Source: Kribbella sp. ALI-6-A
Lineage (GTDB): Bacteria; Actinomycetota; Actinomycetes; Propionibacteriales; Kribbellaceae
Assembly (NCBI RefSeq): GCF_001984195.1
Contig: NZ_MTQN01000011.1
Location: forward strand, 682,001 to 746,000
Length of the DNA: 64,000 nucleotides
Direction of reading: 5' to 3'
Shown: piece by piece, positions 1 through 64,000 of the stretch
How the letters are laid out: each line of letters opens with the position of its first letter
Numbering within the stretch: the first letter of the stretch is position 1
The notes under the pieces: generated by a model
The model's input: the letters and a program-made list of their open reading frames with translations, nothing else
What the model was told of the DNA's origin: nothing
The model's database searches: none
Made by a program: the position numbers and the translations under genes

Positions 1-1105
1 CCAGGATCGGGTTCATCACCGAGTTCACGTTGTACGGGCCGACGAACGGCACGCCCATGATCGCGACGTCGGACTGCCCCTGCACCTCGACCAGGTGCTG
101 CTTGTGCACGTTCTCGATCGTCTTCTCGTGCACCGGCTCGATCGAGCCGGCGTGGATCCCGGTCAGCCCGTAGTTCGACCGGACGTCCTGGAAGATCTTG
201 CGCCGGGCCTTGGCCGGGGCCAGCGCGAGCCCGCGCTTGGCGCCGAGCATCGCGGCCTGGTCCTTGATCGACCACTCCCACTCGCGCTTCTGCAGGAACT
301 CCAGCGGACCGCCGAAGATGTCGTTGTTCAGCGTGGTCTCGATCTGGAAGACCTTGACGTGCTGGGTCAGGATCTCGCCCATCCGCCAGGCCGAGTGGTG
401 CATCTTCGAGGCCTTGTGGTCCATGAACGACCGCGAGTGGATCATCGTGTGGCTGTTGTGGTGGTGCTTCAGCGACTTGTACGACGCCAGCCCGATCGAC
501 GTCGACTTGTGGCCGCCGTCCATCGCCACCAGGTTCACGTTCACGTAGACCAGCAGGTCGGACTCGGCCGCCCGCTTGGAGATCTCGACGTCCTCGCCGT
601 GCCGGGTCTGGCCCAGGTGGGTCAGGTTCTCGGTGTCCTCGGCGTCGAAGTTGTACAGCTTGCCGTCGGGGAAGAACGACCGGAAGACCCGCTCGCCGAC
701 GATCTCGCGCAGCTCGTTCGGGGTCAGCCGGCGGTGCAGCGCGTTGGCCGAGATCAGCTCGACGTCGTCGACGCCGGCGTCGGCGGCCATCGTCAGCACG
801 GCCTCGATGATGCGCTGGCGGATGTCGGGCTTCTTCATCGGCGGCAGCGGCAGCGAGATGTCGTCGAAGGCGATGGTCAGCCGCATCCCCGGCCGCAGCA
901 GCTCCGGCAGCGGCTCGGACTCCAGCGGGTGCAGCAGCGCGTTCTGGATCGCCTCCTCCACGTCCCGGACCGGCGGCAGCGCCTCCGGCGGGTACACCAC
1001 CCGCGTGCCGAGCGGGAACCGCTCCAGCAGGAAGCCCTCGCCGTTGTGCACGAGCAGCGGCGGCGTCCGGTCGTCCACCTCAAGCACAAACCCTGGCCGA
1101 GCCAT
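1..1105 (-). CDS. LarA-family (DUF2088) nickel-pincer racemase/epimerase-like protein, C-terminus cut by window edge
   Basis: The reading frame starts at ATG 1105 behind a GAGAGG ribosome site and runs off the left edge (about 368 residues visible). It resembles the N-terminal domain of lactate racemase LarA. The stretch SANALHRRLTPNE matches the LarA region carrying a catalytic His, and VAMDGGHKSTSIG followed by a His-rich LKHHHNSH segment matches the GG-K region that binds the pincer cofactor in LarA. LarA enzymes use a nickel-pincer nucleotide to racemise or epimerise 2-hydroxy acids; the substrate here is unknown. No larB, larC or larE is in the window. It lies 48 bases downstream of the zinc dehydrogenase and probably closes the priA operon. 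Family is fairly sure; activity is inferred. Confidence 0.8.
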   Translation of the reverse strand, partial: MARPGFVLEVDDRTPPLLVHNGEGFLLERFPLGTRVVYPPEALPPVRDVEEAIQNALLHPLESEPLPELLRPGMRLTIAFDDISLPLPPMKKPDIRQRIIEAVLTMAADAGVDDVELISANALHRRLTPNELREIVGERVFRSFFPDGKLYNFDAEDTENLTHLGQTRHGEDVEISKRAAESDLLVYVNVNLVAMDGGHKSTSIGLASYKSLKHHHNSHTMIHSRSFMDHKASKMHHSAWRMGEILTQHVKVFQIETTLNNDIFGGPLEFLQKREWEWSIKDQAAMLGAKRGLALAPAKARRKIFQDVRSNYGLTGIHAGSIEPVHEKTIENVHKQHLVEVQGQSDVAIMGVPFVGPYNVNSVMNPIL

Positions 1106-1153
1106 GTCAGAACCTCTCTCGTCGTACGTTCAACACTGCGTCCACTGCGGCGA

Positions 1154-2353
1154 TCATGAGGCCCTCACGTCGAAAGCCACCTTCACGGTGCCCAGGCGGC
1201 CGGCGGACTGCGCGTGGTCCAGCGCCTCACGCCACCGGTAGAGCGGGTAACGCGCCCCGACCACTCCGTCCAGCGGAGCCTTCGCGGCGATCTCGAGCGC
1301 GGTCTCGAAGGCGGGCCGGCCGTTCGGCTCCTCCCGCGACGACGCGTAGGTCCCGGTGACGTCCAGCTCACGGAACCACACCGGCGACAGGTCCGCGCCC
1401 GTGGACGGCATCCCGGCCAGCACGACCCGGCCCCCGGCCTTGGTGACCCGCAGCACGGTGTCGATCGAGTCCTTGCTGCCGACCGCGTCCACGGCGATGT
1501 CCACGCCGCCGAGCAGGAACTCCTTGGCGTTCAGCTCCGGCTGCAGCCGGAACGCGCCGGTGGCCCGGCGGACCCCACGGAAGACCTCGTCGGGCGCGAC
1601 CACGTCGCTCGCGCCGAACGCCCGGGCCAGCTCGCGCTGCTTGGGGTGCTTGGCGACGACGGTGATCCGGCCGGCCTGGGTCAGCTCACGCAACGCGAGC
1701 GTCGCGAACAGCCCGACCGCGCCGGCCCCGCTGACCAGCACCGACTGCCCCGGCTCGACCTTCGCCCGCAGCGCGGTGTGCACCGCGCCCGACAACGGCT
1801 CGGTCAGCACGGCCCGCTCGTCGGACAGGCCGTCCGGTACGGCGTACAGCTGGCTGCGGTGGGCGACCATGACGTTGCCCCAGCCGCCACCGGTGTCGGA
1901 GCAGAAGCCGGTCTGCAGTCCGGGCGAGACGTGACCGACGGTGATCCGGTCACAGCGGTTGGTGTGACCGGTGGCGCAGCTCTCGCACGGCTCCACGCCG
2001 CGGGCGGCGCAGGTCAGGACGGAGTCCATGACCACCCGGGTGCCCTTCGGCAGGTCCTCGCAGTCGTCGAGCAGCTCGCCGACGATCTCGTGTCCCGGGA
2101 CGAACGGCATCGAGACCAGCGCCGAGAAGTACAGCTTGGTGTGCCCGGTGACCATGCCGAGGTCGGAGCCGCAGATCCCGGACAGGATCGGCCGGATCCG
2201 CGCCCAGCCGTCCCGGTCGGCCTTCGGCTCGTTGATCGTGACCAGGCGCAGCGGCGCTGCCGGTCCGGTCAGGATGCCGGGGATCCGGCTGCCGACCGCC
2301 TTGGCGGCCAGGAACTTGGCCGGCGAGCGGTACATCTCCAGTGCGAGCATCAT
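1154..2353 (-). CDS. Zinc-dependent medium-chain alcohol dehydrogenase (MDR family)
   Basis: 399 residues. The N-terminal GroES-like domain carries CGSD and GHEIVGELL, the usual catalytic-zinc motifs, then the structural-zinc cysteines in CESCATGHTNRC. The Rossmann fold shows SGAGAVGLFATLAL, a variant of GxGxxG. A threonine/sorbitol-dehydrogenase-like NAD(P) alcohol oxidoreductase is the best reading; substrate is unknown. The start is ATG 2353, because its ATGA overlaps the stop of the upstream reductase-phosphatase, implying translational coupling. Neighbours suggest the substrate is an aldehyde, alcohol or hydroxyacid passed between the fatty-acyl reductase and the LarA-like protein, but this is inference. 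Confidence 0.88.
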   Translation of the reverse strand: MMLALEMYRSPAKFLAAKAVGSRIPGILTGPAAPLRLVTINEPKADRDGWARIRPILSGICGSDLGMVTGHTKLYFSALVSMPFVPGHEIVGELLDDCEDLPKGTRVVMDSVLTCAARGVEPCESCATGHTNRCDRITVGHVSPGLQTGFCSDTGGGWGNVMVAHRSQLYAVPDGLSDERAVLTEPLSGAVHTALRAKVEPGQSVLVSGAGAVGLFATLALRELTQAGRITVVAKHPKQRELARAFGASDVVAPDEVFRGVRRATGAFRLQPELNAKEFLLGGVDIAVDAVGSKDSIDTVLRVTKAGGRVVLAGMPSTGADLSPVWFRELDVTGTYASSREEPNGRPAFETALEIAAKAPLDGVVGARYPLYRWREALDHAQSAGRLGTVKVAFDVRAS

Positions 2354-4653
2354 CGGGCGTTCACCCCGGGGATCTCCAGACGCGACGAGGTGGACGGGGT
2401 CTTCCAGTCGACGATCTGCCAGCGCGCGGCCCGGGCGGCCCGGAACAGCGAGACGTCCGGCGAGACCGCGACCGGGTTGCCGACGGTGGTCAGCATCGGC
2501 AGGTCCGAGTGGCTGTCGGCGTAGGCGTAGGACTTCGACAGGTCGATGTTCGTGCCGCGGGCCCGGTGCTTGATCCAGGCCGCGCGGGACTCGCCGACCA
2601 GCGGCGGGCCGGTCAGGTAGCCGGTGCAGCGGCCCCGGTCGTCGACGGCCAGCTCGGCCGCGACGATCTCGTCGAACAGCGGCTCGAGCGGCCGGGTCAG
2701 GGGCCGGATCGCGCCGGTGATGAGGATCGTCTTGTGCCCGGCGGCGCGGTGCTCGCGGATCCGCCGGACGGCGGCGCCACTGAGCCGCTCGAGCACGTGC
2801 CCGGCCAGGACCTCGTCGACGATCTGGTTCAGCTCCTCCAGATCGGCGCCCTCGTAGCGGCGGTAGATCGTGCGCAGGAACGTGCCGCGGTCCTTGCGCT
2901 CGGCCGAGATCAGCTTCGGCAGCTTGCGCAGCATCGCGCCGATCTCGCCGGCCCGCTGGTGACTGTCCAGCTCGGGCAGCCGCATCCACAGGTAGGTCTC
3001 GATTACGTTCGACGACAACAGCGTGCCGTCCATGTCGAACGCGGCGATCACCTCGGCGTCGTCCGACGGCGTGACCTTCTTCAGCGTGCCGGCCGACTCG
3101 GCCAGCGCCTTGTTGCGCTTCTTCCGGACGACGTCCAGCCGGCGCAGCGAGTCGGTGACGCTCGGGCAGTGCACTTCCTGCAGGTAGTGCTGCCAGTCCA
3201 CGATCGAGGTGTCGCACCAGAACGTGTCCCGGTCCTCACCCTCGAGGGCGTTGTGCAGTGCGAGCACGTTGTCGTCGATGAACTGCAGCTCGGCCTGCGC
3301 GTACTCGGCGTACAGGTCCATGTAGCGGCGCAGGAAGTCGAGCCGGCGCTTCTGCACGTCCAGCTCGCGGGCGTACTTGCGGGTCCGCTCGCCGCGCGGG
3401 ATGTGGGTGATGATCGTGTCGGCGATCTTGTGCGCGCGTTCGCCGTGACGCAGCAGGTTCTCGACCGAGTCGCCGCCGGGGAACTTCCACACCGGCAGCC
3501 GGACCGCGCCGCGCTCGCCCAGGTCGAACGGGTGCTTGGAGAAGTACGCGCGCACGCCGGCGTACAGCTGCTCGAAGGTCAGCGGGTTCCGGGCACCGGA
3601 GCTGACGTGGTAGTACTCCGGCTTCGACAGCTCGGGCTCGGTCGCCATCACCGCGCAGATCGCGCCGACGACGTGGTCGACGGGGATGATCTCGACCACC
3701 GAGTCCGGGCTGGCCGGGAACTCCGGCAGCTCACCGCGGCCGTAGGCCAGGATCAGCGGCTCGGCCATCTTGAAGCCCTCGATCCAGCCCGGGTGCGGGC
3801 TCTGCACCGCGGACTCGATGATGGCCGGCCGGACGATCGACGTCGGCAGCTTGCTGGCGAACTCCTCGACCACGCGCTCGCCGAGCGCCTTGGTGAAGGT
3901 GTAGCAGTCAGTCCAGCCGAGGCTGCGGGCACGCTCGGTGCCGGTCTCGATCAGCTTCTTGGCGACCCACTCGGTCCGGCGGCGCTCGGTGTCGGCGGCC
4001 GCGGTCAGGTGACCGGCCCGGCGGTGCAGCTTCTCGGAGTCCTTGCGGAACTTGGCCAGCATCGGGGCCGAGCGCGACATGCCCTCGATCCGGGCCTTCA
4101 TCGCCATGCCGGCCTCGGCCTCGGTGCGCCAGTCGACGCTGTGGTCGACCGGTGCCTCGGGGATCGCGCCCCGGCGACGGCCCGCGGTGTACGCCGTGGA
4201 GATGTGCACGTAGTGGATCCGGCGGTCCGTGCCCTGGCGGCTCTCGTCGATCCGCTCCAGCAGGCTCTTGGTGCCGAGCACGTTGGTGGTGAACGCCTCG
4301 TGGATCGGCGGGTCGAAGCTGACGTCGCCGGCGCAGTGCACGACGATGTCGAGATCGGTCGGCAGCTCCGGGACGTCGGCCAGGTCGCCCTCGACGACCT
4401 CGACCCGGGCCGCGGACAGCGCCTCGGCGTCGGCGTACGGGGTGCCTTCGCCGTAGAACGGCTTGAAGATGTCCTTCTTCAGCAGCTGGGCCATCCGGTC
4501 GGTGCCCTTGAGCGAGCCCTTCGGCCGGATGATCGCGACCACCGTGGTGCCCGGCAGGTCACCGATGATGCGGTGCAGCAGTGCCTCACCGACGAACCCG
4601 GTCACACCGGTGACCAGGACCTTCTTGCCGTCCAGCTTGTCGGCAAGCCTCAC
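2350..4653 (-). CDS. Fatty-acyl-CoA reductase-like SDR fused to HAD-IB phosphatase
   Basis: 767 residues with two enzymes in one chain. Residues 1 to about 480 form a NAD-binding-4 (male-sterility type) acyl reductase: nucleotide motif TGVTGFVG at about 15, YTFTK (YxxxK catalytic pair) near 250, and a helical tail ([17 protein letters not shown]) like the fatty-acyl reductase C-terminal domain. Residues from about 535 are a HAD-IB hydrolase with DMDGTLLSS, an ITGA motif II and [11 protein letters not shown], as in SerB-like phosphatases. The first half should reduce a long-chain acyl thioester to aldehyde or alcohol; the phosphatase substrate is unknown. GTG 4653 is chosen because GTGA overlaps the priA stop and GGAGG lies just upstream. 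Confidence 0.85.
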
Positions 4654-5420
4654 TTGTCGCCTCCACGGGTGAATTCGAGTGCCTCGGTCAGGGTGAACGC
4701 GCCGGCGTACAGGGCCTTGCCGACGATGACGCCCTCGACGCCGTCGCTGACCAGCGTGCTCAGCGCGCGCAGGTCGTCCAGGCTGGAGACACCGCCGGAC
4801 GCGACGATCGGCTTGTCGGTGCGCGCGCACAGGTCGCGGTACAGGTCCAGGTTCGGGCCCTGCAGCATGCCGTCCTTGGTCACGTCGGTGACGACGTACC
4901 GCTCACAGCCGGCCTGTTCGAGGCGTTCGAGCACCTCGTAGAGGTCGCCGCCTTCCTTGGTCCAGCCCCGCGCGGCCAGCGTCCGGCCGCGGACGTCCAG
5001 GCCGATCGCGACCCGGTCGCCGTAGGTCTGGATGATCCGGTCGCACCACTCCGGGTTCTCCAGCGCGGCGGTACCGATGTTCACGCGACGCGCACCGGTG
5101 GCCAGGGCGGCTTCCAGGGACTCGTCGTCGCGGATCCCGCCGGACAGCTCCACCTGGACGTCGAGCTTGCCGGTCACGTCGGCGAGCAGCTCGCGGTTGC
5201 TGCCGCGGCCGAACGCCGCGTCCAGGTCGACCAGGTGGATCCAGTCGGCGCCGGCCTCCTGCCACGCCATCGCGGCGGCCAGCGGGTCGCCGTACGAGGT
5301 CTCGCTGCCGGCCTCTCCCTGCACCAGCCGCACCGCCTGCCCGTCCGCCACGTCGACGGCAGGCAGCAGCACCAGGTTCGACCGGGGCGGTGGGGTGGGG
5401 AAAGAATCCAACGCAGACAT
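4650..5420 (-). CDS. priA: Bifunctional phosphoribosyl isomerase A (HisA/TrpF activity)
   Basis: 256 residues, a TIM barrel. [19 protein letters not shown] at the N-terminus, the catalytic-acid region VDLDAAFG and the late [12 protein letters not shown] phosphate-binding loop fit HisA; actinobacteria lacking trpF use the PriA form for ProFAR isomerisation in histidine synthesis and PRA isomerisation in tryptophan synthesis. ATG 5420 is preferred: a TAGGGT box lies seven bases before it, a leaderless layout. An in-frame GTG at 5429 is the alternative. It is the first gene of an apparent operon with the acyl reductase-phosphatase, dehydrogenase and LarA-like genes. No other his gene is in the window, so coupling to a lipid-type reductase is unusual. 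Confidence 0.93.
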
Positions 5421-5427
5421 GGCCCAC

Positions 5428-5433
5428 ACCCTA
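5428..5433 (-). promoter_or_regulatory. Candidate -10 box of a leaderless priA promoter
   Basis: TAGGGT on the minus strand, separated by seven bases from ATG 5420. This matches the TANNNT consensus of the main actinobacterial sigma factor at a distance that would place the transcript start on the start codon. No convincing -35 is visible. Confidence 0.45.
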
Positions 5434-5543
5434 GATGCCCAGGGTTCCGGTTTCGTAACCCACTGCCCGCTTGAGTCGTTGGGATCCGATCTGTCTCAGC
5501 GATACCAGTGCGGGTTGTGGTCTGGCCCGTAACATCGTCGGGC

Positions 5544-6686
5544 ATGACCACTGTGGCGGAGCTGGCGGACGATCCGCACGCGGCGTTGGCGGCGGTGCGG
5601 CCGGTGGGCTGGCTGGACGCGCTCGGCGGGTGGGTGGTGAGCGGGCGCGAGCTCGCGGTGCGGGTGATGCGCGATCCCGAGACGTTCACGGTCGACGACC
5701 CGCGGTTCTCGACGGCGCAGGTGGTGGGGCCGTCGATGCTGTCCCTGGACGGTACGGCGCACGTCGCGCACCGGGCGCCGTTCGAGAAGGCGTTCGGGCT
5801 GGCGGAGACGCGGGCGCGGTTCACGGAGCCGGTGGCCCAGACGGTGGCGTCGCTGGTCGAGGAGATCGCGGCGGACGGGGCCGCTGATCTCCGGCGAACG
5901 CTCGCCGGGCCGCTGTCCGTGGCGGTCGTGGCCTACTCGCTCGGGTTACCGCCGGCGTCGGCCTCGACGGTGCTCGGGTGGTACGAGGCGATCTCGGACT
6001 CGGTGACCGGCGTCGCGGCCGGTCGCCAGGTCACGGCGGCCGGGGCCGAGGCATTCGCGCGGCTGCACGCACATGTTGCCGGCGGCATCGAAACGTCGGA
6101 CTCGCTGGTCGCCGAGGCGGCCGGTGCGGGCCTGGGCGTGGACGAGGTGGTCGCGAACGCCGCGGTGCTGATGTTCGGCGGGATCGAGACGACCGAGGGC
6201 ATGATCACCAACTGCCTCTGGCACCTGCTGACGCATCGGGACCAGCTCGAGCTCGTGCTGGCCGATCCGACTCTGCTGGCCAACGCACTGGAGGAGTCGC
6301 TGCGCCTCGAACCCGCGGCGGCCGTCGTCGATCGCTACGCCACCCGGGACGTCGAACTGGCCGGCTGCCCGGTGCGTCGCGGGGACCTGGTCACCGTCTC
6401 GCTGGCGGGCGCCGGTCGCGACCCCGAGGTCTTTCCCGATCCGGACCGGTACGACGTACGCCGTGCGAACGCGCGCCGCCACCTGGCGTGGGCCAGCGGG
6501 CCGCACATCTGTCTTGGGATGCACCTGGCTCGGCTGGAAGCGCTGACCGCACTGCGCGCCGCCCTCGCACTCCCGGGGCTGCGGCTTGATCCGTCGTCTC
6601 CTCCCCCGCGCGGTCTGGTCTTCCGCAAGCCGGCGGCGGTGAAGGTGCGCTGGGACGTCGAACAGGCGCCTCCACCTCAGGTCTAG
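5544..6686 (+). CDS. Cytochrome P450
   Basis: 380 residues, typical of short soluble actinobacterial P450s. The I-helix motif is FGGIETT (about residue 210), the ExxR pair is in EESLRLEP (about 250), and the haem-thiolate cysteine is residue 323 in GPHICLGMHLARLE. It is a haem monooxygenase; substrate cannot be told from sequence. No ferredoxin or reductase gene is adjacent. ATG 5544 follows TAACAT by eight bases. The stop overlaps the convergent gene at 6683 by the palindromic CTAG, each strand reading TAG from it. Diverges from priA across a 123-base gap. Confidence 0.92.
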   Translation: MTTVAELADDPHAALAAVRPVGWLDALGGWVVSGRELAVRVMRDPETFTVDDPRFSTAQVVGPSMLSLDGTAHVAHRAPFEKAFGLAETRARFTEPVAQTVASLVEEIAADGAADLRRTLAGPLSVAVVAYSLGLPPASASTVLGWYEAISDSVTGVAAGRQVTAAGAEAFARLHAHVAGGIETSDSLVAEAAGAGLGVDEVVANAAVLMFGGIETTEGMITNCLWHLLTHRDQLELVLADPTLLANALEESLRLEPAAAVVDRYATRDVELAGCPVRRGDLVTVSLAGAGRDPEVFPDPDRYDVRRANARRHLAWASGPHICLGMHLARLEALTALRAALALPGLRLDPSSPPPRGLVFRKPAAVKVRWDVEQAPPPQV

Positions 6687-7195
6687 CCGCGCTGCTCCTG
6701 GTGCCAGTACGCCGCGGTGGCCGACGTCTGCTTGCGGATCACGTCCGGCGCCGGCTCCGCTGGCCACAGCTGGAGCAGGTAGTGGTCGACGACCGGCTCG
6801 TCGCCCAGGACGACATCGACTTCCTTGCCCTTGTCCATCCCGGCGGCGCAGTAGCGGGCCCGGTAGCTGACAACCGGCAACTCGGCCTTCACGAACGGGC
6901 CGGAATCCAGCCCGTGCAGCGTCAACGCCGAACCGGCCGGCACGAGCGAGACCTCGACGACTTCCTCCCACTGGTCGTCCAGCGCCGGTTCCGCGTCCAG
7001 CCGCTCGACGCGCAGGCCGACGGCGCCGCTGTGCAAGCCGGTCATCAGCAGCAGCCGTCCGGGTTGTGCCGCTCCGCAGAGCCCGTTGACCTGACCGCGC
7101 CGGGCGTCGTCGAAGTCCGGCCAGTCCACCCCACCGGTCATCAGGTAGATCTGGCCGAAGGTCAGGCCCATCCGGCCGTCGAAGATCGTCGTCAT
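6683..7195 (-). CDS. Hypothetical protein, 170 residues
   Basis: No family recognised. The protein is soluble, acidic, without signal peptide or membrane segment. It begins MTTIFDGRMGLTFGQIYLM and has alternating hydrophobic stretches consistent with a beta-rich fold (for example LALTLHGL-like and VVDHYLLQLWPAEP near the C-terminus). The C-terminal YLLQLWP segment recalls small actinobacterial proteins encoded near competence or immunity loci, but that is only a resemblance. ATG 7195 is preceded by TAGGGT with six bases between, suggesting leaderless transcription. Codon use matches neighbours. Convergent with the P450 gene, sharing CTAG. Confidence 0.75.
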   Translation of the reverse strand: MTTIFDGRMGLTFGQIYLMTGGVDWPDFDDARRGQVNGLCGAAQPGRLLLMTGLHSGAVGLRVERLDAEPALDDQWEEVVEVSLVPAGSALTLHGLDSGPFVKAELPVVSYRARYCAAGMDKGKEVDVVLGDEPVVDHYLLQLWPAEPAPDVIRKQTSATAAYWHQEQRG

Positions 7196-7272
7196 GTCGC
7201 GACCCTAGGGCGACCGGCGCGGAGCCGGCGGAGGATTTGCACGAACGGGCAACGCGCCGGCCGCCCGTACTG

Positions 7273-8025
7273 TCAGTGCGAGCGCCGGAGCACCATCAAG
7301 CTGGCCGGGATCACCGGGGTCTCGCGATCGGGATCGGCCTCGGCGTCGCGGCGGAAGGCCGCGAACCCGGCCTCGATCTCCTCGGCCGGAAGGTGCTCGA
7401 ACGTCGACAGCGCCCGCGTGCTGACCCGGTCGTACAGCGCGGCCAGGGTGCGCGGCCGCTCGGCGCTGATCAGCCGCAACTCGTCGTCCGGCACGAGACC
7501 GGCCGCGCGCGCCATCCGCTGGGTCTCCGCGACCGTGCGGTACATCGCCGCGTCGGCAGCCGGCGCCGACGGGAAGTACTCGTACCAGGGCAGCTCCGGC
7601 ATCCGGTCCGCGAACTGGCTCCTCAGCAGCACGACACCACCGGGCCGCAGGACACGGTGCAGCTCGCGCAACGCCTGCTGCTGATCGGCGAAATGGTGGA
7701 ACGACAGGAAGAGCAGCGCCACGTCACACGAGGAGTCCGCCAGGGGGATCGCCTCGGCGGATCCTTCGAGATAGGTGACCCGGGGATGCGGCGGGGACTG
7801 CTCGCGCATCCGGGCGGAAGGTTCCACCCCGTACGCCGGCCCGCCGAACGTCTCGGCCAACGCCGGAGTGAAGCGGCCGATGCCGGAGCCGAGATCCAGC
7901 ACGGTCAACGGGCGCTGCGCCGGAACGACCTCGGCGTACGCGCGCATCCAGGTGTCGATGGTTTCCTGGTCGACGGCCCGGCCGGCCGCGTACACGCGGT
8001 GCAGGCGATCGTCGTAGTCGACCAT
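7273..8025 (-). CDS. Class I SAM-dependent methyltransferase
   Basis: 250 residues. Motif I is LTVLDLGSGIGRFTPAL (about residue 48), followed by an acidic loop YGVEPSARM and the post-motif region LLFLSFHHFADQQQALREL, then LRPGGVVLLRSQ; this is the Methyltransf_11/UbiE-like pattern. It transfers a methyl group from SAM to an unknown small molecule. ATG 8025 is set by a GGAAGGA ribosome site seven bases upstream. It follows the SPFH gene on the same strand, with a possible 26-codon frame between them. Confidence 0.88.
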   Translation of the reverse strand: MVDYDDRLHRVYAAGRAVDQETIDTWMRAYAEVVPAQRPLTVLDLGSGIGRFTPALAETFGGPAYGVEPSARMREQSPPHPRVTYLEGSAEAIPLADSSCDVALLFLSFHHFADQQQALRELHRVLRPGGVVLLRSQFADRMPELPWYEYFPSAPAADAAMYRTVAETQRMARAAGLVPDDELRLISAERPRTLAALYDRVSTRALSTFEHLPAEEIEAGFAAFRRDAEADPDRETPVIPASLMVLRRSH

Positions 8026-8027
8026 GG

Positions 8028-8108
8028 CTAGTCCTTCCAGGCCCGATGCCAGACGGGCGGCTGCTCGGCGTGCAGCTCGACGGTGAAGTGGGTGTGGCCC
8101 ACCTTCAT
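8028..8108 (-). CDS. Possible 26-residue peptide, coupled to the SPFH gene
   Basis: ATG 8108 overlaps the SPFH stop codon as ATGA, the arrangement used by many translationally coupled genes here. The frame encodes MKVGHTHFTVELHAEQPP and ends after WHRAWKD at TAG, two bases from the methyltransferase start. Third codon positions are nearly all G or C. The peptide is rich in His and aromatic residues and has no recognised family. It may simply be a chance frame filling an intergenic gap. Confidence 0.3.
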   Translation of the reverse strand: MKVGHTHFTVELHAEQPPVWHRAWKD

Positions 8109-8779
8109 GTGCGAGACGGTAGACCATCCGGAGTCAGTACGACGGTGGCGCCGGAGTCGGCTGCGGCCTGGACCAGTCGCAGCGTCGCCAGGGCCGGGTG
8201 GTCGTCGAGCAGCTTGGCCGAGTTCGCCATCGAGCGCAGGGCCGCTGCCTCGCCGCGGGCGCGTTCGAGAGCGGCGCGGCCGCGCTGACGCTCCACCGCG
8301 GTCTCGGCCAGCGCGACGCGCAGCTCGCCGACGACACCGAGGTCGCGGATCGCCGCGTCGAGCACAGTGATGCCGAGGTCGGTCGCTTCCGCCTGGACCG
8401 GAGCGCCCAAGGCCGCCGCGACCGCGTCCCGGCCTTCGGGGCGCAGCAGCTCGTCGAGCTCGTGCCGGCCGACCGCGTCGCGGACCGCCAACTGGAGAGC
8501 GACATGCAGCAGTTCCTCGGGGGCTTCGGCGCGCTCGACGAAGGCGCGCGCGTCGGACACCTTCCAGCGGGCGATCGCGGTGACGCGCACGGTCACGCCG
8601 TCGGCGGTGAAGATCTCCTGGCCGGAGACCGACAGCTGGCGGATCCGCAGGTCGATGCGCTCCTGCCGGGTCCGGCGGGCCTGGCGGACGGCGTACCGGC
8701 CGGGTTCGAGCTGGGACTCGAAGGCACCGTCGCGGTACACCAGTACCTGCTCGTGCGTCTGCACGGTGATCTTCGCCAT
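8105..8779 (-). CDS. SPFH/Band-7 domain protein (slipin-like)
   Basis: 224 residues. The N-terminal part (EQVLVYRDGAFESQLEPGRY, then a beta-rich stretch ending VRVTAIARWKVSDARAFVER) is the SPFH core of prohibitin/stomatin/slipin proteins. The C-terminal third (VERQRGRAALERARGEAAAL) is a charged coiled coil. There is no N-terminal membrane anchor, which most slipins have, so this is a soluble or peripheral form. Such proteins oligomerise and scaffold membranes or proteases. ATG 8779 has GGGGAG upstream. No NfeD partner is adjacent. Confidence 0.82.
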   Translation of the reverse strand: MAKITVQTHEQVLVYRDGAFESQLEPGRYAVRQARRTRQERIDLRIRQLSVSGQEIFTADGVTVRVTAIARWKVSDARAFVERAEAPEELLHVALQLAVRDAVGRHELDELLRPEGRDAVAAALGAPVQAEATDLGITVLDAAIRDLGVVGELRVALAETAVERQRGRAALERARGEAAALRSMANSAKLLDDHPALATLRLVQAAADSGATVVLTPDGLPSRT

Positions 8780-8849
8780 CGTCCACTCCCCTTCGTCCGG
8801 TCGTCGCCTGCTGTCGTCGCCTGTCTGTGTACGCCGCGATGCGGACGGC

Positions 8850-8950
8850 CTGTCCCGGTGCTCACCCCGGACCCCGGCGGAGGAACCGGCTCGTGACGAG
8901 CAGCCGGGCCTGCAGAGCCGGGGGTCGGGCCAGCGCGAGCACCGGGACAG
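8850..8950. repeat. 14-bp perfect inverted repeat in the leader of the SPFH gene
   Basis: CTGTCCCGGTGCTC at 8850-8863 is mirrored by GAGCACCGGGACAG at 8937-8950, with a 73-base G/C-rich loop that contains a further imperfect pair (GGACCCCGG against CCGGGGGTC). It lies in the 348-base gap (8780-9127) between the SPFH gene and the TauE gene. The gap shows no other gene. Confidence 0.55.
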
Positions 8951-9127
8951 ACCTGGAGAGCCTTGTCCGTTGCAAAGCGGCAGACGTACCGCACCGGGTA
9001 CAACGCGCAGAACGGTTCCGGCGAACGCCGGCGCCGCTGCTGATCCGGCCGTACGCCGATCAGTGTGCGGGCCGGTGTGGGCCCGGAGCAACCGGATTCC
9101 CGATCAGTTTGTTGCCCCGAGCAAGGT

Positions 9128-9904
9128 TCAGGCGAAGAAGACGTCGTAGCCGAGGCGCAGGATCAGTGCGCTGACCACGACCAGGAAGATGATCCGGACG
9201 AACTTGCTGCCCCGGGCGACCGCCGTCCGGGCACCGAGCAGACCACCGACCATGTTGGCGGCACCCATCGCTAGACCGAGGCCCCACAGCGGCGCGCCGT
9301 GCGCGGCGAAGACGGCGATCGCGCCGAGGTTGGTGGCGACGTTCGCGATCTTCGCCTTCGCGCTGGCCTGCAGGAAGTTGTAGCCGAGCAGGCCGACCAG
9401 CGCGAAGATCAGGAACGAGCCGGTGCCGGGACCGACCGCGCCGTCGTAGAAGCCGATCAGCAGACCGACCGCCCCGGCGGCGACGTAGTGGTTGCGGCCG
9501 TCCCACCTCAGCGCGGTCCGGGCGCCGAGCGCCGGTTTGAGGGCGGTGTAGATCGCGACGCCGATCAGCAGTACGAGCACGATCGGCTTGAACCAGCTCA
9601 TCGGGATCTTGGTCGCCACCAACGCTCCGGCGGCGGCACCGACTCCGGCCAGGATCGTCAGCGGCAGCACGGTACGCCGGTCCGGGCGGACCTTGACGCC
9701 GAACGTGACCGCGCTGGTCGCCGTACCGCACAGTGACGAGATCTTGTTGGTGGAGAGGATCTGCGCCGGCGAGGCGTTCGGCAGACCGAGCAGCATCGCG
9801 GGCAACTGGATCAGCCCGCCACCGCCGACCACCGCGTCGATCCAGCCGGCCGAGAAGGCGGCGACCACCAGGAAGACGAGGGTCCACAACGAGATGTCAG
9901 GCAC
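9128..9904 (-). CDS. TauE/SafE-family sulfite/anion exporter
   Basis: 258 residues with about eight hydrophobic helices. The N-terminal FSAGWIDAVVGGGGLIQLPAM and the mid-protein repeat LLIGFYDGAVGPGTGSFLIF are the two glycine-rich signature segments of TauE/SafE permeases (pfam family name TauE). These export sulfite, sulfoacetate or related organic anions; the substrate here is unknown. GTG 9904 is the only plausible start ahead of the first helix; no clear ribosome site is seen. Diverges from the YCII-ECF42 pair. Confidence 0.9.
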   Translation of the reverse strand: MPDISLWTLVFLVVAAFSAGWIDAVVGGGGLIQLPAMLLGLPNASPAQILSTNKISSLCGTATSAVTFGVKVRPDRRTVLPLTILAGVGAAAGALVATKIPMSWFKPIVLVLLIGVAIYTALKPALGARTALRWDGRNHYVAAGAVGLLIGFYDGAVGPGTGSFLIFALVGLLGYNFLQASAKAKIANVATNLGAIAVFAAHGAPLWGLGLAMGAANMVGGLLGARTAVARGSKFVRIIFLVVVSALILRLGYDVFFA

Positions 9905-9974
9905 GGCGGCACCGGCGGCGGGAAAAATTCACGTCCCCCATGATCAAGTAAGGACGTAGTACGGGAAAACCCTT

Positions 9975-9988
9975 ACGTCGCCCGACGT
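9975..9988. promoter_or_regulatory. Palindromic candidate operator between TauE and YCII-ECF42 genes
   Basis: ACGTCG-CC-CGACGT is a perfect 6+2+6 palindrome. It is nested beside a second pair, GTAAGG near 9950 and CCTTAC at 9971. The site sits in the divergent promoter region and could bind a dimeric regulator. A TGTCGA-type ECF42 -35 box was looked for and not found. Confidence 0.3.
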
Positions 9989-10055
9989 GATCGACCCCAC
10001 TCGCGCCGGGTTCAAACCAGCGGACACCGACCCCACGACTCAGCACAATGGCGGG

Positions 10056-10451
10056 GTGAAGTTCCTACTGCTGATTCACAACAACCCCGAGGCGCTGGAC
10101 GGGCTCACCCCGGAGCAGCGCCGGGCGCTGGTCGGTGGGCGGGAGGTGGCCGAGCGGATCCGCCAACTGCGCGACAGCGGCGAGCTGGTGACGGTCCTCG
10201 CGCTGCACGACCCGTCACAGAGCAAGACCGTGCAGGTCGTCGGCGGGACGCCGGTGATCTCGGACCGGCCGTTCCTGGAGACCAAGGAGTTCCTCGCCGG
10301 CGGGCTGGTGGTGGAGGTGACGACGCCGGAGCGGGCGCTGGAGATCGCTGCCGAGATCCCGTACGCCGCGGTGCAGCGGATCGAGGTCCGTCCGATCCGC
10401 GACTTCGAAGCGGAGGCACTCGCGGACCTGGACCTGGATCTGGGCCAGTGA
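10056..10451 (+). CDS. YCII/DGPF-domain protein, partner of ECF42 sigma factor
   Basis: 131 residues starting VKFLLLIHNNPEALDGL. The region VISDRPFLETKEFLAGGLVVEV matches the DGPF/YCII signature (here DRPF in place of DGPF), and the fold is the small ferredoxin-like alpha/beta barrel. These proteins are habitually encoded next to ECF42 sigma factors and are part of their regulons; biochemical role is unsettled. GTG 10056 is chosen as it begins the conserved domain; the ATG a few bases earlier is out of frame. The stop overlaps the sigma-factor start as GTGA. Confidence 0.88.
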   Translation: MKFLLLIHNNPEALDGLTPEQRRALVGGREVAERIRQLRDSGELVTVLALHDPSQSKTVQVVGGTPVISDRPFLETKEFLAGGLVVEVTTPERALEIAAEIPYAAVQRIEVRPIRDFEAEALADLDLDLGQ

Positions 10452-11749
10452 CGCCGGGCTCCCCGGAGGACGTGCCGCACGGGGAGCCGGGCGCTTCTCA
10501 GGCTGCGCCGGAGAGTTCGGCGGTCGCGCGCGATGGGGAGCTCGAGGGTGCGATCCGCGCGGCCGCGCCGAAGGCACTGGCGCTCCTCGTCCGCCGGTAC
10601 GGCGTGTTCGACCAGTGCGAGGACGCCGTCCAGGAGGCGCTGCTCGGCGCGTTGACGCAGTGGCGCGCGAACGGCGTACCGGAGCAACCGGTCGGCTGGC
10701 TGATCAGCGTCGCGACGCGGCGGCTGATGGACGGCTGGCGGCGCGACAACGCCCGGCGGCAGCGCGAGGTCACCGACTTCCTGCGCACGCCGGCTCAGCC
10801 GGACGAGGACGGCGTCGAGAACACCGACGACACCCTTCGGTTGCTCGTGCTGTGCTGCCATCCGTCGCTGACCCCGGCCTCGCAGATCGCGCTCACCCTG
10901 CGCTCGGTCGGCGGTCTGACCACCGCGGAGGTCGCGGCCGCGCTGCTGGTCGGCGAGACCACGGTGGCCCAGCGGATCAGTCGGGCCAAGCGCCTGATCA
11001 AGGAATCCGGCGCGCGCTTCGAGCTGCCCACCGGTGAGGAGTACGACGAGCGGCTCCGTGCCGTACTGCATGTGCTGTACCTGATCTTCAACGAAGGGCA
11101 CACGGCCAGCGCCGGCGACCAGCTGCAGCGGCTGGACCTCGCCGTCGAGGCCCTCCGGATCACCCGCATGCTGCACGAGGCCGCTCCCCGCGCGGGCGAG
11201 GTGACCGGGCTGCTCGCGCTGATGATTCTCACCCACGCCCGTCGTGACGCCCGGACCGGACCAGGCGGCACCCTCGTCCCGGCCGACCGTCAGGACCGCA
11301 CCCGCTGGTACGCCGACGAGATCGCCGAGGGCACGGCCCTGGTCGAGGCCGCGTTGTCCTCGGGCCGCGTCGGGCCGTACCAGCTGGAGGCCGCGATCGC
11401 CGCGGTGCACAGCGAGGCCGACTCGGTGGAGTCGACCGACTGGGTGCAGATCGCCGAGCTGTACCGGATCCTCGCCGAGGTCGATCCGGGGCCGATGGTG
11501 ACGCTCGGCGCGGCGGTGGCGGTGGCGATGACCGAGGGACCCGACGCGGGGATCGCGATCGTCGACGGCCTCGCCGACGACCGGCACCTCGGCGACCACC
11601 ACCGCCGCCTGTCCGTGCTCGCGCATCTGTACGAGCTCGCCGGCCGGGATGCGGAGGCCCGCGAGCAGTACACCGCAGCGCTCGCTCGTACGCGGAACAT
11701 CGCCGAGCAGAACTACCTGCGCGAGCGTATCGCCCGGCTCAGCCGCTGA
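10448..11749 (+). CDS. RNA polymerase sigma factor, ECF42 group
   Basis: 433 residues. Region 2 is seen in QCEDAVQEALLGALTQWRA and the core-binding WLISVATRRLMDGWRRD; region 4 in LTTAEVAAALLVGETTVAQRISRAK. A long C-terminal extension follows (RLRAVLHVLYLIFNEGHTAS and TPR-like helices), which is diagnostic of ECF42 and absent from ordinary ECF factors. No anti-sigma factor is nearby, as expected: the extension is thought to regulate activity in this group. The GTG start overlaps the YCII stop, so the two are made together. Confidence 0.92.
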   Translation: MTPGSPEDVPHGEPGASQAAPESSAVARDGELEGAIRAAAPKALALLVRRYGVFDQCEDAVQEALLGALTQWRANGVPEQPVGWLISVATRRLMDGWRRDNARRQREVTDFLRTPAQPDEDGVENTDDTLRLLVLCCHPSLTPASQIALTLRSVGGLTTAEVAAALLVGETTVAQRISRAKRLIKESGARFELPTGEEYDERLRAVLHVLYLIFNEGHTASAGDQLQRLDLAVEALRITRMLHEAAPRAGEVTGLLALMILTHARRDARTGPGGTLVPADRQDRTRWYADEIAEGTALVEAALSSGRVGPYQLEAAIAAVHSEADSVESTDWVQIAELYRILAEVDPGPMVTLGAAVAVAMTEGPDAGIAIVDGLADDRHLGDHHRRLSVLAHLYELAGRDAEAREQYTAALARTRNIAEQNYLRERIARLSR

Positions 11750-11753
11750 CGGT

Positions 11754-13106
11754 TCAGTTGATCCGCCCGGCCGGCGGGACTGTCAGCGCCGTACGGAACA
11801 CCTCGGTCGGGTCGACCTCCTGCTTCAACGCCGCCAGCCGGTCGCTGTGCGGCTTCGGGAAGCAGCGTTCGAGGTCGTCCGCCGTCGGATGCGACAAGAA
11901 GTTGCCGTAGGCCCGTTCCGGCGCGAGCGCCTGCCACATCGCGTCGAAGTCCTCGATCTGCGCGCCGTGCATCGCGGTGGATCCGAGCAGCGCCGTGTTC
12001 ACCATGAACCTGGCCTCGCGATGCGCGAAGGCCGTCGCGTCCGGATCGACCGCGCCGAACGCGCCGCCCAGCGCGCGAATGTCCACCGCCATCATCGGCA
12101 TCCGCCGCCGCGCCTCGGCCAACCGCTGCCCGAACTCCGGCGACCAGCGATCGAACAGCCCGTTGCGCATCCGCGGCGTCCAGTCCGGCGGCATCTGCTC
12201 GCTCGCCAGCACCTGCGCGTACGGCATCTCCGCGACCGAGTCGGTCAGCACTGTCCCGAGCGCGCGGAGCGGCGCCAGCAGCGCCTCCCGAGCAGCGAGG
12301 TCGCCCGCGATGCACACCGCGACAGCGATCGGCGCCTGCCCCTCCGCCACCATGGTCGGCGGCAGCTGCACCGACGACGACAGGTCCCTCGGCGCGTCGA
12401 GCATATACTCGACCCAGCCGGTCAGCACCTGCTCCAATTGCGCCGACGGGAACAGCAAGCTGCCGAAGAGCACCGTCGGCTGGTGCACCGCCGCAAACTC
12501 GTACGACGTCACCACGCCGAGGCTGCCCGCCGCACCGCGCACACCCCAGAACAACTCCGGCTCCTCGACCGCATCGACCCGCCGCACCACCCCGTCAGCG
12601 GTTACCATTTCGGCCGCCAGCACGTTGTCCAACGCCAGGCCGTGCTTGCGCACCATCCACCCGATTCCGCCGCCGGCGACCAGCCCGCCGACACCGACAC
12701 CAGCCGTGTCACCGGACGTGATCGCCAGTCCCGAACCGGCCAGCTCCCCGGCTACGCGCCCCCAGGTCGCTCCGGTGCCGACCCGAACCGTCCCGCCCGG
12801 CTCTTCGGACAGGATCGTGACTTCGTCCATCGGGCCGACGTCGAGCACCACTCCCCCGTCGTTCGTGCCGAATCCCGCCGGGTGATGGCCTCCGCTGCGC
12901 ACTGCCACCGGCAGCCCCAGCTCCGCGGCGTACCGCAACCCCGCCGCGACGTCTGCCGGGCCCGTGCACCGCAAGACCACTTCCGGCCTGCCCTGCACCG
13001 TGAGCGTCCGGCTCAACCCCTGGTACGCCGAATCTCCCGCGGTCAGCACTTCGCCGACCACCGCCGCGCGAAGCCCGTCGATTCCCTCAATTCGTCCTGC
13101 TGCCAT
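11754..13106 (-). CDS. FAD-linked oxidoreductase (PCMH/BBE type)
   Basis: 450 residues. The PCMH FAD-binding domain shows PVAVRSGGHHPAGFGTNDGG, in which the His of SGGHH is the usual covalent flavin ligand, then SGDTAGVGVGGLVAGGGIGW. The second cysteine attachment seen in bicovalent berberine-bridge enzymes is absent, so a monocovalent form is expected. The C-terminus (AYGNFLSHPTADDLERCF then DPTEVFRTALTVPP) is the BBE motif region. It oxidises an unknown alcohol or amine. ATG 13106 follows GGAGTGGGTGG. Convergent with the ECF42 gene, 4 bases apart. Confidence 0.88.
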   Translation of the reverse strand: MAAGRIEGIDGLRAAVVGEVLTAGDSAYQGLSRTLTVQGRPEVVLRCTGPADVAAGLRYAAELGLPVAVRSGGHHPAGFGTNDGGVVLDVGPMDEVTILSEEPGGTVRVGTGATWGRVAGELAGSGLAITSGDTAGVGVGGLVAGGGIGWMVRKHGLALDNVLAAEMVTADGVVRRVDAVEEPELFWGVRGAAGSLGVVTSYEFAAVHQPTVLFGSLLFPSAQLEQVLTGWVEYMLDAPRDLSSSVQLPPTMVAEGQAPIAVAVCIAGDLAAREALLAPLRALGTVLTDSVAEMPYAQVLASEQMPPDWTPRMRNGLFDRWSPEFGQRLAEARRRMPMMAVDIRALGGAFGAVDPDATAFAHREARFMVNTALLGSTAMHGAQIEDFDAMWQALAPERAYGNFLSHPTADDLERCFPKPHSDRLAALKQEVDPTEVFRTALTVPPAGRIN

Positions 13107-13314
13107 CGTCCACCCACTCCAATCACGAGCACCCGTCGTGGGCGCCTCACCTCCTGATCGCAGCCGCTTGCCGATCCTCGACATGTCTGGCGAAGAATTT
13201 TCGGAACACCTGGTGGTCGGTGGCGGCTGGTCGGACGAGAGCTCGCGGAAGGAGTGACGGAGGGCGGAGAGGCTGGTTCAGCTCACCGATCGGGACGAGC
13301 TGAGCTCGGGCTTG

Positions 13315-14259
13315 TCACATCAGCAGCGCCTCGAGCTCCGGAAGCCGGCCGTACAGATCCGGCAGACCGCGGACGCCGTTGCGCACCGATTCGTGCGACA
13401 GCGCGAGGTCAGGGCCGGTGCTCGCCTCGACGCCGGCGAGGCAGCGGAGGATGTTCCACCTCGTGAACCCGAGCCAGCCGCCGATCAGGAACACGAACCA
13501 GCTCGGACCCGGCGGCGGCAGCGCTCCGCCTCCAGCTACGTAGCCGTCGACAACCGAGCGGAAGCTGGCGGGCTGGATGTCGTCGAAGCCAGGTCCCTTC
13601 GCGAGGCTCAGAGCGGTCGAGCCGAGTTCACCGGCCAGGTCGAGCGGCCCCGAGAGCTCCCAATCGAGCAACACCGGCCGACCGTCTCGAGCGAGCAGGT
13701 TCCACGGCTGGATGTCCCTGTGGGTCAGCACGACGGGACCGGGCCGTTCGCAGGTGTCGACGAAGTGGGCGATGGCGAGGAACGTCTCGACCCGCGAGGC
13801 GAGCTCGTCGGCCCACGGCTGACCGGTTTCCGCTGCCCGCTCGGCGAGCTCCGGCCAGTCCCGTGACGCCGGCTCCTCGATCGGCACGTTGGTCCACTTG
13901 ACATCGAGCGCGTGCAGGCGCGCGAGGATCTCACCGATCTCGAACCCGTACGCCGCCGGTACCGGTGCCTCGGGCACCTTCTCTCCCTCGACCCACCGGT
14001 GCACGAGCATGCCGTGGCCGGCCCAGATCGGCTCCGGCATCGGAATGCCCGCCGCGAAAGCCGCCCGCTCCAACCTGAACACGTCCTCGACGTGATAGGC
14101 CGAACGGCGGTCGACGAGGTTCAGCTCCTTCACCGCGAACGACCCCTGGTCGGTGTCGAGCCGGTACAACCGGTTGGCGAACCCGCCGTGGACGCGGATC
14201 ATCGGCCCGCTCGGCGCGCCGAGGAACGAGAGGTGGGAAGGTACGTCGTCCGCGGTCAC
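13315..14259 (-). CDS. Aminoglycoside phosphotransferase (APH)-family kinase
   Basis: 314 residues with a protein-kinase-like fold. The Brenner-type catalytic loop is LTHRDIQPWNLL (HxDxxxxN), followed by the metal-binding VLLDWELSGPLDLAGE. The N-lobe has GSFAVKELN with the ATP lysine. It phosphorylates a small molecule; family members act on antibiotics, choline, homoserine or sugars, so resistance should not be assumed. GTG 14259 is preferred over the upstream TTG (14268) because TAGATT lies seven bases before it, a leaderless layout that also uses the TTG bases as spacer and promoter. Confidence 0.85.
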   Translation of the reverse strand: MTADDVPSHLSFLGAPSGPMIRVHGGFANRLYRLDTDQGSFAVKELNLVDRRSAYHVEDVFRLERAAFAAGIPMPEPIWAGHGMLVHRWVEGEKVPEAPVPAAYGFEIGEILARLHALDVKWTNVPIEEPASRDWPELAERAAETGQPWADELASRVETFLAIAHFVDTCERPGPVVLTHRDIQPWNLLARDGRPVLLDWELSGPLDLAGELGSTALSLAKGPGFDDIQPASFRSVVDGYVAGGGALPPPGPSWFVFLIGGWLGFTRWNILRCLAGVEASTGPDLALSHESVRNGVRGLPDLYGRLPELEALLM

Positions 14260-14269
14260 GCCACGCAAT

Positions 14270-14561
14270 CTAGGGGTCGAAGGTCATGGCCGCACCGGGA
14301 TTTTCCAAGCCCGGACCGGCATCCACGACGGCCAGAACAGCACCGGGGATGGGGACTGCGACGGGGACGAGGACGGGGAGGGCGACGGCGGTGGGGACGG
14401 CGAGCCTACTGGTCACCATCCTGGGTGGCGGGCAGCACCTCATGAGCTAGCGGCGGCACCCACGCCCGCTCCAGCACCAGATGCCGGGACGCCCGAGTGA
14501 TGGCTCAGCGTCGGGCTTGAGCCGCGGCAACCATCTCGTTCAGGCATGTCCCGTGGGTGCG
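14270..14561. other. Non-coding gap with GACGGGGA-type low-complexity stretch
   Basis: Between the APH and HIT genes. It contains an irregular run of GACGGGGACGAGG-like units (about 14340-14400) but no convincing reading frame, hairpin or promoter. It resembles in composition the C-rich 12-bp repeat tract near 37.9 kb. Confidence 0.5.
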
Positions 14562-14990
14562 TCAATCGCCGACGAGCGCCTCGTGGGTCGCGGTCAGCGT
14601 CGGGGCCGCGGCGTCGTCGCTGGTCCAGTCGTTCAGCGGGCGGTCGCCGTTCCACCGGGGCACGAGGTGGAAATGGAGGTGCAAGACCTCCTGGCCGGCC
14701 GCGCGGCCGTTGGCCTGCAGGACGCTGATCCCGTCGGCGGGGAGCCGGGTCGAGAGGATGCGCGCGGTTGCCTCCAGCGCCGGAGCAACGGCGGCGAACG
14801 CCGTCGCGGCGCCCTCGGCGGTCAGGTCGGCGACGTGCTGCCGCGGCACGGCCAAAGTGTGGCCCCGGCGCAGTGGTCGGATGTCCAGGAACGCGATCGC
14901 GTCGTCGTCCTGGTAGACAAAGCGCGCCGGGAGTCGTCCCGCAGCGATTTCGCAGAACGTGCAGGCATCGCCCACCGACCTGTCATTCAT
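14562..14990 (-). CDS. HIT-family nucleotide hydrolase/transferase
   Basis: 142 residues. The histidine triad is HLHFHLVPR near residue 103, and the N-terminus has CTFCEIAAGRLPARFVYQDD, the usual HIT opening with a CxxC pair (here CTFC, a zinc-binding candidate). RPLRRGHTLAVPRQHVADL is the conserved strand before the triad. HIT proteins hydrolyse nucleotide phosphoramidates or dinucleotides such as AMP-lysine or Ap4A. ATG 14990 begins the conserved N-terminus. Lies downstream of the 24-bp repeat tract. Confidence 0.9.
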   Translation of the reverse strand: MNDRSVGDACTFCEIAAGRLPARFVYQDDDAIAFLDIRPLRRGHTLAVPRQHVADLTAEGAATAFAAVAPALEATARILSTRLPADGISVLQANGRAAGQEVLHLHFHLVPRWNGDRPLNDWTSDDAAAPTLTATHEALVGD

Positions 14991-15060
14991 GACCGGCGAT
15001 CACCGTCCCTTCATCTCCACCGGCGATCGCCACCCCTCCGATTCATCGGCGATCATCTCC

Positions 15061-15179
15061 CCGTCGTCTCCGCCGACGTCCACCCCCGTCGTCTCCGCCG
15101 GCGCCCACCCCGTCGTCTCCATCGGCGCCCACCCCGTCGTCTCCATCGGCGCCCACCCGTCGTCTCCATCGGCGACCAC
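15061..15179. repeat. 24-bp tandem repeat tract between HIT gene and proS
   Basis: Five consecutive copies of CCCGTCGTCTCCATCGGCGC-like units (24, 24, 24, 24 and 23 bp), with degenerate copies on both sides (about 15013-15215). In one minus-strand frame the unit reads as an eight-residue repeat GWAPMETT inside an open frame 15000-15182, but the last copy is one base short, which breaks that frame, so non-coding is more likely. The 304-base gap holds this tract plus the proS terminator and nothing else. Confidence 0.75.
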
Positions 15180-15249
15180 CATCCCCTGCGATCTCCATCG
15201 GCGCCCATCCGGTCAGCCGAACCGCGTTTCCCCCGCGCCAGAAACCGCG

Positions 15250-15281
15250 GAAGCCCCCGCCGCGACAGGCAGGGGCTTCCA
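15250..15281 (-). terminator. Intrinsic terminator of proS
   Basis: GGAAGCCCC (15250-15258) pairs perfectly with GGGGCTTCC (15273-15281) with a 14-base loop. It sits 14 bases downstream of the proS stop. On the minus strand the stem is followed by a short GGTTTCT stretch rather than a true U-tract, as is common in actinobacteria. Confidence 0.7.
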
Positions 15282-15294
15282 ACGAACGGACGAA

Positions 15295-17058
15295 CTACCC
15301 GCGGACGACCGCGACCAGGTGGTCAACGACCTCGGCAACCGGGACGTCGGTGCGGTCGCCGGAGCGGCGGTCCTTGACCTCGATGGTGCCGTCGGCCAGG
15401 CCCTTGCCGACCACGGCGATCGTCGGGATGCCGAGCAGCTCGGAGTCCTTGAACTTCACGCCCGGCGACACCTTCTCGCGGTCGTCGTACAGCACGGTCA
15501 GGCCCCGGGACTCCAGCTCGGTCGCGATCTCCGCGGCCTTGCTGAACACCTCGGCGTCCTTGCCGGTGGCGACCAGGTGGACGTCGGCCGGCGCGATCTC
15601 GCGCGGCCAGATCAGGCCGAGCTCGTCGTGGTTGCCCTCGGCGATCGCGGCCACGGCGCGCGTGACGCCGACGCCGTACGAACCCATCGTGACCGTGACG
15701 AGCTTGCCGTTCTGGTCGAGCACCTTGAGGTCGAGCGCCTCGGCGTACTTCTGGCCGAGCTGGAAGATGTGTCCCATCTCGATGCCGCGCGCGGTCGACA
15801 GCGGACCCGACCCGTCCGGCGCCTCGTCACCGTCGCGCACCTCGGCGGCCTGGATCGTGCCGTCGGCGGTGAAGTCGCGGCCGTGCACCAGGTTGATCAC
15901 GTGGTAGCCGGACTTGTCCGCTCCGGTCACCCAGGCCGAACCCTCGGCGACCCGCGGGTCGAGCAGGTACCGGATACCGGAGGTGTTGTCCTTGCCGAGC
16001 ACGCCCGGGCCGATGTAGCCCTTGGCCAGCGCCGGGTTCTTGACGAAGTCGGCGTCATCGAAGGCGACCACCTCGGCCGGCTCGACCTGCGCGCCGAGCC
16101 GCTTCTCGTCCAGCGCCCGGTCCCCCGGTACGCCGATCGCCAGCGGCTCGCGCGTGCCGTCGGGGTGCACGAGCATGACGAGCACGTTCTTCAACGTGTC
16201 CGCCGCCGTCCACTCCCGGCCGTCGGTGCGCGGGTGCTTGGCGTTCAGCGCGTCGACCAGCGTGTCGATGGTCGGCGTGTCCGGGGTGTCGACCACCTCG
16301 GCGGCGGGCACGGCGGAGGCGTCCACCGGCGGCGACTGCGGCACGACAACCGCCTCGACGTTGGCCGCGTAACCACCCGGCGAGCGGACGAAGGTGTCCT
16401 CGCCGTTCTCCGCGATCGCCAGGAACTCCTCCGAGGCCGACCCGCCCATCGCGCCGGACATCGCCTGCACGATCACGTAGTCGAAGCCGAGCCGATCGAA
16501 GATCGCGATGTAGGCCTTGCGGTGCAGCTCGTACGAGGCCTGCAGCCCGGCCTGGTCGATGTCGAAGGAGTAGGAGTCCTTCATCACGAACTCACGCCCG
16601 CGCAGCACGCCGGCCCGCGGCCGCGCCTCGTCGCGGTACTTGTTCTGGATCTGGTAGATCGACAGCGGCAGGTCCTTGTACGACGAGTAGAGGTCCTTCA
16701 CCGCCAGGGTGAACATCTCCTCGTGCGTCGGCCCGAGCAGCATGTCGGCGCCCTTGCGGTCCTTGAGCCGGAACAGGTTCGGTCCGTACTCGGTCCAGCG
16801 GCCGGTCGCCTCGTAGGGCTCGCGCGGCAGCAGCGCCGGGAAGACCAGCTCCTGCGCGCCGATCGCGTCCATCTCCTCGCGGACGATCTTCTCCACGTTG
16901 CGCAGCACCCGCAGCCCCAGCGGCAGCCAGGTGTACATCCCGGGCGCGGTGCGGCGGATGTAGCCGGCGCGGACGAGCAGCTTGTGGCTCGGGACCTCCG
17001 CGTCCGCCGGGTCCTCGCGAAGGGTGCGGAGGAACAACGACGACATGCGCAGAATCAC
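15295..17058 (-). CDS. proS: Prolyl-tRNA synthetase (bacterial type)
   Basis: 587 residues, normal for the bacterial form with an editing (INS) domain. Class II motifs are present: [20 protein letters not shown] (motif 1), [20 protein letters not shown] (motif 2) and [17 protein letters not shown] (motif 3). The inserted editing domain spans about residues 225-390. The C-terminal anticodon-binding domain ends the protein. GTG 17058 is chosen because GGAGA lies six bases upstream and MILRM is the common actinobacterial opening; ATG 17046 is the alternative. Charges tRNA-Pro in the cytosol. Confidence 0.97.
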
Positions 17059-17193
17059 GGGAGTCTCCAGGCGAATACCAGTAGGACAGTGGAACAGCTG
17101 ACGTCCAGAAGGATATCCGCCTCCGGGACCTGCTCCGACCCATTATCCCCAGGCCGCGCGCACGCACAGTCACCCGGTCCGCCCGGGAGGTGA

Positions 17194-17565
17194 TCAGCTG
17201 GTCTCGCGGGAGGCTTTCAACGCCGCGCGGATGAGCGGGATCTGCAGCGGCAACCGGCCGAACGCGAGCGCCTTCGCCTGCGTCGATCCCTTGCGGTTCA
17301 CGTCCAGCGCCATCTGCACGTTGGCCGGGAACACGGCGGCCAGTAGCGCCGCGCTCGCGAGCCCGGCGGCCCGCCGCGTCCGCGGGTGGAGCAGCCCCGC
17401 GGCGCAGACCAGCTCGGCCACCCCGGAGGCGTAGACCAGCTCCTTCTTCGCCGGCACCGCCTTCGGGATGATCCGCTCGAACGGCTTGGGCTGAACGAAG
17501 TGCAGCACACCCATCACCGCGAACAACCCCGCCAGGCCCGTCGTGCTCCTGCTCCGTCGACTCAT
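17194..17565 (-). CDS. DoxX-family small membrane protein
   Basis: 123 residues with three to four hydrophobic segments (GLAGLFAVMGVLHFV, ELVYASGVAELVCAAGLL, AAGLASAALLAAVFPANVQMAL). The pattern FERIIPKAVPAKKELVYASGVAEL is typical of the DoxX-like family found across actinobacteria. Function is not established. ATG 17565 follows TAGGGT by six bases, so it is probably leaderless. It lies upstream of proS with a 135-base gap and downstream of the M14 peptidase. Confidence 0.85.
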   Translation of the reverse strand: MSRRSRSTTGLAGLFAVMGVLHFVQPKPFERIIPKAVPAKKELVYASGVAELVCAAGLLHPRTRRAAGLASAALLAAVFPANVQMALDVNRKGSTQAKALAFGRLPLQIPLIRAALKASRETS

Positions 17566-17590
17566 GCGAGCACCCTATGACCTGCTGCGA

Positions 17591-18919
17591 TCACGGCAGG
17601 GTCCCGTACGGCGCCGCCGCGGCCTTCGCGGCGTACAGGAAGGCGGCCTTGTTCTTGGGCCAGAACGTCGAGTCCACACACGAGTACGCCGGGAAGAACC
17701 CACTGCACGTCCCGGACACCGCGCCCACCTCGAACGTGTACGACGCAACGCCACGCGTGCCGTACAACCAGTCGTCGGTCGACCCGGGTGCGAAGTAGCC
17801 GACCCCGCCGTCGCCGGTCGACACCGGGTACCCGTTGAACGCGCCCATCTTCTTGCCCAGGGCAACCAGCGCGGCCCGGTTCGGCGCGGCGGTGTTGGTG
17901 TACCCGTACGGCGCGAGGATGTCGTTGCCGAAGCTGTGCAGGGTCACGAAGACGCCGGTCGTGTCCGCCGCGGCCGGGTCGTCCACGCCGGCCTTCGTGT
18001 CCCGGAACAGCTTGCCCAGCAGCCCTTGCACTGCGATCGTCTCCGGCTCCGAGACCGCCTTGGCCCCCGGATAGGTCTCGTCGCACGGTCCGCCCTGCTG
18101 CGGGTCCCACTGGAAGTTCGAGTTGCGGTTCAGGTCGACCCCGGCGTCGGCAGCCGGGCACCCACCGACCGAGTTGTTCACGTTCTTGCGGTGCATGGCC
18201 GGCCGGCTCGGCGAGGCGGACACCACGTCGACGCCGTCGGGATTGCCGATCGGGACGACCCACAGCTCCCGCGTGTCCAGCACCGAAGTGATCGCCGGGT
18301 CCTTGCCGTACGACGACACCAGCAGGTCGATCCATCGGTAGGCCAGCTCGCCGGTCGACAGCTCGCGGGCATGGATCTGGGCGTACAACACGAACTTCGG
18401 CTTCTTGCCCGTACTGCTCAGTGCGCAGTCCCCGGCGACGAGCTTGCTGATGCACAGCGCCTGGATGTCGTGACCGCCCTGGCCCTTCGTCTTCTTCCAC
18501 GAGTCGCCGATGTCGTAGAGCTTGACCAGGTCCGGGTGCGTCGCGGCGACGGACGCGTTGTGCTCCTCGTGCCCGATCGTCGTGTGGTAGCCGCCGTAGA
18601 ACGTCGTACCGGCCGCGTCAGCGTCGACGCGGTCGAGCGGCTGGTAGACCTCGCCGATCCGGCCGGCCTCGATGCCTCGGTCACGCAGCTTCGCCACCTC
18701 GGCGGGCGTCGCGACCAGCACCGGACGGGATCCGTGCCCGTGGCCGATGTCGTAGCCCTCGCGGACCAGCCCGGCGACCGTCGTACCGGCCGGAAGCCTG
18801 AGTGAGTAGTAGGCCGGCTCAGAGTCGGCAGCGGGTTGCGTCGCGCTGCCCGAGGGCGCGGCGACGACCGCGGCAGCAGCGAGGGCCAAGCAGGCCAGGG
18901 GGACAGCGATTTTCCGCAT
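17591..18919 (-). CDS. Secreted M14-family zinc carboxypeptidase
   Basis: 442 residues. A signal peptide (MRKIAVPLACLALAAAAVVA with an AxA-type cleavage region) precedes the M14 domain. Zinc ligands are His and Glu of IHAREL and a later His in FVTLHSFGND; YTFEVG holds the catalytic glutamate; DLNRNSNFQW holds the substrate-binding Asn-Arg pair. It removes C-terminal residues from peptides outside the cell. ATG 18919 has GGAAGGA upstream. The long N-terminal pre-region (about 100 residues) before the catalytic domain may be a propeptide. Confidence 0.93.
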   Translation of the reverse strand: MRKIAVPLACLALAAAAVVAAPSGSATQPAADSEPAYYSLRLPAGTTVAGLVREGYDIGHGHGSRPVLVATPAEVAKLRDRGIEAGRIGEVYQPLDRVDADAAGTTFYGGYHTTIGHEEHNASVAATHPDLVKLYDIGDSWKKTKGQGGHDIQALCISKLVAGDCALSSTGKKPKFVLYAQIHARELSTGELAYRWIDLLVSSYGKDPAITSVLDTRELWVVPIGNPDGVDVVSASPSRPAMHRKNVNNSVGGCPAADAGVDLNRNSNFQWDPQQGGPCDETYPGAKAVSEPETIAVQGLLGKLFRDTKAGVDDPAAADTTGVFVTLHSFGNDILAPYGYTNTAAPNRAALVALGKKMGAFNGYPVSTGDGGVGYFAPGSTDDWLYGTRGVASYTFEVGAVSGTCSGFFPAYSCVDSTFWPKNKAAFLYAAKAAAAPYGTLP

Positions 18920-19001
18920 GGGGTTCCTTCCGCGGGGCGGGGCGGTTCGCATCAGCAAACCTCACCCGCCGTCGCCACACCATCACAGTGAGCGCTCGAC
19001 C

Positions 19002-19826
19002 TCAGAACAGGATCGTCGCGAACGTCTCGATGGTGCGGAACCCGACCCGCTCGTACGCCGCTCGCGCGGGCGTGTTGAACGCGTTCACGTACAGCGTCAC
19101 GACCGGCGCGATCTGACGGGCCAGCTCGACGACCGCCGCCATCCCGGGCGCGGCCAGCCCTTGCCCGCGGCGTTCCGGGTCGACCCAGACGCCCTGGATC
19201 TGGCAGACGCCGGTGCCGACCGAACCGACCTCCGCCTTGAACACGACCTTGCCGTCCTCGATCCGCGCGAACGCGCGACCGGCGCGGATCAGCTCGGCCA
19301 CCCGCGACCGGTAGAAGGTGCCGTCGGGGCCGGTCTGCGGCGGGACGCCGACCTCCTCGGTGTACATCGCGACGCAGGCCGGATAGAGCACGTCCAGCTC
19401 GACCGGTTCGACCGCGCGGACCAGCGGATCGGGCTCGATCGCGGGCGGTCCGTCGATCACCATGAACGGCTGCTCGCCGCGGATCTCGCGCGCCGGGCCC
19501 CAGTGCGGTTCGAGCGCGGACCACAGCTGGTCGACCGCCACGGCCGGGCCGAGGATCTGGAAACACGTCCGGCCCCGGCGCAACGCGTACGCCGCGAACG
19601 CGCGCAGCGCGGCCTCGCCCGCGCCGACCGGAACCATGTTGCCGCCGGCGTGGCACAGCGACTCGAGCACGCCCTTCTCGACGTAGCCCCAGACCTCCGC
19701 ACCGCGCCGCGGATCGAGCCCGGACGCCTGCACCAGGCTGTCCACGAACACGTTCACGACAGGGTCGCGGGCGATGACGGCCCTCGCCGCTGAGAGGTCA
19801 CGAGGACCGAGAACCCGTACGCCCAC
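19002..19826 (-). CDS. GNAT acetyltransferase with N-terminal DUF4081 domain
   Basis: 274 residues. The C-terminal half is a GNAT fold with the acetyl-CoA loop VDPERRGQGLAAPGMAA (R-R-G-Q-G) and the closing AARAAYERVGFRTIETFATI. The N-terminal half (LSAARAVIARDPVVNVFVDSL) is the DUF4081 region. In many actinobacteria this gene sits between ispG and proS; here proS is near but ispG is 7.7 kb away. GTG 19826 is preceded by TAGGTT with six bases, indicating leaderless transcription. Substrate unknown. Confidence 0.9.
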   Translation of the reverse strand: MGVRVLGPRDLSAARAVIARDPVVNVFVDSLVQASGLDPRRGAEVWGYVEKGVLESLCHAGGNMVPVGAGEAALRAFAAYALRRGRTCFQILGPAVAVDQLWSALEPHWGPAREIRGEQPFMVIDGPPAIEPDPLVRAVEPVELDVLYPACVAMYTEEVGVPPQTGPDGTFYRSRVAELIRAGRAFARIEDGKVVFKAEVGSVGTGVCQIQGVWVDPERRGQGLAAPGMAAVVELARQIAPVVTLYVNAFNTPARAAYERVGFRTIETFATILF

Positions 19827-19894
19827 GCGGAGAACCTAGCCGATTCCCGCCACGTGAGCGCGCAACGGGTCGGCTCACGCCCCAGCGGGTCGGG

Positions 19895-21232
19895 TCAGGG
19901 CCCGGCCGGATCCACCTCGGCGGCCAGCCGGCGCAACGGCGAGGTCCAGGCGACCAGAACACCGGTGAACGCGAACACCCCGAGCACCAGCATCGCGGAC
20001 CGTACGCCGAGGTGGCTGCCGATCACGCCGCCGGTCACCGAGCCGAGGGTCGAGCCGACTCCCCACGACAGCATCCGACCCGCGGTGTTGACCCGGCCGA
20101 GCAGGTGCTCGGGCGTCACCTGCTGGCGGTACGAGATCGAGTTGACGATCACCATCACGTACGCCGAACCCCAGACCAGCAAGGCGATCGCGGCCAGCGG
20201 CCAGGTTGGCATCAGTGGTGTCACAACGCCGAGCGCGGCCGACGCGGGCAAGGCGTAGAGCGTGATCCCGGCCGGTTGCAGACGGCGGAGCAGCTTGGGC
20301 AGACCGACCGCGGCCGCGAGCGCGCCGATCCCCCACGCGCCGTAGACCAGGCCGAACCGCAGTCCCGACGTACCGATGTCGAGCACGCGGTCGGTCCAGA
20401 CCACCATCAACGCCATGAAGCCGCCGCCGGCGAAGGACTGGATGCTGCCGACAATCGTCATCGTGCGGACGCCGGCGTGCCGGACCAGGAAGCGCACGCC
20501 CTCCGCGATGTCGGCGAACACGACCCGGGGCCGCAACGGCGCGCGGCCGTCGCGCTGCTGCGACATCGCCCGCACGATCCCGCGGACCGCGAGCGCCGAG
20601 GCGGCGAAGCTCAACGCGTCGAGGGTGAGCAGAGCGGCCGGGCTGATCGCCGCGAGCGACAGGCCGACCAGAGCCGGCACGAACAGCTCGATCAGGCTCG
20701 ACGCCGTCCAGACCGCGGCGTTCGCCTGGGCGACTCGGGCTCTGCCGACCAGAACCGGCAAGGCGCCGAAGTTGGCGCCGTCGAAGAACGTCGCCACGCC
20801 CTGGACCAGGAACGCGACCACCAGCACGTGCACGACGGTCAGCCCGTCGAGCCAGTAGGCGATCGGCACGGAACTGATCAGCAGGGCGTTGAGCAGATCC
20901 GCCGCGACCATCACGCGCTTGCGGTTCCACCGGTCCGCCAACGCACCGGCGAACAACCCGGCCAGCAAGTACGGCGCCGCCTCGAGCGCGGTCACCAACG
21001 CGGTCAGGAACGGCGACCCGCTCAACCGGTAGACCAGCACCGGCAGGGCGATCGCCGTCACCATCGAGCCCATCGTCGACAAGGCCCGCGCCAGCCAGTA
21101 CCGCCGGAAGTCGGGGTCGTCGCGCAGGCGTAGCGGCGTACGGGGTTCGGCGGTTGACGCGTCGGTCGCGGGGGCGTCGGTCGCCGGATCGGTCGCCGCG
21201 GCACTCACGGCTTCGGCGTCGTCAGAGCGCAC
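19895..21232 (-). CDS. Major facilitator superfamily transporter (MFS_3/enterobactin-exporter-like)
   Basis: 445 residues, about twelve membrane helices after a 35-residue polar, Thr/Ala/Asp-rich N-terminus. The loop GALADRWNRKRVMVAADLLNA is MFS motif A, and LLGRVNTAGRMLSWG is typical of the MFS_3 subgroup that exports siderophores and drugs. Substrate unknown. The GTG start at 21232 overlaps the small upstream gene by 11 bases, so the two may be cotranscribed with the VOC and RHH genes. Confidence 0.9.
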   Translation of the reverse strand: MRSDDAEAVSAAATDPATDAPATDASTAEPRTPLRLRDDPDFRRYWLARALSTMGSMVTAIALPVLVYRLSGSPFLTALVTALEAAPYLLAGLFAGALADRWNRKRVMVAADLLNALLISSVPIAYWLDGLTVVHVLVVAFLVQGVATFFDGANFGALPVLVGRARVAQANAAVWTASSLIELFVPALVGLSLAAISPAALLTLDALSFAASALAVRGIVRAMSQQRDGRAPLRPRVVFADIAEGVRFLVRHAGVRTMTIVGSIQSFAGGGFMALMVVWTDRVLDIGTSGLRFGLVYGAWGIGALAAAVGLPKLLRRLQPAGITLYALPASAALGVVTPLMPTWPLAAIALLVWGSAYVMVIVNSISYRQQVTPEHLLGRVNTAGRMLSWGVGSTLGSVTGGVIGSHLGVRSAMLVLGVFAFTGVLVAWTSPLRRLAAEVDPAGP

Positions 21233-21392
21233 GACTCATCCACACCAACTCGTCGCCGAGCTCCCGGGACGGCGTCCACGCCGCCGGGTCGAGCTTCCCC
21301 ATCACCCAGAACCCCTCCTCCTGGCCGGTCACTCCGACGAGCTCCCCCGCGAATCCGTAACGACCGGTGTGACCCCGCGGACAATCGCGCAC
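21222..21392 (-). CDS. Small hypothetical protein, 56 residues
   Basis: GTG 21392 opens VRDCPRGHTGRYGFAGELVG and the frame ends at TGA 21222 inside the MFS start region. Third codon positions are strongly G/C, and the composition (CPRGH, many Gly and Trp) is protein-like. No family recognised. The frame remains open further upstream to 21470, but those codons look non-coding. It sits between VOC and MFS genes on the same strand, overlapping the latter by 11 bases. Moderate doubt remains. Confidence 0.45.
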   Translation of the reverse strand: MRDCPRGHTGRYGFAGELVGVTGQEEGFWVMGKLDPAAWTPSRELGDELVWMSRAL

Positions 21393-21423
21393 TCGACCGT
21401 GTCCCGCGAGCGTCGCCCGGCGA

Positions 21424-22071
21424 TCACGCGTGTACCCGAACCGGTTGGCCGTCGGGATCGGTGATGGCAATCGTGGAGCCGGTGAGCTCTGCGGCGTACC
21501 CGGCGGCCTTCAGACGAGCCAGGACGTCAGGCAGCGGCTCGGTCGTCCGCAGCTCCAGCCGTACGTCGAACTCGCCGGCGGGCGGGCCGAAGGTGACCTC
21601 GGGGCTGCCGAACAGCTCGAGGAACGACGTCCATTCCGCCTCCGCGGCGCCGGACAACCGCGGGACCACCGTCAACCGAGGGTCCGGAGCGGTTCGATGG
21701 AGCTTGTAGCCGTAGAGGTCGTCCGAACGCTCGTCGATCCAGATCACCACCCCGCCGGGAGCAGTGACCGACAGGACCCGGCCGTACGCCTCGTCCCAGG
21801 TGGTCGCCTCTTCGTGGCCCGCGGCAACCAGTCGGTCCTTGAGCAGGTCGATGTCCGCGGCCTCGAACGAGAGACTGGTGTCCCCGGCCTTGCCACCGGT
21901 CGACGACGTCGCGGCGTCGTGCAGCGCGGCCATGCCGCTGCCCGCCACCAGGTCCACCCAGCCTCCCCTCTCCCCCTCGATCCGGGGACGCAGTCCGAGC
22001 GTCTCCAGGAACGCGCGCATCGCTTCGACGTCCGCCGTGAACCGCAACGGTCGGATCACCACGTCATTCAT
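21424..22071 (-). CDS. VOC-superfamily (glyoxalase/bleomycin-resistance-like) protein
   Basis: 215 residues holding two beta-alpha-beta-beta-beta modules. The first shows [20 protein letters not shown] and [13 protein letters not shown]; the second ends [14 protein letters not shown]. Members bind metal or sequester small molecules; no specific activity can be assigned. ATG 22071 overlaps the RHH stop by eight bases, so translation is coupled to that regulator. The pair suggests the RHH protein controls the downstream set. Confidence 0.82.
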
Positions 22072-22231
22072 CCCGGCCCTCCTTGTGCTTGTCCAGGTAC
22101 TCGGCCAGCGCCTGCTCGACCAGCGCCGACAGGCTCGCGCCCTCGTCGATCGCCTGGTGCTTCACCCGCCGAATCAGCTCCGGCGGCAGGTACACGTTGA
22201 ACTGCGCCTTCTTGGCGATGTCGTCCGGCAT
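22064..22231 (-). CDS. Ribbon-helix-helix (CopG/Arc-like) DNA-binding protein, 55 residues
   Basis: A short gene starting at ATG 22231. The sequence begins [19 protein letters not shown] and continues [12 protein letters not shown] then [16 protein letters not shown]: a beta strand (QFNVYLP) followed by two helices, the classic RHH antitoxin/repressor layout. The partner downstream is a VOC protein, not a recognised toxin, so a repressor role is more likely than an antitoxin one. No Shine-Dalgarno is visible; a TAGCAT box seven bases upstream implies a leaderless transcript. Confidence 0.8.
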
Positions 22232-22238
22232 GTCTAGG

Positions 22239-22262
22239 ATGCTAGCACGCTATCAAGCTATC
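22239..22262 (-). promoter_or_regulatory. Candidate promoter/operator of the RHH gene
   Basis: The minus strand reads CGATAGCTTGATAGCGTGCT then AGCAT. It contains a direct repeat GATAGC-TT-GATAGC and the palindrome GCTAGC overlapping the -10 box TAGCAT (22239-22244), seven bases before ATG. Short direct repeats overlapping a promoter are typical operators of RHH dimers, so autoregulation is likely. Confidence 0.45.
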
Positions 22263-22295
22263 GGGGAGCCGTGATTTCTGTCGAGGCGCACAACG

Positions 22296-22334
22296 CAACC
22301 AGCGGCCGACCCCATCGGGGCCGGCCGCTGGTTG
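22296..22334 (-). terminator. Strong intrinsic terminator of the merR-thioredoxin unit
   Basis: CAACCAGCGGCC (22296-22307) and GGCCGCTGGTTG (22323-22334) form a 12-bp perfect stem, extended inward by CCCC/GGGG. It begins six bases after the thioredoxin stop. Confidence 0.8.
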
Positions 22335-22340
22335 GCGTCG

Positions 22341-22676
22341 TCAGACGGCAGCGAGCAGCGCGTCGTCCAGGTTCTTCAGCAGCCAGGACTTCGGCCGGGC
22401 GCCGACGACCGACCAGATCAGCTCGCCGTGGTGGAACAGCATCAGCGTCGGCATCGCCATCACCCGGTAGCGGGCCGGGATCTCCGGGCTCTCGTCGGCG
22501 TTCAGCTTCACGATGTCGAGCTGGTCCGCGCGCTCGCGCGCGATCTGTTCCAGCACCGGCACGATCTGATGGCACGGCGGGCACCACTGCGCCCAGAAGT
22601 CGACCAGGACCGGTTTCGCGGCGCCCAGCACCACCTCGTCGAAGTTGCCTTGGTCAACACTCAGCAGGTCGCTCAT
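22341..22676 (-). CDS. Thioredoxin with a WCPPC active site
   Basis: 111 residues with the thioredoxin fold: PVLVDFWAQWCPPCHQIVPV (active site near residue 30), IVKLNADESPEIPARY, and the cis-proline loop VMAMPTLMLFHHGE. The central dipeptide is Pro-Pro instead of the usual Gly-Pro, which should shift the redox potential toward that of some TlpA/CcmG-like proteins, though there is no signal peptide. ATG 22676 has GGAG upstream and overlaps the merR gene by 23 bases, so the regulator and thioredoxin are one unit. Confidence 0.93.
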   Translation of the reverse strand: MSDLLSVDQGNFDEVVLGAAKPVLVDFWAQWCPPCHQIVPVLEQIARERADQLDIVKLNADESPEIPARYRVMAMPTLMLFHHGELIWSVVGARPKSWLLKNLDDALLAAV

Positions 22677-23043
22677 GGACGGGTCTCCTTCTCCAGTTCT
22701 CGGCATCGGCGAGGAGGCCGGTGAGCTTGCCGCGCAGGTCGGTCAGCTCGGCGATCCGCCGATCCACCTCCGCGATCCGCAGCCGGTACGCCGTCAGCGA
22801 CGCCGGGCACACGTCGGCCCGGTCGTTGCCCGCCCGCAGGCACTCGATGAACGGATAGGTCTGCTCCGCGGTCAGCCCGAGACTCAGCAACGCCTTCACC
22901 TCGCGGACGATCACGACGTCCTCCGCGGTGTACCGGCGATAGCCGTTCGGTTGCCGCTCGGGCTTCAGCAGCCCCTGCGACTCGTAGTACCGCACCGCCT
23001 TGACCGTCACGCCGGCCTCGGCCGCCAGGTCCCCGATGTGCAT
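22654..23043 (-). CDS. MerR-family transcriptional regulator
   Basis: 129 residues. The N-terminal winged helix shows MHIGDLAAEAGVTVKAVRYY and PERQPNGYRRYTAEDV, the MerR hallmark, followed by a coiled-coil dimerisation helix. Three cysteines lie in the effector part (near residues 68 and 79 in CLRAGNDRADVCPASL, and the last residue), so metal or thiol/redox sensing is possible. Its 3' end overlaps the thioredoxin gene, which makes a redox signal attractive. The promoter has the overlong spacer characteristic of the family. Confidence 0.92.
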   Translation of the reverse strand: MHIGDLAAEAGVTVKAVRYYESQGLLKPERQPNGYRRYTAEDVVIVREVKALLSLGLTAEQTYPFIECLRAGNDRADVCPASLTAYRLRIAEVDRRIAELTDLRGKLTGLLADAENWRRRPVHERPAEC

Positions 23044-23062
23044 CCCGCCTCCTCGTCACCGA

Positions 23063-23093
23063 CGCTAAACCCTGCCCCTGAGGTCAAGGTCAA
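23063..23093 (-). promoter_or_regulatory. MerR-type promoter with 19-bp spacer
   Basis: On the minus strand TTGACC (23088-23093) and TTAGCG (23063-23068) are separated by exactly 19 bp. The spacer holds an imperfect dyad, ACCTTGACCTC against AGGGGCAGGGT (7 of 11 positions). Overlong spacers with a dyad are how MerR proteins activate by DNA untwisting, so autoregulation of merR-trx is likely. Confidence 0.6.
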
Positions 23094-23128
23094 GCCTACG
23101 GCGGACCGCGAGCGTCGCAGGGGACAGA

Positions 23129-23665
23129 ATGGCCGGCATGATGCTCGGAACCTTCCGGCACGACCCGGACCTCGACCTGACCGGCCGGACCCTGCAGCGC
23201 ACCGCCGTCCGGGGCGCGCTGTTCCGTGATGACGAGCTGCTGCTGCTCGGTTCACGCCACGGCGACTACAAGTTCCCCGGCGGTGGCGTCGAACCCGGCG
23301 AGTCGCCGTCGGAGGCGCTGGAGCGCGAGTTCCGCGAGGAGTGTGGGCTGACCGACGTCGAGGTCGGCCTGTCCTTCGGCAGCACCGTCGAGTACCTGCG
23401 GGCGAGCGAGCCGGAGTACAAGATCTTCAAGATGACCTCGCACTACTTCTTCTGCTCGTCCTCCGCGAATCTCGGAGAGCAACAGCTCGAAGGCTACGAG
23501 ACCGAGTTGGAACTGGTCCCCCGCTGGGTGACCGTCGCCGACGCGCTGCGCGCCAACCTGCAGGTTCAGGAAAGCGGCATCGGCGTCATGCGGTGGCTGG
23601 CGCGGGAGACGAAGGTCCTCCAGCATCTGCAGACGCTCGGGCGACCCGAGCCAGTGGACGGGTGA
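23129..23665 (+). CDS. Nudix hydrolase
   Basis: 178 residues. The Nudix box GGGVEPGESPSEALEREFRE then ECG fits GX5EX7REUXEEXGU. The preceding strand VRGALFRDDELLLLGSRHGDYKFPGG is typical. It hydrolyses a nucleoside diphosphate linked to another moiety; substrate not known. ATG 23129 follows CAGGGGACAGA. It diverges from merR and its last 80 bases overlap the 3' end of the convergent MFS gene, an unusually long antisense overlap. Confidence 0.9.
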   Translation: MAGMMLGTFRHDPDLDLTGRTLQRTAVRGALFRDDELLLLGSRHGDYKFPGGGVEPGESPSEALEREFREECGLTDVEVGLSFGSTVEYLRASEPEYKIFKMTSHYFFCSSSANLGEQQLEGYETELELVPRWVTVADALRANLQVQESGIGVMRWLARETKVLQHLQTLGRPEPVDG

Positions 23666-24797
23666 GCGCCGCCGAGACGAGCAACGACCCGACGGCGAGC
23701 CCGGTCATCGCCGGCGCGGGCCCGACGAGGTCCGCGGCCGCGCCGGCGACGACCGCGACGATGCCGAAAGTGGTCATCCGCAGCGCCGACTCGAGCCCCA
23801 GGACCTGACCGCGGAGCTCGACGGGAGTCGCGTCGGTGAGCAGCTCCTGCTGGGCGAGCGAGGCGCCGTACCCGATGCAGGCCACTGCGACCAGAGCCGC
23901 CAGTACGCCGAGCGGCAGGTCGAAGGCGAATCCGAGAAACGGCACGGCGAGCAGGAAGCGCAGGTACGCGCTCACGGTCCGGCGTGACGTCCGGGTGAGG
24001 AACCGGCCGACGACCAGATCGCCGGTCATCATGCCGGCGGCTCCGGCGGCCAGGAGCAGCCCCGCGCCTGATCCGGCGTACGGGACGAAGAGGGCCTCGC
24101 AGCCCACGATCAGTCCGTTCGGGATGCAGAGGGCGAGCAGGAGCGGCCGGGTGCTCGGGCGCGACAGCAGGATCCGGTTGCCTCGCCAGGTCTCGCGGGG
24201 ACTCGTCCGGGCCAGCCGTCGCGGCGGGCGGTCGGCCAGACCGAAGCGCAGAACCGGGATCGCCAGGGCGGCGAAGGCCGTCGCCAGCCAGAAGACCTGA
24301 GCCGGGTCGAGCACCTGGAGCAGCAGCCCGGCCGCGCCGAAGCCCGCGATCTGCATCGCGCCGACGGACAGGTTCATCGCCGATCGACCGAGCACGAACT
24401 GGTCGGGCGCGACCACCTCGTTGAGCAGTCCCCAGCGCACGCCGGCGCCGATCGACAGCCCGTACGCGACCGCCAGGGTGAGCAGCAACCGAGCGGCCGG
24501 CGAGAGGTCGAACGCCGCCTGCGCCGCGACCGCGAAGGTCGACAGCATGGCAAGCAGAACCAAGATCCGCCGCGGCCGCGCGGTGTCGGCCGCGGACATC
24601 AACGTCGACGCGCCGACCACCTGCGCCAGCGACGGCCCGAACATGACGAACGCGGACAGCAGCGCCGAGCCGGTCCGCTCGTTCACCACGATCGCCAGCG
24701 TCAGGCTGGTCATCGTTGACGAGGCGTTGCCGAGCGCGCTACTCAGCCACAGACTGCGGAACTCGGTCCGGCCGAAGGTCTCCCGGTAGGTACTCAT
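23586..24797 (-). CDS. MFS transporter controlled by a divergent ArsR-type regulator
   Basis: 403 residues, about twelve membrane helices (for example LLLTLAVAYGLSIGAGVRWG and VLAALVAVACIGYGASLAQQ). It begins MSTYRETFGRTEFRSLWLSS, typical of MFS_3-type exporters. A drug or metabolite efflux role is likely but the substrate is unknown. ATG 24797 shares bases with a GGCGAAACC motif that recurs before the divergent regulator. The C-terminus (ADAGGPSSPAPATA) is low complexity and overlaps the Nudix gene. Confidence 0.87.
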   Translation of the reverse strand: MSTYRETFGRTEFRSLWLSSALGNASSTMTSLTLAIVVNERTGSALLSAFVMFGPSLAQVVGASTLMSAADTARPRRILVLLAMLSTFAVAAQAAFDLSPAARLLLTLAVAYGLSIGAGVRWGLLNEVVAPDQFVLGRSAMNLSVGAMQIAGFGAAGLLLQVLDPAQVFWLATAFAALAIPVLRFGLADRPPRRLARTSPRETWRGNRILLSRPSTRPLLLALCIPNGLIVGCEALFVPYAGSGAGLLLAAGAAGMMTGDLVVGRFLTRTSRRTVSAYLRFLLAVPFLGFAFDLPLGVLAALVAVACIGYGASLAQQELLTDATPVELRGQVLGLESALRMTTFGIVAVVAGAAADLVGPAPAMTGLAVGSLLVSAALTRPLARVARASADAGGPSSPAPATA

Positions 24798-24855
24798 GGC
24801 GAAACCCTCGCCGCCGATCGCCGGGACGCCTACAGTTTCGGTTGGAGGCGAAACC
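24798..24855. promoter_or_regulatory. Divergent regulatory region with repeated GGCGAAACC
   Basis: GGCGAAACC occurs at 24798-24806 and again at 24847-24855, 49 bp apart on the same strand. The second copy is also the right arm of a palindrome, GTTTCG (24835-24840) and CGAAAC (24849-24854). The copies abut the start codons of the MFS gene and the ArsR-like gene. This looks like a pair of operators for the regulator encoded here. Confidence 0.45.
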
Positions 24856-25854
24856 TTGTCCGAGTTCCTCGTCGACGCCGACGTGCTGGCCAACGCCCGG
24901 TTCGGCACGTCACAGCTGACCGAGACGGTGTCGGCGCTGAAGATGCTCCGTCAGCCGTCGCAGCCGTGGTACCGGGCCTGGCGCGAGCTGCACCTGCCCG
25001 GGTGGTCGGCACAGCTGGCCGAGCGACCGCTGGGCGCGGCGATCATCGACGCCGCCTTCGGGCCGCGGTGGACGGCCGATTTCCTGACCGTTCCGCCACT
25101 CGCGCCTGATCTCACCTTCGAGCAGGAGATCGCGCCGCTCGCCGCACTCAGCGACGACGAGATCCGGGCGGACCTGCTGGTGACCCGCTCACCGTCGCGG
25201 CGGACTCGTCCCACCATCGCGGACGACGACGCTCCCCCACTCCCGCGTTTGATTGCCGAGGGCCACGATCTCGCCTCGGAGGTGACCACCCTGCTGCGCT
25301 GGATCTGGACCGAGACGGTCAAGCCTGACTGGCCCCGGCGGTACCGCGTGCTGCAGGCCGACATCGTCTCCCGGACGTCGAGCCTCAGCGCGCAGGGCTG
25401 GGCCGGCGTACTGCGCGGGCTGGGACCCGACATCCGCTGGCTCGGCGACGGCCGGATGCAGGTCAACCGCGCGGACTTCCCGCCGACCGACGTCCGGGGA
25501 CACGACCTGATGTTCATCGCCACCCACAGCCTGCGATCGAGCGTGACCTGGCGACTGCCGGGCCAGTTCGCGATCACGTACCCGGTCACCGGCATCTTCG
25601 CCTCCGCCCAGCCGCTCGCCGAACCGCTGGTGCGCCTGCTCGGCCGCAACCGCGCCCGCATCCTGGTCGAGGCCGCGGCACCGATCAGTACGACGGCGCT
25701 GGTGGCGACCACCGGGCTCTCACTGGCGAGCGTCGCCGACCACCTCCGCGTGCTGTCCGACGCGGGTCTGCTGCACCGTCGGCGCTCGGGCCGGCAGGTC
25801 CTCTACTGGCAGACCGCGACAGGCCGGGACGTCACACTCGGCCAGCAGGCCTAG
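24856..25854 (+). CDS. ArsR-like winged-helix regulator with long N-terminal domain
   Basis: 332 residues. The winged helix lies at the C-terminal end (ISTTALVATTGLSLASVADHLRVLSDAGLLHRR and RSGRQVLYWQT), as in DUF5937-type ArsR regulators. The N-terminal 250 residues are probably the ligand-binding part, with aromatic patches (QPWYRAWRELHLPGWSAQL). TTG 24856 is chosen because GGAGG is seven bases upstream; ATG 24796 would overlap the divergent MFS start codon and lacks a ribosome site. Stop overlaps the convergent nucleosidase by CTAG. Confidence 0.83.
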   Translation: MSEFLVDADVLANARFGTSQLTETVSALKMLRQPSQPWYRAWRELHLPGWSAQLAERPLGAAIIDAAFGPRWTADFLTVPPLAPDLTFEQEIAPLAALSDDEIRADLLVTRSPSRRTRPTIADDDAPPLPRLIAEGHDLASEVTTLLRWIWTETVKPDWPRRYRVLQADIVSRTSSLSAQGWAGVLRGLGPDIRWLGDGRMQVNRADFPPTDVRGHDLMFIATHSLRSSVTWRLPGQFAITYPVTGIFASAQPLAEPLVRLLGRNRARILVEAAAPISTTALVATTGLSLASVADHLRVLSDAGLLHRRRSGRQVLYWQTATGRDVTLGQQA

Positions 25855-26399
25855 CCGACCTCCTGGCGGACCCACTCGCCCAGGACCTTCGCGCTGGCGT
25901 CGACCTGAGCGGGCCAGTCCAAGGCGGCTTCGTCGGCGGAGTCCGAGACGTGCTTGACCAGCCGCACCGGTACGCCGAACTCACGGCAGGCGAAGGCGAC
26001 GCCGTACGCCTCCATGTCGACCAAGTGCGCCCGCTCGGCCAGGCGCTCCCGGACCGCCGGGTCGGTGACGAAGACGTCGCCGGAGGCCAGGACCGTGCCG
26101 TCGCCGCCCTCGATCGGCAGCGACTCCTTCGGATCCAGGCCGATCGCCCGGATCGCGTCGGCGTTGACGTCGTGGTTGACGACCTCGCTGGGAAGGAAGA
26201 GACCGGACAGGCCGTCGCGCAGGGCGCCCGTCGTACCGACGTTGAGCACGACCAGGTCGGTCGTGTCGGTCGTCGCGAGCGCCCGCGCGGTGGCCACCGC
26301 CGCCGCGGTCTTGCCGATCCCGGTCAGCACGACCGGGATCCCCTCGGGAACGTACTTCGCCTCACCCGCGATCGCGCTGACCACCAGATACCGAGTCAC
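25851..26399 (-). CDS. MTA/SAH-type nucleosidase (phosphorylase superfamily)
   Basis: 182 residues. The conserved strands VVLTGIGKTAAAVATARAL and VLNVGTTGALRDGL, followed by HLVDMEAYGVAFACREFGVP and LVKHVSDSAD, match PNP_UDP_1 proteins of the MTAN/futalosine hydrolase kind. The MEAY glutamate pair and the final Asp are the nucleoside-binding and catalytic residues. It cleaves the glycosidic bond of a purine nucleoside such as methylthioadenosine, S-adenosylhomocysteine or futalosine. At 182 residues it is shorter than standard MTAN (about 230). GTG 26399 follows TACTGT by seven bases, so it is probably leaderless. Confidence 0.85.
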   Translation of the reverse strand: MTRYLVVSAIAGEAKYVPEGIPVVLTGIGKTAAAVATARALATTDTTDLVVLNVGTTGALRDGLSGLFLPSEVVNHDVNADAIRAIGLDPKESLPIEGGDGTVLASGDVFVTDPAVRERLAERAHLVDMEAYGVAFACREFGVPVRLVKHVSDSADEAALDWPAQVDASAKVLGEWVRQEVG

Positions 26400-26420
26400 A
26401 GGCCGAACAGTAGCCTCCGC

Positions 26421-27302
26421 TCAGGGCAGGTCGACGTACGGCGCCAGGAAGGTGCGGGCCGACACGGTGTCGAGCCGGTAGACGACGTTCGTGGCGTAGC
26501 ACGGAACGTCACCGGTGATCGTCGTCGCGGCGAGCACCAACTGGCCGTTCAGGGTCACGAAGTTCGGGCCGCCCGAGTCGCCGTAGCAGGCGCCGCCGTT
26601 GCCCTGCGGGGCGATCATCGAGAGCCGCACCCAGGTCTTGTTCAGCGCGTTGAAGTCCTCGGGAGCCTTCAGCCGAACGCCGCCGCCGGGATGCGTGTGG
26701 CCACCCGGACCGCGGACCGCCTCCTGCGTGCCGTAGCCGACGACGAGCCACGACGCCGCGTCGAGCGCACGGCTGCCGAGGGAGTCCAACTGGCCGGCGG
26801 TCGGCAGGGTGGCCGGGGTGAAGTCCCACACATCGGCCGGAGTGGTCTGCCGGTCGGCGAAGTCGATCACGCCGATGTCGTGGGAGTCGGCCGAGTTGCC
26901 CGGGTACGCGGGGTCCTGGTGGGGATCGCCCTCGACGGCGTGCCCGTCGGCGACGAAGTCGGCCGCCGTCTGCGCGGGTGTCAGCCCGGCCGCGGCCGCC
27001 TGGTCGAGCAGCGACTGAACGTCCTGCTCGAGCGACACGTAGAACCGCGTCCCGGCCGGCCAGTCGTCGGTGCAGTGGGCCGCGGTCAGATAGGTGTCGT
27101 CGTCGATCATCGTCCCGCTGCAGACCCAGTCGAACCGGTCGGGCACGGCGTCACCGGTGGTGTCCCACAGCGCCATGAACGCGCCGACCTCGGTGCGTTC
27201 GGGTGCGGGGCTGGAGTTGTAGGAGTTGATCGCGGCGGCCGGCAGGGTGGCCGCGCAGGCGGCGGCTCCGGCGGCGAGCACGGCGATGATCTTGCGCTTC
27301 AT
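26421..27302 (-). CDS. Secreted trypsin-like serine protease (S1)
   Basis: 293 residues. A signal peptide (MKRKIIAVLAAGAAACAATL, AxA site) leads into the protease. The catalytic triad is His in YLTAAHCTDD, Asp in SHDIGVIDF and Ser in YGDSGGPNF. Two Cys pairs probably form disulfides. The long insert between His and Asp (DQAAAAGLTPAQTAADFVAD) is atypical of trypsin. ATG 27302 has GGGAGG upstream. The 208-base leader region up to ispG contains the ispG terminator and no gene. Confidence 0.93.
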   Translation of the reverse strand: MKRKIIAVLAAGAAACAATLPAAAINSYNSSPAPERTEVGAFMALWDTTGDAVPDRFDWVCSGTMIDDDTYLTAAHCTDDWPAGTRFYVSLEQDVQSLLDQAAAAGLTPAQTAADFVADGHAVEGDPHQDPAYPGNSADSHDIGVIDFADRQTTPADVWDFTPATLPTAGQLDSLGSRALDAASWLVVGYGTQEAVRGPGGHTHPGGGVRLKAPEDFNALNKTWVRLSMIAPQGNGGACYGDSGGPNFVTLNGQLVLAATTITGDVPCYATNVVYRLDTVSARTFLAPYVDLP

Positions 27303-27468
27303 GATTTGCCTCCCGACGGCCCGCCGCGGAAGTGTGCGGGCCGGTTCGCAGACTATGCGCAAGATCGAGGCGGTGGAAGGCGCCTGCGACAGACGAGGGA
27401 AACCCTGCACGCCGGTACGGCGGGGACGGCGTGCGCTCCACCAACCCAGCTCGGGCGGGAGTCCCGAG

Positions 27469-27502
27469 GGAACAGTCCGGCCTGCTCCGGCCGGACCGTT
27501 CC
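27469..27502 (-). terminator. Intrinsic terminator of the dxr-rseP-ispG operon
   Basis: GGAACGGTCCGGCC on the minus strand pairs with GGCCGGACTGTTCC, a 14-bp stem with one G-T pair and a six-base loop. It starts eight bases after the ispG stop. Confidence 0.82.
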
Positions 27503-27510
27503 GGGTGGGA

Positions 27511-28662
27511 TCAGCCGACGGTGACCGTCGGCTCGCCGCCCTCGACCGACTCGCCCATCTCCTCGGCGATCCGCATCGCTTCCTCGATCAGGGTCTCGAC
27601 GATCTGCGACTCCGGCACGGTCTTGATCACCTCGCCCTTGACGAAGATCTGGCCCTTGCCGTTGCCGGAAGCAACGCCGAGGTCGGCCTCCCGCGCCTCG
27701 CCCGGGCCGTTCACCACGCAGCCCATCACCGCGACCCGCAGCGGCACCTCCATGCCCTCGAGCCCGGCGGTGACCTGCTCGGCCAGCGTGTAGACGTCGA
27801 CCTGCGCGCGACCACACGACGGGCAGGACACGATCTCGAGCTTGCGCTCGCGCAGGTTCAGCGACTGCAGGATCTGCAGGCCGACCTTGACCTCCTCGAC
27901 CGGCGGCGCGGACAGCGAGACCCGGATGGTGTCCCCGATCCCCTTCGACAGCAGCGCGCCGAACGCGACCGCCGACTTGATCGTGCCCTGGAACGCCGGG
28001 CCCGCCTCGGTGACGCCGAGGTGCAGCGGCCAGTCGCCGCGCTCGGCCAGCAGCTCGTAGGCCTTCACCATCACGACCGGGTCGTTGTGCTTGACCGAGA
28101 TCTTGAAGTCGTGGAAGTCGTGCTCCTCGAACAGCGACGCCTCCCAGACCGCGGACTCGACCAGCGCCTCGGGCGTGGCCTTGCCGTACTTCTGCAGCAG
28201 CCGCGGGTCCAGCGAGCCGGCGTTCACGCCGATCCGGATCGAGGTGCCGTGGTCCTTGGCGGCCGCGGCGATCTCCTTGACCTGGTCGTCGAACTTGCGG
28301 ATGTTGCCCGGGTTGACCCGGACCGCCGCGCACCCGGCCTCGATCGCGGCGAACACGTACTTGGGCTGGAAGTGGATGTCGGCGATCACCGGGATCTGCG
28401 AGTGCCTGGCGATCTCCGGCAGCGCGTCGGCGTCGTCCTGCGACGGGCAGGCGACCCTGACGATGTCGCAGCCGGCCGCGGTCAGCTCCGCGATCTGCTG
28501 CAGCGTGGTGTTGACGTCGGCGGTCAGCGTGGTCGTCATCGACTGCACCGACACCGGCGCGTCGCCACCGACCAGCACCTTGCCCACCTTGATCTGGCGG
28601 GTCTTGCGGCGCGGGGCGAGGGTCGGCGGAGGCAGCGCGGGCATGCCCAGGGAGATGCTCAT
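27511..28662 (-). CDS. ispG: 4-hydroxy-3-methylbut-2-enyl-diphosphate synthase
   Basis: 383 residues, the usual bacterial length. [21 protein letters not shown] opens the TIM barrel; the iron-sulfur cysteines are CPSCGR and [10 protein letters not shown] near the C-terminus. It converts methylerythritol cyclodiphosphate to HMBPP in the MEP isoprenoid pathway, using a [4Fe-4S] cluster. ATG 28662 has AAAGGA a few bases upstream. It is the last gene of dxr-rseP-ispG, separated from rseP by 28 bases, with a strong terminator after it. Confidence 0.97.
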
Positions 28663-28690
28663 TGGTCCTTTGTCCGTGAGGGGGTGAGGG

Positions 28691-30001
28691 TCATCCGTTG
28701 AACAGACGGATCGGGTTGACGATGTCGGCGACGACGAGCAGCACGCCCATCACCACGATGACGCTGGCCGCCACGTAGGCGATCGGCAGCAGTTTGGCGA
28801 CGTCCACGTAGCCGGGATCGGGACGGCCGAGCAGCTTGGCGAAGCCGCGCTTGATGCCCTCCCAGATCGCGCCGACCATGTGCCCGCCGTCCAGTGGCAG
28901 CAGCGGGATGAAGTTGAACAGGGCCAGGAACAGGTTCAGCGAGGCGAGCAGCTGGACCAGGAACGACAGCCGCGCGGCCACCGCCAGGTCGCTGTTCGAG
29001 GCGACCTCGCCGGCCACCCGGCTGGCGCCGACCACGCTCATCGGGCTGTCCAGATCGCGCTCGCCGCCGACGATCGACTTGGCCACCCCGACCAGCTTCT
29101 CGGGGAACCGGCCGAGCGCCTGGACGGTGGCCACCGTCATCCGGCCCATCTCGTCGACCACGAACCCGAAGTCCTGCCGCTCGATCTTGCTCTCCGGCGA
29201 CACCCCGAGGAAGCCGACCGAGACGAACTTGTCCGAGCCCGGCTCCTCGCGGACCTGGTTGACGATCGTGCTGGTCTTCAGTTCCGTCTGCCGGCCGTCG
29301 CGCTCGACCATGATGGTGGCCGGCTTGTCGGTGTTGTTCCGGATCAGCGGGGTGAGCTGGTCCCAGCTCTCGATCGGGGTGCCGTTGAAGGAGACGATCT
29401 TGTCGCCCACCTGGAATCCGGCCGTCTTGGCCGGCGACTCCTTGTCGCCGCTCTGGCACTTGCGGTCCGCGGAGGCCTGCGAGGCCGGGATCACACAGTC
29501 GGTGACGGTGGCGACCGTGGTCTGCGCGACCGGGCTGCCGTACAGCATGTAGAGACCGCCGAACAGGACGAACGCGATCACCACGTTGACCAGCGGTCCG
29601 GACGCCATCACGATCAGCTTCTTCCACCACACCTTCTGGTAGAACAGCCGGCCGTCGTCGGCGGCGGAGATCGTCTCGTACTCCGCGGAGCGGGCGTTCT
29701 CCACCATCGACTGGATCGGCCCGGTGTTGGCCTTGCGGACCTTGGTCGGGTCCTGGCCCTTGGCCGGCGGCAGCATGCCGATGATCCGGACGAACCCACC
29801 GGCCGGGATCGCCTTGATCCCGTACTCGGTCTCGCCGCGCTTGACCGACCAGACCGTCCGGCCGAAGCCGACGAAGAACTGGGTGACCTTCATCCCGAAG
29901 GCCTTGGCCGGGAGCATGTGACCCAGCTCATGCAGGCCGACCGAGACAAGGATGCCCACGACGAACAGAACGATGCCGATGAAGGTGAGCAGTGCGGTCA
30001 T
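28691..30001 (-). CDS. rseP: RseP/Rip1-type site-2 intramembrane metalloprotease
   Basis: 436 residues. The zinc motif HELGH is at residues 24-28 within the first helix, a PDZ domain ([20 protein letters not shown]) lies near 195-260, and the third metal ligand is in [17 protein letters not shown] near 375. Four membrane segments are evident. It cleaves anti-sigma factors or other single-pass proteins inside the membrane. The start ATG 30001 overlaps the dxr stop as ATGA. The dxr-rseP-ispG order is the standard actinobacterial arrangement. Confidence 0.95.
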
Positions 30002-31224
30002 GCCGGTAGGGTCTCCTGGCCGTTGTCGTTCCCGATGGCGGTGAGCTCACGGGCCCGGGCGCGGGCCCAGGCGTCCGCGGCGAGCACGTCGTCGATGGAC
30101 AGTTCCTCGTACGAGGGTACGTCGTGTTCGGTCACCACCCGGGCGACGGTGTCGACGATCGCCAGGAACGGCAGGCGGCCGTCACGGAACGCCTGCACGC
30201 AGACCTCGTTCGCCGCGTTGAACACCGCCGGAGCGGTGCCGCCCCGGGTCCCGGCCTCGCGGGCCAGCTGGACCGACGGGAACGCCTCGTCGTCGAGCGG
30301 CAGGAACTGCCAGGTGCTCGCCTCGGCGAAGTCCCATGGCGGCGACGCGTCCGGTATCCGGTCGGGCCAGCTCAGGCCGAGCGCGATCGGCAGCGTCATC
30401 GTCGGCAGCCCGACCTGCGCGATCGTGGCACCGTCGTGGAACTCGACCATCGAGTGCACCGCCTGCTGCGGGTGCACGACGACGTCCACCCGGTCGATCG
30501 GGATGCCGAACAGCAGGTGCGCCTCGATCAGCTCGAGCCCCTTGTTGACCAGGGTGGCGGAGTTGATCGTGACGACCGGCCCCATCGCGAAGTTCGGGTG
30601 GGCGAGCGCCTGCTCGACGGTCACGCCGGCCAGCTCGGACCGGGCGCGGCCGAGGAACGGGCCGCCGCTCGCCGTCAGCAGCAGCTTGCGGACCTCGTCA
30701 CCGCTGCCGCCGCGCAAGCACTGGGCGATCGCGCTGTGCTCGGAGTCGACCGGCACGATCTGGCCCGGCTTGACCCGCCGGGTGACCAGCGGGCCGCCGA
30801 TGACCAGGGACTCCTTGTTCGCCAGGGCGAGGGTGTTGCCGGCGTCCAGCGCGGCCAGCGTCGGCCGCAGGCCGAGCGAACCGGTGATGCCGTTCAGTAC
30901 GACGTCGCAGGGCAGCGCGGCGAGCTCGCTCGACGCGTCCGGCCCGGTGAGGATCTTGGGGATCCGGAACTCGCCCCGCGTGTACCCCCGGCGCTGCGCC
31001 TCGGCGTAGAAGGCCAGCTGCAGGTCCTGCGCGACCGTGGCGCGGGCGACGGCCACCACCTCGACCTCGAACTCCAGCGCCTGCCGCGCGAGCAGGTCGA
31101 CGTGCTCCCCGCCGGCCGACAGGGCGCAGACCCGGAACCGGTCGCGGTTCCGGCCGATCAGCTCCAGCGCTTGGGTGCCGATGGAGCCGGTCGAGCCGAG
31201 GATGACGACGGTACGCGGATTCAC
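29998..31224 (-). CDS. dxr: 1-deoxy-D-xylulose-5-phosphate reductoisomerase
   Basis: 408 residues. NADPH site [16 protein letters not shown] at the N-terminus; [28 protein letters not shown] and the flexible-loop region [20 protein letters not shown] are the conserved active-site segments. It performs the first committed step of the MEP pathway. GTG 31224 is the only start that keeps the GSTGSIG strand. First gene of the operon with rseP and ispG. Confidence 0.97.
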
Positions 31225-31321
31225 CCAGCCATTGTTTCAGGTCAGCACGGTCGCCAGCGATTCGCCGTACGACGGCCTGTGGACAGCGGTTTCGACCGGG
31301 TCCCGGCGCTACCGTGAACCC

Positions 31322-31897
31322 ATGAGTCTGGAACAGCCGCCACCAGCCCGCCGTGCCTCCGATCGCGACCGGGAGCAGGCCGCCTCGCTGGTGCAGGAAG
31401 CCCACGGCGACGGCCGGCTCGACTTCCAGGAGCTGGACGAGCGGCTGACCCAGGTCTACTCGGCCAAGACCGAGCTCGAGCTGCGCGCCGCCACCGCGGA
31501 CCTGACCCCCGCCGAGCCCACCGGCCCCGCCGAGGTGGTCATCCGGGCCAAGCACAGCTCGCAGAAGCGCGAAGGGGCCTGGCAGGTGCCGGCGCGGGTC
31601 GTCACGCAGGCCGAGCACTCCAGCATGAAGCTCGACTTCACCGACGCTCTGGTCCGCCGGCCCGAGGTGCAGGTGGTCGCCGAACTGAAGCACAGCTCGA
31701 TCACCATCATCGTGCCGAGGGGCTGGGTGGTGAGCCTCGACGAGATCGACGTGGTCGGCAGTTCGACCAGCAACAAGACCGGCCCGGCCGAGCGCGACGG
31801 TGTCCGGCTGGTCGTCACCGGCCAGGCGAAGTGGAGCTCGGTCGTCGTCCGGCATCCGCGCACGCGGCGCTGGTGGTGGCCGTTCTCCAGCAAATGA
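31322..31897 (+). CDS. DUF1707/LiaF-like protein
   Basis: 191 residues. The N-terminal 60 residues (RASDRDREQAASLVQEAHGD, FQELDERLTQVYSAKTELEL) are the DUF1707 domain. The C-terminal part has repeated HSS motifs (AKHSSQK, AEHSSMK, LKHSSITII, AKWSSVVV) of the cell-wall-active-antibiotics-response (LiaF C-terminal) type, a beta-helical fold. No membrane helix. Role unknown; related proteins connect to envelope-stress signalling. ATG 31322 follows TACCGT by six bases. Diverges from dxr. Confidence 0.85.
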   Translation: MSLEQPPPARRASDRDREQAASLVQEAHGDGRLDFQELDERLTQVYSAKTELELRAATADLTPAEPTGPAEVVIRAKHSSQKREGAWQVPARVVTQAEHSSMKLDFTDALVRRPEVQVVAELKHSSITIIVPRGWVVSLDEIDVVGSSTSNKTGPAERDGVRLVVTGQAKWSSVVVRHPRTRRWWWPFSSK

Positions 31898-31927
31898 GGT
31901 TTTCCGCAGCTGCTGAGGTGAGGCGTT

Positions 31928-31943
31928 CCACAGGTCACTGTGG
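31928..31943. other. Short hairpin CCACAG-GTCA-CTGTGG
   Basis: Six-base perfect arms with a four-base loop, 31 bases after the DUF1707 stop and about 50 bases before the acyl-CoA dehydrogenase start. It could be a weak terminator or an operator; too short to decide. Confidence 0.3.
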
Positions 31944-31990
31944 GGTTCACCGCAGGGACGGCCGGTGCGGGTTGCGGATAGTTTGACGGC

Positions 31991-33154
31991 ATGACCGTTT
32001 CCCTGGATCTCGTGGACGTGGACTCGCTGCTCACCGAGGAGGAGGTCGCGATCCGCGCGACCACCCGCCGGTTCGCCGACGAGCGGCTGCGGCCGTCGCT
32101 GCCGGAGTGGTTCGAGGCGGCCAGCATCCCCGCCCGCGAGCTGGCCAAGGAGCTCGGCTCGCTCGGGCTGCTCGGGATGCACCTGACCGGGTACGGATGC
32201 GCCGGGCTCGGTCCGGTCGCGTACGGGCTGGCCTGTCTGGAGATCGAGGCGGCCGACTCCGGCATGCGCTCGCTGGTGTCGGTGCAGGGTTCGCTGGCGA
32301 TGTACGCGATCTGGAAGTACGGCAACGAGGAGCAGAAGACCGAATGGCTGCCGCGGATGGCGGCCGGCGAGGCGATCGGCTGTTTCGGGCTGACCGAGCC
32401 GGACTTCGGCTCCAACCCCGGCGGGATGCGGACCAGCGCCCGCCGCGACGGCGACGACTGGATCCTGAACGGGTCGAAGATGTGGATCACCAACGGCTCG
32501 ATCGCCGACGTCGCGGTGGTCTGGGCGCGGACCGACGACGGGGTACGCGGGTTCGTCGTACCGACGTCGGCGCCGGGCTTCTCGGCGCCCGAGATCACCC
32601 GCAAGCTGTCGTTGCGCGCGTCGGTGACGTCGGAGCTGATCCTGACCGACGTCCGGCTGCCGGCCTCGGCGATGCTGCCGGAGGCGCGCGGGCTGTCGGG
32701 TCCGCTCGGGTGCCTCAACGAGGCCCGGTTTGGGATCATCTTCGGCGCGATGGGCGCGGCCCGGGACTGCCTGGAGACGGCCGTGTCGTACGCCGGTGAG
32801 CGGCAGGTCTTCGACAAACCGCTGTCGGCGTACCAGCTGACCCAGGCGAAACTCGCCGACATGGCCGTCGAGCTGAACAAGGGCATCCTGCTCGCCGTGC
32901 ACCTCGGCCGGCTGAAGGAGAAGGGCGCGCTGCGGCCCGAGCAGGTCAGCGTCGGCAAGCTGAACAACGTTCGCGAGGCGATCGCGATCGCCCGCGAGTG
33001 CCGCACGATCCTGGCCGCGAACGGGATCAGCGGGGAGTACCCGGTGCTGCGGCACGCCAACAACCTCGAGTCGGTGCTCACCTACGAGGGCACGTCCGAG
33101 GTGCACCAGCTGGTGATCGGCCAGGCACTGACCGGCCAAGCCGCCTTCCGGTGA
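31991..33154 (+). CDS. Acyl-CoA dehydrogenase, glutaryl-CoA dehydrogenase-like
   Basis: 387 residues, standard length. The FAD/substrate segments IGCFGLTEPDFGSNPGGM and WILNGSKMWITNGSIADVAV are clear; the catalytic Glu lies in LTYEGTSEVHQLVIGQALTG, in the position used by short-chain and glutaryl-CoA dehydrogenases. LTQAKLADMAVELNKG also fits GcdH. It oxidises an acyl-CoA in the cytosol with an electron-transfer flavoprotein; glutaryl-CoA (lysine/tryptophan breakdown) is the best guess. ATG 31991 is preceded by TAGTTT with six bases between. Followed by a strong terminator. Confidence 0.9.
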   Translation: MTVSLDLVDVDSLLTEEEVAIRATTRRFADERLRPSLPEWFEAASIPARELAKELGSLGLLGMHLTGYGCAGLGPVAYGLACLEIEAADSGMRSLVSVQGSLAMYAIWKYGNEEQKTEWLPRMAAGEAIGCFGLTEPDFGSNPGGMRTSARRDGDDWILNGSKMWITNGSIADVAVVWARTDDGVRGFVVPTSAPGFSAPEITRKLSLRASVTSELILTDVRLPASAMLPEARGLSGPLGCLNEARFGIIFGAMGAARDCLETAVSYAGERQVFDKPLSAYQLTQAKLADMAVELNKGILLAVHLGRLKEKGALRPEQVSVGKLNNVREAIAIARECRTILAANGISGEYPVLRHANNLESVLTYEGTSEVHQLVIGQALTGQAAFR

Positions 33155-33162
33155 CCCGACCG

Positions 33163-33193
33163 CCCGGACGGTTGTGCATGGCAACCGTCCGGG
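33163..33193 (+). terminator. Intrinsic terminator after the acyl-CoA dehydrogenase
   Basis: CCCGGACGGTTG and CAACCGTCCGGG form a perfect 12-bp stem with a seven-base loop, starting eight bases after the stop. Partial pairing continues outside the stem (ACCG with TGGGT). Confidence 0.85.
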
Positions 33194-33300
33194 TGGGTAC
33201 TGGGAGTGAACAAGGTTGACGCAGTGTCACCCGCCCCCGCCCGAGTGGAAACGACCGTGCTTTGAGCCGGAGCCGCCACCTCTGGACAGGGAGGAAGAGT

Positions 33301-33594
33301 ATGCGTATCAGCGTCGGGATCTTCCTGATCGCCGCCGGAGCCATCATCGCGTTCGGCATCCGGGACACCTCCGGACCGATCGACTTCACCGTGGTCGGCA
33401 TCGTCGTCATGCTGGCCGGTGCGGCCGGAATCTGGCTGTCGTACAGCGTCGCCAACCGCAATCGCGCCCAAACCGACGACACCCCGGTGATCGCCCCGCG
33501 GGTCGAGGAGCAGTACAACACCGACCCGCACACGTACCCGCTGCAGCACGAGATCGACGTCACCCCGACCGAGTACAAACCGGACCGGCACTAG
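33301..33594 (+). CDS. DUF6458-type small membrane protein
   Basis: 97 residues. Two hydrophobic segments (ISVGIFLIAAGAIIAFGI and FTVVGIVVMLAGAAGIWLSY) flank a short polar turn, the DUF6458 layout, followed by a hydrophilic tail ending TYPLQHEIDVTPTEYKPDRH. Function unknown. ATG 33301 has GGGAGGAAGAG immediately upstream. It abuts the convergent GNAT gene with no gap. Confidence 0.85.
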   Translation: MRISVGIFLIAAGAIIAFGIRDTSGPIDFTVVGIVVMLAGAAGIWLSYSVANRNRAQTDDTPVIAPRVEEQYNTDPHTYPLQHEIDVTPTEYKPDRH

Positions 33595-34086
33595 TCACAG
33601 CCGCTTGATCAGGTAGTCACACGGGTCGGCATGAGACCGAACGATCGCGCCGTCCGCGGCCTTCTCGGTCCAGATGTCGATCACTCGCGGACCTGACCAC
33701 CTCCGGTACCCAAGACGCTCGTACAACCGCCGAGCGCCCGGGTTGTCGGGACCGACTCCCAGACCGATCACGGGTCGCGCCCACTCCACCGCGACCGCTT
33801 CGGCCGCCGCAATCAACGCCGTACCGACGCCTTGATTGGGAGCGTAGGCGTGCAGCCCGTTGATCTCGGCCGGATCCACATCGGCGCGCACTTCGGCGTA
33901 CTTGGACTGTCGCAGCACCATGCTGTGCCCGACGATTTCGCCCGCCCGATGGGCCAGCAGGAACAGTCCGTCTCCACGCTCCTGCGTCGCCCACCGCTCT
34001 CGGGTGTGATGCAACACCACCGGATTGTCGGCGAACCCGTCGATCAACCGCTCGACGTCCGCCAGTGTCGCAGGCCTGATCCGCAT
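33595..34086 (-). CDS. GNAT-family N-acetyltransferase
   Basis: 163 residues. The acetyl-CoA loop is APNQGVGTALIAAAEAVAVE (Q-x-x-G-x-G/A form), followed by LGVGPDNPGARRLYERLGYR, the usual closing segment. Substrate unknown. ATG 34086 (MRIRPATLADVERLIDGF) starts the conserved domain; the ribosome site (GGTCGGTGG) is weak. It lies 40 bases downstream of rny on the same strand and may be cotranscribed. Confidence 0.88.
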   Translation of the reverse strand: MRIRPATLADVERLIDGFADNPVVLHHTRERWATQERGDGLFLLAHRAGEIVGHSMVLRQSKYAEVRADVDPAEINGLHAYAPNQGVGTALIAAAEAVAVEWARPVIGLGVGPDNPGARRLYERLGYRRWSGPRVIDIWTEKAADGAIVRSHADPCDYLIKRL

Positions 34087-34126
34087 CCACCGACCGTACG
34101 ACGCCGGCCACCGCGCGGCATTCGGA

Positions 34127-35938
34127 TTACTTGGCGACCTCCGTCGCGCGGGACTCGCGGACGACGGTGACACGGATCTGGCCGGGGTAGGTGAGTTCCT
34201 CCTCGACCTGCTTGGCGATGTCGCGGGCCATCACCTGCGCGGCGATGTCGTCGACCGCGTCCGGCAGCACCATCACCCGGATCTCCCGGCCGGCCTGCAT
34301 CGCGAACACCTTCTCGACACCGTCGTGGTGCATCGCGATCTCCTCCAGCCGTTCGAGCCGCTGCACGTAGGCCTCCAGCGACTCGCGCCGCGCGCCCGGC
34401 CGACCGCCGCTGACCGCATCGGCGGCCTGGGTCAGCACCGCCTCGACGGTACGGACCTCGACCTCGTTGTGGTGCGCCTCGATGCAGTGCACGACGTCGT
34501 CGTTCTCGCCGTACTTGCGGGCCAGGTCGGCGCCGACGATCGCGTGGCTGCCCTCCGACTCGTGCGTCAGCGCCTTGCCGATGTCGTGCAGGAACGCGCC
34601 GCGCTTGCACAGCTTCGGGTCCAGCCCGAGCTCGGCCGCCATCATGCCGGCCAGGTGCGCCGACTCGACCAGGTGCTTGAGCACGTTCTGCCCGTACGAC
34701 GTCCGGTAGCGCAGCAGGCCCATCGTGCGGACCAGTTCCGGGTGCAGATCGGTGATGCCTACCTCGGCCATCGCGTCCTCGGCCGCTCGCTCGCACAGCT
34801 CGGCGACCTCGCCCTTGCTGCGCTCGTAGATCTCCTCGATCCGGCTCGGGTGGATCCGGCCGTCCAGCACCAGCGAGTCCAGCGTCAGCCGCGCGGTCTC
34901 CCGGCGTACCGGGTCGAAGCAGGACAGCAGCACCGCCTCGGGGGTGTCGTCGATGATCAGGTTGACGCCGGTGGTCTGCTCGAACGACCGGATGTTGCGG
35001 CCCTCGCGGCCGATGATCCGGCCCTTCATGTCGTCGCTGGGCAGGTGCACCACCGAGACGACCGACTCGCTGGTCTGCTCCGACGCGAGCCGCTGAACCG
35101 CGCCGGTGATGATCCGGCGGGCCTTGCTCTCGCCCTCGTCCTGCGCCTGCCGCTCGATGTCGCGAACGATCGCGTGCGCGTGCCGCTTCGCTTCGGCCTC
35201 CATCGCCGCGACCAGCTCGGCCTTGGCCTGCTCGCTGGTCAGGTTCGCGACGCCTTCGAGGATGCGGCGGCGCTCGTCCTCCAGGTCGCGGATCTCGGCG
35301 CGCTGCCGGTCGAGTTCGGCGAGCTGGGCGGCCAGCTCGTTCTGCCGTTCCTCCAGGGCGCGCAGCTGTTCGTCGAGGCGTTCCTCCCGCTCGGTCAGCC
35401 GGTGCTCGCGGCGTTCCATCTCGAGGCGCTGCTCGCGCAGGTCGTCACGGATCGACTGCGCCTCGGTCTCGGCGTCCCGCCGTACGACGGACGCCCGCTG
35501 CTCGGCCTCGCGGCGGATCTCCGACGCACGGTCCTCGGACTCCCGACGCGCCTCGTCCGCGCGCTGCTCGACCTCCTTCGCGCGCTGCTCGGCGTCCTTG
35601 CGCAGCGCCTCAGCCTGCTGCTCGGCCTGCCGGCGCAACTCCTCGGCGCGCTGCTCCGCGTCCTTCGCGCGGGTCCGCAGTGCGACTGCCTCGTCCTCGG
35701 CCTCGCGCCGGATCCGGTCACCGATCGACTTCGCCTCGGCGACCGCGGTCGCGGCCTCGAGCTTCGCGTTCGCCTCCGCGGCCGCCACCTCGGCACCCTT
35801 GCGCCGGGTCAGCGTCAGCCCGATCCAGGCGAGCAGCCCGACCACGAGGAGACCGACCACCACCAACCCCACCGACGTCGCCGGCGGCGTCGCGGCGTAC
35901 GAGATCACGGCGGCCGGACCCAGGATGAGCTGCGGCAT
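34127..35938 (-). CDS. rny: Ribonuclease Y
   Basis: 603 residues. One N-terminal membrane helix (SVGLVVVGLLVVGLLAWIGL), then a very long Glu/Arg/Ala coiled coil to about residue 280, a KH domain with GRIIGREGRNIRSF near 307, and an HD domain with FLHDIGKALTHE near 451. It is a membrane-anchored endoribonuclease starting mRNA decay. Many actinobacteria rely on RNase E, so an rny here is informative; whether both are present cannot be seen. ATG 35938 has GGGGAG. A promoter about 330 bases upstream implies a long leader. Confidence 0.96.
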   Translation of the reverse strand: MPQLILGPAAVISYAATPPATSVGLVVVGLLVVGLLAWIGLTLTRRKGAEVAAAEANAKLEAATAVAEAKSIGDRIRREAEDEAVALRTRAKDAEQRAEELRRQAEQQAEALRKDAEQRAKEVEQRADEARRESEDRASEIRREAEQRASVVRRDAETEAQSIRDDLREQRLEMERREHRLTEREERLDEQLRALEERQNELAAQLAELDRQRAEIRDLEDERRRILEGVANLTSEQAKAELVAAMEAEAKRHAHAIVRDIERQAQDEGESKARRIITGAVQRLASEQTSESVVSVVHLPSDDMKGRIIGREGRNIRSFEQTTGVNLIIDDTPEAVLLSCFDPVRRETARLTLDSLVLDGRIHPSRIEEIYERSKGEVAELCERAAEDAMAEVGITDLHPELVRTMGLLRYRTSYGQNVLKHLVESAHLAGMMAAELGLDPKLCKRGAFLHDIGKALTHESEGSHAIVGADLARKYGENDDVVHCIEAHHNEVEVRTVEAVLTQAADAVSGGRPGARRESLEAYVQRLERLEEIAMHHDGVEKVFAMQAGREIRVMVLPDAVDDIAAQVMARDIAKQVEEELTYPGQIRVTVVRESRATEVAK

Positions 35939-36258
35939 CGGCGTCTCCCCTCATCGAGTCACGCCCCGGGCGTGACCAGCTCTTCGGCGAAGGGATCACC
36001 ACACAGCGGCCCAGAAGACGGTACGCCGGAACGCGCCGACCGGGATCTCGCCGTCGGCGATCGTGCCGACGGCCTTCGTCCCCCGGTGAGCGCCGGGTCC
36101 GTTCCTATGCGGCGGCGGGCGGTTCGCCCACCGTCGGCAAGCTCGGAAGAGCTCTGGTTTCGTATCTCCGGACCACGCCTGCGCGCGCTCCGGTTGCTCG
36201 GCCAGCAGGCCGACCTCTGCGATGTCGTCAACCGTCCGGGTGGACAGTTCCCTTGCTG
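35939..36258 (-). promoter_or_regulatory. Long putative 5' leader of rny with a perfect hairpin
   Basis: From a promoter at 36265-36293 to the rny ATG there are about 320 bases with no convincing gene. The leader contains a perfect 9-bp stem GCCGTCGGC (36050-36058) and GCCGACGGC (36065-36073), loop six bases, about 112 bases before the start codon. The leader could be a target for RNase feedback on its own mRNA. Confidence 0.45.
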
Positions 36259-36264
36259 ATTCCG

Positions 36265-36293
36265 AGGCTAGGCGCGGCCATCCACAGGGTCAA
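36265..36293 (-). promoter_or_regulatory. Consensus-like promoter facing rny
   Basis: TTGACC (36288-36293) and TAGCCT (36265-36270) on the minus strand with a 17-bp spacer, close to the main actinobacterial sigma consensus. The transcript should start near 36258. Confidence 0.65.
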
Positions 36294-36382
36294 GGTGGAC
36301 ACTCGCGCGCGGCGCCACGATCCGGAGCGCGCGCTCACGATCTGCCACCGGGCGACTCCAGGCCCTTCCACCTCTGGTAACG

Positions 36383-36430
36383 CAGCACCCCAGCCCCGGA
36401 GGCTTGGCGCCACCGCGGACTGGGGTGCTG
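36383..36430 (-). terminator. Hairpin terminating the gene at 36.5-37.05 kb
   Basis: CAGCACCCCAG (36383-36393) pairs perfectly with CTGGGGTGCTG (36420-36430), 26-base loop. It lies 74 bases after the stop of the antitoxin-like gene and upstream of the rny promoter, insulating the two units. Confidence 0.6.
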
Positions 36431-36503
36431 AAGTGGTCTCCGCTCCAAGCGACCCACCTGAACGGGGACCGCTCGTGCTCTGACCGAGTCGACCTGCTGC
36501 GAC

Positions 36504-37052
36504 CTACCTCGGGCCCGGAAGCCCTCCGTCCGACGTACCGGTGGCCGTGCCGCCTGTCTCCGCGCCCTCGGTCCGCGAGCCGGCCGAGCTGGCGTCGTTC
36601 TCGCTCACGTCGGGAACCTGGCCGCCGACCACTCCACCGTTCGCGGCGGTGCCACCCTCGCTCCCGCTGGAATCGGCGGTGCCGGCCCCAGCCGTCTGCG
36701 TCGGCGCGTCCGCCGCACCGTCGTCCGGCCCGGTCGCCGGCTCCCCGCCGGTCTGATCGCTGGGCGCGCCACCGGACTGGTCACCCGCCGCGCCTCCGGC
36801 CTGGCCGCTCGGCACACCGCCGGACTGACCGCCCGCGGCACCTCCGGCCGGACCGCCCGCGGCCCCGCCCGACTGCTTCTCGACGTACGTCCCGACCTTC
36901 TCCTGCACCGAGTCGAGCTTGTCCGCGTACTTGCCGCCGGTCTGCTTGTCGATCAGGTCGCCGGCCTTCTCCACACCTGCCTTGATCTTGTCCGGGTTCT
37001 GCTTGACGACGTTCCGGAGCCAGTTCTTCGCCTGTTCCTGGAAATCGTTCAT
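36504..37052 (-). CDS. MT0933-family antitoxin-like protein with long Gly/Ala/Ser tail
   Basis: 182 residues. The N-terminal 60 residues (NPDKIKAGVEKAGDLIDKQTGGKYADKLDS) match the MT0933/Rv0909 antitoxin domain. The rest is a low-complexity tail of GGQSGGVPSGQAGGAAG-type repeats, probably disordered. In mycobacteria the family is paired with a polyketide-cyclase-like toxin; no such partner is adjacent, so a toxin-antitoxin role here is doubtful. ATG 37052 has GGAGGG. The tail is far longer than in typical 60-100-residue members. Confidence 0.78.
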   Translation of the reverse strand: MNDFQEQAKNWLRNVVKQNPDKIKAGVEKAGDLIDKQTGGKYADKLDSVQEKVGTYVEKQSGGAAGGPAGGAAGGQSGGVPSGQAGGAAGDQSGGAPSDQTGGEPATGPDDGAADAPTQTAGAGTADSSGSEGGTAANGGVVGGQVPDVSENDASSAGSRTEGAETGGTATGTSDGGLPGPR

Positions 37053-37258
37053 TGCACCCTCCAAAGAGGTGTCAGGGGCGGATCTCTACAGAAAAATGCC
37101 AGCCTACGGACCGGCCCCAAAAGCCGGTCTCTCTTCGGATGAGACACCCGCGGCCGACACCCGTCAACATCCCTCGCCGTCCACCCCCCGCATTGCAACC
37201 CGCCCCCACACGGTTCACCGACCCCCGAAAACCCGCGCGAAACCGCCCGAAATCCCGC

Positions 37259-37753
37259 TCATCGCCCCTGGAAAGCCCCACTCTCCAGGTAGTCCCGGTA
37301 CAGCCCCAGCACCACCTCGGTCTGTGGCTGCAACACCCCGGGCGGGTCGTCCACCGCCCAGAATCCAGCCTCAATGACCTCCTCCGGCTCCGGCCGCAGC
37401 TCCCCCGTCCACCGCCGCGCCTCGAAACAGAGCGCGAAACAGTGCATCCGGTCACCGTTCGGATAGGTGATCTCGTGCACCTCCGGCTCCGACAACGACG
37501 CGAACGGCACCAAATCCTCCTCGCACACCCGCAGTCCGGCCTCCTCGAACAACTCCCGAACCGCCGTCCCCCGAAAACTCGACCCCGGCTCCGCCGCCCC
37601 TGCCGGAAACTCCCACAACCCCGAATCCCGCCGCCGCTGAAACAGCACCCGCCCCGCTTCCCCCACGACCACCACCTGAGCCCCCGGCATCAGCAGCAAC
37701 TCCGCCCCCACCCGCTGCCGCAACCGCCATGTGTAAGACCCGACGTATCCCAT
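37259..37753 (-). CDS. Nudix hydrolase
   Basis: 164 residues. The Nudix box is GAAEPGSSFRGTAVRELFEE followed by AGL, matching GX5EX7REUXEEXGU with Ala-Ala in place of the first glycines. The sequence GRVLFQRRRDSGLWEFPAGA before it is typical. The later segment MHCFALCFEARRWTGELRPE suggests an ADP-sugar or NTP substrate, not determined. ATG 37753 begins a plausible N-terminus. The 206-base gap to the antitoxin-like gene shows nothing recognisable. Confidence 0.88.
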   Translation of the reverse strand: MGYVGSYTWRLRQRVGAELLLMPGAQVVVVGEAGRVLFQRRRDSGLWEFPAGAAEPGSSFRGTAVRELFEEAGLRVCEEDLVPFASLSEPEVHEITYPNGDRMHCFALCFEARRWTGELRPEPEEVIEAGFWAVDDPPGVLQPQTEVVLGLYRDYLESGAFQGR

Positions 37754-37840
37754 CGGGCCAGTCTCTCCCGCCCGGCGAACTCACCTGGTCAGGGCGCGAC
37801 CCCAGGACGATCGCCTGCGTGGCAATCGACGCCAGCACAC

Positions 37841-37926
37841 CTGTCCCCGTCCCTGTCCCCGTCCCTGTCCCCGTCCCCGACCCTGTCCCCGTGCCTGTCC
37901 CGGTCCCCCGACCCCGTCCCCGTCCC
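37841..37926. repeat. 12-bp tandem repeat CTGTCCCCGTCC
   Basis: Several copies of CTGTCCCCGTCC, exact at first (37841-37864) and then diverging to CCTGTCCCCGTGCC-like units up to about 37926. It lies within the 701-base gap 37754-38454, which contains this tract, a YjbQ-like remnant and a second repeat, but no intact gene. Confidence 0.75.
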
Positions 37927-38070
37927 GGCCAGCTGCCCCGAACCCACGGCTCCCGTCCCGGGCCCCGCCAACTGTCCCGTCCCGATCCGCCCTCTCCCAT
38001 CTCCGTCCCCATCCCCCGCCCCCTTTTCGGGGGCCAGATCACCCCGGCGAAGGTCAGCAGCACACCGAAC

Positions 38071-38160
38071 GCCCCCCGCCGTCGCGTGCGGGACGAACAC
38101 GTGCAGCAGTCCGTGACGACGTACGTTGCCGCACGTGGTGGCCGTGGAACCTGACGTGAG
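38071..38160 (-). pseudogene. Remnant of a YjbQ (UPF0047) gene
   Basis: The minus strand encodes GNVRRHGLLHVFVPHATAGG before losing similarity. GLLHVFVPHATAG is the signature of YjbQ/UPF0047 proteins, normally 130-140 residues. No start, no remainder of the domain and no second conserved His-containing motif (near the usual DDLL and H-rich regions) is present in any frame around it, so this is a decayed fragment. Confidence 0.5.
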
Positions 38161-38240
38161 CTGACCGCGGACGCACCGGCTCGCCCGACGCGAACAGCAC
38201 TGCATCCCGCAAGCGCTTTCGCGCGGCGCAGCCGGGCAGC

Positions 38241-38371
38241 CGACGACCCGGCTGAGTCGGTGCGGCCACCGACAGGCTGAGGTGGTGCGGCCGCTGACCC
38301 GGCGAGTCGGTGCGGCCACTGACTCGGCTGAGTCGGTGCGACTACCGACCCAGCCGGTGCGGTTGCTCCCC
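38241..38371. repeat. About 25-bp degenerate tandem repeat GGCTGAGTCGGTGCGGCCAC
   Basis: About five copies of a 21-26-bp unit with the core GAGTCGGTGCGGCCACTGAC, drifting in length. It follows the YjbQ remnant and precedes the YCII gene. Unit length is not a multiple of three throughout, so it is probably non-coding. Confidence 0.6.
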
Positions 38372-38454
38372 TCATCACCGCACAGTCGCTCCAGGTGTTC
38401 AGGCTCGGCGACGCAGACGCGGGCGATCGCGGGAAGTTGCGTCCTCGACGCCGC

Positions 38455-38778
38455 TCAGAGGAACGGCCGCACCTCGATCTTGCGATCGCAAACCTTCGAT
38501 GCCTCGGTCGCCAGCGCGAGCGCCACGTCCAGATCGGGCGCCTCCCACACCCAAACACCCGCGAGATACTCCTTCGATTCCACGAACGGCCCGTCGGTCA
38601 CCACTGCCTGCTCGCCCCGGTTGTCGATGACCGTGGCCTCGTCGGTGTCCGCCAATCCGCCCGCGAAAACCCAGTAACCCTCGGCGATCAGCCGATCGTT
38701 GAACTCGCTGATGGCCGGCTGCCGGTCCGTGCTGCCGGGTTTGCTCTTGTCATCGATCACGGAAACCAGGTACTGCAT
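38455..38778 (-). CDS. YCII/DGPF-domain protein
   Basis: 107 residues, MQYLVSVIDDKSKPGSTDRQ at the N-terminus and VVTDGPFVESKEYLAGVWVWE carrying the DGPF signature. It is a second member of the family found beside ECF42 at 10 kb, but here without a sigma factor. It follows the dihydrofolate-reductase-like gene on the same strand with 52 bases between, and has AAGGAGA before its ATG. The two may form a small stress or detoxification unit; function not established. Confidence 0.88.
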   Translation of the reverse strand: MQYLVSVIDDKSKPGSTDRQPAISEFNDRLIAEGYWVFAGGLADTDEATVIDNRGEQAVVTDGPFVESKEYLAGVWVWEAPDLDVALALATEASKVCDRKIEVRPFL

Positions 38779-38830
38779 CTGAACTCATCTCCTTGTGGTG
38801 TCGGGAACGTTTGTGCGGTGGTCAGGGCCA

Positions 38831-39433
38831 TCAGGTCGTCGCATACTGCGGGCGCCCGGCCGGCCGATAGCGCTGGATCGTCACGCCCTTGGAGTCGACC
38901 CGCGATTCCACCAGCTCGAGCGCAAGATCCGGACCGGTCTCCGCGAACAGTCTCGCGCCCTGACCGAGAATCACCGGGATCACGATCAGCACCATCTCGT
39001 CAACCAGCCCGTTGTCCAGCAGCCACCGAGTCAGAGCACCACTTCCGTGCACCTGCAGCTCACCCCCAGGCTTGGCCTTCAACTCGTTGACGCCCGCCAC
39101 GAGATCACCACGGAGCACAGTCGTGTCCGTCCAACGCGGCGCGGTCAGCGTGTTCGAGGCCACGTACTTGGGCGCATCATTCAACGCCACGCCAATGGGA
39201 TGCGCACGCATCGATCCCCACGACTCGGCGAACAACTCATAGGTACGCCGACCGAACAGAAACGCCTCGGCACGCTGATAGGCCTGCGTGATGAATGCCC
39301 TCGTCTCGTCGTCCCCCGCTCCCCGACCCCATCCCCCACGCTCGAACCCGTCTCGGCGGTCCTCATCCGTTACGCCGCCGTTTCCCTGCATCACTCCGTC
39401 GAGCGTCACCTGGGTCATGGTCGTCAACTTCAC
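38831..39433 (-). CDS. Dihydrofolate reductase-family (RibD C-terminal) protein
   Basis: 200 residues. TTMTQVTLDGVMQGNGG at the N-terminus, AEAFLFGRRTYELFAESWGS, and LQVHGSGALTRWLLDNGLVDEM and IVIPVILGQGARLF are the RibD C-terminal/DHFR-like signatures. Such proteins bind NADPH; most actinobacterial stand-alone copies have no proven substrate. GTG 39433 is preferred, with AAGGA nine bases upstream. Forms a unit with the YCII gene. Confidence 0.9.
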   Translation of the reverse strand: MKLTTMTQVTLDGVMQGNGGVTDEDRRDGFERGGWGRGAGDDETRAFITQAYQRAEAFLFGRRTYELFAESWGSMRAHPIGVALNDAPKYVASNTLTAPRWTDTTVLRGDLVAGVNELKAKPGGELQVHGSGALTRWLLDNGLVDEMVLIVIPVILGQGARLFAETGPDLALELVESRVDSKGVTIQRYRPAGRPQYATT

Positions 39434-39707
39434 AATCGCGGTTCCTTCACCTCGGCGCCGCCCGTTCTGGCCGGCCTCACCCCTGCAACGAACCCCACCG
39501 CCCCGATCCGACACCACCTCGCGGAGTTCTTCGCAGGTTTCTCCGCGGCAGGAGGCACAGTGCTGGCGATCAGGGGACAGCGCTTCGGCCGAGCACCGGC
39601 GCCCAACCAGCGGGCGGCCGGGCTGTGGTGATCCCGTCGCGGTCGCTGCCGCGGCGGCGCCCTACCCAGGTGGTGTTCGCGAGTGGAGTTCCCGCCACGG
39701 CGTCAGG

Positions 39708-40271
39708 TCATGGCCGGGGCGGCGCCGCGTCATACCGCTGAGACTCTCGACGCAGGTCCGTGTCGGGTGGAGTCGTGATCGCCGCGCTGCCCCAGGTCTT
39801 CCCAGGAGTCGGTGGGTGGCACCCGCGCACCGGCGACTCCCAGGCCCGCGACTCGCTTCGCCCCGCGACGGTCTGCCCAAAACGCTCCACCGCCGTGAAG
39901 CCGATCGCTCCGATCAGGCTCGCCGCCACCAGCACGGGCGTCAGCGGTCCGAGGGCAGTTCGTTGGTCGCGCTCAATCGACAGCACGACTGGTTCGCGGC
40001 GACGCGTTGGAGACTGACGAACGAGAGTCCGCAGCGGCGAGCTGAGCACCACGTTGGTCGACCGGAAGCTGACGTGCTCAAGCGCCTTGATCGCGTCCGA
40101 CAGCGCGCGCTTTCGAACGTGCAGGCTCTTGGACGTGCGCGCTTGGAGGTGCGCGCTGGTGGATGTGCGCGCTTGGAGGTGCGCGCTGGTGGACGTGCGT
40201 GCTTGGAGGTGCGCGCTGGTGGACGTGCGCGCTTTCGGAACGCGCTCACTGCGGACGATCTCGTCGACCAC
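39708..40271 (-). CDS. Doubtful 187-residue frame with a ten-residue repeat
   Basis: Begins MVDEIVRSERVPKARTSTSA and carries a ten-residue repeat ARTSTSAHLQ three times, encoded by the 30-bp tandem tract. A possible membrane segment (PVLVAASLIGAIGFTAV) follows near residue 125. Third-position G/C is lower than in neighbouring genes and no family is recognised. It follows recX on the same strand after 90 bases. It may be a real fast-evolving protein or a chance frame; the 928-base gap 39434-40361 otherwise holds nothing I can support. Confidence 0.3.
   Translation of the reverse strand: MVDEIVRSERVPKARTSTSAHLQARTSTSAHLQARTSTSAHLQARTSKSLHVRKRALSDAIKALEHVSFRSTNVVLSSPLRTLVRQSPTRRREPVVLSIERDQRTALGPLTPVLVAASLIGAIGFTAVERFGQTVAGRSESRAWESPVRGCHPPTPGKTWGSAAITTPPDTDLRRESQRYDAAPPRP
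40131..40234. repeat. 30-bp tandem repeat, about 3.5 copies
   Basis: Units GGACGTGCGCGCTTGGAGGT plus GCGCGCTGGT at 40131-40160, 40161-40190 and 40191-40220 and a partial fourth. Copies differ at one base or none. The 30-bp period keeps a minus-strand frame open (ten codons per unit). Confidence 0.85.
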
Positions 40272-40361
40272 AGCGGATCCGCGAAGTCCTGGGCAATCCT
40301 CACGGCCGACCTAGGCCGCCATGCCGCGTCCTGCGTCTGCGCCCGCCAGGGCGGCGGGGAG

Positions 40362-42524
40362 TTACTCGGCTTCGAGACCGGAGTCGTTGAGGAGGGGCAG
40401 CTCTTCGTCGGAGGCCGCGAGCTCTTGTTTGACGACGGTCATGGCGAGGCCGCCGGGGTAGCCCTTGCGGGCGAGCATGCCGATCAGGCGGCGCATCGCG
40501 ACCTGCCGATCGAGCGAACGCATCGAGCGGAGCTTCTTGCGAACCAGCGCGCGGGCAGTCTCCTCCTCCTGGCTCGAATCGAGTTCCTCCAAGGCGTCGC
40601 GAGCCAGCTCGTCGTCGACGCCTCGACGACGCAGTTCCTGAGCGAGGGCTCGCTTGCCCAGTCCTCGGCCCCGGTGTCTCGATTCGACCCACGCGGTCGC
40701 GAACGCGGCGTCGTTGATCAGCCCCACCTCGGTGAACCGATCGAGCACCTCATCGGCCACCTCGTCGGCAATCTCACGATCCGCTAGTACGTCGGCCAGC
40801 TCCGCCCGCGTCCGCGGCTGCCCCGTGAGCTTGTCGAGCAGAATCGTCCGCGCCACCTGGTACGGATCAGCGTCCTGGTCCACGGAAGGATCCGCCGGCA
40901 TCCCCGGTTCGTCCCCATCCCGAGCACCCCGCCGAGGCCGATTCCCGAACCCACGAGTCGGCCGCCGTCCAGAACGTCCACGAGCCGACCGGCCACTGGA
41001 TTCAGCACTGACACCGTCGCTGGATCCCGCCCCGACACCGTCGCGCCCCGCCGATGAGCCCGCTTGCGCGCCGCTACTTCCAGCACTCCGGCCACCTATC
41101 GGCGATCCAACGCCGATCCCGGTTGACGAGGTGCTCCCAGCGCCTCCACGACCTGTCGGCGATCCGCTCGCAACGCCACCTCGCCTCGGCGACGAACCCT
41201 CTTGCGCTCCGCCATCTCCAACATCCCGGACACCGACCGGCGATCCGGTTCCGGCCGATGATGCGCTCTCAGCGCCTCCACCGTCGACCGGCGAACCGCT
41301 TCCAGCGCCCCCGCGCCTCGGTGACGAACCCGCGCGCTCCCCACCGTCTCCAGCGTCCCCGCCTGCAACCGGCGAGCCTTCCAAGTCCATGGCGCGACCA
41401 GCGCGCCCGGCACCGTCCGCGCGTCCAGGCGCTCTGGTTTCGTCCGAGCCCCGTAGCGGTCTCCCGCTCGCATCCTGCTCCGAGCCTGGCGTGGGTCCAG
41501 CACCCGCCGACTTCCCCAGGCTCCTGGTCCGGCCGGAGCTCTTGGCCCGGGCGGACGCCTTGGTGCCGCCGGAATCCACGGCGCTTGTCGCGGCATCGTC
41601 AGCTTCTCGCGCACCGAGAAGGTGCGCAGCGGGCGCAGCACCGTTCGTGCCGTCGTCGACCGCAGCGTCGTCCGACGAAGGCGCACGCCGGCGACTCGCC
41701 GAAGTCGCGCCCTTGGCATCGAGCGAGTCCCACGGGTCAGCCTCATCGGCCGTCGGTCGGGCTTTCTCGGAACCGGCACTGTCCAGCGAGTCCCACGGAT
41801 CGGGCTCGTCGGAGTCCGCACCGCTGCTGGGAGACGTACCGATTTCGAGCGAATCCCAGGGATCCGGCTCTTCAGCCTGGGCCTGCCGTCGTTCGGCCTT
41901 GCGGCGGCGGGTTTCGTCCTCGAGGGCGTCCCACGGATCCAACAACTCCGGCGCGACGGCACGAATGCCGGAGACCGCGCCGGAGCGACCCTCGTACGAC
42001 GGCCAGGCGTCGTCTTCGTCAGGGGTTTGCCGAGCGGCGGAAGTCCTGCCCAGGCGGCGGCTCTGCCCCGCTCCGGTCCCAGAGGACTTCGCGCCCCAGG
42101 CCCGCGGGGTAACACCAGACGAGTCCCGCAGGTCGGCTGCCTGCGATTCCGCCACGGCGCCGAGTGATTCACCATCTGCCGAAGTAGTTGCTACAGGCAA
42201 GTTGTCGGGCTCCGAAGCTCTGCCAGGCGCGGCGTCACGCTTGGCACGAGGTGAGCCCGAGGCCGCTGACGTGCGGCTCTGCCTGCGGGTGGCCCGAGAG
42301 GTCTCGGGCCGGGAAGTCTCTGCCCGGGAGGCGTCGCTTGCAGACGTCTCCGAGGCGGGAGAGCTGGACCGCCCCCGGGTGCGGTCCGCGGTGTTGTCGC
42401 GGTCCGCACCGTCGGGGGTCCAGAGGGTGGAGCCGGTTGGCCCGTCAGCCAGGAGCTTGCGGGCCAACGCCAGCCGCTCGGCCTGGGTGAGGCCGGTGGC
42501 GGGCTGGGGATCAGAAGTCGACAT
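40362..42524 (-). CDS. recX: RecX regulator with an exceptionally long disordered N-terminal extension
   Basis: 720 residues, against 150-270 for most RecX. The C-terminal 175 residues are Rec[41 protein letters not shown] and [20 protein letters not shown], with the tandem three-helix repeats. The preceding 540 residues are low-complexity Ser/Gly/Ala/Arg. They include four DPWD motifs (starting near residues 196, 221, 242 and 263) spaced 21-25 residues, the last three reading DPWDSL, and a conserved-looking N-terminus [17 protein letters not shown]. RecX binds and inhibits RecA filaments. ATG 42524 overlaps the recA stop by 14 bases. Confidence 0.93.
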
Positions 42525-43581
42525 CGACCTCGACCGGCGGCGTGTCGGCAGCGACCTCACCCTGGCCGATGCCCATCTTCTCCTTGATCTTCTTCTCCAG
42601 CTCGTTGGCCAGATCGGGGTTGTCGCGCAGGAAGTTCCGCGCGTTCTCCCGGCCCTGGCCGAGCTGGTCGCTCTCGTAGGTGAACCAGGCGCCGGCCTTG
42701 CGGACGAAGCCCTGCTCGACGCCGAGGTCCAGCAGGCTGCCCTCGCGGCTGATGCCCTGGCCGTAGATGATGTCGAACTCGGCCTGCTTGAACGGCGGGG
42801 CCACCTTGTTCTTCACGACCTTGACCCGGGTCCGGTTGCCGACGAAGTCGGTACCGTCCTTCAGCGACTCGATCCGGCGGACGTCCAGCCGGACCGACGC
42901 GTAGAACTTCAGCGCCTTACCACCGGTCGTGGTCTCCGGGGAGCCGAACATCACGCCGATCTTCTCGCGCAGCTGGTTGATGAAGATCGCGGTGGTGTTG
43001 GTCCCGCTGACCGCACCGGTCATCTTGCGCAGCGCCTGGCTCATCAGCCGGGCCTGCAGACCGACGTGGCTGTCACCCATCTCGCCCTCGATCTCGGCCC
43101 GCGGCACCAGCGCGGCCACCGAGTCGATCACGACGATGTCGATCGCGCCGGAGCGGATCAGCATGTCGGCGATCTCCAGCGCCTGCTCACCGGAGTCGGG
43201 CTGGGAGATCAGCAGGGCGTCGGTGTCCACGCCGAGCTTGCGGGCGTAGTCGGGGTCGAGCGCGTGCTCGGCGTCGATGAAGGCGGCGATACCGCCGGCC
43301 CGCTGGGCGTTGGCGACGGCGTGCAGCGCAACGGTGGTCTTACCCGACGACTCCGGACCGTAGATCTCCACCACGCGACCGCGCGGCAGCCCGCCGATCC
43401 CCAGCGCGACGTCGAGCGCGATCGACCCGGTCGGGATGACCTCGATCGGCGCCCTGCCCTGCTCACCCAGCCGCATCACGGAGCCCTTGCCGCACTGCCG
43501 CTCGATCTGCGTCAGCGCGGTCGCCAGCGCCTTCTCGCGATCCGCCGCGGCCCGCTCCGCACTCGCTGCTGCACCAGCCAT
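42511..43581 (-). CDS. recA: RecA recombinase
   Basis: 356 residues, full length. Walker A GPESSGKT near residue 70, Walker [21 protein letters not shown]2 region and the usual [20 protein letters not shown] are present. It forms filaments on single-stranded DNA, exchanges strands and triggers LexA self-cleavage. ATG 43581 has AGGTGG upstream. Two promoters are visible: a RecA-NDp-type (43658-43680) and a LexA-controlled one (43745-43774). No intein. Confidence 0.98.
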
Positions 43582-43657
43582 CTGACTGCCACCTGACCCA
43601 TCTAGTCGTTTCGGACCGCTGACCCAGCCGCCCGGAGGAATTTCGTTGTCGTCAGTG

Positions 43658-43680
43658 AAGGTATGGGTTGCCACCGACAA
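43658..43680 (-). promoter_or_regulatory. RecA-NDp-type (ClgR-dependent, LexA-independent) promoter of recA
   Basis: On the minus strand TTGTCGGTG (43672-43680), eight bases, TACCTT (43658-43663). This matches the mycobacterial RecA-NDp consensus TTGTCRGTG-N8-TANNNT at every fixed position. Confidence 0.85.
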
Positions 43681-43744
43681 TTTCCGAAGCGGTCCTGAAT
43701 CTGTGGACAACTCCGGGCCCCGCCTGCGAAACCCGTACGGCACA

Positions 43745-43774
43745 AAATAACCCGAACACGTGTTCGAATCCCAA
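43745..43774 (-). promoter_or_regulatory. LexA (SOS) box in the distal recA promoter
   Basis: CGAACACGTGTTCG (43753-43766) is a perfect palindromic actinobacterial SOS box. It lies in the 18-bp spacer between TTGGGA (43769-43774) and TTATTT (43745-43750), so LexA binding would block polymerase. It is also 59 bases from the divergent start at 43825. Confidence 0.93.
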
Positions 43775-43824
43775 CTGACACGCCGACAACTCCCGAGAAC
43801 CCGGCGGCACCTACGCTGGCCGAC

Positions 43825-44616
43825 GTGACAGACCGTCCCGACGTCCCCGACTCCGCCGTCGTCCTCGCGCTCAGCCGGGTCGAGTTCGGCATCGACTCGG
43901 TGCTCGACGCGCTCCGCACCCAGGACCCGTTCGGCATCCGCAGCATCCTGACCGAGTACTCCGCCCAGGAGCAACCCAACCTCGCCGAGAAGGCGCTCAT
44001 CCTGACCATCGACCGCCTGCTCCGGATGAGGGTGCCCGGTCACGCCGAGTGGCCGACCCTCCCGCTGGCCGAGCGCTGCGACTGGTGGGTCGAGCGGCTG
44101 GGTGGGTTCGCCGCGGTCATCGCGGGACTCCCCCGGCTCAGTGGTGCGGCCGCGGACGCGCTGCCGATCAAGGACACCCTCGGCGCCGCAGTACAGGCGA
44201 TGGTGATCGGTGCCGTCTGCCGCGAGTACGGCGTGGAGGCGCACGCGGACCGTACGGCGGTGATCGCCCGGGTCCTGACCAACCGGCCGATCACCCCTGA
44301 CGACGTGCTCCGGTACGACGACCCGACGCAGGCCGGCCAGGACGTGGCCAAGCAACTGGGTCTCGGCGACGACTCCGGGGAGCGCGGCCTGCGCCAGGGA
44401 GTCCGGCTCGTGTGGCGGATCTCCAAGCTGTTCGGCGGACTCGGCGAGGTCTTCGAGGACCGCCCGCGCGGCAGCCTCGGCGCACGGGCCATCGGCAAGC
44501 TCCCGGGCGTCGGTGTGGTCGGCGGCTTCTTCGACGAGCGCAAGGGCATCCGCAAGGCCGCATACGCCGCCGCGGACCTGCTGACCAGCAGCGTGTTCCG
44601 CGTCAAGCCGGTCTGA
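43825..44616 (+). CDS. Conserved hypothetical protein, EcsC-like
   Basis: 263 residues. The segments [20 protein letters not shown] and [20 protein letters not shown], plus [20 protein letters not shown] near the C-terminus, are arranged as in EcsC-family proteins (peripheral membrane proteins of unknown role). No signal peptide or clear membrane helix. GTG 43825 is preceded by TACGCT with seven bases between, so it is probably leaderless. It diverges from recA; the LexA box is upstream of its -35 region. Confidence 0.65.
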
Positions 44617-44691
44617 CCCGCCGCGAAGGCGGGCAACCACGACGACCAGCTGCACCTGTGCGAGCTCGGTCCGCGCTGGGATGATCGGGCC

Positions 44692-45258
44692 ATGAGTTCG
44701 TCGATCAGCATCGTCCGGCCGGACCCCACCTGGGCGGCACAGTTCGCCAAGACCGCGGAGACCATCCGCAGGATCGTCGGCGACACCGTCACCCGGATCG
44801 ACCACATCGGCTCCACCTCCGTTCCCGGTCTGGCGGCCAAGGACGTGCTCGACATCCAGGCGACGGTCGCCGGCGAACCCCAGCTCGACGACGCCGCAGA
44901 GCTGCTCGTCGCCGCCGATTGGGAGCTCAGACCGCCCCGCCGCGACCATCCGGTTCCGGGGTTACCGACGGAGGAGCTGCAGTGGGTCAAGCGGCTCGTC
45001 GTCGAACCGATGTACCGCCGCCGGGTCAACCTCCACATCCGGATCGAGGGCCACGCCAACCAGCGGTACGCGTTGCTCTTCCGCGACTACCTGCGCGCCC
45101 ACCCGGACACGGCAGCGGCGTACGGCATGTTCAAGGAGCGAGCGGCCGCTCTGCCGTTCGAGACCGTCGGCGAGTACGCCGACCTGAAGGATCCCGTCTG
45201 CGACCTGATCTACCTGCCGGCCGAGGAGTGGGCCGCGCGGACCGGCTGGACTCCGTAG
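44692..45258 (+). CDS. GrpB/UPF0157-family nucleotidyltransferase-like protein
   Basis: 188 residues. [21 protein letters not shown] is the nucleotidyltransferase-like GS-x(n)-D-x-D motif of the GrpB family; [20 protein letters not shown] is the family's C-terminal helix. Function not established. ATG 44692 follows the EcsC-like gene by 75 bases on the same strand. It precedes the MMPL transporter. Confidence 0.88.
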
Positions 45259-45400
45259 CTGTCCCGCACAGCGTGACCGCAGTACTACTCCGGGCTCGTT
45301 GACGCCTCCTGCGGGCAGCGAGCACGCTGGATCGCGGGGTGCCGTCGTCGTTGACCCGGCGGACGGCGGGCGGGCGGTCGCCCCGGGGGGCGTGATCGGA

Positions 45401-47518
45401 GTGAGCGGAATCGGCCGGCTCGCGGCGTTGCCGTGCGGCAAGGTGTCCAAGTGGGTCGTCCTGGTGCTCTGGGTCGCCGCGATCGCGGTGTCCTTCAGCC
45501 CGGCCGGCAAGCTGACGGGTGCACAGGACAACGACGCGGTGTCCTGGTTGCCCGGCAACGCCGAGTCCACCGAGGTGCTGCAGGCAACGGCCCGGTTCAG
45601 CTCGCCGGACGAGATCCCGACCGTGCTGGTCTACGAGCGGCCCGCCGGACTGACGCCAGCGGACCAGCAGGCCGTCGCCGCCGACGTCACGGCGTACGGC
45701 GAACTGCAGGACGTCGACCGGGAGGTGATCGGTCCGATCCCCTCCGAGGACGGCCAGGCGCTGCAGGTGATCGTGCCGATCAACGCGGGCTCCGGCGGTT
45801 GGGAGACGCTTGGCGAGCGGGTCGCCGACCTCCAACGGATTGCCGCCGACCGGCCTGACGGGTTGAGCTTCCACGTCACTGGGCCGGGCGGGACCGCCGC
45901 CGACTCGCAGAAGGCGTTCGAGGGCATCGACGGCAAGCTGCTCTACTCGGCGGCCGCGGTGGTCGTCGTGATCCTGCTGCTCACCTACCGCAGCCCGGTG
46001 CTCTGGCTGCTCCCCCTGATCTCGGCGGGGACCGCTCTGTTCGCGGCCCAGGCCGTTGTCTACCTCCTGGCGTCCAGAGCCGACCTGACGGTGAACGCGC
46101 AGAGCGCGGGAATCCTCACTGTGCTGGTGTTCGGCGCCGGGACGGATTACGCCTTGCTGCTGGTCGCCCGCTACCGCGAGGAGCTACGCAGGCACGAGGA
46201 CCGGCACGAGGCGATGGCGTTCGCCCTCCACCGGTCCGGACCGGCGATCGTTGCCTCCGGCTCCACTGTGGTCGCCGGCATGCTCTGCTTGCTGCTGGCA
46301 TCGATGAACTCGACCAGCGGACTCGGTCCGGTTGCAGCGGTAGGCATCGTTGTTGCCCTGCTGGCCATGCTCACCCTGCTGCCCGCACTGCTCGTCATCT
46401 GCGGCCGCTGGGTCTTCTGGCCGTTGCGGCCGACCTACGGCTCCGCGGACCACACCGAGACGAGCATCTGGGGCCGGATCGGTCGCCGAATTGCGGTCCG
46501 GCCCCGGCTGACCTGGGTGACCACCACAGTCCTGCTGGGCGCGGCCGCGCTCGGCATGCTGTCGCTGAACCCGGACGGGCTGTCCAACGAAGAGTCCTTC
46601 ACCGGTACGCCGGACTCGGTGATCGGCGAGCGGATCGTCGCCGCACACTTCCCCGCCGGGGCCGGCAATCCGCTGGTTGTCGTGAGCAACGCAGACCAGG
46701 CCTCCGCCGTCAGTGCTGCGCTGGAGTCGACTCAAGGCGTCGCGGCAGTGGCTGAACCGCGGACGTCGGACGGGCTGGCCTACATCGAGGGAACGCTGCA
46801 GGCTCCGGCCGACAGCCAGGCCGCGAAGGACACGGTCGATCGCGCCCGAGCCGCCGTCCACGCGGTGCCGAACGCCGATGCGCTCGTCGGCGGCGGTACG
46901 GCGATCCTGCTGGACACGCAGCGAGCCGCCGACCGCGACAACAAGGTCATCATCCCCGCCGTACTGGTGGTGGTCCTGCTGATCCTCGCGGTGCTGCTGC
47001 GGTCGCTGCTGGCTCCCGTACTGCTCGTGGCGACCGTCGTACTGTCGTTCGCGGCCGCGCTCGGGATCAGCTCGCTGATCTTCACCCAGGTGCTCGGGTT
47101 CGAAGGGGCGGACTCGTCGCTGCCGCTGTTCGTTTTCGTCTTCCTGGTGGCGCTGGGCATCGACTACAACATCTTCCTGATGACCCGGGTGCACGAGGAG
47201 GCCAAGCAGCACGGGACCCGGCGTGGCGCGCTGATCGGAGTCGCCGCGACCGGTGGGGTGATCACCTCGGCCGGGCTGGTGCTGGCCGGGACGTTCGCGG
47301 TGCTGGCGACGCTGCCGCTGGTGGCGTTCGCGGAGATCGGGATCGCGGTGGCGCTCGGCGTACTGCTGGACACGATCGTGGTCCGGTCGGTGCTGGTGAC
47401 CGCGCTGAACCTCGACATCGGCCGGCACCTGTGGTGGCCGAGCAAGCTGGCACAGCGGCGTGACCCAGAGCCGGAGGCGCCGATGCCCGAGCCGGAAACG
47501 ACTCTGGCGAGCAGCTAG
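45401..47518 (+). CDS. MMPL-family RND transporter
   Basis: 705 residues. Two MMPL membrane domains, each with six helices, separated by a periplasmic loop: first domain with FGAGTDYALLLVARYREELR (residues about 245), second with FLVALGIDYNIFLMTRVHEE (about 580). The paired GTDYALL / GIDYNIF motifs carry the proton-relay Asp-Tyr pairs of MmpL proteins. It exports lipids or hydrophobic compounds. GTG 45401 is chosen as it opens just before the first helix with a GGGGGG site nearby; TTG at 45299 would add 34 residues of unlike composition. Confidence 0.9.
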   Translation: MSGIGRLAALPCGKVSKWVVLVLWVAAIAVSFSPAGKLTGAQDNDAVSWLPGNAESTEVLQATARFSSPDEIPTVLVYERPAGLTPADQQAVAADVTAYGELQDVDREVIGPIPSEDGQALQVIVPINAGSGGWETLGERVADLQRIAADRPDGLSFHVTGPGGTAADSQKAFEGIDGKLLYSAAAVVVVILLLTYRSPVLWLLPLISAGTALFAAQAVVYLLASRADLTVNAQSAGILTVLVFGAGTDYALLLVARYREELRRHEDRHEAMAFALHRSGPAIVASGSTVVAGMLCLLLASMNSTSGLGPVAAVGIVVALLAMLTLLPALLVICGRWVFWPLRPTYGSADHTETSIWGRIGRRIAVRPRLTWVTTTVLLGAAALGMLSLNPDGLSNEESFTGTPDSVIGERIVAAHFPAGAGNPLVVVSNADQASAVSAALESTQGVAAVAEPRTSDGLAYIEGTLQAPADSQAAKDTVDRARAAVHAVPNADALVGGGTAILLDTQRAADRDNKVIIPAVLVVVLLILAVLLRSLLAPVLLVATVVLSFAAALGISSLIFTQVLGFEGADSSLPLFVFVFLVALGIDYNIFLMTRVHEEAKQHGTRRGALIGVAATGGVITSAGLVLAGTFAVLATLPLVAFAEIGIAVALGVLLDTIVVRSVLVTALNLDIGRHLWWPSKLAQRRDPEPEAPMPEPETTLASS

Positions 47519-47536
47519 GTTCGGCTGCTCGCCAGA
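47503..47536 (+). terminator. Intrinsic terminator spanning the MMPL stop codon
   Basis: TCTGGCGAGCAGC (47503-47515) pairs perfectly with GCTGCTCGCCAGA (47524-47536), 13 bp, with the stop codon TAG in the loop. It also faces the convergent DUF3046 gene, so it may stop transcription from both directions. Confidence 0.85.
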
Positions 47537-47553
47537 AGTGCGTGGACTACTCG

Positions 47554-47748
47554 TCAGCGTTCGTTGGGCGGGAGCTGGAGGTGCGCCCAGACGGCCCGCC
47601 AGACCGTCTTGGCGTGCTCGCCCTCGGCCAGCGCTTCGGCAACCGTTCGGCCGCCGAGGCCGCTGATCACCTGCGTCTCGGCCCAGGTTCGCGAGTACGC
47701 CGGGCCGAGCGCGTTGTCCATCCGGTCCCAGAATTCGGTGAGCCTCAT
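47554..47748 (-). CDS. DUF3046 protein
   Basis: 64 residues: MRLTEFWDRMDNALGPAYSR, then ISGLGGRTVAEALAEGEHAK and a Trp-rich end. This is the DUF3046 family, which is usually found next to recA in actinobacteria; here three accessory genes separate them. Function unknown. ATG 47748 overlaps the lppM-like stop as ATGA, so it is translated with that gene. Confidence 0.92.
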   Translation of the reverse strand: MRLTEFWDRMDNALGPAYSRTWAETQVISGLGGRTVAEALAEGEHAKTVWRAVWAHLQLPPNER

Positions 47749-48830
47749 GCCCGCCCGTCATCCTGCGGGGGTCGGCCCCAGCCCGGCTGCTGCCCCTGCG
47801 GCGGCTGCCCCTGCTGAGGAGGCTGACCCTGCTGAGGAGGCTGTCCCGGCTGCGGCGGCTGGCCCCAGCCACCCTGCTGCTGCGGGGGCTGCTGCTGGTG
47901 CGGGGGCTGGCCCCAGCCCTGCCCACCCTGCTGCGGCGGGCCCTGCTGACCACCCCACTGGCCGGGCTGACCCTGCTGCGGCTGCCCCGGGTACTGCGGC
48001 TGGCCCGGGTACTGCGGACCACCGGGCGGCCCGTACTGCTGCCCCTGCGGACCCGGCTGACCGTACGGCCCCGGCTGCTGTCCGTACTGACCGGGACCCT
48101 GCGGACCGCCGTACTGCGGACCCTGCGGACCCCACTGGCCCGGCTGCCCCGGGTACTGCCCGTATTGGCCGCCACCCGGGTACGGCTGCTGCTTGTTGCG
48201 GCTCCGCAGCACGAAGAACACCGCCGCGGCCGCGGCCAGGAGCACCAGGACGATGATCAGGATGATCGCCCAGACCGGGAACGAACTGCCGGCCTCCGAG
48301 GTCAGCGAAACCTTGCCGAGCTTGTCCAGGCTGTCGTACGTCGCGGTGCGGCCGCTGATCTGCGCGCCGTCGTCGTGCTCGATGATCTTGCCCGGCATGG
48401 TGATCTTGAAGTTGATCACCGGCTGCTGGACGCTGTCCGGGAGCTCCCGGCTCAGGCTGCTGTCCTTGACGCTGACGACGAACTTGTCGCCGTCCTTGCG
48501 GAAGCCGACGCCGCTGGTCGTGGAGGTGCCCATGTCGGCGAACGACACGCCGTCGAACGAACACTCCGAGCCCACGTACTTGTCGTCTTCGAACGGCTTG
48601 CAGCTGACACCTTCGGTCGCGGTCTTCGTGATCCCGGTGTCGATCTGCTTGCGGATGGCGTCCAGCGACTGACCGCTGGACTCGACCAACTGCTTGTCGA
48701 CGCCGAGCTTCATGCTGCCCGAGACCGTCTCGTTCGAGTTCACCTTGAAGTCGGCGTCGAGCTTCACGCATCCGGTCAGACCGACCAGACACGCGACGAC
48801 GACCAGCGCCATGCGCAAGCGGTTCTTCAT
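47745..48830 (-). CDS. LppM-like lipoprotein with PGQ-rich cytosolic tail
   Basis: 361 residues. The signal ends in lipobox LVGLTGC (Cys at residue 21). Residues 22-200 are the LppM (DUF3153-like) domain (KLDADFKVNSNETVSGSMKL). A membrane helix (VWAIILIIVLVLLAAAAAVF) near 205-230 is followed by a Pro/Gly/Gln tail of QYGQYPGQPGQWGPQ-like repeats. In mycobacteria LppM is linked to glycolipid trafficking. ATG 48830 begins the signal. Coupled to DUF3046. Confidence 0.88.
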   Translation of the reverse strand: MKNRLRMALVVVACLVGLTGCVKLDADFKVNSNETVSGSMKLGVDKQLVESSGQSLDAIRKQIDTGITKTATEGVSCKPFEDDKYVGSECSFDGVSFADMGTSTTSGVGFRKDGDKFVVSVKDSSLSRELPDSVQQPVINFKITMPGKIIEHDDGAQISGRTATYDSLDKLGKVSLTSEAGSSFPVWAIILIIVLVLLAAAAAVFFVLRSRNKQQPYPGGGQYGQYPGQPGQWGPQGPQYGGPQGPGQYGQQPGPYGQPGPQGQQYGPPGGPQYPGQPQYPGQPQQGQPGQWGGQQGPPQQGGQGWGQPPHQQQPPQQQGGWGQPPQPGQPPQQGQPPQQGQPPQGQQPGWGRPPQDDGRA

Positions 48831-48920
48831 GGCGCAGATCATTCCAGACCAGGGGGACACCACGCGTCCGGGCTCCGGTCCGTGCCGCGCCGCGCGAAAC
48901 TGTCGGAGCGACCCGGCAAG

Positions 48921-51900
48921 ATGGACAGCGTGCAGAAGTCCACCGCGCTCAGCCGCTTCTCGCCCGCGACCCGGGCGTGGTTCGGCGACGTCTTCGAGGC
49001 GGCCACCCCGGCCCAGCTGGAGGCGTGGGACGCGATCACCGCGGGCCGGGACGCGCTGGTCGTCGCGCCGACCGGTTCCGGCAAGACGCTGGCCGCCTTC
49101 CTGTGGGCGCTGGACCGGCTGGCCACCACTCCCCCACCGGACGACCCGAAGCTGCGCTGCCGAGTGCTCTACGTCTCACCGCTGAAGGCTCTCGCGGTCG
49201 ACGTCGAGCGCAACCTGCGCGCCCCGCTGATCGGCATCCGGGAGACCGCCCGCCGGCTCGGTGAGGCGCCGATCGACGTCGAGGTCGCGGTCCGCTCCGG
49301 CGACACCCCGGCGAGCGAGCGGCGCAAGTTCGCGACCAAGCCGGCCGACGTACTGATCACGACGCCGGAGTCCTTGTTCCTGCTGCTCACGTCGCAGGCG
49401 CGGGAGTCGCTGCGTGGTGTCGAAACGGTGATCATCGACGAGGTGCACGCGGTCGCCGGGACGAAGCGCGGCGCGCACATGGCGCTCACGCTGGAGCGGC
49501 TGGACGCGCTGCTGCCCAAGCCGGCCCAGCGGATCGGGTTGTCGGCGACGGTCCGGCCGGTCGAGGAGGTCGCCCGGTTCCTCGGCGGCGAGCGGCCGGT
49601 GACCGTGGTCCAGCCGAAGTTCACCAAGCAGTGGGACCTGAGCGTCGTCGTACCGGTCGAGGACATGGCCGAACTGGCGAACACCGAGATCGAAACCTCC
49701 GGCTCGGCGGCCGGCGCACCGAAGCACGCGTCGATCTGGCCGCACGTCGAGGAGCACGTCTTCGACCTGATTTCCGAGCACCGCTCGACGATCGTCTTCT
49801 CCAACTCGCGCCGCCTGGCCGAGCGGCTCACCGCCCGGCTCAACGAGATCGCCGCCGAGCGAGCCGAACTCGAACTGCCCGACGTCGGGTCGCCGGCGCA
49901 GCTGATGGCGCAGTCAGGCGCGTCGCTGGCCGCGCCGCCGTTGATCGCCAGGGCGCACCACGGATCGGTCAGCAAGGAGCAGCGCGCGCTGATCGAGGCC
50001 GACCTGAAGTCCGGGCGGCTGCCGTGCGTGGTCGCGACGAGCAGCCTGGAGCTCGGTATCGACATGGGCGCGGTCGACCTGGTCATCCAGGTGGAGGCGC
50101 CGCCGTCGGTCGCCAGCGGTCTGCAGCGGGTCGGGCGCGCCGGTCACCAGGTCGGGGCGACGTCGCGCGGGGTGCTGTTCCCGAAGTTCCGCGGCGACCT
50201 GGTAGACACGGCCGTAGTGGTCCAGCGGATGCGCGACGGGCTGATCGAGAGCCTGCACATCCCGGCCAACCCGCTCGACGTGCTCGCCCAGCAGATCGTC
50301 TCGATCGTTGCCCTCGACACCGTTGACGTCGACGAGCTGTACACGCTGGTCCGCCGGTGCGCACCGTTCGCGACCTTGCCGCGCTCGGCGTACGACGGGG
50401 TGCTGGACATGTTGTCGGGGCGCTACCCGTCGGACGAGTTCGCGGAGCTGCGGCCGCGGATCGTCTTCGACCGGGTCAGCGGGGAGATCTCCGGCCGGCC
50501 AGGGGCGCAGCGGCTCGCGGTCACCAGCGGCGGGACGATCCCCGATCGTGGGCTCTTCGGGGTCTTCCTGGTCGGCGAGTCGACCAACCACCGGGTCGGC
50601 GAGCTGGACGAGGAGATGGTCTACGAGTCGCGTGTGGGCGATGTGTTCACGCTCGGCGCGTCCAGTTGGCGGATCGAGGACATCACGCACGACCGCGTTC
50701 TCGTCTCGCCGGCGCCCGGTCAACCCGGGCGGCTGCCGTTCTGGAAGGGCGACGCGGTCGGGCGACCGGCCGAGCTCGGAGCGGCGACCGGCGCGTTCGT
50801 TCGGACGATGGCTTCGCTGCCGCCGGCCAAGGCGATCAAGCGAGCCCGCGACGCCGGCCTCGACGAGTACGCGGCGAACAACCTGGTCGCCTACCTCGGT
50901 GAGCAGCGCGACGCGACCAGCCGGGTGCCGGACGACGTGACGATCGTGGTCGAGCGCTTCCGCGACGAGCTGGGCGACTGGCGGGTCTGCATCCATTCGC
51001 CGTACGGCGGTCAGGTGCACGGCCCATGGGCGCTGGCGATCGCGGCGCGGCTGCGCGAGCGGTACGGGATGGACGCCCAGTCGGTCTCGGGTGACGACGG
51101 GATCGTGCTGCGGCTGCCGGAGACCGACGAGCCACCGCCGGGCGCGGAGCTGGTGCTGTTCGATCCGGCGGAGATCGAGGACATGGTGACTGCCGAGGTC
51201 GGCGGGTCCGCCCTGTTCGCGGCGCGCTTCCGGGAGTGTGCCGCGCGGGCTCTGCTGCTTCCCCGGCGCAATCCGGGACGGCGTTCGCCGTTGTGGCAGC
51301 AGCGGCAGCGATCCGCGCAGCTGCTCAGTGTGGCCAGCAAGTACGGGTCGTTCCCGATCGTGCTGGAGACGCTGCGCGAGGTGCTGCAGGACGTCTACGA
51401 CCTGAATGCGCTGAAGGACCTGCTGACCGGGATCGGTGAGCGGCGGATCTCGGTGGTCGAGGTGGAGACTCCGGAGGCGTCGCCGTTCGCGAAGTCGCTG
51501 CTCTTCGGCTACGTCGGCGCCTTCATGTACGAGGGCGACGCACCGCTGGCGGAGAAGCGCGCGGCGGCACTGGCGCTCGACCAGAGCCTGCTGGCTGAGC
51601 TGCTCGGCCGGACGGAGTTGCGTGAGCTGCTCGACGCCGAGGTCGTACTGCGGACCGAGGCCGAGCTGCAGCGCTTGGCGGAGGATCGCCGGGCGCGCGA
51701 CGCCGAGGGGCTGTTCGACGTGCTGCGGCTGGTCGGTCCGCTGTCGTTGCACGAAGCCTCGCAGCGCTGTGTGGACGGGTCCGATGCGGAAGCTTGGCTG
51801 ACGGACTTGGCCGCGGCTCGCCGGGTCGTCCGGGTTCGCGTCGCGGGCGAGCACCGGTGGGCAGTCGTCGAGGACGTTGCCCGCCTGCGTGACGCGCTCG

Positions 51901-53492
51901 GCGTACCGCTACCGCCGGGGATCGCCGAAGCGCATGCCGAGCCGGTCGCGGATCCGCTGGGCGATCTGGTGTCGCGCTACGCCCGGACTCACGGGCCGTT
52001 CCGCGCCGTGGATCTGGCGACGCATCTCGGCATCGGCGTCGCAGTGGTGACGGATGCGCTGCGGCGGCTTGGTGCGGCCGGCCGCGTGGTCGAGGGCGAG
52101 TTCCTGCCCGGCGGCATCGCGATGGAGTGGTGCGACAGCGAAATTCTTCGACTGCTCCGGCGCCGGTCACTGGCCGCGCTGCGCAAGGAGGTCGAGCCGG
52201 TCGAGCCGGCCGCGCTGGCCCGGTTCCTGCCTGCCTGGCAGGGGATCACGAGCAGCCGTGGCAGAGGGTACGACGTGCTGCTCGGTGCGATCGAGCAGTT
52301 GGCGGGATGTGCCGTGCCGGCTTCCGCGCTGGAGTCGATTGTGCTTCCAGCCCGCGTCCCCGGGTACCAGCCCTCCATGCTGGACGAGCTGACCGCGACG
52401 GGCGAGGTGATCTGGGCCGGAGCCGGTTCGCTGCCGGGGACGGACGGGTGGGTCTCGCTGCACCTGGCGGACAACTGCGACCTGACCCTGCCCGATCTGG
52501 ATCCTGCGTTCGAGATCGGTGAGACGCATCAGGCCGTGCTGGATGCCTTGTCCGGGGGCGGCGCGTTCTTCTTCCGGCAGCTCAGCGACGCGGTGGGAGC
52601 GGCGGCCGGTGTGGTCGACGACGAAACGCTCGTCGGAGTCCTCTGGGATCTCGTCTGGGCTGGGCAGCTGACGAACGACACGCTGGCTCCGGTGCGTTCG
52701 CTGGTCGGCGCCGGTCGCGGAAGCCACCGGACGAAGCGGGCCGCACCGCGCCAACGTCCTGGGCGGGCGCCGCGACCAGGACGACCGGCGATGCCTTCAC
52801 GCAGCGGTCCGCCGACCGCCGGTGGGCGATGGTCGTTGCTGCCGGAGCGGAGTGAGGACGCGACGCGCCGGGCGCATGCCGCGGCCGAGACGCTGCTGGA
52901 CCGCTACGGAATCGTCACGCGAGGCTCGGTGATCACCGAGCGAACTCCGGGCGGATTCGCGGCGGTCTACAAGGTTCTGAGCGCCTTCGAGGAGTCCGGG
53001 CGGTGCCGCCGCGGCTACTTCGTGGCTGGGCTCGGAGCGGCGCAGTTCGCGCTGCCGGGGGCGGTCGACCGGTTGCGGGCGATGGCTGACGGTGGCGTCG
53101 CGCGGCAACAGGAAGAGCAGGCCGCGCGCGCCGTCGTACTGGCTGCGTCGGATCCTGCGAATCCGTACGGGGCGGCACTGCCGTGGCCTGAGCGGGAGAA
53201 CGCGGGCGGGCATCGCCCGGGCCGCAAGGCGGGTGCACTGGTCGTGCTCGTCGACGGCAAGCTCATCGTGTACGTCGAGCGCGGCGGGCGGACGGTGCTC
53301 AGCTTCACCGAAGATCCCGACATGCTGCAGCCGGGCGTCGACGCGCTGGCCCTGGCGATCAGGGACGGGCATCTGGGCAAGCTGAGCGTCGAGACCGCAG
53401 ACGGCGAGCAGGTCCGCCACACGGCCTTCGGTGACGCACTGGCCAAGGCCGGATTCCACGCGACGCCGCGCGGGCTGCGGCTGCGCGTCTGA
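48921..53492 (+). CDS. lhr: Lhr-type ATP-dependent helicase, long form
   Basis: 1523 residues, the length of actinobacterial full Lhr. Motif I is VVAPTGSGKTLAAFLW near residue 50, motif II IIDEVHAVAGTKRGAHMALT (DEVH) near 172, motif III GLSATVRPVEEVA, then the Lhr core and a long C-terminal domain (Lhr-CTD). It is a 3'-5' SF2 helicase for DNA/RNA-DNA structures. ATG 48921 is used; GTG 48930 is possible. Just upstream, CTGTCGGAG-N8-CAAGAT weakly resembles RecA-NDp. Ten bases separate it from nei. Confidence 0.96.
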   Translation: MDSVQKSTALSRFSPATRAWFGDVFEAATPAQLEAWDAITAGRDALVVAPTGSGKTLAAFLWALDRLATTPPPDDPKLRCRVLYVSPLKALAVDVERNLRAPLIGIRETARRLGEAPIDVEVAVRSGDTPASERRKFATKPADVLITTPESLFLLLTSQARESLRGVETVIIDEVHAVAGTKRGAHMALTLERLDALLPKPAQRIGLSATVRPVEEVARFLGGERPVTVVQPKFTKQWDLSVVVPVEDMAELANTEIETSGSAAGAPKHASIWPHVEEHVFDLISEHRSTIVFSNSRRLAERLTARLNEIAAERAELELPDVGSPAQLMAQSGASLAAPPLIARAHHGSVSKEQRALIEADLKSGRLPCVVATSSLELGIDMGAVDLVIQVEAPPSVASGLQRVGRAGHQVGATSRGVLFPKFRGDLVDTAVVVQRMRDGLIESLHIPANPLDVLAQQIVSIVALDTVDVDELYTLVRRCAPFATLPRSAYDGVLDMLSGRYPSDEFAELRPRIVFDRVSGEISGRPGAQRLAVTSGGTIPDRGLFGVFLVGESTNHRVGELDEEMVYESRVGDVFTLGASSWRIEDITHDRVLVSPAPGQPGRLPFWKGDAVGRPAELGAATGAFVRTMASLPPAKAIKRARDAGLDEYAANNLVAYLGEQRDATSRVPDDVTIVVERFRDELGDWRVCIHSPYGGQVHGPWALAIAARLRERYGMDAQSVSGDDGIVLRLPETDEPPPGAELVLFDPAEIEDMVTAEVGGSALFAARFRECAARALLLPRRNPGRRSPLWQQRQRSAQLLSVASKYGSFPIVLETLREVLQDVYDLNALKDLLTGIGERRISVVEVETPEASPFAKSLLFGYVGAFMYEGDAPLAEKRAAALALDQSLLAELLGRTELRELLDAEVVLRTEAELQRLAEDRRARDAEGLFDVLRLVGPLSLHEASQRCVDGSDAEAWLTDLAAARRVVRVRVAGEHRWAVVEDVARLRDALGVPLPPGIAEAHAEPVADPLGDLVSRYARTHGPFRAVDLATHLGIGVAVVTDALRRLGAAGRVVEGEFLPGGIAMEWCDSEILRLLRRRSLAALRKEVEPVEPAALARFLPAWQGITSSRGRGYDVLLGAIEQLAGCAVPASALESIVLPARVPGYQPSMLDELTATGEVIWAGAGSLPGTDGWVSLHLADNCDLTLPDLDPAFEIGETHQAVLDALSGGGAFFFRQLSDAVGAAAGVVDDETLVGVLWDLVWAGQLTNDTLAPVRSLVGAGRGSHRTKRAAPRQRPGRAPRPGRPAMPSRSGPPTAGGRWSLLPERSEDATRRAHAAAETLLDRYGIVTRGSVITERTPGGFAAVYKVLSAFEESGRCRRGYFVAGLGAAQFALPGAVDRLRAMADGGVARQQEEQAARAVVLAASDPANPYGAALPWPERENAGGHRPGRKAGALVVLVDGKLIVYVERGGRTVLSFTEDPDMLQPGVDALALAIRDGHLGKLSVETADGEQVRHTAFGDALAKAGFHATPRGLRLRV

Positions 53493-53502
53493 GGCGGCTG
53501 GC

Positions 53503-54288
53503 ATGCCCGAGGGAGACACCGTCTGGCGCGCGACCAAACGGCTCGACCAGGCGCTGGCCGGGAAGGTGCTGACCAAGACCGACTTCCGCGTTCCGGCGCT
53601 CGCCACGACCGACCTGAGCGGCCGGACGGTGGTGGAGGTCGTGCCGCGCGGCAAGCATCTGCTGATGCGGCTGTCGGGCGGGACGACGATCCACAGCCAC
53701 CTCCGGATGGAAGGTAGCTGGCATCTGTACAAGCCTGGCGAGCGGTGGAAAGGCGGGCCTGACCACCAGGTGCGGGCCGTGCTGGAAACGGGCTCCTGGG
53801 TCGCTGTCGGCTATCGGCTGCCGGTGCTGGAACTGGTCGCGACCAGCGCCGAGGACAGCGTGGTCGGGCATCTCGGGCCTGATCTACTCTCGCCGTCCTT
53901 CGATCGGGCGCTCGCGCTGGCGAACCTGGCCGCCGAGCCGGACCGGACGATCAGCGAGGCCTTGCTCGACCAACGCAATCTCGCCGGGATCGGGAATCTC
54001 TACCGCAACGAGGTCTGTTTCCTGCTCGGACTGCATCCCTGGCGACGGGTGGCGACGGTCGATCTCGAGGCCGCGGTCGACCTCAGTCGGCGGCTGATGA
54101 AGGCCAACCTTCGGCACGGTTCGCAAGTCACCACCGGGGTGGACCGACCGGGCCGGCGGACCTGGGTGTTCGAGCGGCGCGGCAAACCGTGCCTGCGGTG
54201 CAGCACGACCATTCGGACCGCCCAGATCGGCGAACCGCCGCAAGACCGGGTCACCTTCTGGTGCCCGCAGTGCCAACCCGAGAACTGA
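53503..54288 (+). CDS. nei: DNA glycosylase/AP lyase, Fpg/Nei family (Nei2-like)
   Basis: 261 residues. MPEGDTVWRATKRLD gives the catalytic Pro2-Glu3; HSHLRMEGSWHLY and LDQRNLAGIGNLYRNEVCFL are the conserved beta and H2TH segments; the zinc finger is CLRCSTTIRTAQIG with the second CPQC pair at the end. It excises oxidised pyrimidines. ATG 53503 is fixed by the catalytic Pro2. Pairing with lhr is conserved in actinobacteria and suggests joint action in repair. Confidence 0.93.
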   Translation: MPEGDTVWRATKRLDQALAGKVLTKTDFRVPALATTDLSGRTVVEVVPRGKHLLMRLSGGTTIHSHLRMEGSWHLYKPGERWKGGPDHQVRAVLETGSWVAVGYRLPVLELVATSAEDSVVGHLGPDLLSPSFDRALALANLAAEPDRTISEALLDQRNLAGIGNLYRNEVCFLLGLHPWRRVATVDLEAAVDLSRRLMKANLRHGSQVTTGVDRPGRRTWVFERRGKPCLRCSTTIRTAQIGEPPQDRVTFWCPQCQPEN

Positions 54289-54324
54289 CCTGTGGACAAC
54301 CCCTTCGCACTGCTCTGAGACGGA

Positions 54325-54356
54325 TACCTTCTCTGACGAGATCGAACACCTGTTCG
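54325..54356 (+). promoter_or_regulatory. LexA (SOS) box and -10 upstream of the DUF4262 gene
   Basis: CGAACACCTGTTCG (54343-54356) fits the actinobacterial SOS box, with one substitution in the centre relative to the recA box. A TACCTT -10-like element (54325-54330) precedes it, so the box covers the likely start point. The ATG is 20 bases beyond the box. Confidence 0.85.
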
Positions 54357-54375
54357 ACTCAGAGAGGAGAAGGTC

Positions 54376-54888
54376 ATGATCGACGTCCGCCGAGAGCCGC
54401 CCAGCGGGGAGTACGCCGACAGGGTGCTGAGGCTGATCGGATCGCACGGCTGGACCGTCGAGCACATCGGGTCGCCGGACGGCCGGAGGCCGGCCATCAC
54501 GTCGACGGTCGGGTTGTGCTTGCGCGGGCATCCCGAGTTCGTGGTGTTCGGTTGCGACGTGCTGGAGGGATTCATGCTCCTGGAGCCGCTGGCGCTGGCC
54601 GTTGAGAACGGGAAGCGTTTTGAGTCCTGTGCTGAACTGACCGACCTCTCCGCGGGTTCGGAGCGGTTCGGGCTGATCTCTTACCCGAACTCCACCCGGC
54701 ACCTGCCGACCGTGAACGAGTTGTTCCGCCGGGAGGGCACCGCACCGATCCCGGCACTGGTGCTCTTCAGGTCAGGCCTTCCCGAAACGCCGACGCCACC
54801 CGGCACGGCGAGGCGTGCGCGATACACGACGTACAGCGTCGCCACGTACGAGGCGATGCGAGCGGCCGCCCGGGCGGAGGCGCAGTGA
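54376..54888 (+). CDS. DUF4262 protein under LexA control
   Basis: 170 residues. ITSTVGLCLRGHPEFVVFGC, then FMLLEPLALAVENGKRF and RFGLISYPNSTRHLPTVNEL, correspond to the DUF4262 family, whose function is unknown (some members are linked to stress or toxin immunity). It is soluble. ATG 54376 has GAGAGGAGAAGG upstream. A LexA box lies just before it, so it should be SOS-induced. It follows nei after 87 bases, with its own promoter. Convergent with clgR. Confidence 0.88.
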   Translation: MIDVRREPPSGEYADRVLRLIGSHGWTVEHIGSPDGRRPAITSTVGLCLRGHPEFVVFGCDVLEGFMLLEPLALAVENGKRFESCAELTDLSAGSERFGLISYPNSTRHLPTVNELFRREGTAPIPALVLFRSGLPETPTPPGTARRARYTTYSVATYEAMRAAARAEAQ

Positions 54889-54953
54889 GCACGCCGCTGT
54901 GCGCCGAAACGGCACCGAACTACGCCGCGGCGGCGGTGCAGGACGCCTGCGGA

Positions 54954-55238
54954 TCAGGCCGCAACGACCTCGGGCTCGATCCTCGTGTGGGCCAGCACCA
55001 GGGCTTCTTCGCGCGCCAGGTCCTCGCTCACCTCGGCGAAGATCATCGAGAGCGGCACGTCGAGGGCCGTGCAGATCGCTGCCAGCAGCTCGCTCGAGGC
55101 TTCCTTCTGACCGCGCTCCACCTCGGAGAGGTAGCCCAGGCTCACCCGGGCCTCGGCGGACACCTCGCGCAGAGTGCGCCCCTGGCGCAGTCGCTTACGC
55201 CGCAGTACGTCGCCCAGCAGGCCACGAACCAGCACCAT
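54954..55238 (-). CDS. clgR: ClgR-type XRE transcriptional activator
   Basis: 94 residues. [20 protein letters not shown] and [20 protein letters not shown] are the ClgR helix-turn-helix; the protein ends [20 protein letters not shown] then IEPEVVAA. The C-terminal Ala-Ala fits the ClpP degron described for Streptomyces ClgR. In corynebacteria, streptomycetes and mycobacteria ClgR activates clp protease genes, and in mycobacteria also the RecA-NDp repair promoters. ATG 55238 has GGGAG. The pncC-clgR order is the common one. Confidence 0.9.
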
Positions 55239-55401
55239 GAGGTTTCTCCCTTCCGCCTGTCGGACCGAACCTACTCGCACCGTAGCTCGACCGTCGGATC
55301 CCACGGTACCCGTTGCAAGGTCTCTACTCCTGGCAACGTCCAGCTTCGGTGCGCCGCTCCAGTCTGCCCTACCTGTGCCCATGCTGGTCTCAACACCCCG
55401 A

Positions 55402-55962
55402 TCAGCGGGAATCTTCCGCCATCAAGTCTGCCCCGAGCCGCAGGACCGCCTCGACACTCCCCCAGCGAACGGCGCTGCGGTCCCCGTCCAGAGACAGCTT
55501 GCGGACCAGGACCGTGTCCGGACCGGCGGCAGCGACATACACCGTGCCCGCCTCGATCCCGGCCTGCGGATCGGGTCCGGCCACACCGGTCGTGGCGAGG
55601 CCGTAGACGGCCCCCAGCCGCTCCCGGACGCCCGCTGCCAAGGCCGAGGCCGTGTCGGCGTGCACAGGACCGACAGCGGCCAGCAAATCCTCGGGAACGC
55701 CGGCCAGGGAGGCCTTCAGGTCGGTGGCGTAGACGATCACGCCGCCGCGGTAGACGGCCGAGATTCCCGGGACGTCGGTCAGCGTCGAGCCGACCAGGCC
55801 GCCCGTCAGCGACTCGGCGGTGGCAACGGTGGCTTTCCGCTGCTTGAGCAGCTCCACGAACCGGGCCAGGGCGTCGTCCAGTCCGCGGTGGTTTCGCCCA
55901 GTGACGGAAGAGATCGGCGGGTTTGCGCCGTCCTGCGGCGCGGGCGGGTCGGCCGGCGTCAT
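55402..55962 (-). CDS. pncC: CinA C-terminal-domain protein, nicotinamide-nucleotide amidase
   Basis: 186 residues. [40 protein letters not shown] and [20 protein letters not shown] are the CinA C-terminal motifs. Stand-alone forms deamidate NMN in pyridine-nucleotide recycling; the N-terminal CinA domain is absent. The N-terminal 30 residues are Pro-rich. ATG 55962 overlaps the pgsA stop as ATGA. Followed by clgR after 163 bases. Confidence 0.92.
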
Positions 55963-56582
55963 GGGAGGGGACGTTTGGCGGCCGCGCGGAGGCGAAGCGC
56001 GCGGCCCACGTAGTCGAGACCAGTGGCGATCGTCACGAGGACAGCCGCGGCCATGAACGCCACGGCGGTCCAGTGCAGGACGGCCACCGAGTGCCAGGGA
56101 AGGAGGTAGAGACCGAGTGCGATCGCCTGCAGAACCGTCTTCAGCTTGCCGCCGCGGCTGGCCGGCATCACGCCGTGCCGGATCACCCAGAACCGGAGCG
56201 CGGTCACCCCCCACTCGCGGACCATCACCACGATGGTGACCCACCACGGCAGGTCGCCGAGCAGGGACAGCCCGATGAAGGCCGCCCCGGTGAGCGCCTT
56301 GTCCGCGATCGGGTCGGCGATCTTGCCGAAGTTCGTGACCATGTTCCAGCGGCGCGCGATGTCACCGTCGAAGCGGTCGGTGACGATCGCGACCACGAAG
56401 GCGGCCGTCGCGAGCAGCCGATTGCCGTCCTCGGCCCCGGCGTCGCGCAGCAGCAACCAGACGAACAACGGCACGAGCGCGAGCCGCAGGACCGTCAGCG
56501 CGTTCGCCACGTTCCAGGCGCTCGGAGCGCTGAGCGGACCGGCGGCCGCGCGCGGCACCGGATTCGTCGGCGGGATCGTCAC
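55959..56582 (-). CDS. pgsA: CDP-diacylglycerol-glycerol-3-phosphate phosphatidyltransferase
   Basis: 207 residues, a CDP-alcohol phosphatidyltransferase with six membrane helices. [20 protein letters not shown] followed by PIADK fits the motif DGxxARx8Gx3Dx3D exactly. It makes phosphatidylglycerophosphate, or another phospholipid headgroup, at the membrane. GTG 56582 overlaps the rimO stop as GTGA. The order rimO-pgsA-pncC-clgR is conserved in actinobacteria. Confidence 0.93.
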
Positions 56583-58213
56583 GCGGTCAGGTTAGCTGCC
56601 CGGACGACTTCCTGCGGCTGCACGTGCGCGGCGTACTGCGCGACGAGATCCACTCCCTCGCTCGCCGTCACGGTGGCAGCGACAAGATCTCCGACCGCCA
56701 GACCGGTGGGCAGACCGGTCAGCGTGGTGGAGCCGTCGACCTCCGGGCCTTGGTGGGCAGCGCGTCCTTCGGCGGTGTCGCCGTCGATCGACTCGACCAG
56801 CACCTCGACCGTCTCACCGATCCGCGCCTCGGCGCGGGCCGAGGTCAGGTCCTCGGCCAGCCGGGTGACCCGGTCGAGCCGGGCCGCGATCGTGTCCTCG
56901 TCCAGCTTGCCGTCGTAGGTCTCGGCTTCGGTGCCGTCCTCGTCGGAGTACCCGAACACCCCGATCGCGTCGAGCCCGGCGCGGGAAAGGAAGTCGCAGA
57001 GAATGTCCACATCTTGCTCGGTCTCCCCCGGGAAACCGACGATCACGTTGCTCCGGATCCCCGCGGTCGGCGCCTGGGCCCGAACCGACTCGATCAGTTC
57101 GAGGAAACGCTCCGCGTCGCCGAACCGGCGCATCCGGCGCAGCAACGGTCCGGACGCGTGCTGGAACGACAAGTCGAAGTACGGCACGACTCCCGGCGTC
57201 GAGGTCATCGCGGTGATCAGCGTCGGGCGCATCTCGGCCGGCTGCAGGTACGAGACGCGGACCCGGGTCAGCCCCGGAACCGCCGCGATCTCGCCGACCA
57301 GCGTCTCGAGCAACCGCAGGTCGCCCAGGTCCTTGCCGTACGACGTCGAGTTCTCCGACACCAGGAAGACCTCGCGCACGCCGTTCTCGGCGAGCCAGTG
57401 GGCCTCGCCGAGCACCTCGGTCGGGCGCCGCGACACAAACGCGCCCCGGAAGGCCGGGATCGCGCAGAACGCGCACCGCCGGTCGCAGCCCGAGGCCAGC
57501 TTCAGCGGCGCCATCGGGCCGCCGTCCAGCCGTCGCCGCATCACGCGCGGTCCACTGGCCGGCGCGCTCATCAGGTCCGGCGCGTCGATGGTCAGCTCCG
57601 ACCGATCGGACGGCTTGACCGCGCGGCCCTTCAGCTCGGCGGTCGCACCGGACGTCAGCCCGTCGATGTCCGCCGCGGCGTCGGTGCTGCCGTTCACCGG
57701 CTTCAAGGAGGTGGGGATGTGAGAGCCGTTCACCACTACGTCGCCGTGGCCTGGCACCGCCACGTCGTGGACGCCGGCGCGGTCGGCCGGCGCGAGCGGC
57801 AGCAGCTTGCGACGGTCGCGCGGTACGTGCGACTGGTGCTTGGTGCCGGACAGGATCGACCGCAGCTTGTCGGAGATGTCCGCGTAGTCGTCGAAGCCGA
57901 GCACGGCGTCGGTCTCGGGCAACGCGTCGGCCAACTGTTCGCCGTACCGCTCAGCCAAGCAACCGACCGCGACGACGGCCTGCGTGCGGCCGGAGTCCTT
58001 GTAGTCGGAGGCGGCGAGCAGCGTGTCGACCGAGTCCTTCTTCGCGGCCTCGACGAATCCGCAGGTGTTCACCACCACGGTGTCCGCCTCGGAGGCATCC
58101 TCCACCAGCCGGAAGCCACCGGCCTCGAGACGGCCGGCCAGTTCCTCGGAGTCCACATCGTTGCGAGCACAGCCCAGCGTGACCAGGGCGACAGTCGTGG
58201 GGTTCGTAGTCAT
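56579..58213 (-). CDS. rimO: Ribosomal protein S12 methylthiotransferase RimO
   Basis: 544 residues, longer than most RimO (430-490). The N-terminal UPF0004 domain has [29 protein letters not shown] and [10 protein letters not shown] (three cysteines for one cluster). The radical-SAM cysteines are in [20 protein letters not shown] near residue 242, and a TRAM domain closes the protein. A roughly 75-residue polar insert (about 165-240) separates the first two domains. ATG 58213 has GGGGTG upstream. Confidence 0.95.
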
Positions 58214-58329
58214 CACCCCGAGTATGACTGCTGGCACCCCCGCGCCCATAACCAACCACCTCGTCCGCTGCCCGAACAAGTGCCGGGCGGCCAGGCTCCA
58301 CCGCACCGCGGACGAGCCGAATCCCCGGT

Positions 58330-59088
58330 CTACGGAGCCTTCTGGATCGCGCCGGTGGGGGTGATCAGAAATCGTTCCGACTTCGGGGCGACCTTCTGAC
58401 CGTTGATCGTGATGACGAGGTTGTCCAGCGAGCCCACGGAGACTCTGATCGAGCCGGGATAGGAGACGGTCTGCGTGGAGCCGGTGCCGAGCAGGCCCTG
58501 GAAGAGCTTCTCACCGTGGTAGTTGCGCAAGGTGACGTACGAGCCGTCGCCGGTGGCCTTGAGGACCACGACGACCCTGGCGGCCGGGGCCGGCGTCGCG
58601 GGCGGCCTGGGCTTCGGGGACGGCGGCGTGGTGGTCGTCGGGTTGGCAGCCGGCGTGGTGATGGCCGGCGTCGGACTGGCGGTGCGGGAGGCATTCGCCT
58701 CGACGTCGCTGGGCAGCGTGAACAGGCGGACCATGCCCCAGCCCATCAGACCGACCAGGATCGCGCCGACCACAACCGCCCAGCGGGGACGGACCGGGTG
58801 CAGGCGTGGTTTGCGAGGCTCGATGCGCTCGTCACGGCGGGCACGATCGGGCTCGGTGGGCGGATAGGCCTCGTCGAACGAGGCCAGCAGCGGCGCCGGG
58901 TCGGCTTTGACGACCCGGGCGATCGAGCGGATGTGACCGCGCGCGTAGAAGTTGCCGCCGCACCGGGAGAAGTCGTCGGCCTCCATCGCGACCAGCAGAC
59001 CTGTTCTGATCCGGGTCGCGGCGCTCAGCTGCTCCACCGACAGGCCCGCCCGTTCGCGGGCCGCCGTGAGCTCGCTGCCGATGGTCAC
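58330..59088 (-). CDS. RodZ-like HTH membrane protein
   Basis: 252 residues. Residues 1-75 are a cytoskeletal-type HTH_25 domain ([38 protein letters not shown]), one membrane helix ([20 protein letters not shown]) near 103-123, a Pro/Thr linker and a C-terminal DUF4115 domain ([30 protein letters not shown]). RodZ anchors the MreB shape machinery. GTG 59088 has GGTGGGGG nearby. In conserved order between rimO and ftsK. Confidence 0.9.
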
Positions 59089-59175
59089 GCCCCCACCGCC
59101 TCTCCACCGCCCGAGTACCGCACCGATCCGCCGACATCAACTCAACGGCGTTGGCCCGACCGGGTCACGGCAGCG

Positions 59176-59853
59176 TCAGGACTGTTCCCTGACCGGACAT
59201 CTCGCGTCCGCCAGCAAGTGCAGCGTCTGGACCACTTCCCCGTTCGACGGTCGCGCCGTCAATCCGAACGGTACCGCGAGAGAGGTCCCGGTGAGGCGCC
59301 GATTCGCGTCAGTGGTCCTGCGCGTCGCGGCCGGCATCGCGGCCAGGACCGGTCCGGGGTCGAGCAGGTGCACCGCGATCCGGCCGTCGTCGAGCGGGTG
59401 CCGGCGACGCAGCACGGTGACTTCCTCGATCTCGTCCCAGCGGGTGCCGATCCACTCGTCGCCGATCCGCAGCCGGATCCCGACCCGGTCGGCGACCAGC
59501 ATGTCCCCGACCGTCAGCGCGCGGGCACAGACGATCGCGAGCGCGGCGAACGCGGCCGCCGCGATCCAGCGCAGCACACCGGTCGGCGAGGTGGACGCGG
59601 ACACCGCGAACCCGATCGCGACCAGCGCGGCGCCGACGGCCAGGCCGCCGTGCACCTTCTGCGACGCGCGCACGGTGAACTCGTTGGCCAGCTCGCCCGG
59701 TTCGCCGTCGTACTCGGCGGGGTCGAACTGCGCCGCCTCGTACGAACCGGCGGGGTGCCCGGGACCGGCGTCACGCCGGGTGGTGTCGTGCTGTGTCGAC
59801 TCGAAGCGTCCGGGCTCGAACTGGCCGCGGGGCATGGTGGTATGGGCCGTCAC
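59176..59853 (-). CDS. Conserved hypothetical membrane protein
   Basis: 225 residues. A polar N-terminal 60 residues, two hydrophobic helices (VHGGLAVGAALVAIGFAVSA and VLRWIAAAAFAALAIVCARA), then a soluble region VADRVGIRLRIGDEWIGTRW and LDEIEEVT-like segment typical of a PH-like (bPH) fold. No function known. GTG 59853 is three bases after ftsK; the ftsK 3' end supplies AGGAGAG as its ribosome site. Cotranscribed with ftsK. Confidence 0.82.
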   Translation of the reverse strand: MTAHTTMPRGQFEPGRFESTQHDTTRRDAGPGHPAGSYEAAQFDPAEYDGEPGELANEFTVRASQKVHGGLAVGAALVAIGFAVSASTSPTGVLRWIAAAAFAALAIVCARALTVGDMLVADRVGIRLRIGDEWIGTRWDEIEEVTVLRRRHPLDDGRIAVHLLDPGPVLAAMPAATRRTTDANRRLTGTSLAVPFGLTARPSNGEVVQTLHLLADARCPVREQS

Positions 59854-59856
59854 GGC

Positions 59857-62487
59857 TCACTCTCCTCGCAGGGTGGCGACGAAGTCCTCAAGGTCATCCG
59901 GTTTGACCAGGACGTCGCGGGCCTTGGAGCCCTCGCTCGGCCCGACCACTCCCCGGCTCTCCAGGATGTCCATCAGGCGGCCCGCCTTGGCGAAACCGAC
60001 CCGGAGCTTGCGTTGCAACATCGATGTGGAACCGAACTGGGTGGACACGATCAGCTCGGCGGCCTGGATCACCAGGTCGAGGTCGTCGCCGATCTCGTCG
60101 TCCAGGTCCTTGCTCGGGCCCGCGACAGCGGTGACGTCCTCGCGGTAGGTCGGCTGCAGCTGCTCCTTGCAGTGCTCGACCACCGCGCGGATCTCGCTCT
60201 CGGTGACCCACGAGCCCTGGATACGCATCGGCTTGCTCGCCCCCATCGGCAGGAACAACCCGTCACCCTGCCCGACCAACTTCTCCGCGCCCGGCTGGTC
60301 CAGGATGACCCGGCTGTCGGCCAGCGACGAGGTCGCGAAGGCCAGCCGGGACGGCACGTTCGCCTTGATCAGACCGGTCACGACGTCCACCGACGGCCGC
60401 TGGGTGGCCAGCACCAGGTGGATGCCGGCCGCACGGGCCAACTGCGTGATCCGGACGATCGAGTCCTCGACGTCGCGGGGCGCGACCATCATCAGGTCGG
60501 CCAGCTCGTCGACGATCACCAACAGATACGGGTACGGCGTGAGGACGCGCTCGCTGCCCGGCGGCGGCTTGACCTTGCCGCCGCGGACGGCCTTGTTGAA
60601 GTCGTCGACGTGCCGGAACCCGAACGCCGCCAGGTCGTCGTAGCGCATGTCCATCTCGCGGACGACCCACTGGAGCGCCTCGGCGGCCTTCTTGGCGTTG
60701 GTGATGATCGGCGTGATCAGGTGCGGGATGCCCTCGTAGTTGTTCAGCTCGACCCGCTTGGGGTCGACGAGGATCATCCGGACCTCGTCCGGCGTGGCCC
60801 GCATCAGCACCGAGGTGATCAGCGAGTTCACGAACGACGACTTGCCGGAGCCGGTCGCGCCGGCCACCAGCAGGTGCGGCATCTTGGCCATGTTCGCGAC
60901 CACGAAGCCGCCCTCGACGTCCTTGCCCAGCCCGGCCACCATCGGGTGGTGGTCGTTGCGGGCGGTCGCGGACCGGATCACGTCGCCGAGGCTGACGATC
61001 TCCTTGTCGACGTTCGGGATCTCGATGCCGATCGCGGACTTGCCCGGGATCGGCGACAGGATCCGGACGTCGGCCGACGCCACCGCGTACGCGATGTTCT
61101 TGCTCAGCGCGGTGACCTTCTCGACCTTCACCGCCGAGCCCAGCTCGACCTCGTAGCGGGTCACCGTCGGGCCGCGGGTGTAGCCGGTGACCTGCGCGTC
61201 GATGCCGAACTGGTCGAACACCTCGGTCAGCCGGTCGACGACCGCGTCGGACGCCTTGGTCCGCGCCTTGTGCACCGAACCGGGCTTCAGGATCTGGCCG
61301 TCGGGCAGCGTGTAGGTGATGTCGCCGGACAGGCTCAGCTGCTCGACCCGCTGCGGCAGCGGCGTGTGCGGCGGCGGCTCCGGCGCGGACTCGGGCTTGC
61401 CCGACTTCGACGAGGCAGCCGAGGCGGCGGCGGTCGACGCGGCGATCGGGTCGGAGGCGTCGTGCTCGCCGTCGACGTCGTACGGGTCCTCTTCGACCGG
61501 GGGCTTGGTCTTGCGGCCGCGCTTGGAGATCTCGCGACCCTCCAGCACCGGCGAGTCGTACGGCTTGACGGTGGGATCGCCGTCGTCGTCGAGCGCGGCC
61601 TTGGCCCGGCGCTCCTTGCGGGTCAGCCGGACCGTGTCGTCGGTCCCGGCGGTCACCGACGGAGCGTCGGCAGGGATCTCGGTGCGTCCGAGCAGTACGT
61701 CGAACGCGGCGCGCACCCGCAGCGGGATCGCGTAGATCGGCGTGCCGGTGACGACCAGCGCGCCGAAGATCGTCAGCAGGACCAGCAGCGGCGAGGCGAC
61801 GTACTGGGTGAGCAGGTCGGACAGCAGCGACGAGACGACGTAACCGATTGCGCCGCCGGCGTCCTGCAGCGGCGGGTCGCCCGCTTGGCTCGGCCGCGGG
61901 ATGCCGTGCGCGATGTGTACCAGACCGAGGATGCCGAGCGAGATCGAGGTCCAGCCGATCACCTGGCGGCCGGCCGGGCCGTTGCGGTCGGGGTGGCGCA
62001 GCGTGCGCAGCGCGATGAACAGCAGCATCAGCGGCACGGCCCAGCCGAGCATGCCGACGCTGCCGCTGACGACTGTGCGGATCGCATCGCCGACCGCGCC
62101 GGGCAGCGTCCACCAGATCGCGGCCGCGACGATCACGGCCAGTCCGATCAGCGCCAGACCGGCGCCGTCGCGGCGGTGTGCGGGATCGAGGTCGCGGGCG
62201 CCGTTGCCGACGCCGCGCACGATGCTGCCGAGCAGATGGGCGAAGCCGAGCCAGACCTTGATCAGGCCACGGCCCAGGGCGATCATCGCGGCCGCGAACG
62301 GGCCCGCTCCCCCACCGGGTTTGGGCGTGCTGGTCCGCGCGGCGGTGCTGCCACCGCGCTTCGCGCTCTGCCCACGCTTCTGGGCGCCTGACGGACGGGA
62401 GCGTCCACCGGCCGCCGATCGCGCCGAACTCGGGCGATTGGCTGCCGACTTCTGCGCCCGCGCCGGGGAAGACGTGCGGGTCGCCAT
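59857..62487 (-). CDS. ftsK: DNA translocase FtsK/SpoIIIE
   Basis: 876 residues. An Ala/Arg/Ser-rich N-terminus, four membrane helices between about 100 and 260, a linker, the alpha/beta motor with Walker A LVAGATGSGKSSFVNSL near 543 and LVDPKRVELNNYEGIPHL, and the gamma winged helix (LRVGFAKAGRLMDILESRGV) at the C-terminus. It pumps chromosomal DNA through the septum and cooperates with XerCD at dif. ATG 62487 is the only sensible start. Confidence 0.97.
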   Translation of the reverse strand: MATRTSSPARAQKSAANRPSSARSAAGGRSRPSGAQKRGQSAKRGGSTAARTSTPKPGGGAGPFAAAMIALGRGLIKVWLGFAHLLGSIVRGVGNGARDLDPAHRRDGAGLALIGLAVIVAAAIWWTLPGAVGDAIRTVVSGSVGMLGWAVPLMLLFIALRTLRHPDRNGPAGRQVIGWTSISLGILGLVHIAHGIPRPSQAGDPPLQDAGGAIGYVVSSLLSDLLTQYVASPLLVLLTIFGALVVTGTPIYAIPLRVRAAFDVLLGRTEIPADAPSVTAGTDDTVRLTRKERRAKAALDDDGDPTVKPYDSPVLEGREISKRGRKTKPPVEEDPYDVDGEHDASDPIAASTAAASAASSKSGKPESAPEPPPHTPLPQRVEQLSLSGDITYTLPDGQILKPGSVHKARTKASDAVVDRLTEVFDQFGIDAQVTGYTRGPTVTRYEVELGSAVKVEKVTALSKNIAYAVASADVRILSPIPGKSAIGIEIPNVDKEIVSLGDVIRSATARNDHHPMVAGLGKDVEGGFVVANMAKMPHLLVAGATGSGKSSFVNSLITSVLMRATPDEVRMILVDPKRVELNNYEGIPHLITPIITNAKKAAEALQWVVREMDMRYDDLAAFGFRHVDDFNKAVRGGKVKPPPGSERVLTPYPYLLVIVDELADLMMVAPRDVEDSIVRITQLARAAGIHLVLATQRPSVDVVTGLIKANVPSRLAFATSSLADSRVILDQPGAEKLVGQGDGLFLPMGASKPMRIQGSWVTESEIRAVVEHCKEQLQPTYREDVTAVAGPSKDLDDEIGDDLDLVIQAAELIVSTQFGSTSMLQRKLRVGFAKAGRLMDILESRGVVGPSEGSKARDVLVKPDDLEDFVATLRGE

Positions 62488-62779
62488 GTCTAGCAGGCTA
62501 CCCCGAGGACCACTCGAGTCACACGTGTCACACGCCGGTCACGCTGCCCCATCCGTCGTGTCACGGCGTGACCAGGCCGCGGTGTAGCGTCCCCGGGCGG
62601 GCGCGGATCGCGGGCGCTGCTGACCGAGTGCGGGATCGCGCACCGCGCGGGACGACTGGGAAAGTCGGGTCCGACGCCGAACCGAAGCGGCGCGACCGGC
62701 ATCCGACCTCACGGTGCACGAGCCTGATCGAGATGCCGGAGGAACTCGGCGGGATCGTCACCGAGGTCGGCGATGACAA
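62488..62779. other. Gap between ftsK and the lipoprotein-like gene
   Basis: The divergent promoter region of ftsK and the gene at 62780. A short plus-strand frame ends here with LIEMPEELGGIVTEVGDDK and its stop overlaps the GTG of the next gene (GTGA), hinting at a truncated upstream partner, but no full gene is supported. Confidence 0.35.
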
Positions 62780-63940
62780 GTGAAGGTGGCGAGGGTGAAG
62801 AAGGTACGGGTCCGACTCGTCGCGACGGTCGCGGGTCTGACCGTGGCGGCGGCGATCCTCGGCGGGACGCTGGCGTTCCGGCAGGTGCCTCGGCCAAGCT
62901 TCAGCGCGGCCGGGCCGCTGTCGAAGGCGCCGGCGACGCCACCGTCGACCGAACAGAAGACCCCGACGCCGGCTTCGGGCACGGCCGCCACACCGCCAGA
63001 GGTGAAGGTCGACCTGGCTCGGCTGCCGCTGGGGCGTGGGCCGCAGATGGCGTACCTGGTCGACCGGACCGTGCGCGGCGGGACCGGGCCGGTCGCCGTG
63101 GTTCCCGGCAAGCAACCGATCACGGACGTCGTGCGGTTCGGCGGTGGATTGCTAGTGATGCTCTCGTCCGGCGACTTCACCAGCGAACTCAGGAGACTCG
63201 AGCCGTACGGCGAGACCTTTTCTCCCGGCCGGGTGACCGGCGTGACCAGTTTGGTCGGTTCACCCGAGGAGGATCTGGCCGCGTATGCCGTGGAGGGCAA
63301 GGGCGCGGTCCACTGGGTCGACTCGCGGGACAGCGAGCTCGTCCAGCGATCGTTGCAGCGGCCCGAGTTCGGGCGTACCCAAGTGCTGGCGGTGCGCGGC
63401 GACGTTGTCCATTTCGGTGCCGAGGGCAAGGGATATCCGGCCCCGGAGACCTACTACCGGTGGGATTCCAAGACCGGTCAGGTGACCGCGGTGAAGACCG
63501 TCCACAGCCTCGAAGGACTCAACACCGCCGGCACGGCGGCGGCCGATTACCTCAGTGGTGCCGCGCAGACCTTCTGCAGTGCCGTCACCGAACTGGCGAC
63601 CGGCAAGCAGCGGTTCCGGACCTGCGACTACTCGCTCGACGGATTCACGCCGGACGGCCGAACCGTGGTCGCGAGCGAAGACTTCCGGGGCGGCGGCGCC
63701 GAACCGCTCGCGGCGGCGCTGGACTCGACCACCGGCCATATCCGGCGGCAGTGGGTGGGACCCGAGTTCGTGATGGCGGTTGCCGAGGACGACGACCACC
63801 TGCTGATGGTGGTCGACTCGGGCGAGCAGACGCCGGTCGGCATCATTCGCTGCAGCATCGCGACCGGGACTTGCGAGGCGGCACTTCCGCTGGACCGGTA
63901 CGGGCGGGACAACGTCAGACTGCTCGGCGCCCGGACCTGA
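62780..63940 (+). CDS. Hypothetical secreted or membrane-anchored protein
   Basis: 386 residues. One N-terminal hydrophobic segment (LVATVAGLTVAAAILGGTLA) after basic residues, then a Pro/Thr linker (SKAPATPPSTEQKTPTPASG) and a beta-rich region from about residue 75 with repeated strands (VVRFGGGLLVMLSSG, YYRWDSKTGQVTAVKTVHSL, GHIRRQWVGPEFVMAV) suggesting a beta-propeller. No family recognised; no lipobox. GTG 62780 overlaps a short upstream frame. Abuts a convergent gene at 63941. Confidence 0.75.
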   Translation: MKVARVKKVRVRLVATVAGLTVAAAILGGTLAFRQVPRPSFSAAGPLSKAPATPPSTEQKTPTPASGTAATPPEVKVDLARLPLGRGPQMAYLVDRTVRGGTGPVAVVPGKQPITDVVRFGGGLLVMLSSGDFTSELRRLEPYGETFSPGRVTGVTSLVGSPEEDLAAYAVEGKGAVHWVDSRDSELVQRSLQRPEFGRTQVLAVRGDVVHFGAEGKGYPAPETYYRWDSKTGQVTAVKTVHSLEGLNTAGTAAADYLSGAAQTFCSAVTELATGKQRFRTCDYSLDGFTPDGRTVVASEDFRGGGAEPLAAALDSTTGHIRRQWVGPEFVMAVAEDDDHLLMVVDSGEQTPVGIIRCSIATGTCEAALPLDRYGRDNVRLLGART

Positions 63941-64000
63941 TCAGGTACGCCGTAGCCTCAGCACCTGCCAGACGAGCACATAGACGGCGAGCGCGGCGAC
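63941..64000 (-). CDS. C-terminal 19 codons of a membrane protein, cut by window edge
   Basis: The minus strand ends ALAVYVLVWQVLRLRRT before TGA at 63941. The hydrophobic helix followed by a basic tail is typical of a final membrane segment. Too short to name. Convergent with the preceding gene, no gap. Confidence 0.6.
   Translation of the reverse strand, partial: VAALAVYVLVWQVLRLRRT

Follow-up and report, generated by a model that had tools for sequence, protein, structure and literature searches.

The region upstream of recA in this actinobacterium raises the question of which signals set the expression of the gene. A preliminary description of the locus had proposed two recognisable promoters at positions 43658-43774, a proximal one of the RecA-NDp type that depends on ClgR and a distal one of the LexA type, and had taken their co-occurrence as a sign that the dual circuit of mycobacteria is broader than that group. 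The analysis was carried out on the window, the 64-kb stretch of DNA that contains the locus, in which all of the recA promoter elements are read on the minus strand. The features are listed below.

42517-43581, minus strand: recA coding sequence, 355 aa, with its ATG at 43581 (Pfam RecA, 2e-143, and RecA_C)
43650-43651, minus strand: predicted P1 transcription start, by analogy with leaderless sites of the same motif
43658-43680, minus strand: P1, a promoter of the RecA-NDp/PafBC type, TTGTCGGTG-N8-TACCTT, with TTGTCGGTG at 43680-43672 and TACCTT at 43663-43658
43702-43710, minus strand: DnaA box TTGTCCACA, an exact match, 31 nt upstream of the P1 TGTC core
43744-43749, minus strand: P2 -10 element TATTTT, from the sequence and the genus alignment
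43754-43765, minus strand: LexA SOS box GAACACGTGTTC, inside the P2 spacer
43769-43774, minus strand: P2 -35 element TTGGGA, separated by a 19-nt spacer from the -10 element; TTG is invariant in the genus alignment
43775-43784, minus strand: block CGGCGTGTCA(G), which abuts the P2 -35 element and is near-invariant in 29 genus genomes
43825-44616, plus strand: divergent gene, 263 aa, without a Pfam family, present in 38/38 genus genomes
54954-55193, minus strand: clgR homologue (HTH_3), the regulator named in the preliminary description

Several observations concern the surroundings of these features. The divergent gene was seen to adjoin recA in those genus genomes that were inspected. It has TACGCT 7 nt ahead of its GTG start, so it may be leaderless. 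Downstream of recA, a recX-like frame (40362-42560, minus strand) could extend to as much as 732 aa, the N-terminal part being long and of low complexity. Elsewhere in the window, a second exact TTGTCCACA (54291-54299, minus strand) lies close to a second SOS box (GAACACCTGTTC, 54344-54355), with the two located between a gene for an Fpg/Nei-type glycosylase and a DUF4262 gene (54376-54888, plus strand). Near this gene pair, TACCTTCTCTGACGA is a near-repeat of TACCTTCACTGACGA at recA.

Both promoters were found with exactly the sequences proposed. A search of the whole window for P1, with three mismatches allowed, returned a single site, which was exact (chance expectation 0.42). The SOS half-sites alone occurred twice in 64 kb (0.79 expected), which is within chance, and a generic sigma-70 scan found no promoter. 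Given that the bare SOS sequence is not significant over this length, conservation was taken as the test, using the recA upstream regions aligned from 29 of 38 genomes of one genus (probably Kribbella). Both halves of the SOS box were kept in 29/29 genomes, nearly all of which also retain TTG on one side of the box and a TANNTT-like -10 element on the other. The P1 TGTC core and its -10 element (TANCNT) were likewise present at constant spacing in 29/29. The strict TGTCRGTG, on the other hand, was seen at P1 in only 3/29 (the window, L130 and L144), the commonest form among the genus genomes being TGTCCG; the window P1 is thus near the class consensus and atypical for its own genus. At P2, the perfect palindrome GAACN4GTTC (GAACACGTGTTC) sits between TTGGGA and TATTTT and so overlaps the promoter, as is expected for a LexA-regulated SOS promoter. 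A LexA repressor is encoded in the genome (PF01726 match at C1:24988, in a 295-aa frame), with a second match in a 475-aa frame on C12. The presence at recA of both P1, of the RecA-NDp/PafBC type, and P2, of the LexA type, is therefore confirmed.

The P1 motif is not restricted to recA. Using TGTCRGTG-N8-TANNNT as the strict motif and the reversed pattern as the control, we detected 26 sites genome-wide compared to 0 for the control, and for 25 of the 26 a coding-like open frame begins within 80 nt downstream. The genes that follow these sites include, in addition to recA, uvrA, uvrB, the NAD ligase gene ligA, radA and genes for a RarA-like AAA ATPase, a UvrD/PcrA helicase, an SRAP protein, an AP-endonuclease-like protein, a PDDEXK nuclease and two YjbR proteins. 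Adjacent pafB (WYL+WCX) and pafC (HTH_PafC+WYL+WCX) genes are encoded at L127, on the same contig as pafA. The recA locus thus has the sequence-level features expected of a RecA-NDp/PafBC promoter, namely an exact motif, pafB and pafC in the genome, and a DNA-repair regulon that shares the motif. Among 101 P1-type sites in seven genomes, the start codon lies 5-9 nt past the -10 element in 71% (11% for shuffled sequences) and 6-7 nt past it in more than 60%, which suggests that most PafBC-type sites would give leaderless transcripts. P1 of recA departs from this pattern, as its transcript would have a leader of 70 nt. As the start codon of the leaderless sites falls 6-7 nt past the -10 element, the P1 transcript probably begins at 43650-43651.

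The breadth of the promoter pair was assessed over 100 taxon labels, comprising named loci, class genomes and the genus, nearly all of them from the class Actinomycetes. Upstream of recA, TGTC-N12-TANNNT was found for 94 labels, the SOS box GAACN4GTTC for 87 and the P1 core together with the SOS box for 82; for class loci without the strict motif, relaxed patterns matched 36/42 (reversed control, 1). On these counts the P1 and P2 pair at recA is close to a class-wide trait, in agreement with earlier reports of RecA-NDp beyond mycobacteria. The preliminary description was thus correct that the dual circuit extends beyond mycobacteria, but this is not news, as the proximal promoter type was first described at Streptomyces rimosus recA (Ahel 2002). 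With the dual promoter already known, its presence here was to be expected.

Across 148 class genomes, the strict motif occurred 2433 times compared to 73 in controls. A PafC match was found in 147/148 of these genomes, so co-occurrence of PafC and the motif has low power within the class. In the wider phylum, many genomes carry PafC without enrichment of the strict motif, indicating that the motif is mainly a class-level feature. Two genomes whose PafC match is absent or weak (L181 and L199) nevertheless retain a near-box and a relaxed form of the P1 core at recA, a point against the model favored below. Two genomes of family f80 (G438 and G421) contained 198 and 118 strict motifs with controls of 0, the median of class genomes being 9. 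For Streptomyces, a 2022 study of S. venezuelae LexA mentioned a preliminary motif search that suggested the PafBC motif is unconserved there (PMC9380542). We found the strict motif at recA of 8/8 named Streptomyces loci, and 24 to 70 strict sites (0 to 3 for the control) in the genomes of family f4, in which P1 of recA corresponds to the one in named Streptomyces. These counts bear on the question left open in 2022 of whether the motif is conserved in Streptomyces.

A third element, overlooked in the preliminary description, is a DnaA box between the two promoters. The third footprint in the genus alignment, TTGTCCACAG, contains the nine-base TTGTCCACA, an exact DnaA box with the CACA core intact. 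It was kept in 29/29 genus genomes and changed solely at position 3, where G, A or T occurs; this is the degenerate place in DnaA boxes. Among 129 recA upstream regions, exact TT[AGT]TCCACA was present in the sense orientation in 49 and in the antisense orientation in 0, and allowing one mismatch gave 103 sense versus 8 antisense label-positions. The 93 near-boxes vary chiefly at positions 1 (T/C), 2 (T/C), 3 (any base: G 59, A 24, C 7 and T 3) and 5, while hardly any variation is seen at position 4 or in the CACA core, a degeneracy profile such as would be expected for DnaA boxes. A reversed-TTGTCCACA control was discarded because it reads ACACCTGTT, a portion of the common SOS box; antisense counts, word permutations and position permutations served as replacements. 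A literature search turned up no relevant report of a DnaA box at recA, weak evidence given the partial coverage of that search, and we think that the box between the recA promoters is new.

The position of the box follows the helical repeat relative to P1. Sense boxes lay 22, 30-34, 42, 49-52, 58-62 and 64-65 nt from the TGTC core, with few at 72 nt or more and none at 23-29, 35-41, 43-48 or 53-57 nt. With one locus counted per label, the distance for 35/37 was in a whole-turn window, namely 22, 30-34, 42, 49-52 or 60-64 nt (mean of 8.9 and maximum of 18 over 20000 permutations), and the resultant R at 10.5 bp was 0.78 (permutation mean 0.15, maximum 0.49), shared ancestry being incompletely corrected in both comparisons. 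The whole-turn windows were drawn after the data had been seen; the Rayleigh tests are independent of them. The phasing was also detected when the 30-33 class was left out (R 0.67, p about 3e-4). No phasing was observed for the spacing between the box and the SOS box (p 0.23), and an alignment with P2 and LexA was rejected. The box was also ruled out as the -35 element of another P1, with nothing TANNNT-like 16-19 nt downstream.

DnaA as the reader of this site is putative, and the phased box might be real but recognized by another protein. One conceivable candidate is a second PafBC, given that TTGTCCACA and TTGTCRGTG have TTGTC in common three turns apart; an unknown activator is another. 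We consider a reader other than DnaA unlikely, however, as the freedom at position 3, the frequent C at positions 1 and 2 and the near-fixed CACA are DnaA-like, and the P1 core keeps TGTC, unlike the box.

Somewhat less likely still is that recA has an ordinary LexA and PafBC dual promoter, as documented for mycobacteria (PMC5656591, PMC8223512), in which the DnaA box plays no regulatory part. Consistent with this possibility, the box is rare among P1-type promoters other than recA, most of which lack it: the 101 other P1-type sites included 6 sense boxes. Those few are well placed, however, with 5 of the 6 at exactly 31-33 nt, which favors a functional box. The five composites precede a PDDEXK nuclease gene in the genome of the window and, in two other genomes, three DUF222 genes, which are paralogues within one genome, and one family-unassigned gene. 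In addition, no recognisable box was found at the sampled recA genes of Mycobacterium, Gordonia and Cellulomonas, though P1 and the SOS box are present. The box is thus not essential to the promoter pair, as several lineages have the pair without it. Against a box devoid of function, its single orientation, 29/29 conservation, DnaA-like degeneracy and phasing with P1 would be hard to explain.

The canonical ClgR operator, CGCYNANRGCG, had 0 matches in the recA intergenic region, and its 6 occurrences in the window are not above chance. Control of P1 by ClgR, as the preliminary description proposed, is probably wrong and is by far the least credible reading, since the 2011 M. smegmatis study that reported ClgR recognition of the motif (cited in PMC5656591) was followed by studies of binding in vivo, reporter assays and structures that assign it to PafBC (PMC5656591, PMC8223512, PMC6789036, PMC11804915), and the clgR gene encoded in this genome carries little information when homologues occur in 148/148 sampled class genomes, motif-enriched or not.

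On balance, we favor a model in which recA is expressed from two promoters, both inducible by DNA damage, and in which a third control site, the putative DnaA box, tunes P1. The parts played by P1 and P2 in this model are taken from mycobacterial work. LexA on the SOS box, between the -35 and -10 elements, would block P2, and RecA-ssDNA would trigger LexA cleavage, leading to the opening of P2. In mycobacteria, PafBC activated by ssDNA grips the -26 TGTC and adapts the housekeeping sigma factor (PMC5656591, PMC8223512, PMC6789036, PMC11804915). By analogy, P1, which is without the usual -35 element, would be engaged by PafBC on its -26 TGTC. With the P1 start placed at 43650-43651, the box would lie on the helix face of P1 near its -55 position (about 55 bp above that start), with the presumed P2 start about 30 nt upstream of the box. 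Because the box is phased with P1, we infer that DnaA, or another reader of the site, touches the PafBC-RNA polymerase complex. The protein recruited to the box, most likely DnaA, would contact this complex from upstream and thereby tune P1; once bound, it could also slow or impede transcripts coming from P2. Judging from the sequence, PafBC, LexA and DnaA would all bind this region in this organism, and for the direction of the DnaA effect on P1 we lean toward activation. The output of recA would in this way be tied to replication status via DnaA.

We regard the odds as roughly even that this arrangement holds more generally, such that recA in most Actinomycetes would receive three inputs, from LexA at P2, PafBC at P1 and DnaA at a box located 2-6 whole turns away on the same face, with the composite also serving PDDEXK nuclease and DUF222 genes and having been lost in mycobacteria. 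If the phased box does act as proposed, the supply of RecA would be linked directly to replication initiation or replication stress, and the box would be a first sign of another factor cooperating with sigma adaptation by PafBC. Mycobacteria are where the LexA/PafBC circuit has been studied most, and the box could have escaped notice because the sampled mycobacterial recA genes do not have it.

Mycobacterial recA resembles the locus described here in that its distal promoter contains a LexA box, its proximal promoter has TGTCRGTG-N8-TANNNT and pafBC is encoded in the genome; it differs in that no box was found in the sampled loci, whereas here a DnaA box lies between the promoters and is phased with P1. 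Streptomyces rimosus recA (Ahel 2002) has the same type of P1, and in most of the named Streptomyces recA loci a DnaA-type box is present at a distance of 33 nt, comparable to the phased box here, for which our literature search, of partial coverage, found no published report. Unlike here, the SOS box is degenerate (GAACATCCATTC) in most named Streptomyces loci. In B. subtilis, DnaA has a part in a RecA-independent stress response (PMC8203912) and thus carries information on replication stress, similar to what we propose here, though recA under a promoter of the PafBC type is not described in that source. Finally, DnaA and LexA co-regulate uvrB and recN in E. coli (Wurihan 2018, via PMC8203912). 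Those are other genes, without PafBC or helical phasing to a sigma-adapting activator, but they share with the arrangement proposed for this recA locus the placement of the replication initiator alongside LexA at DNA-repair promoters.
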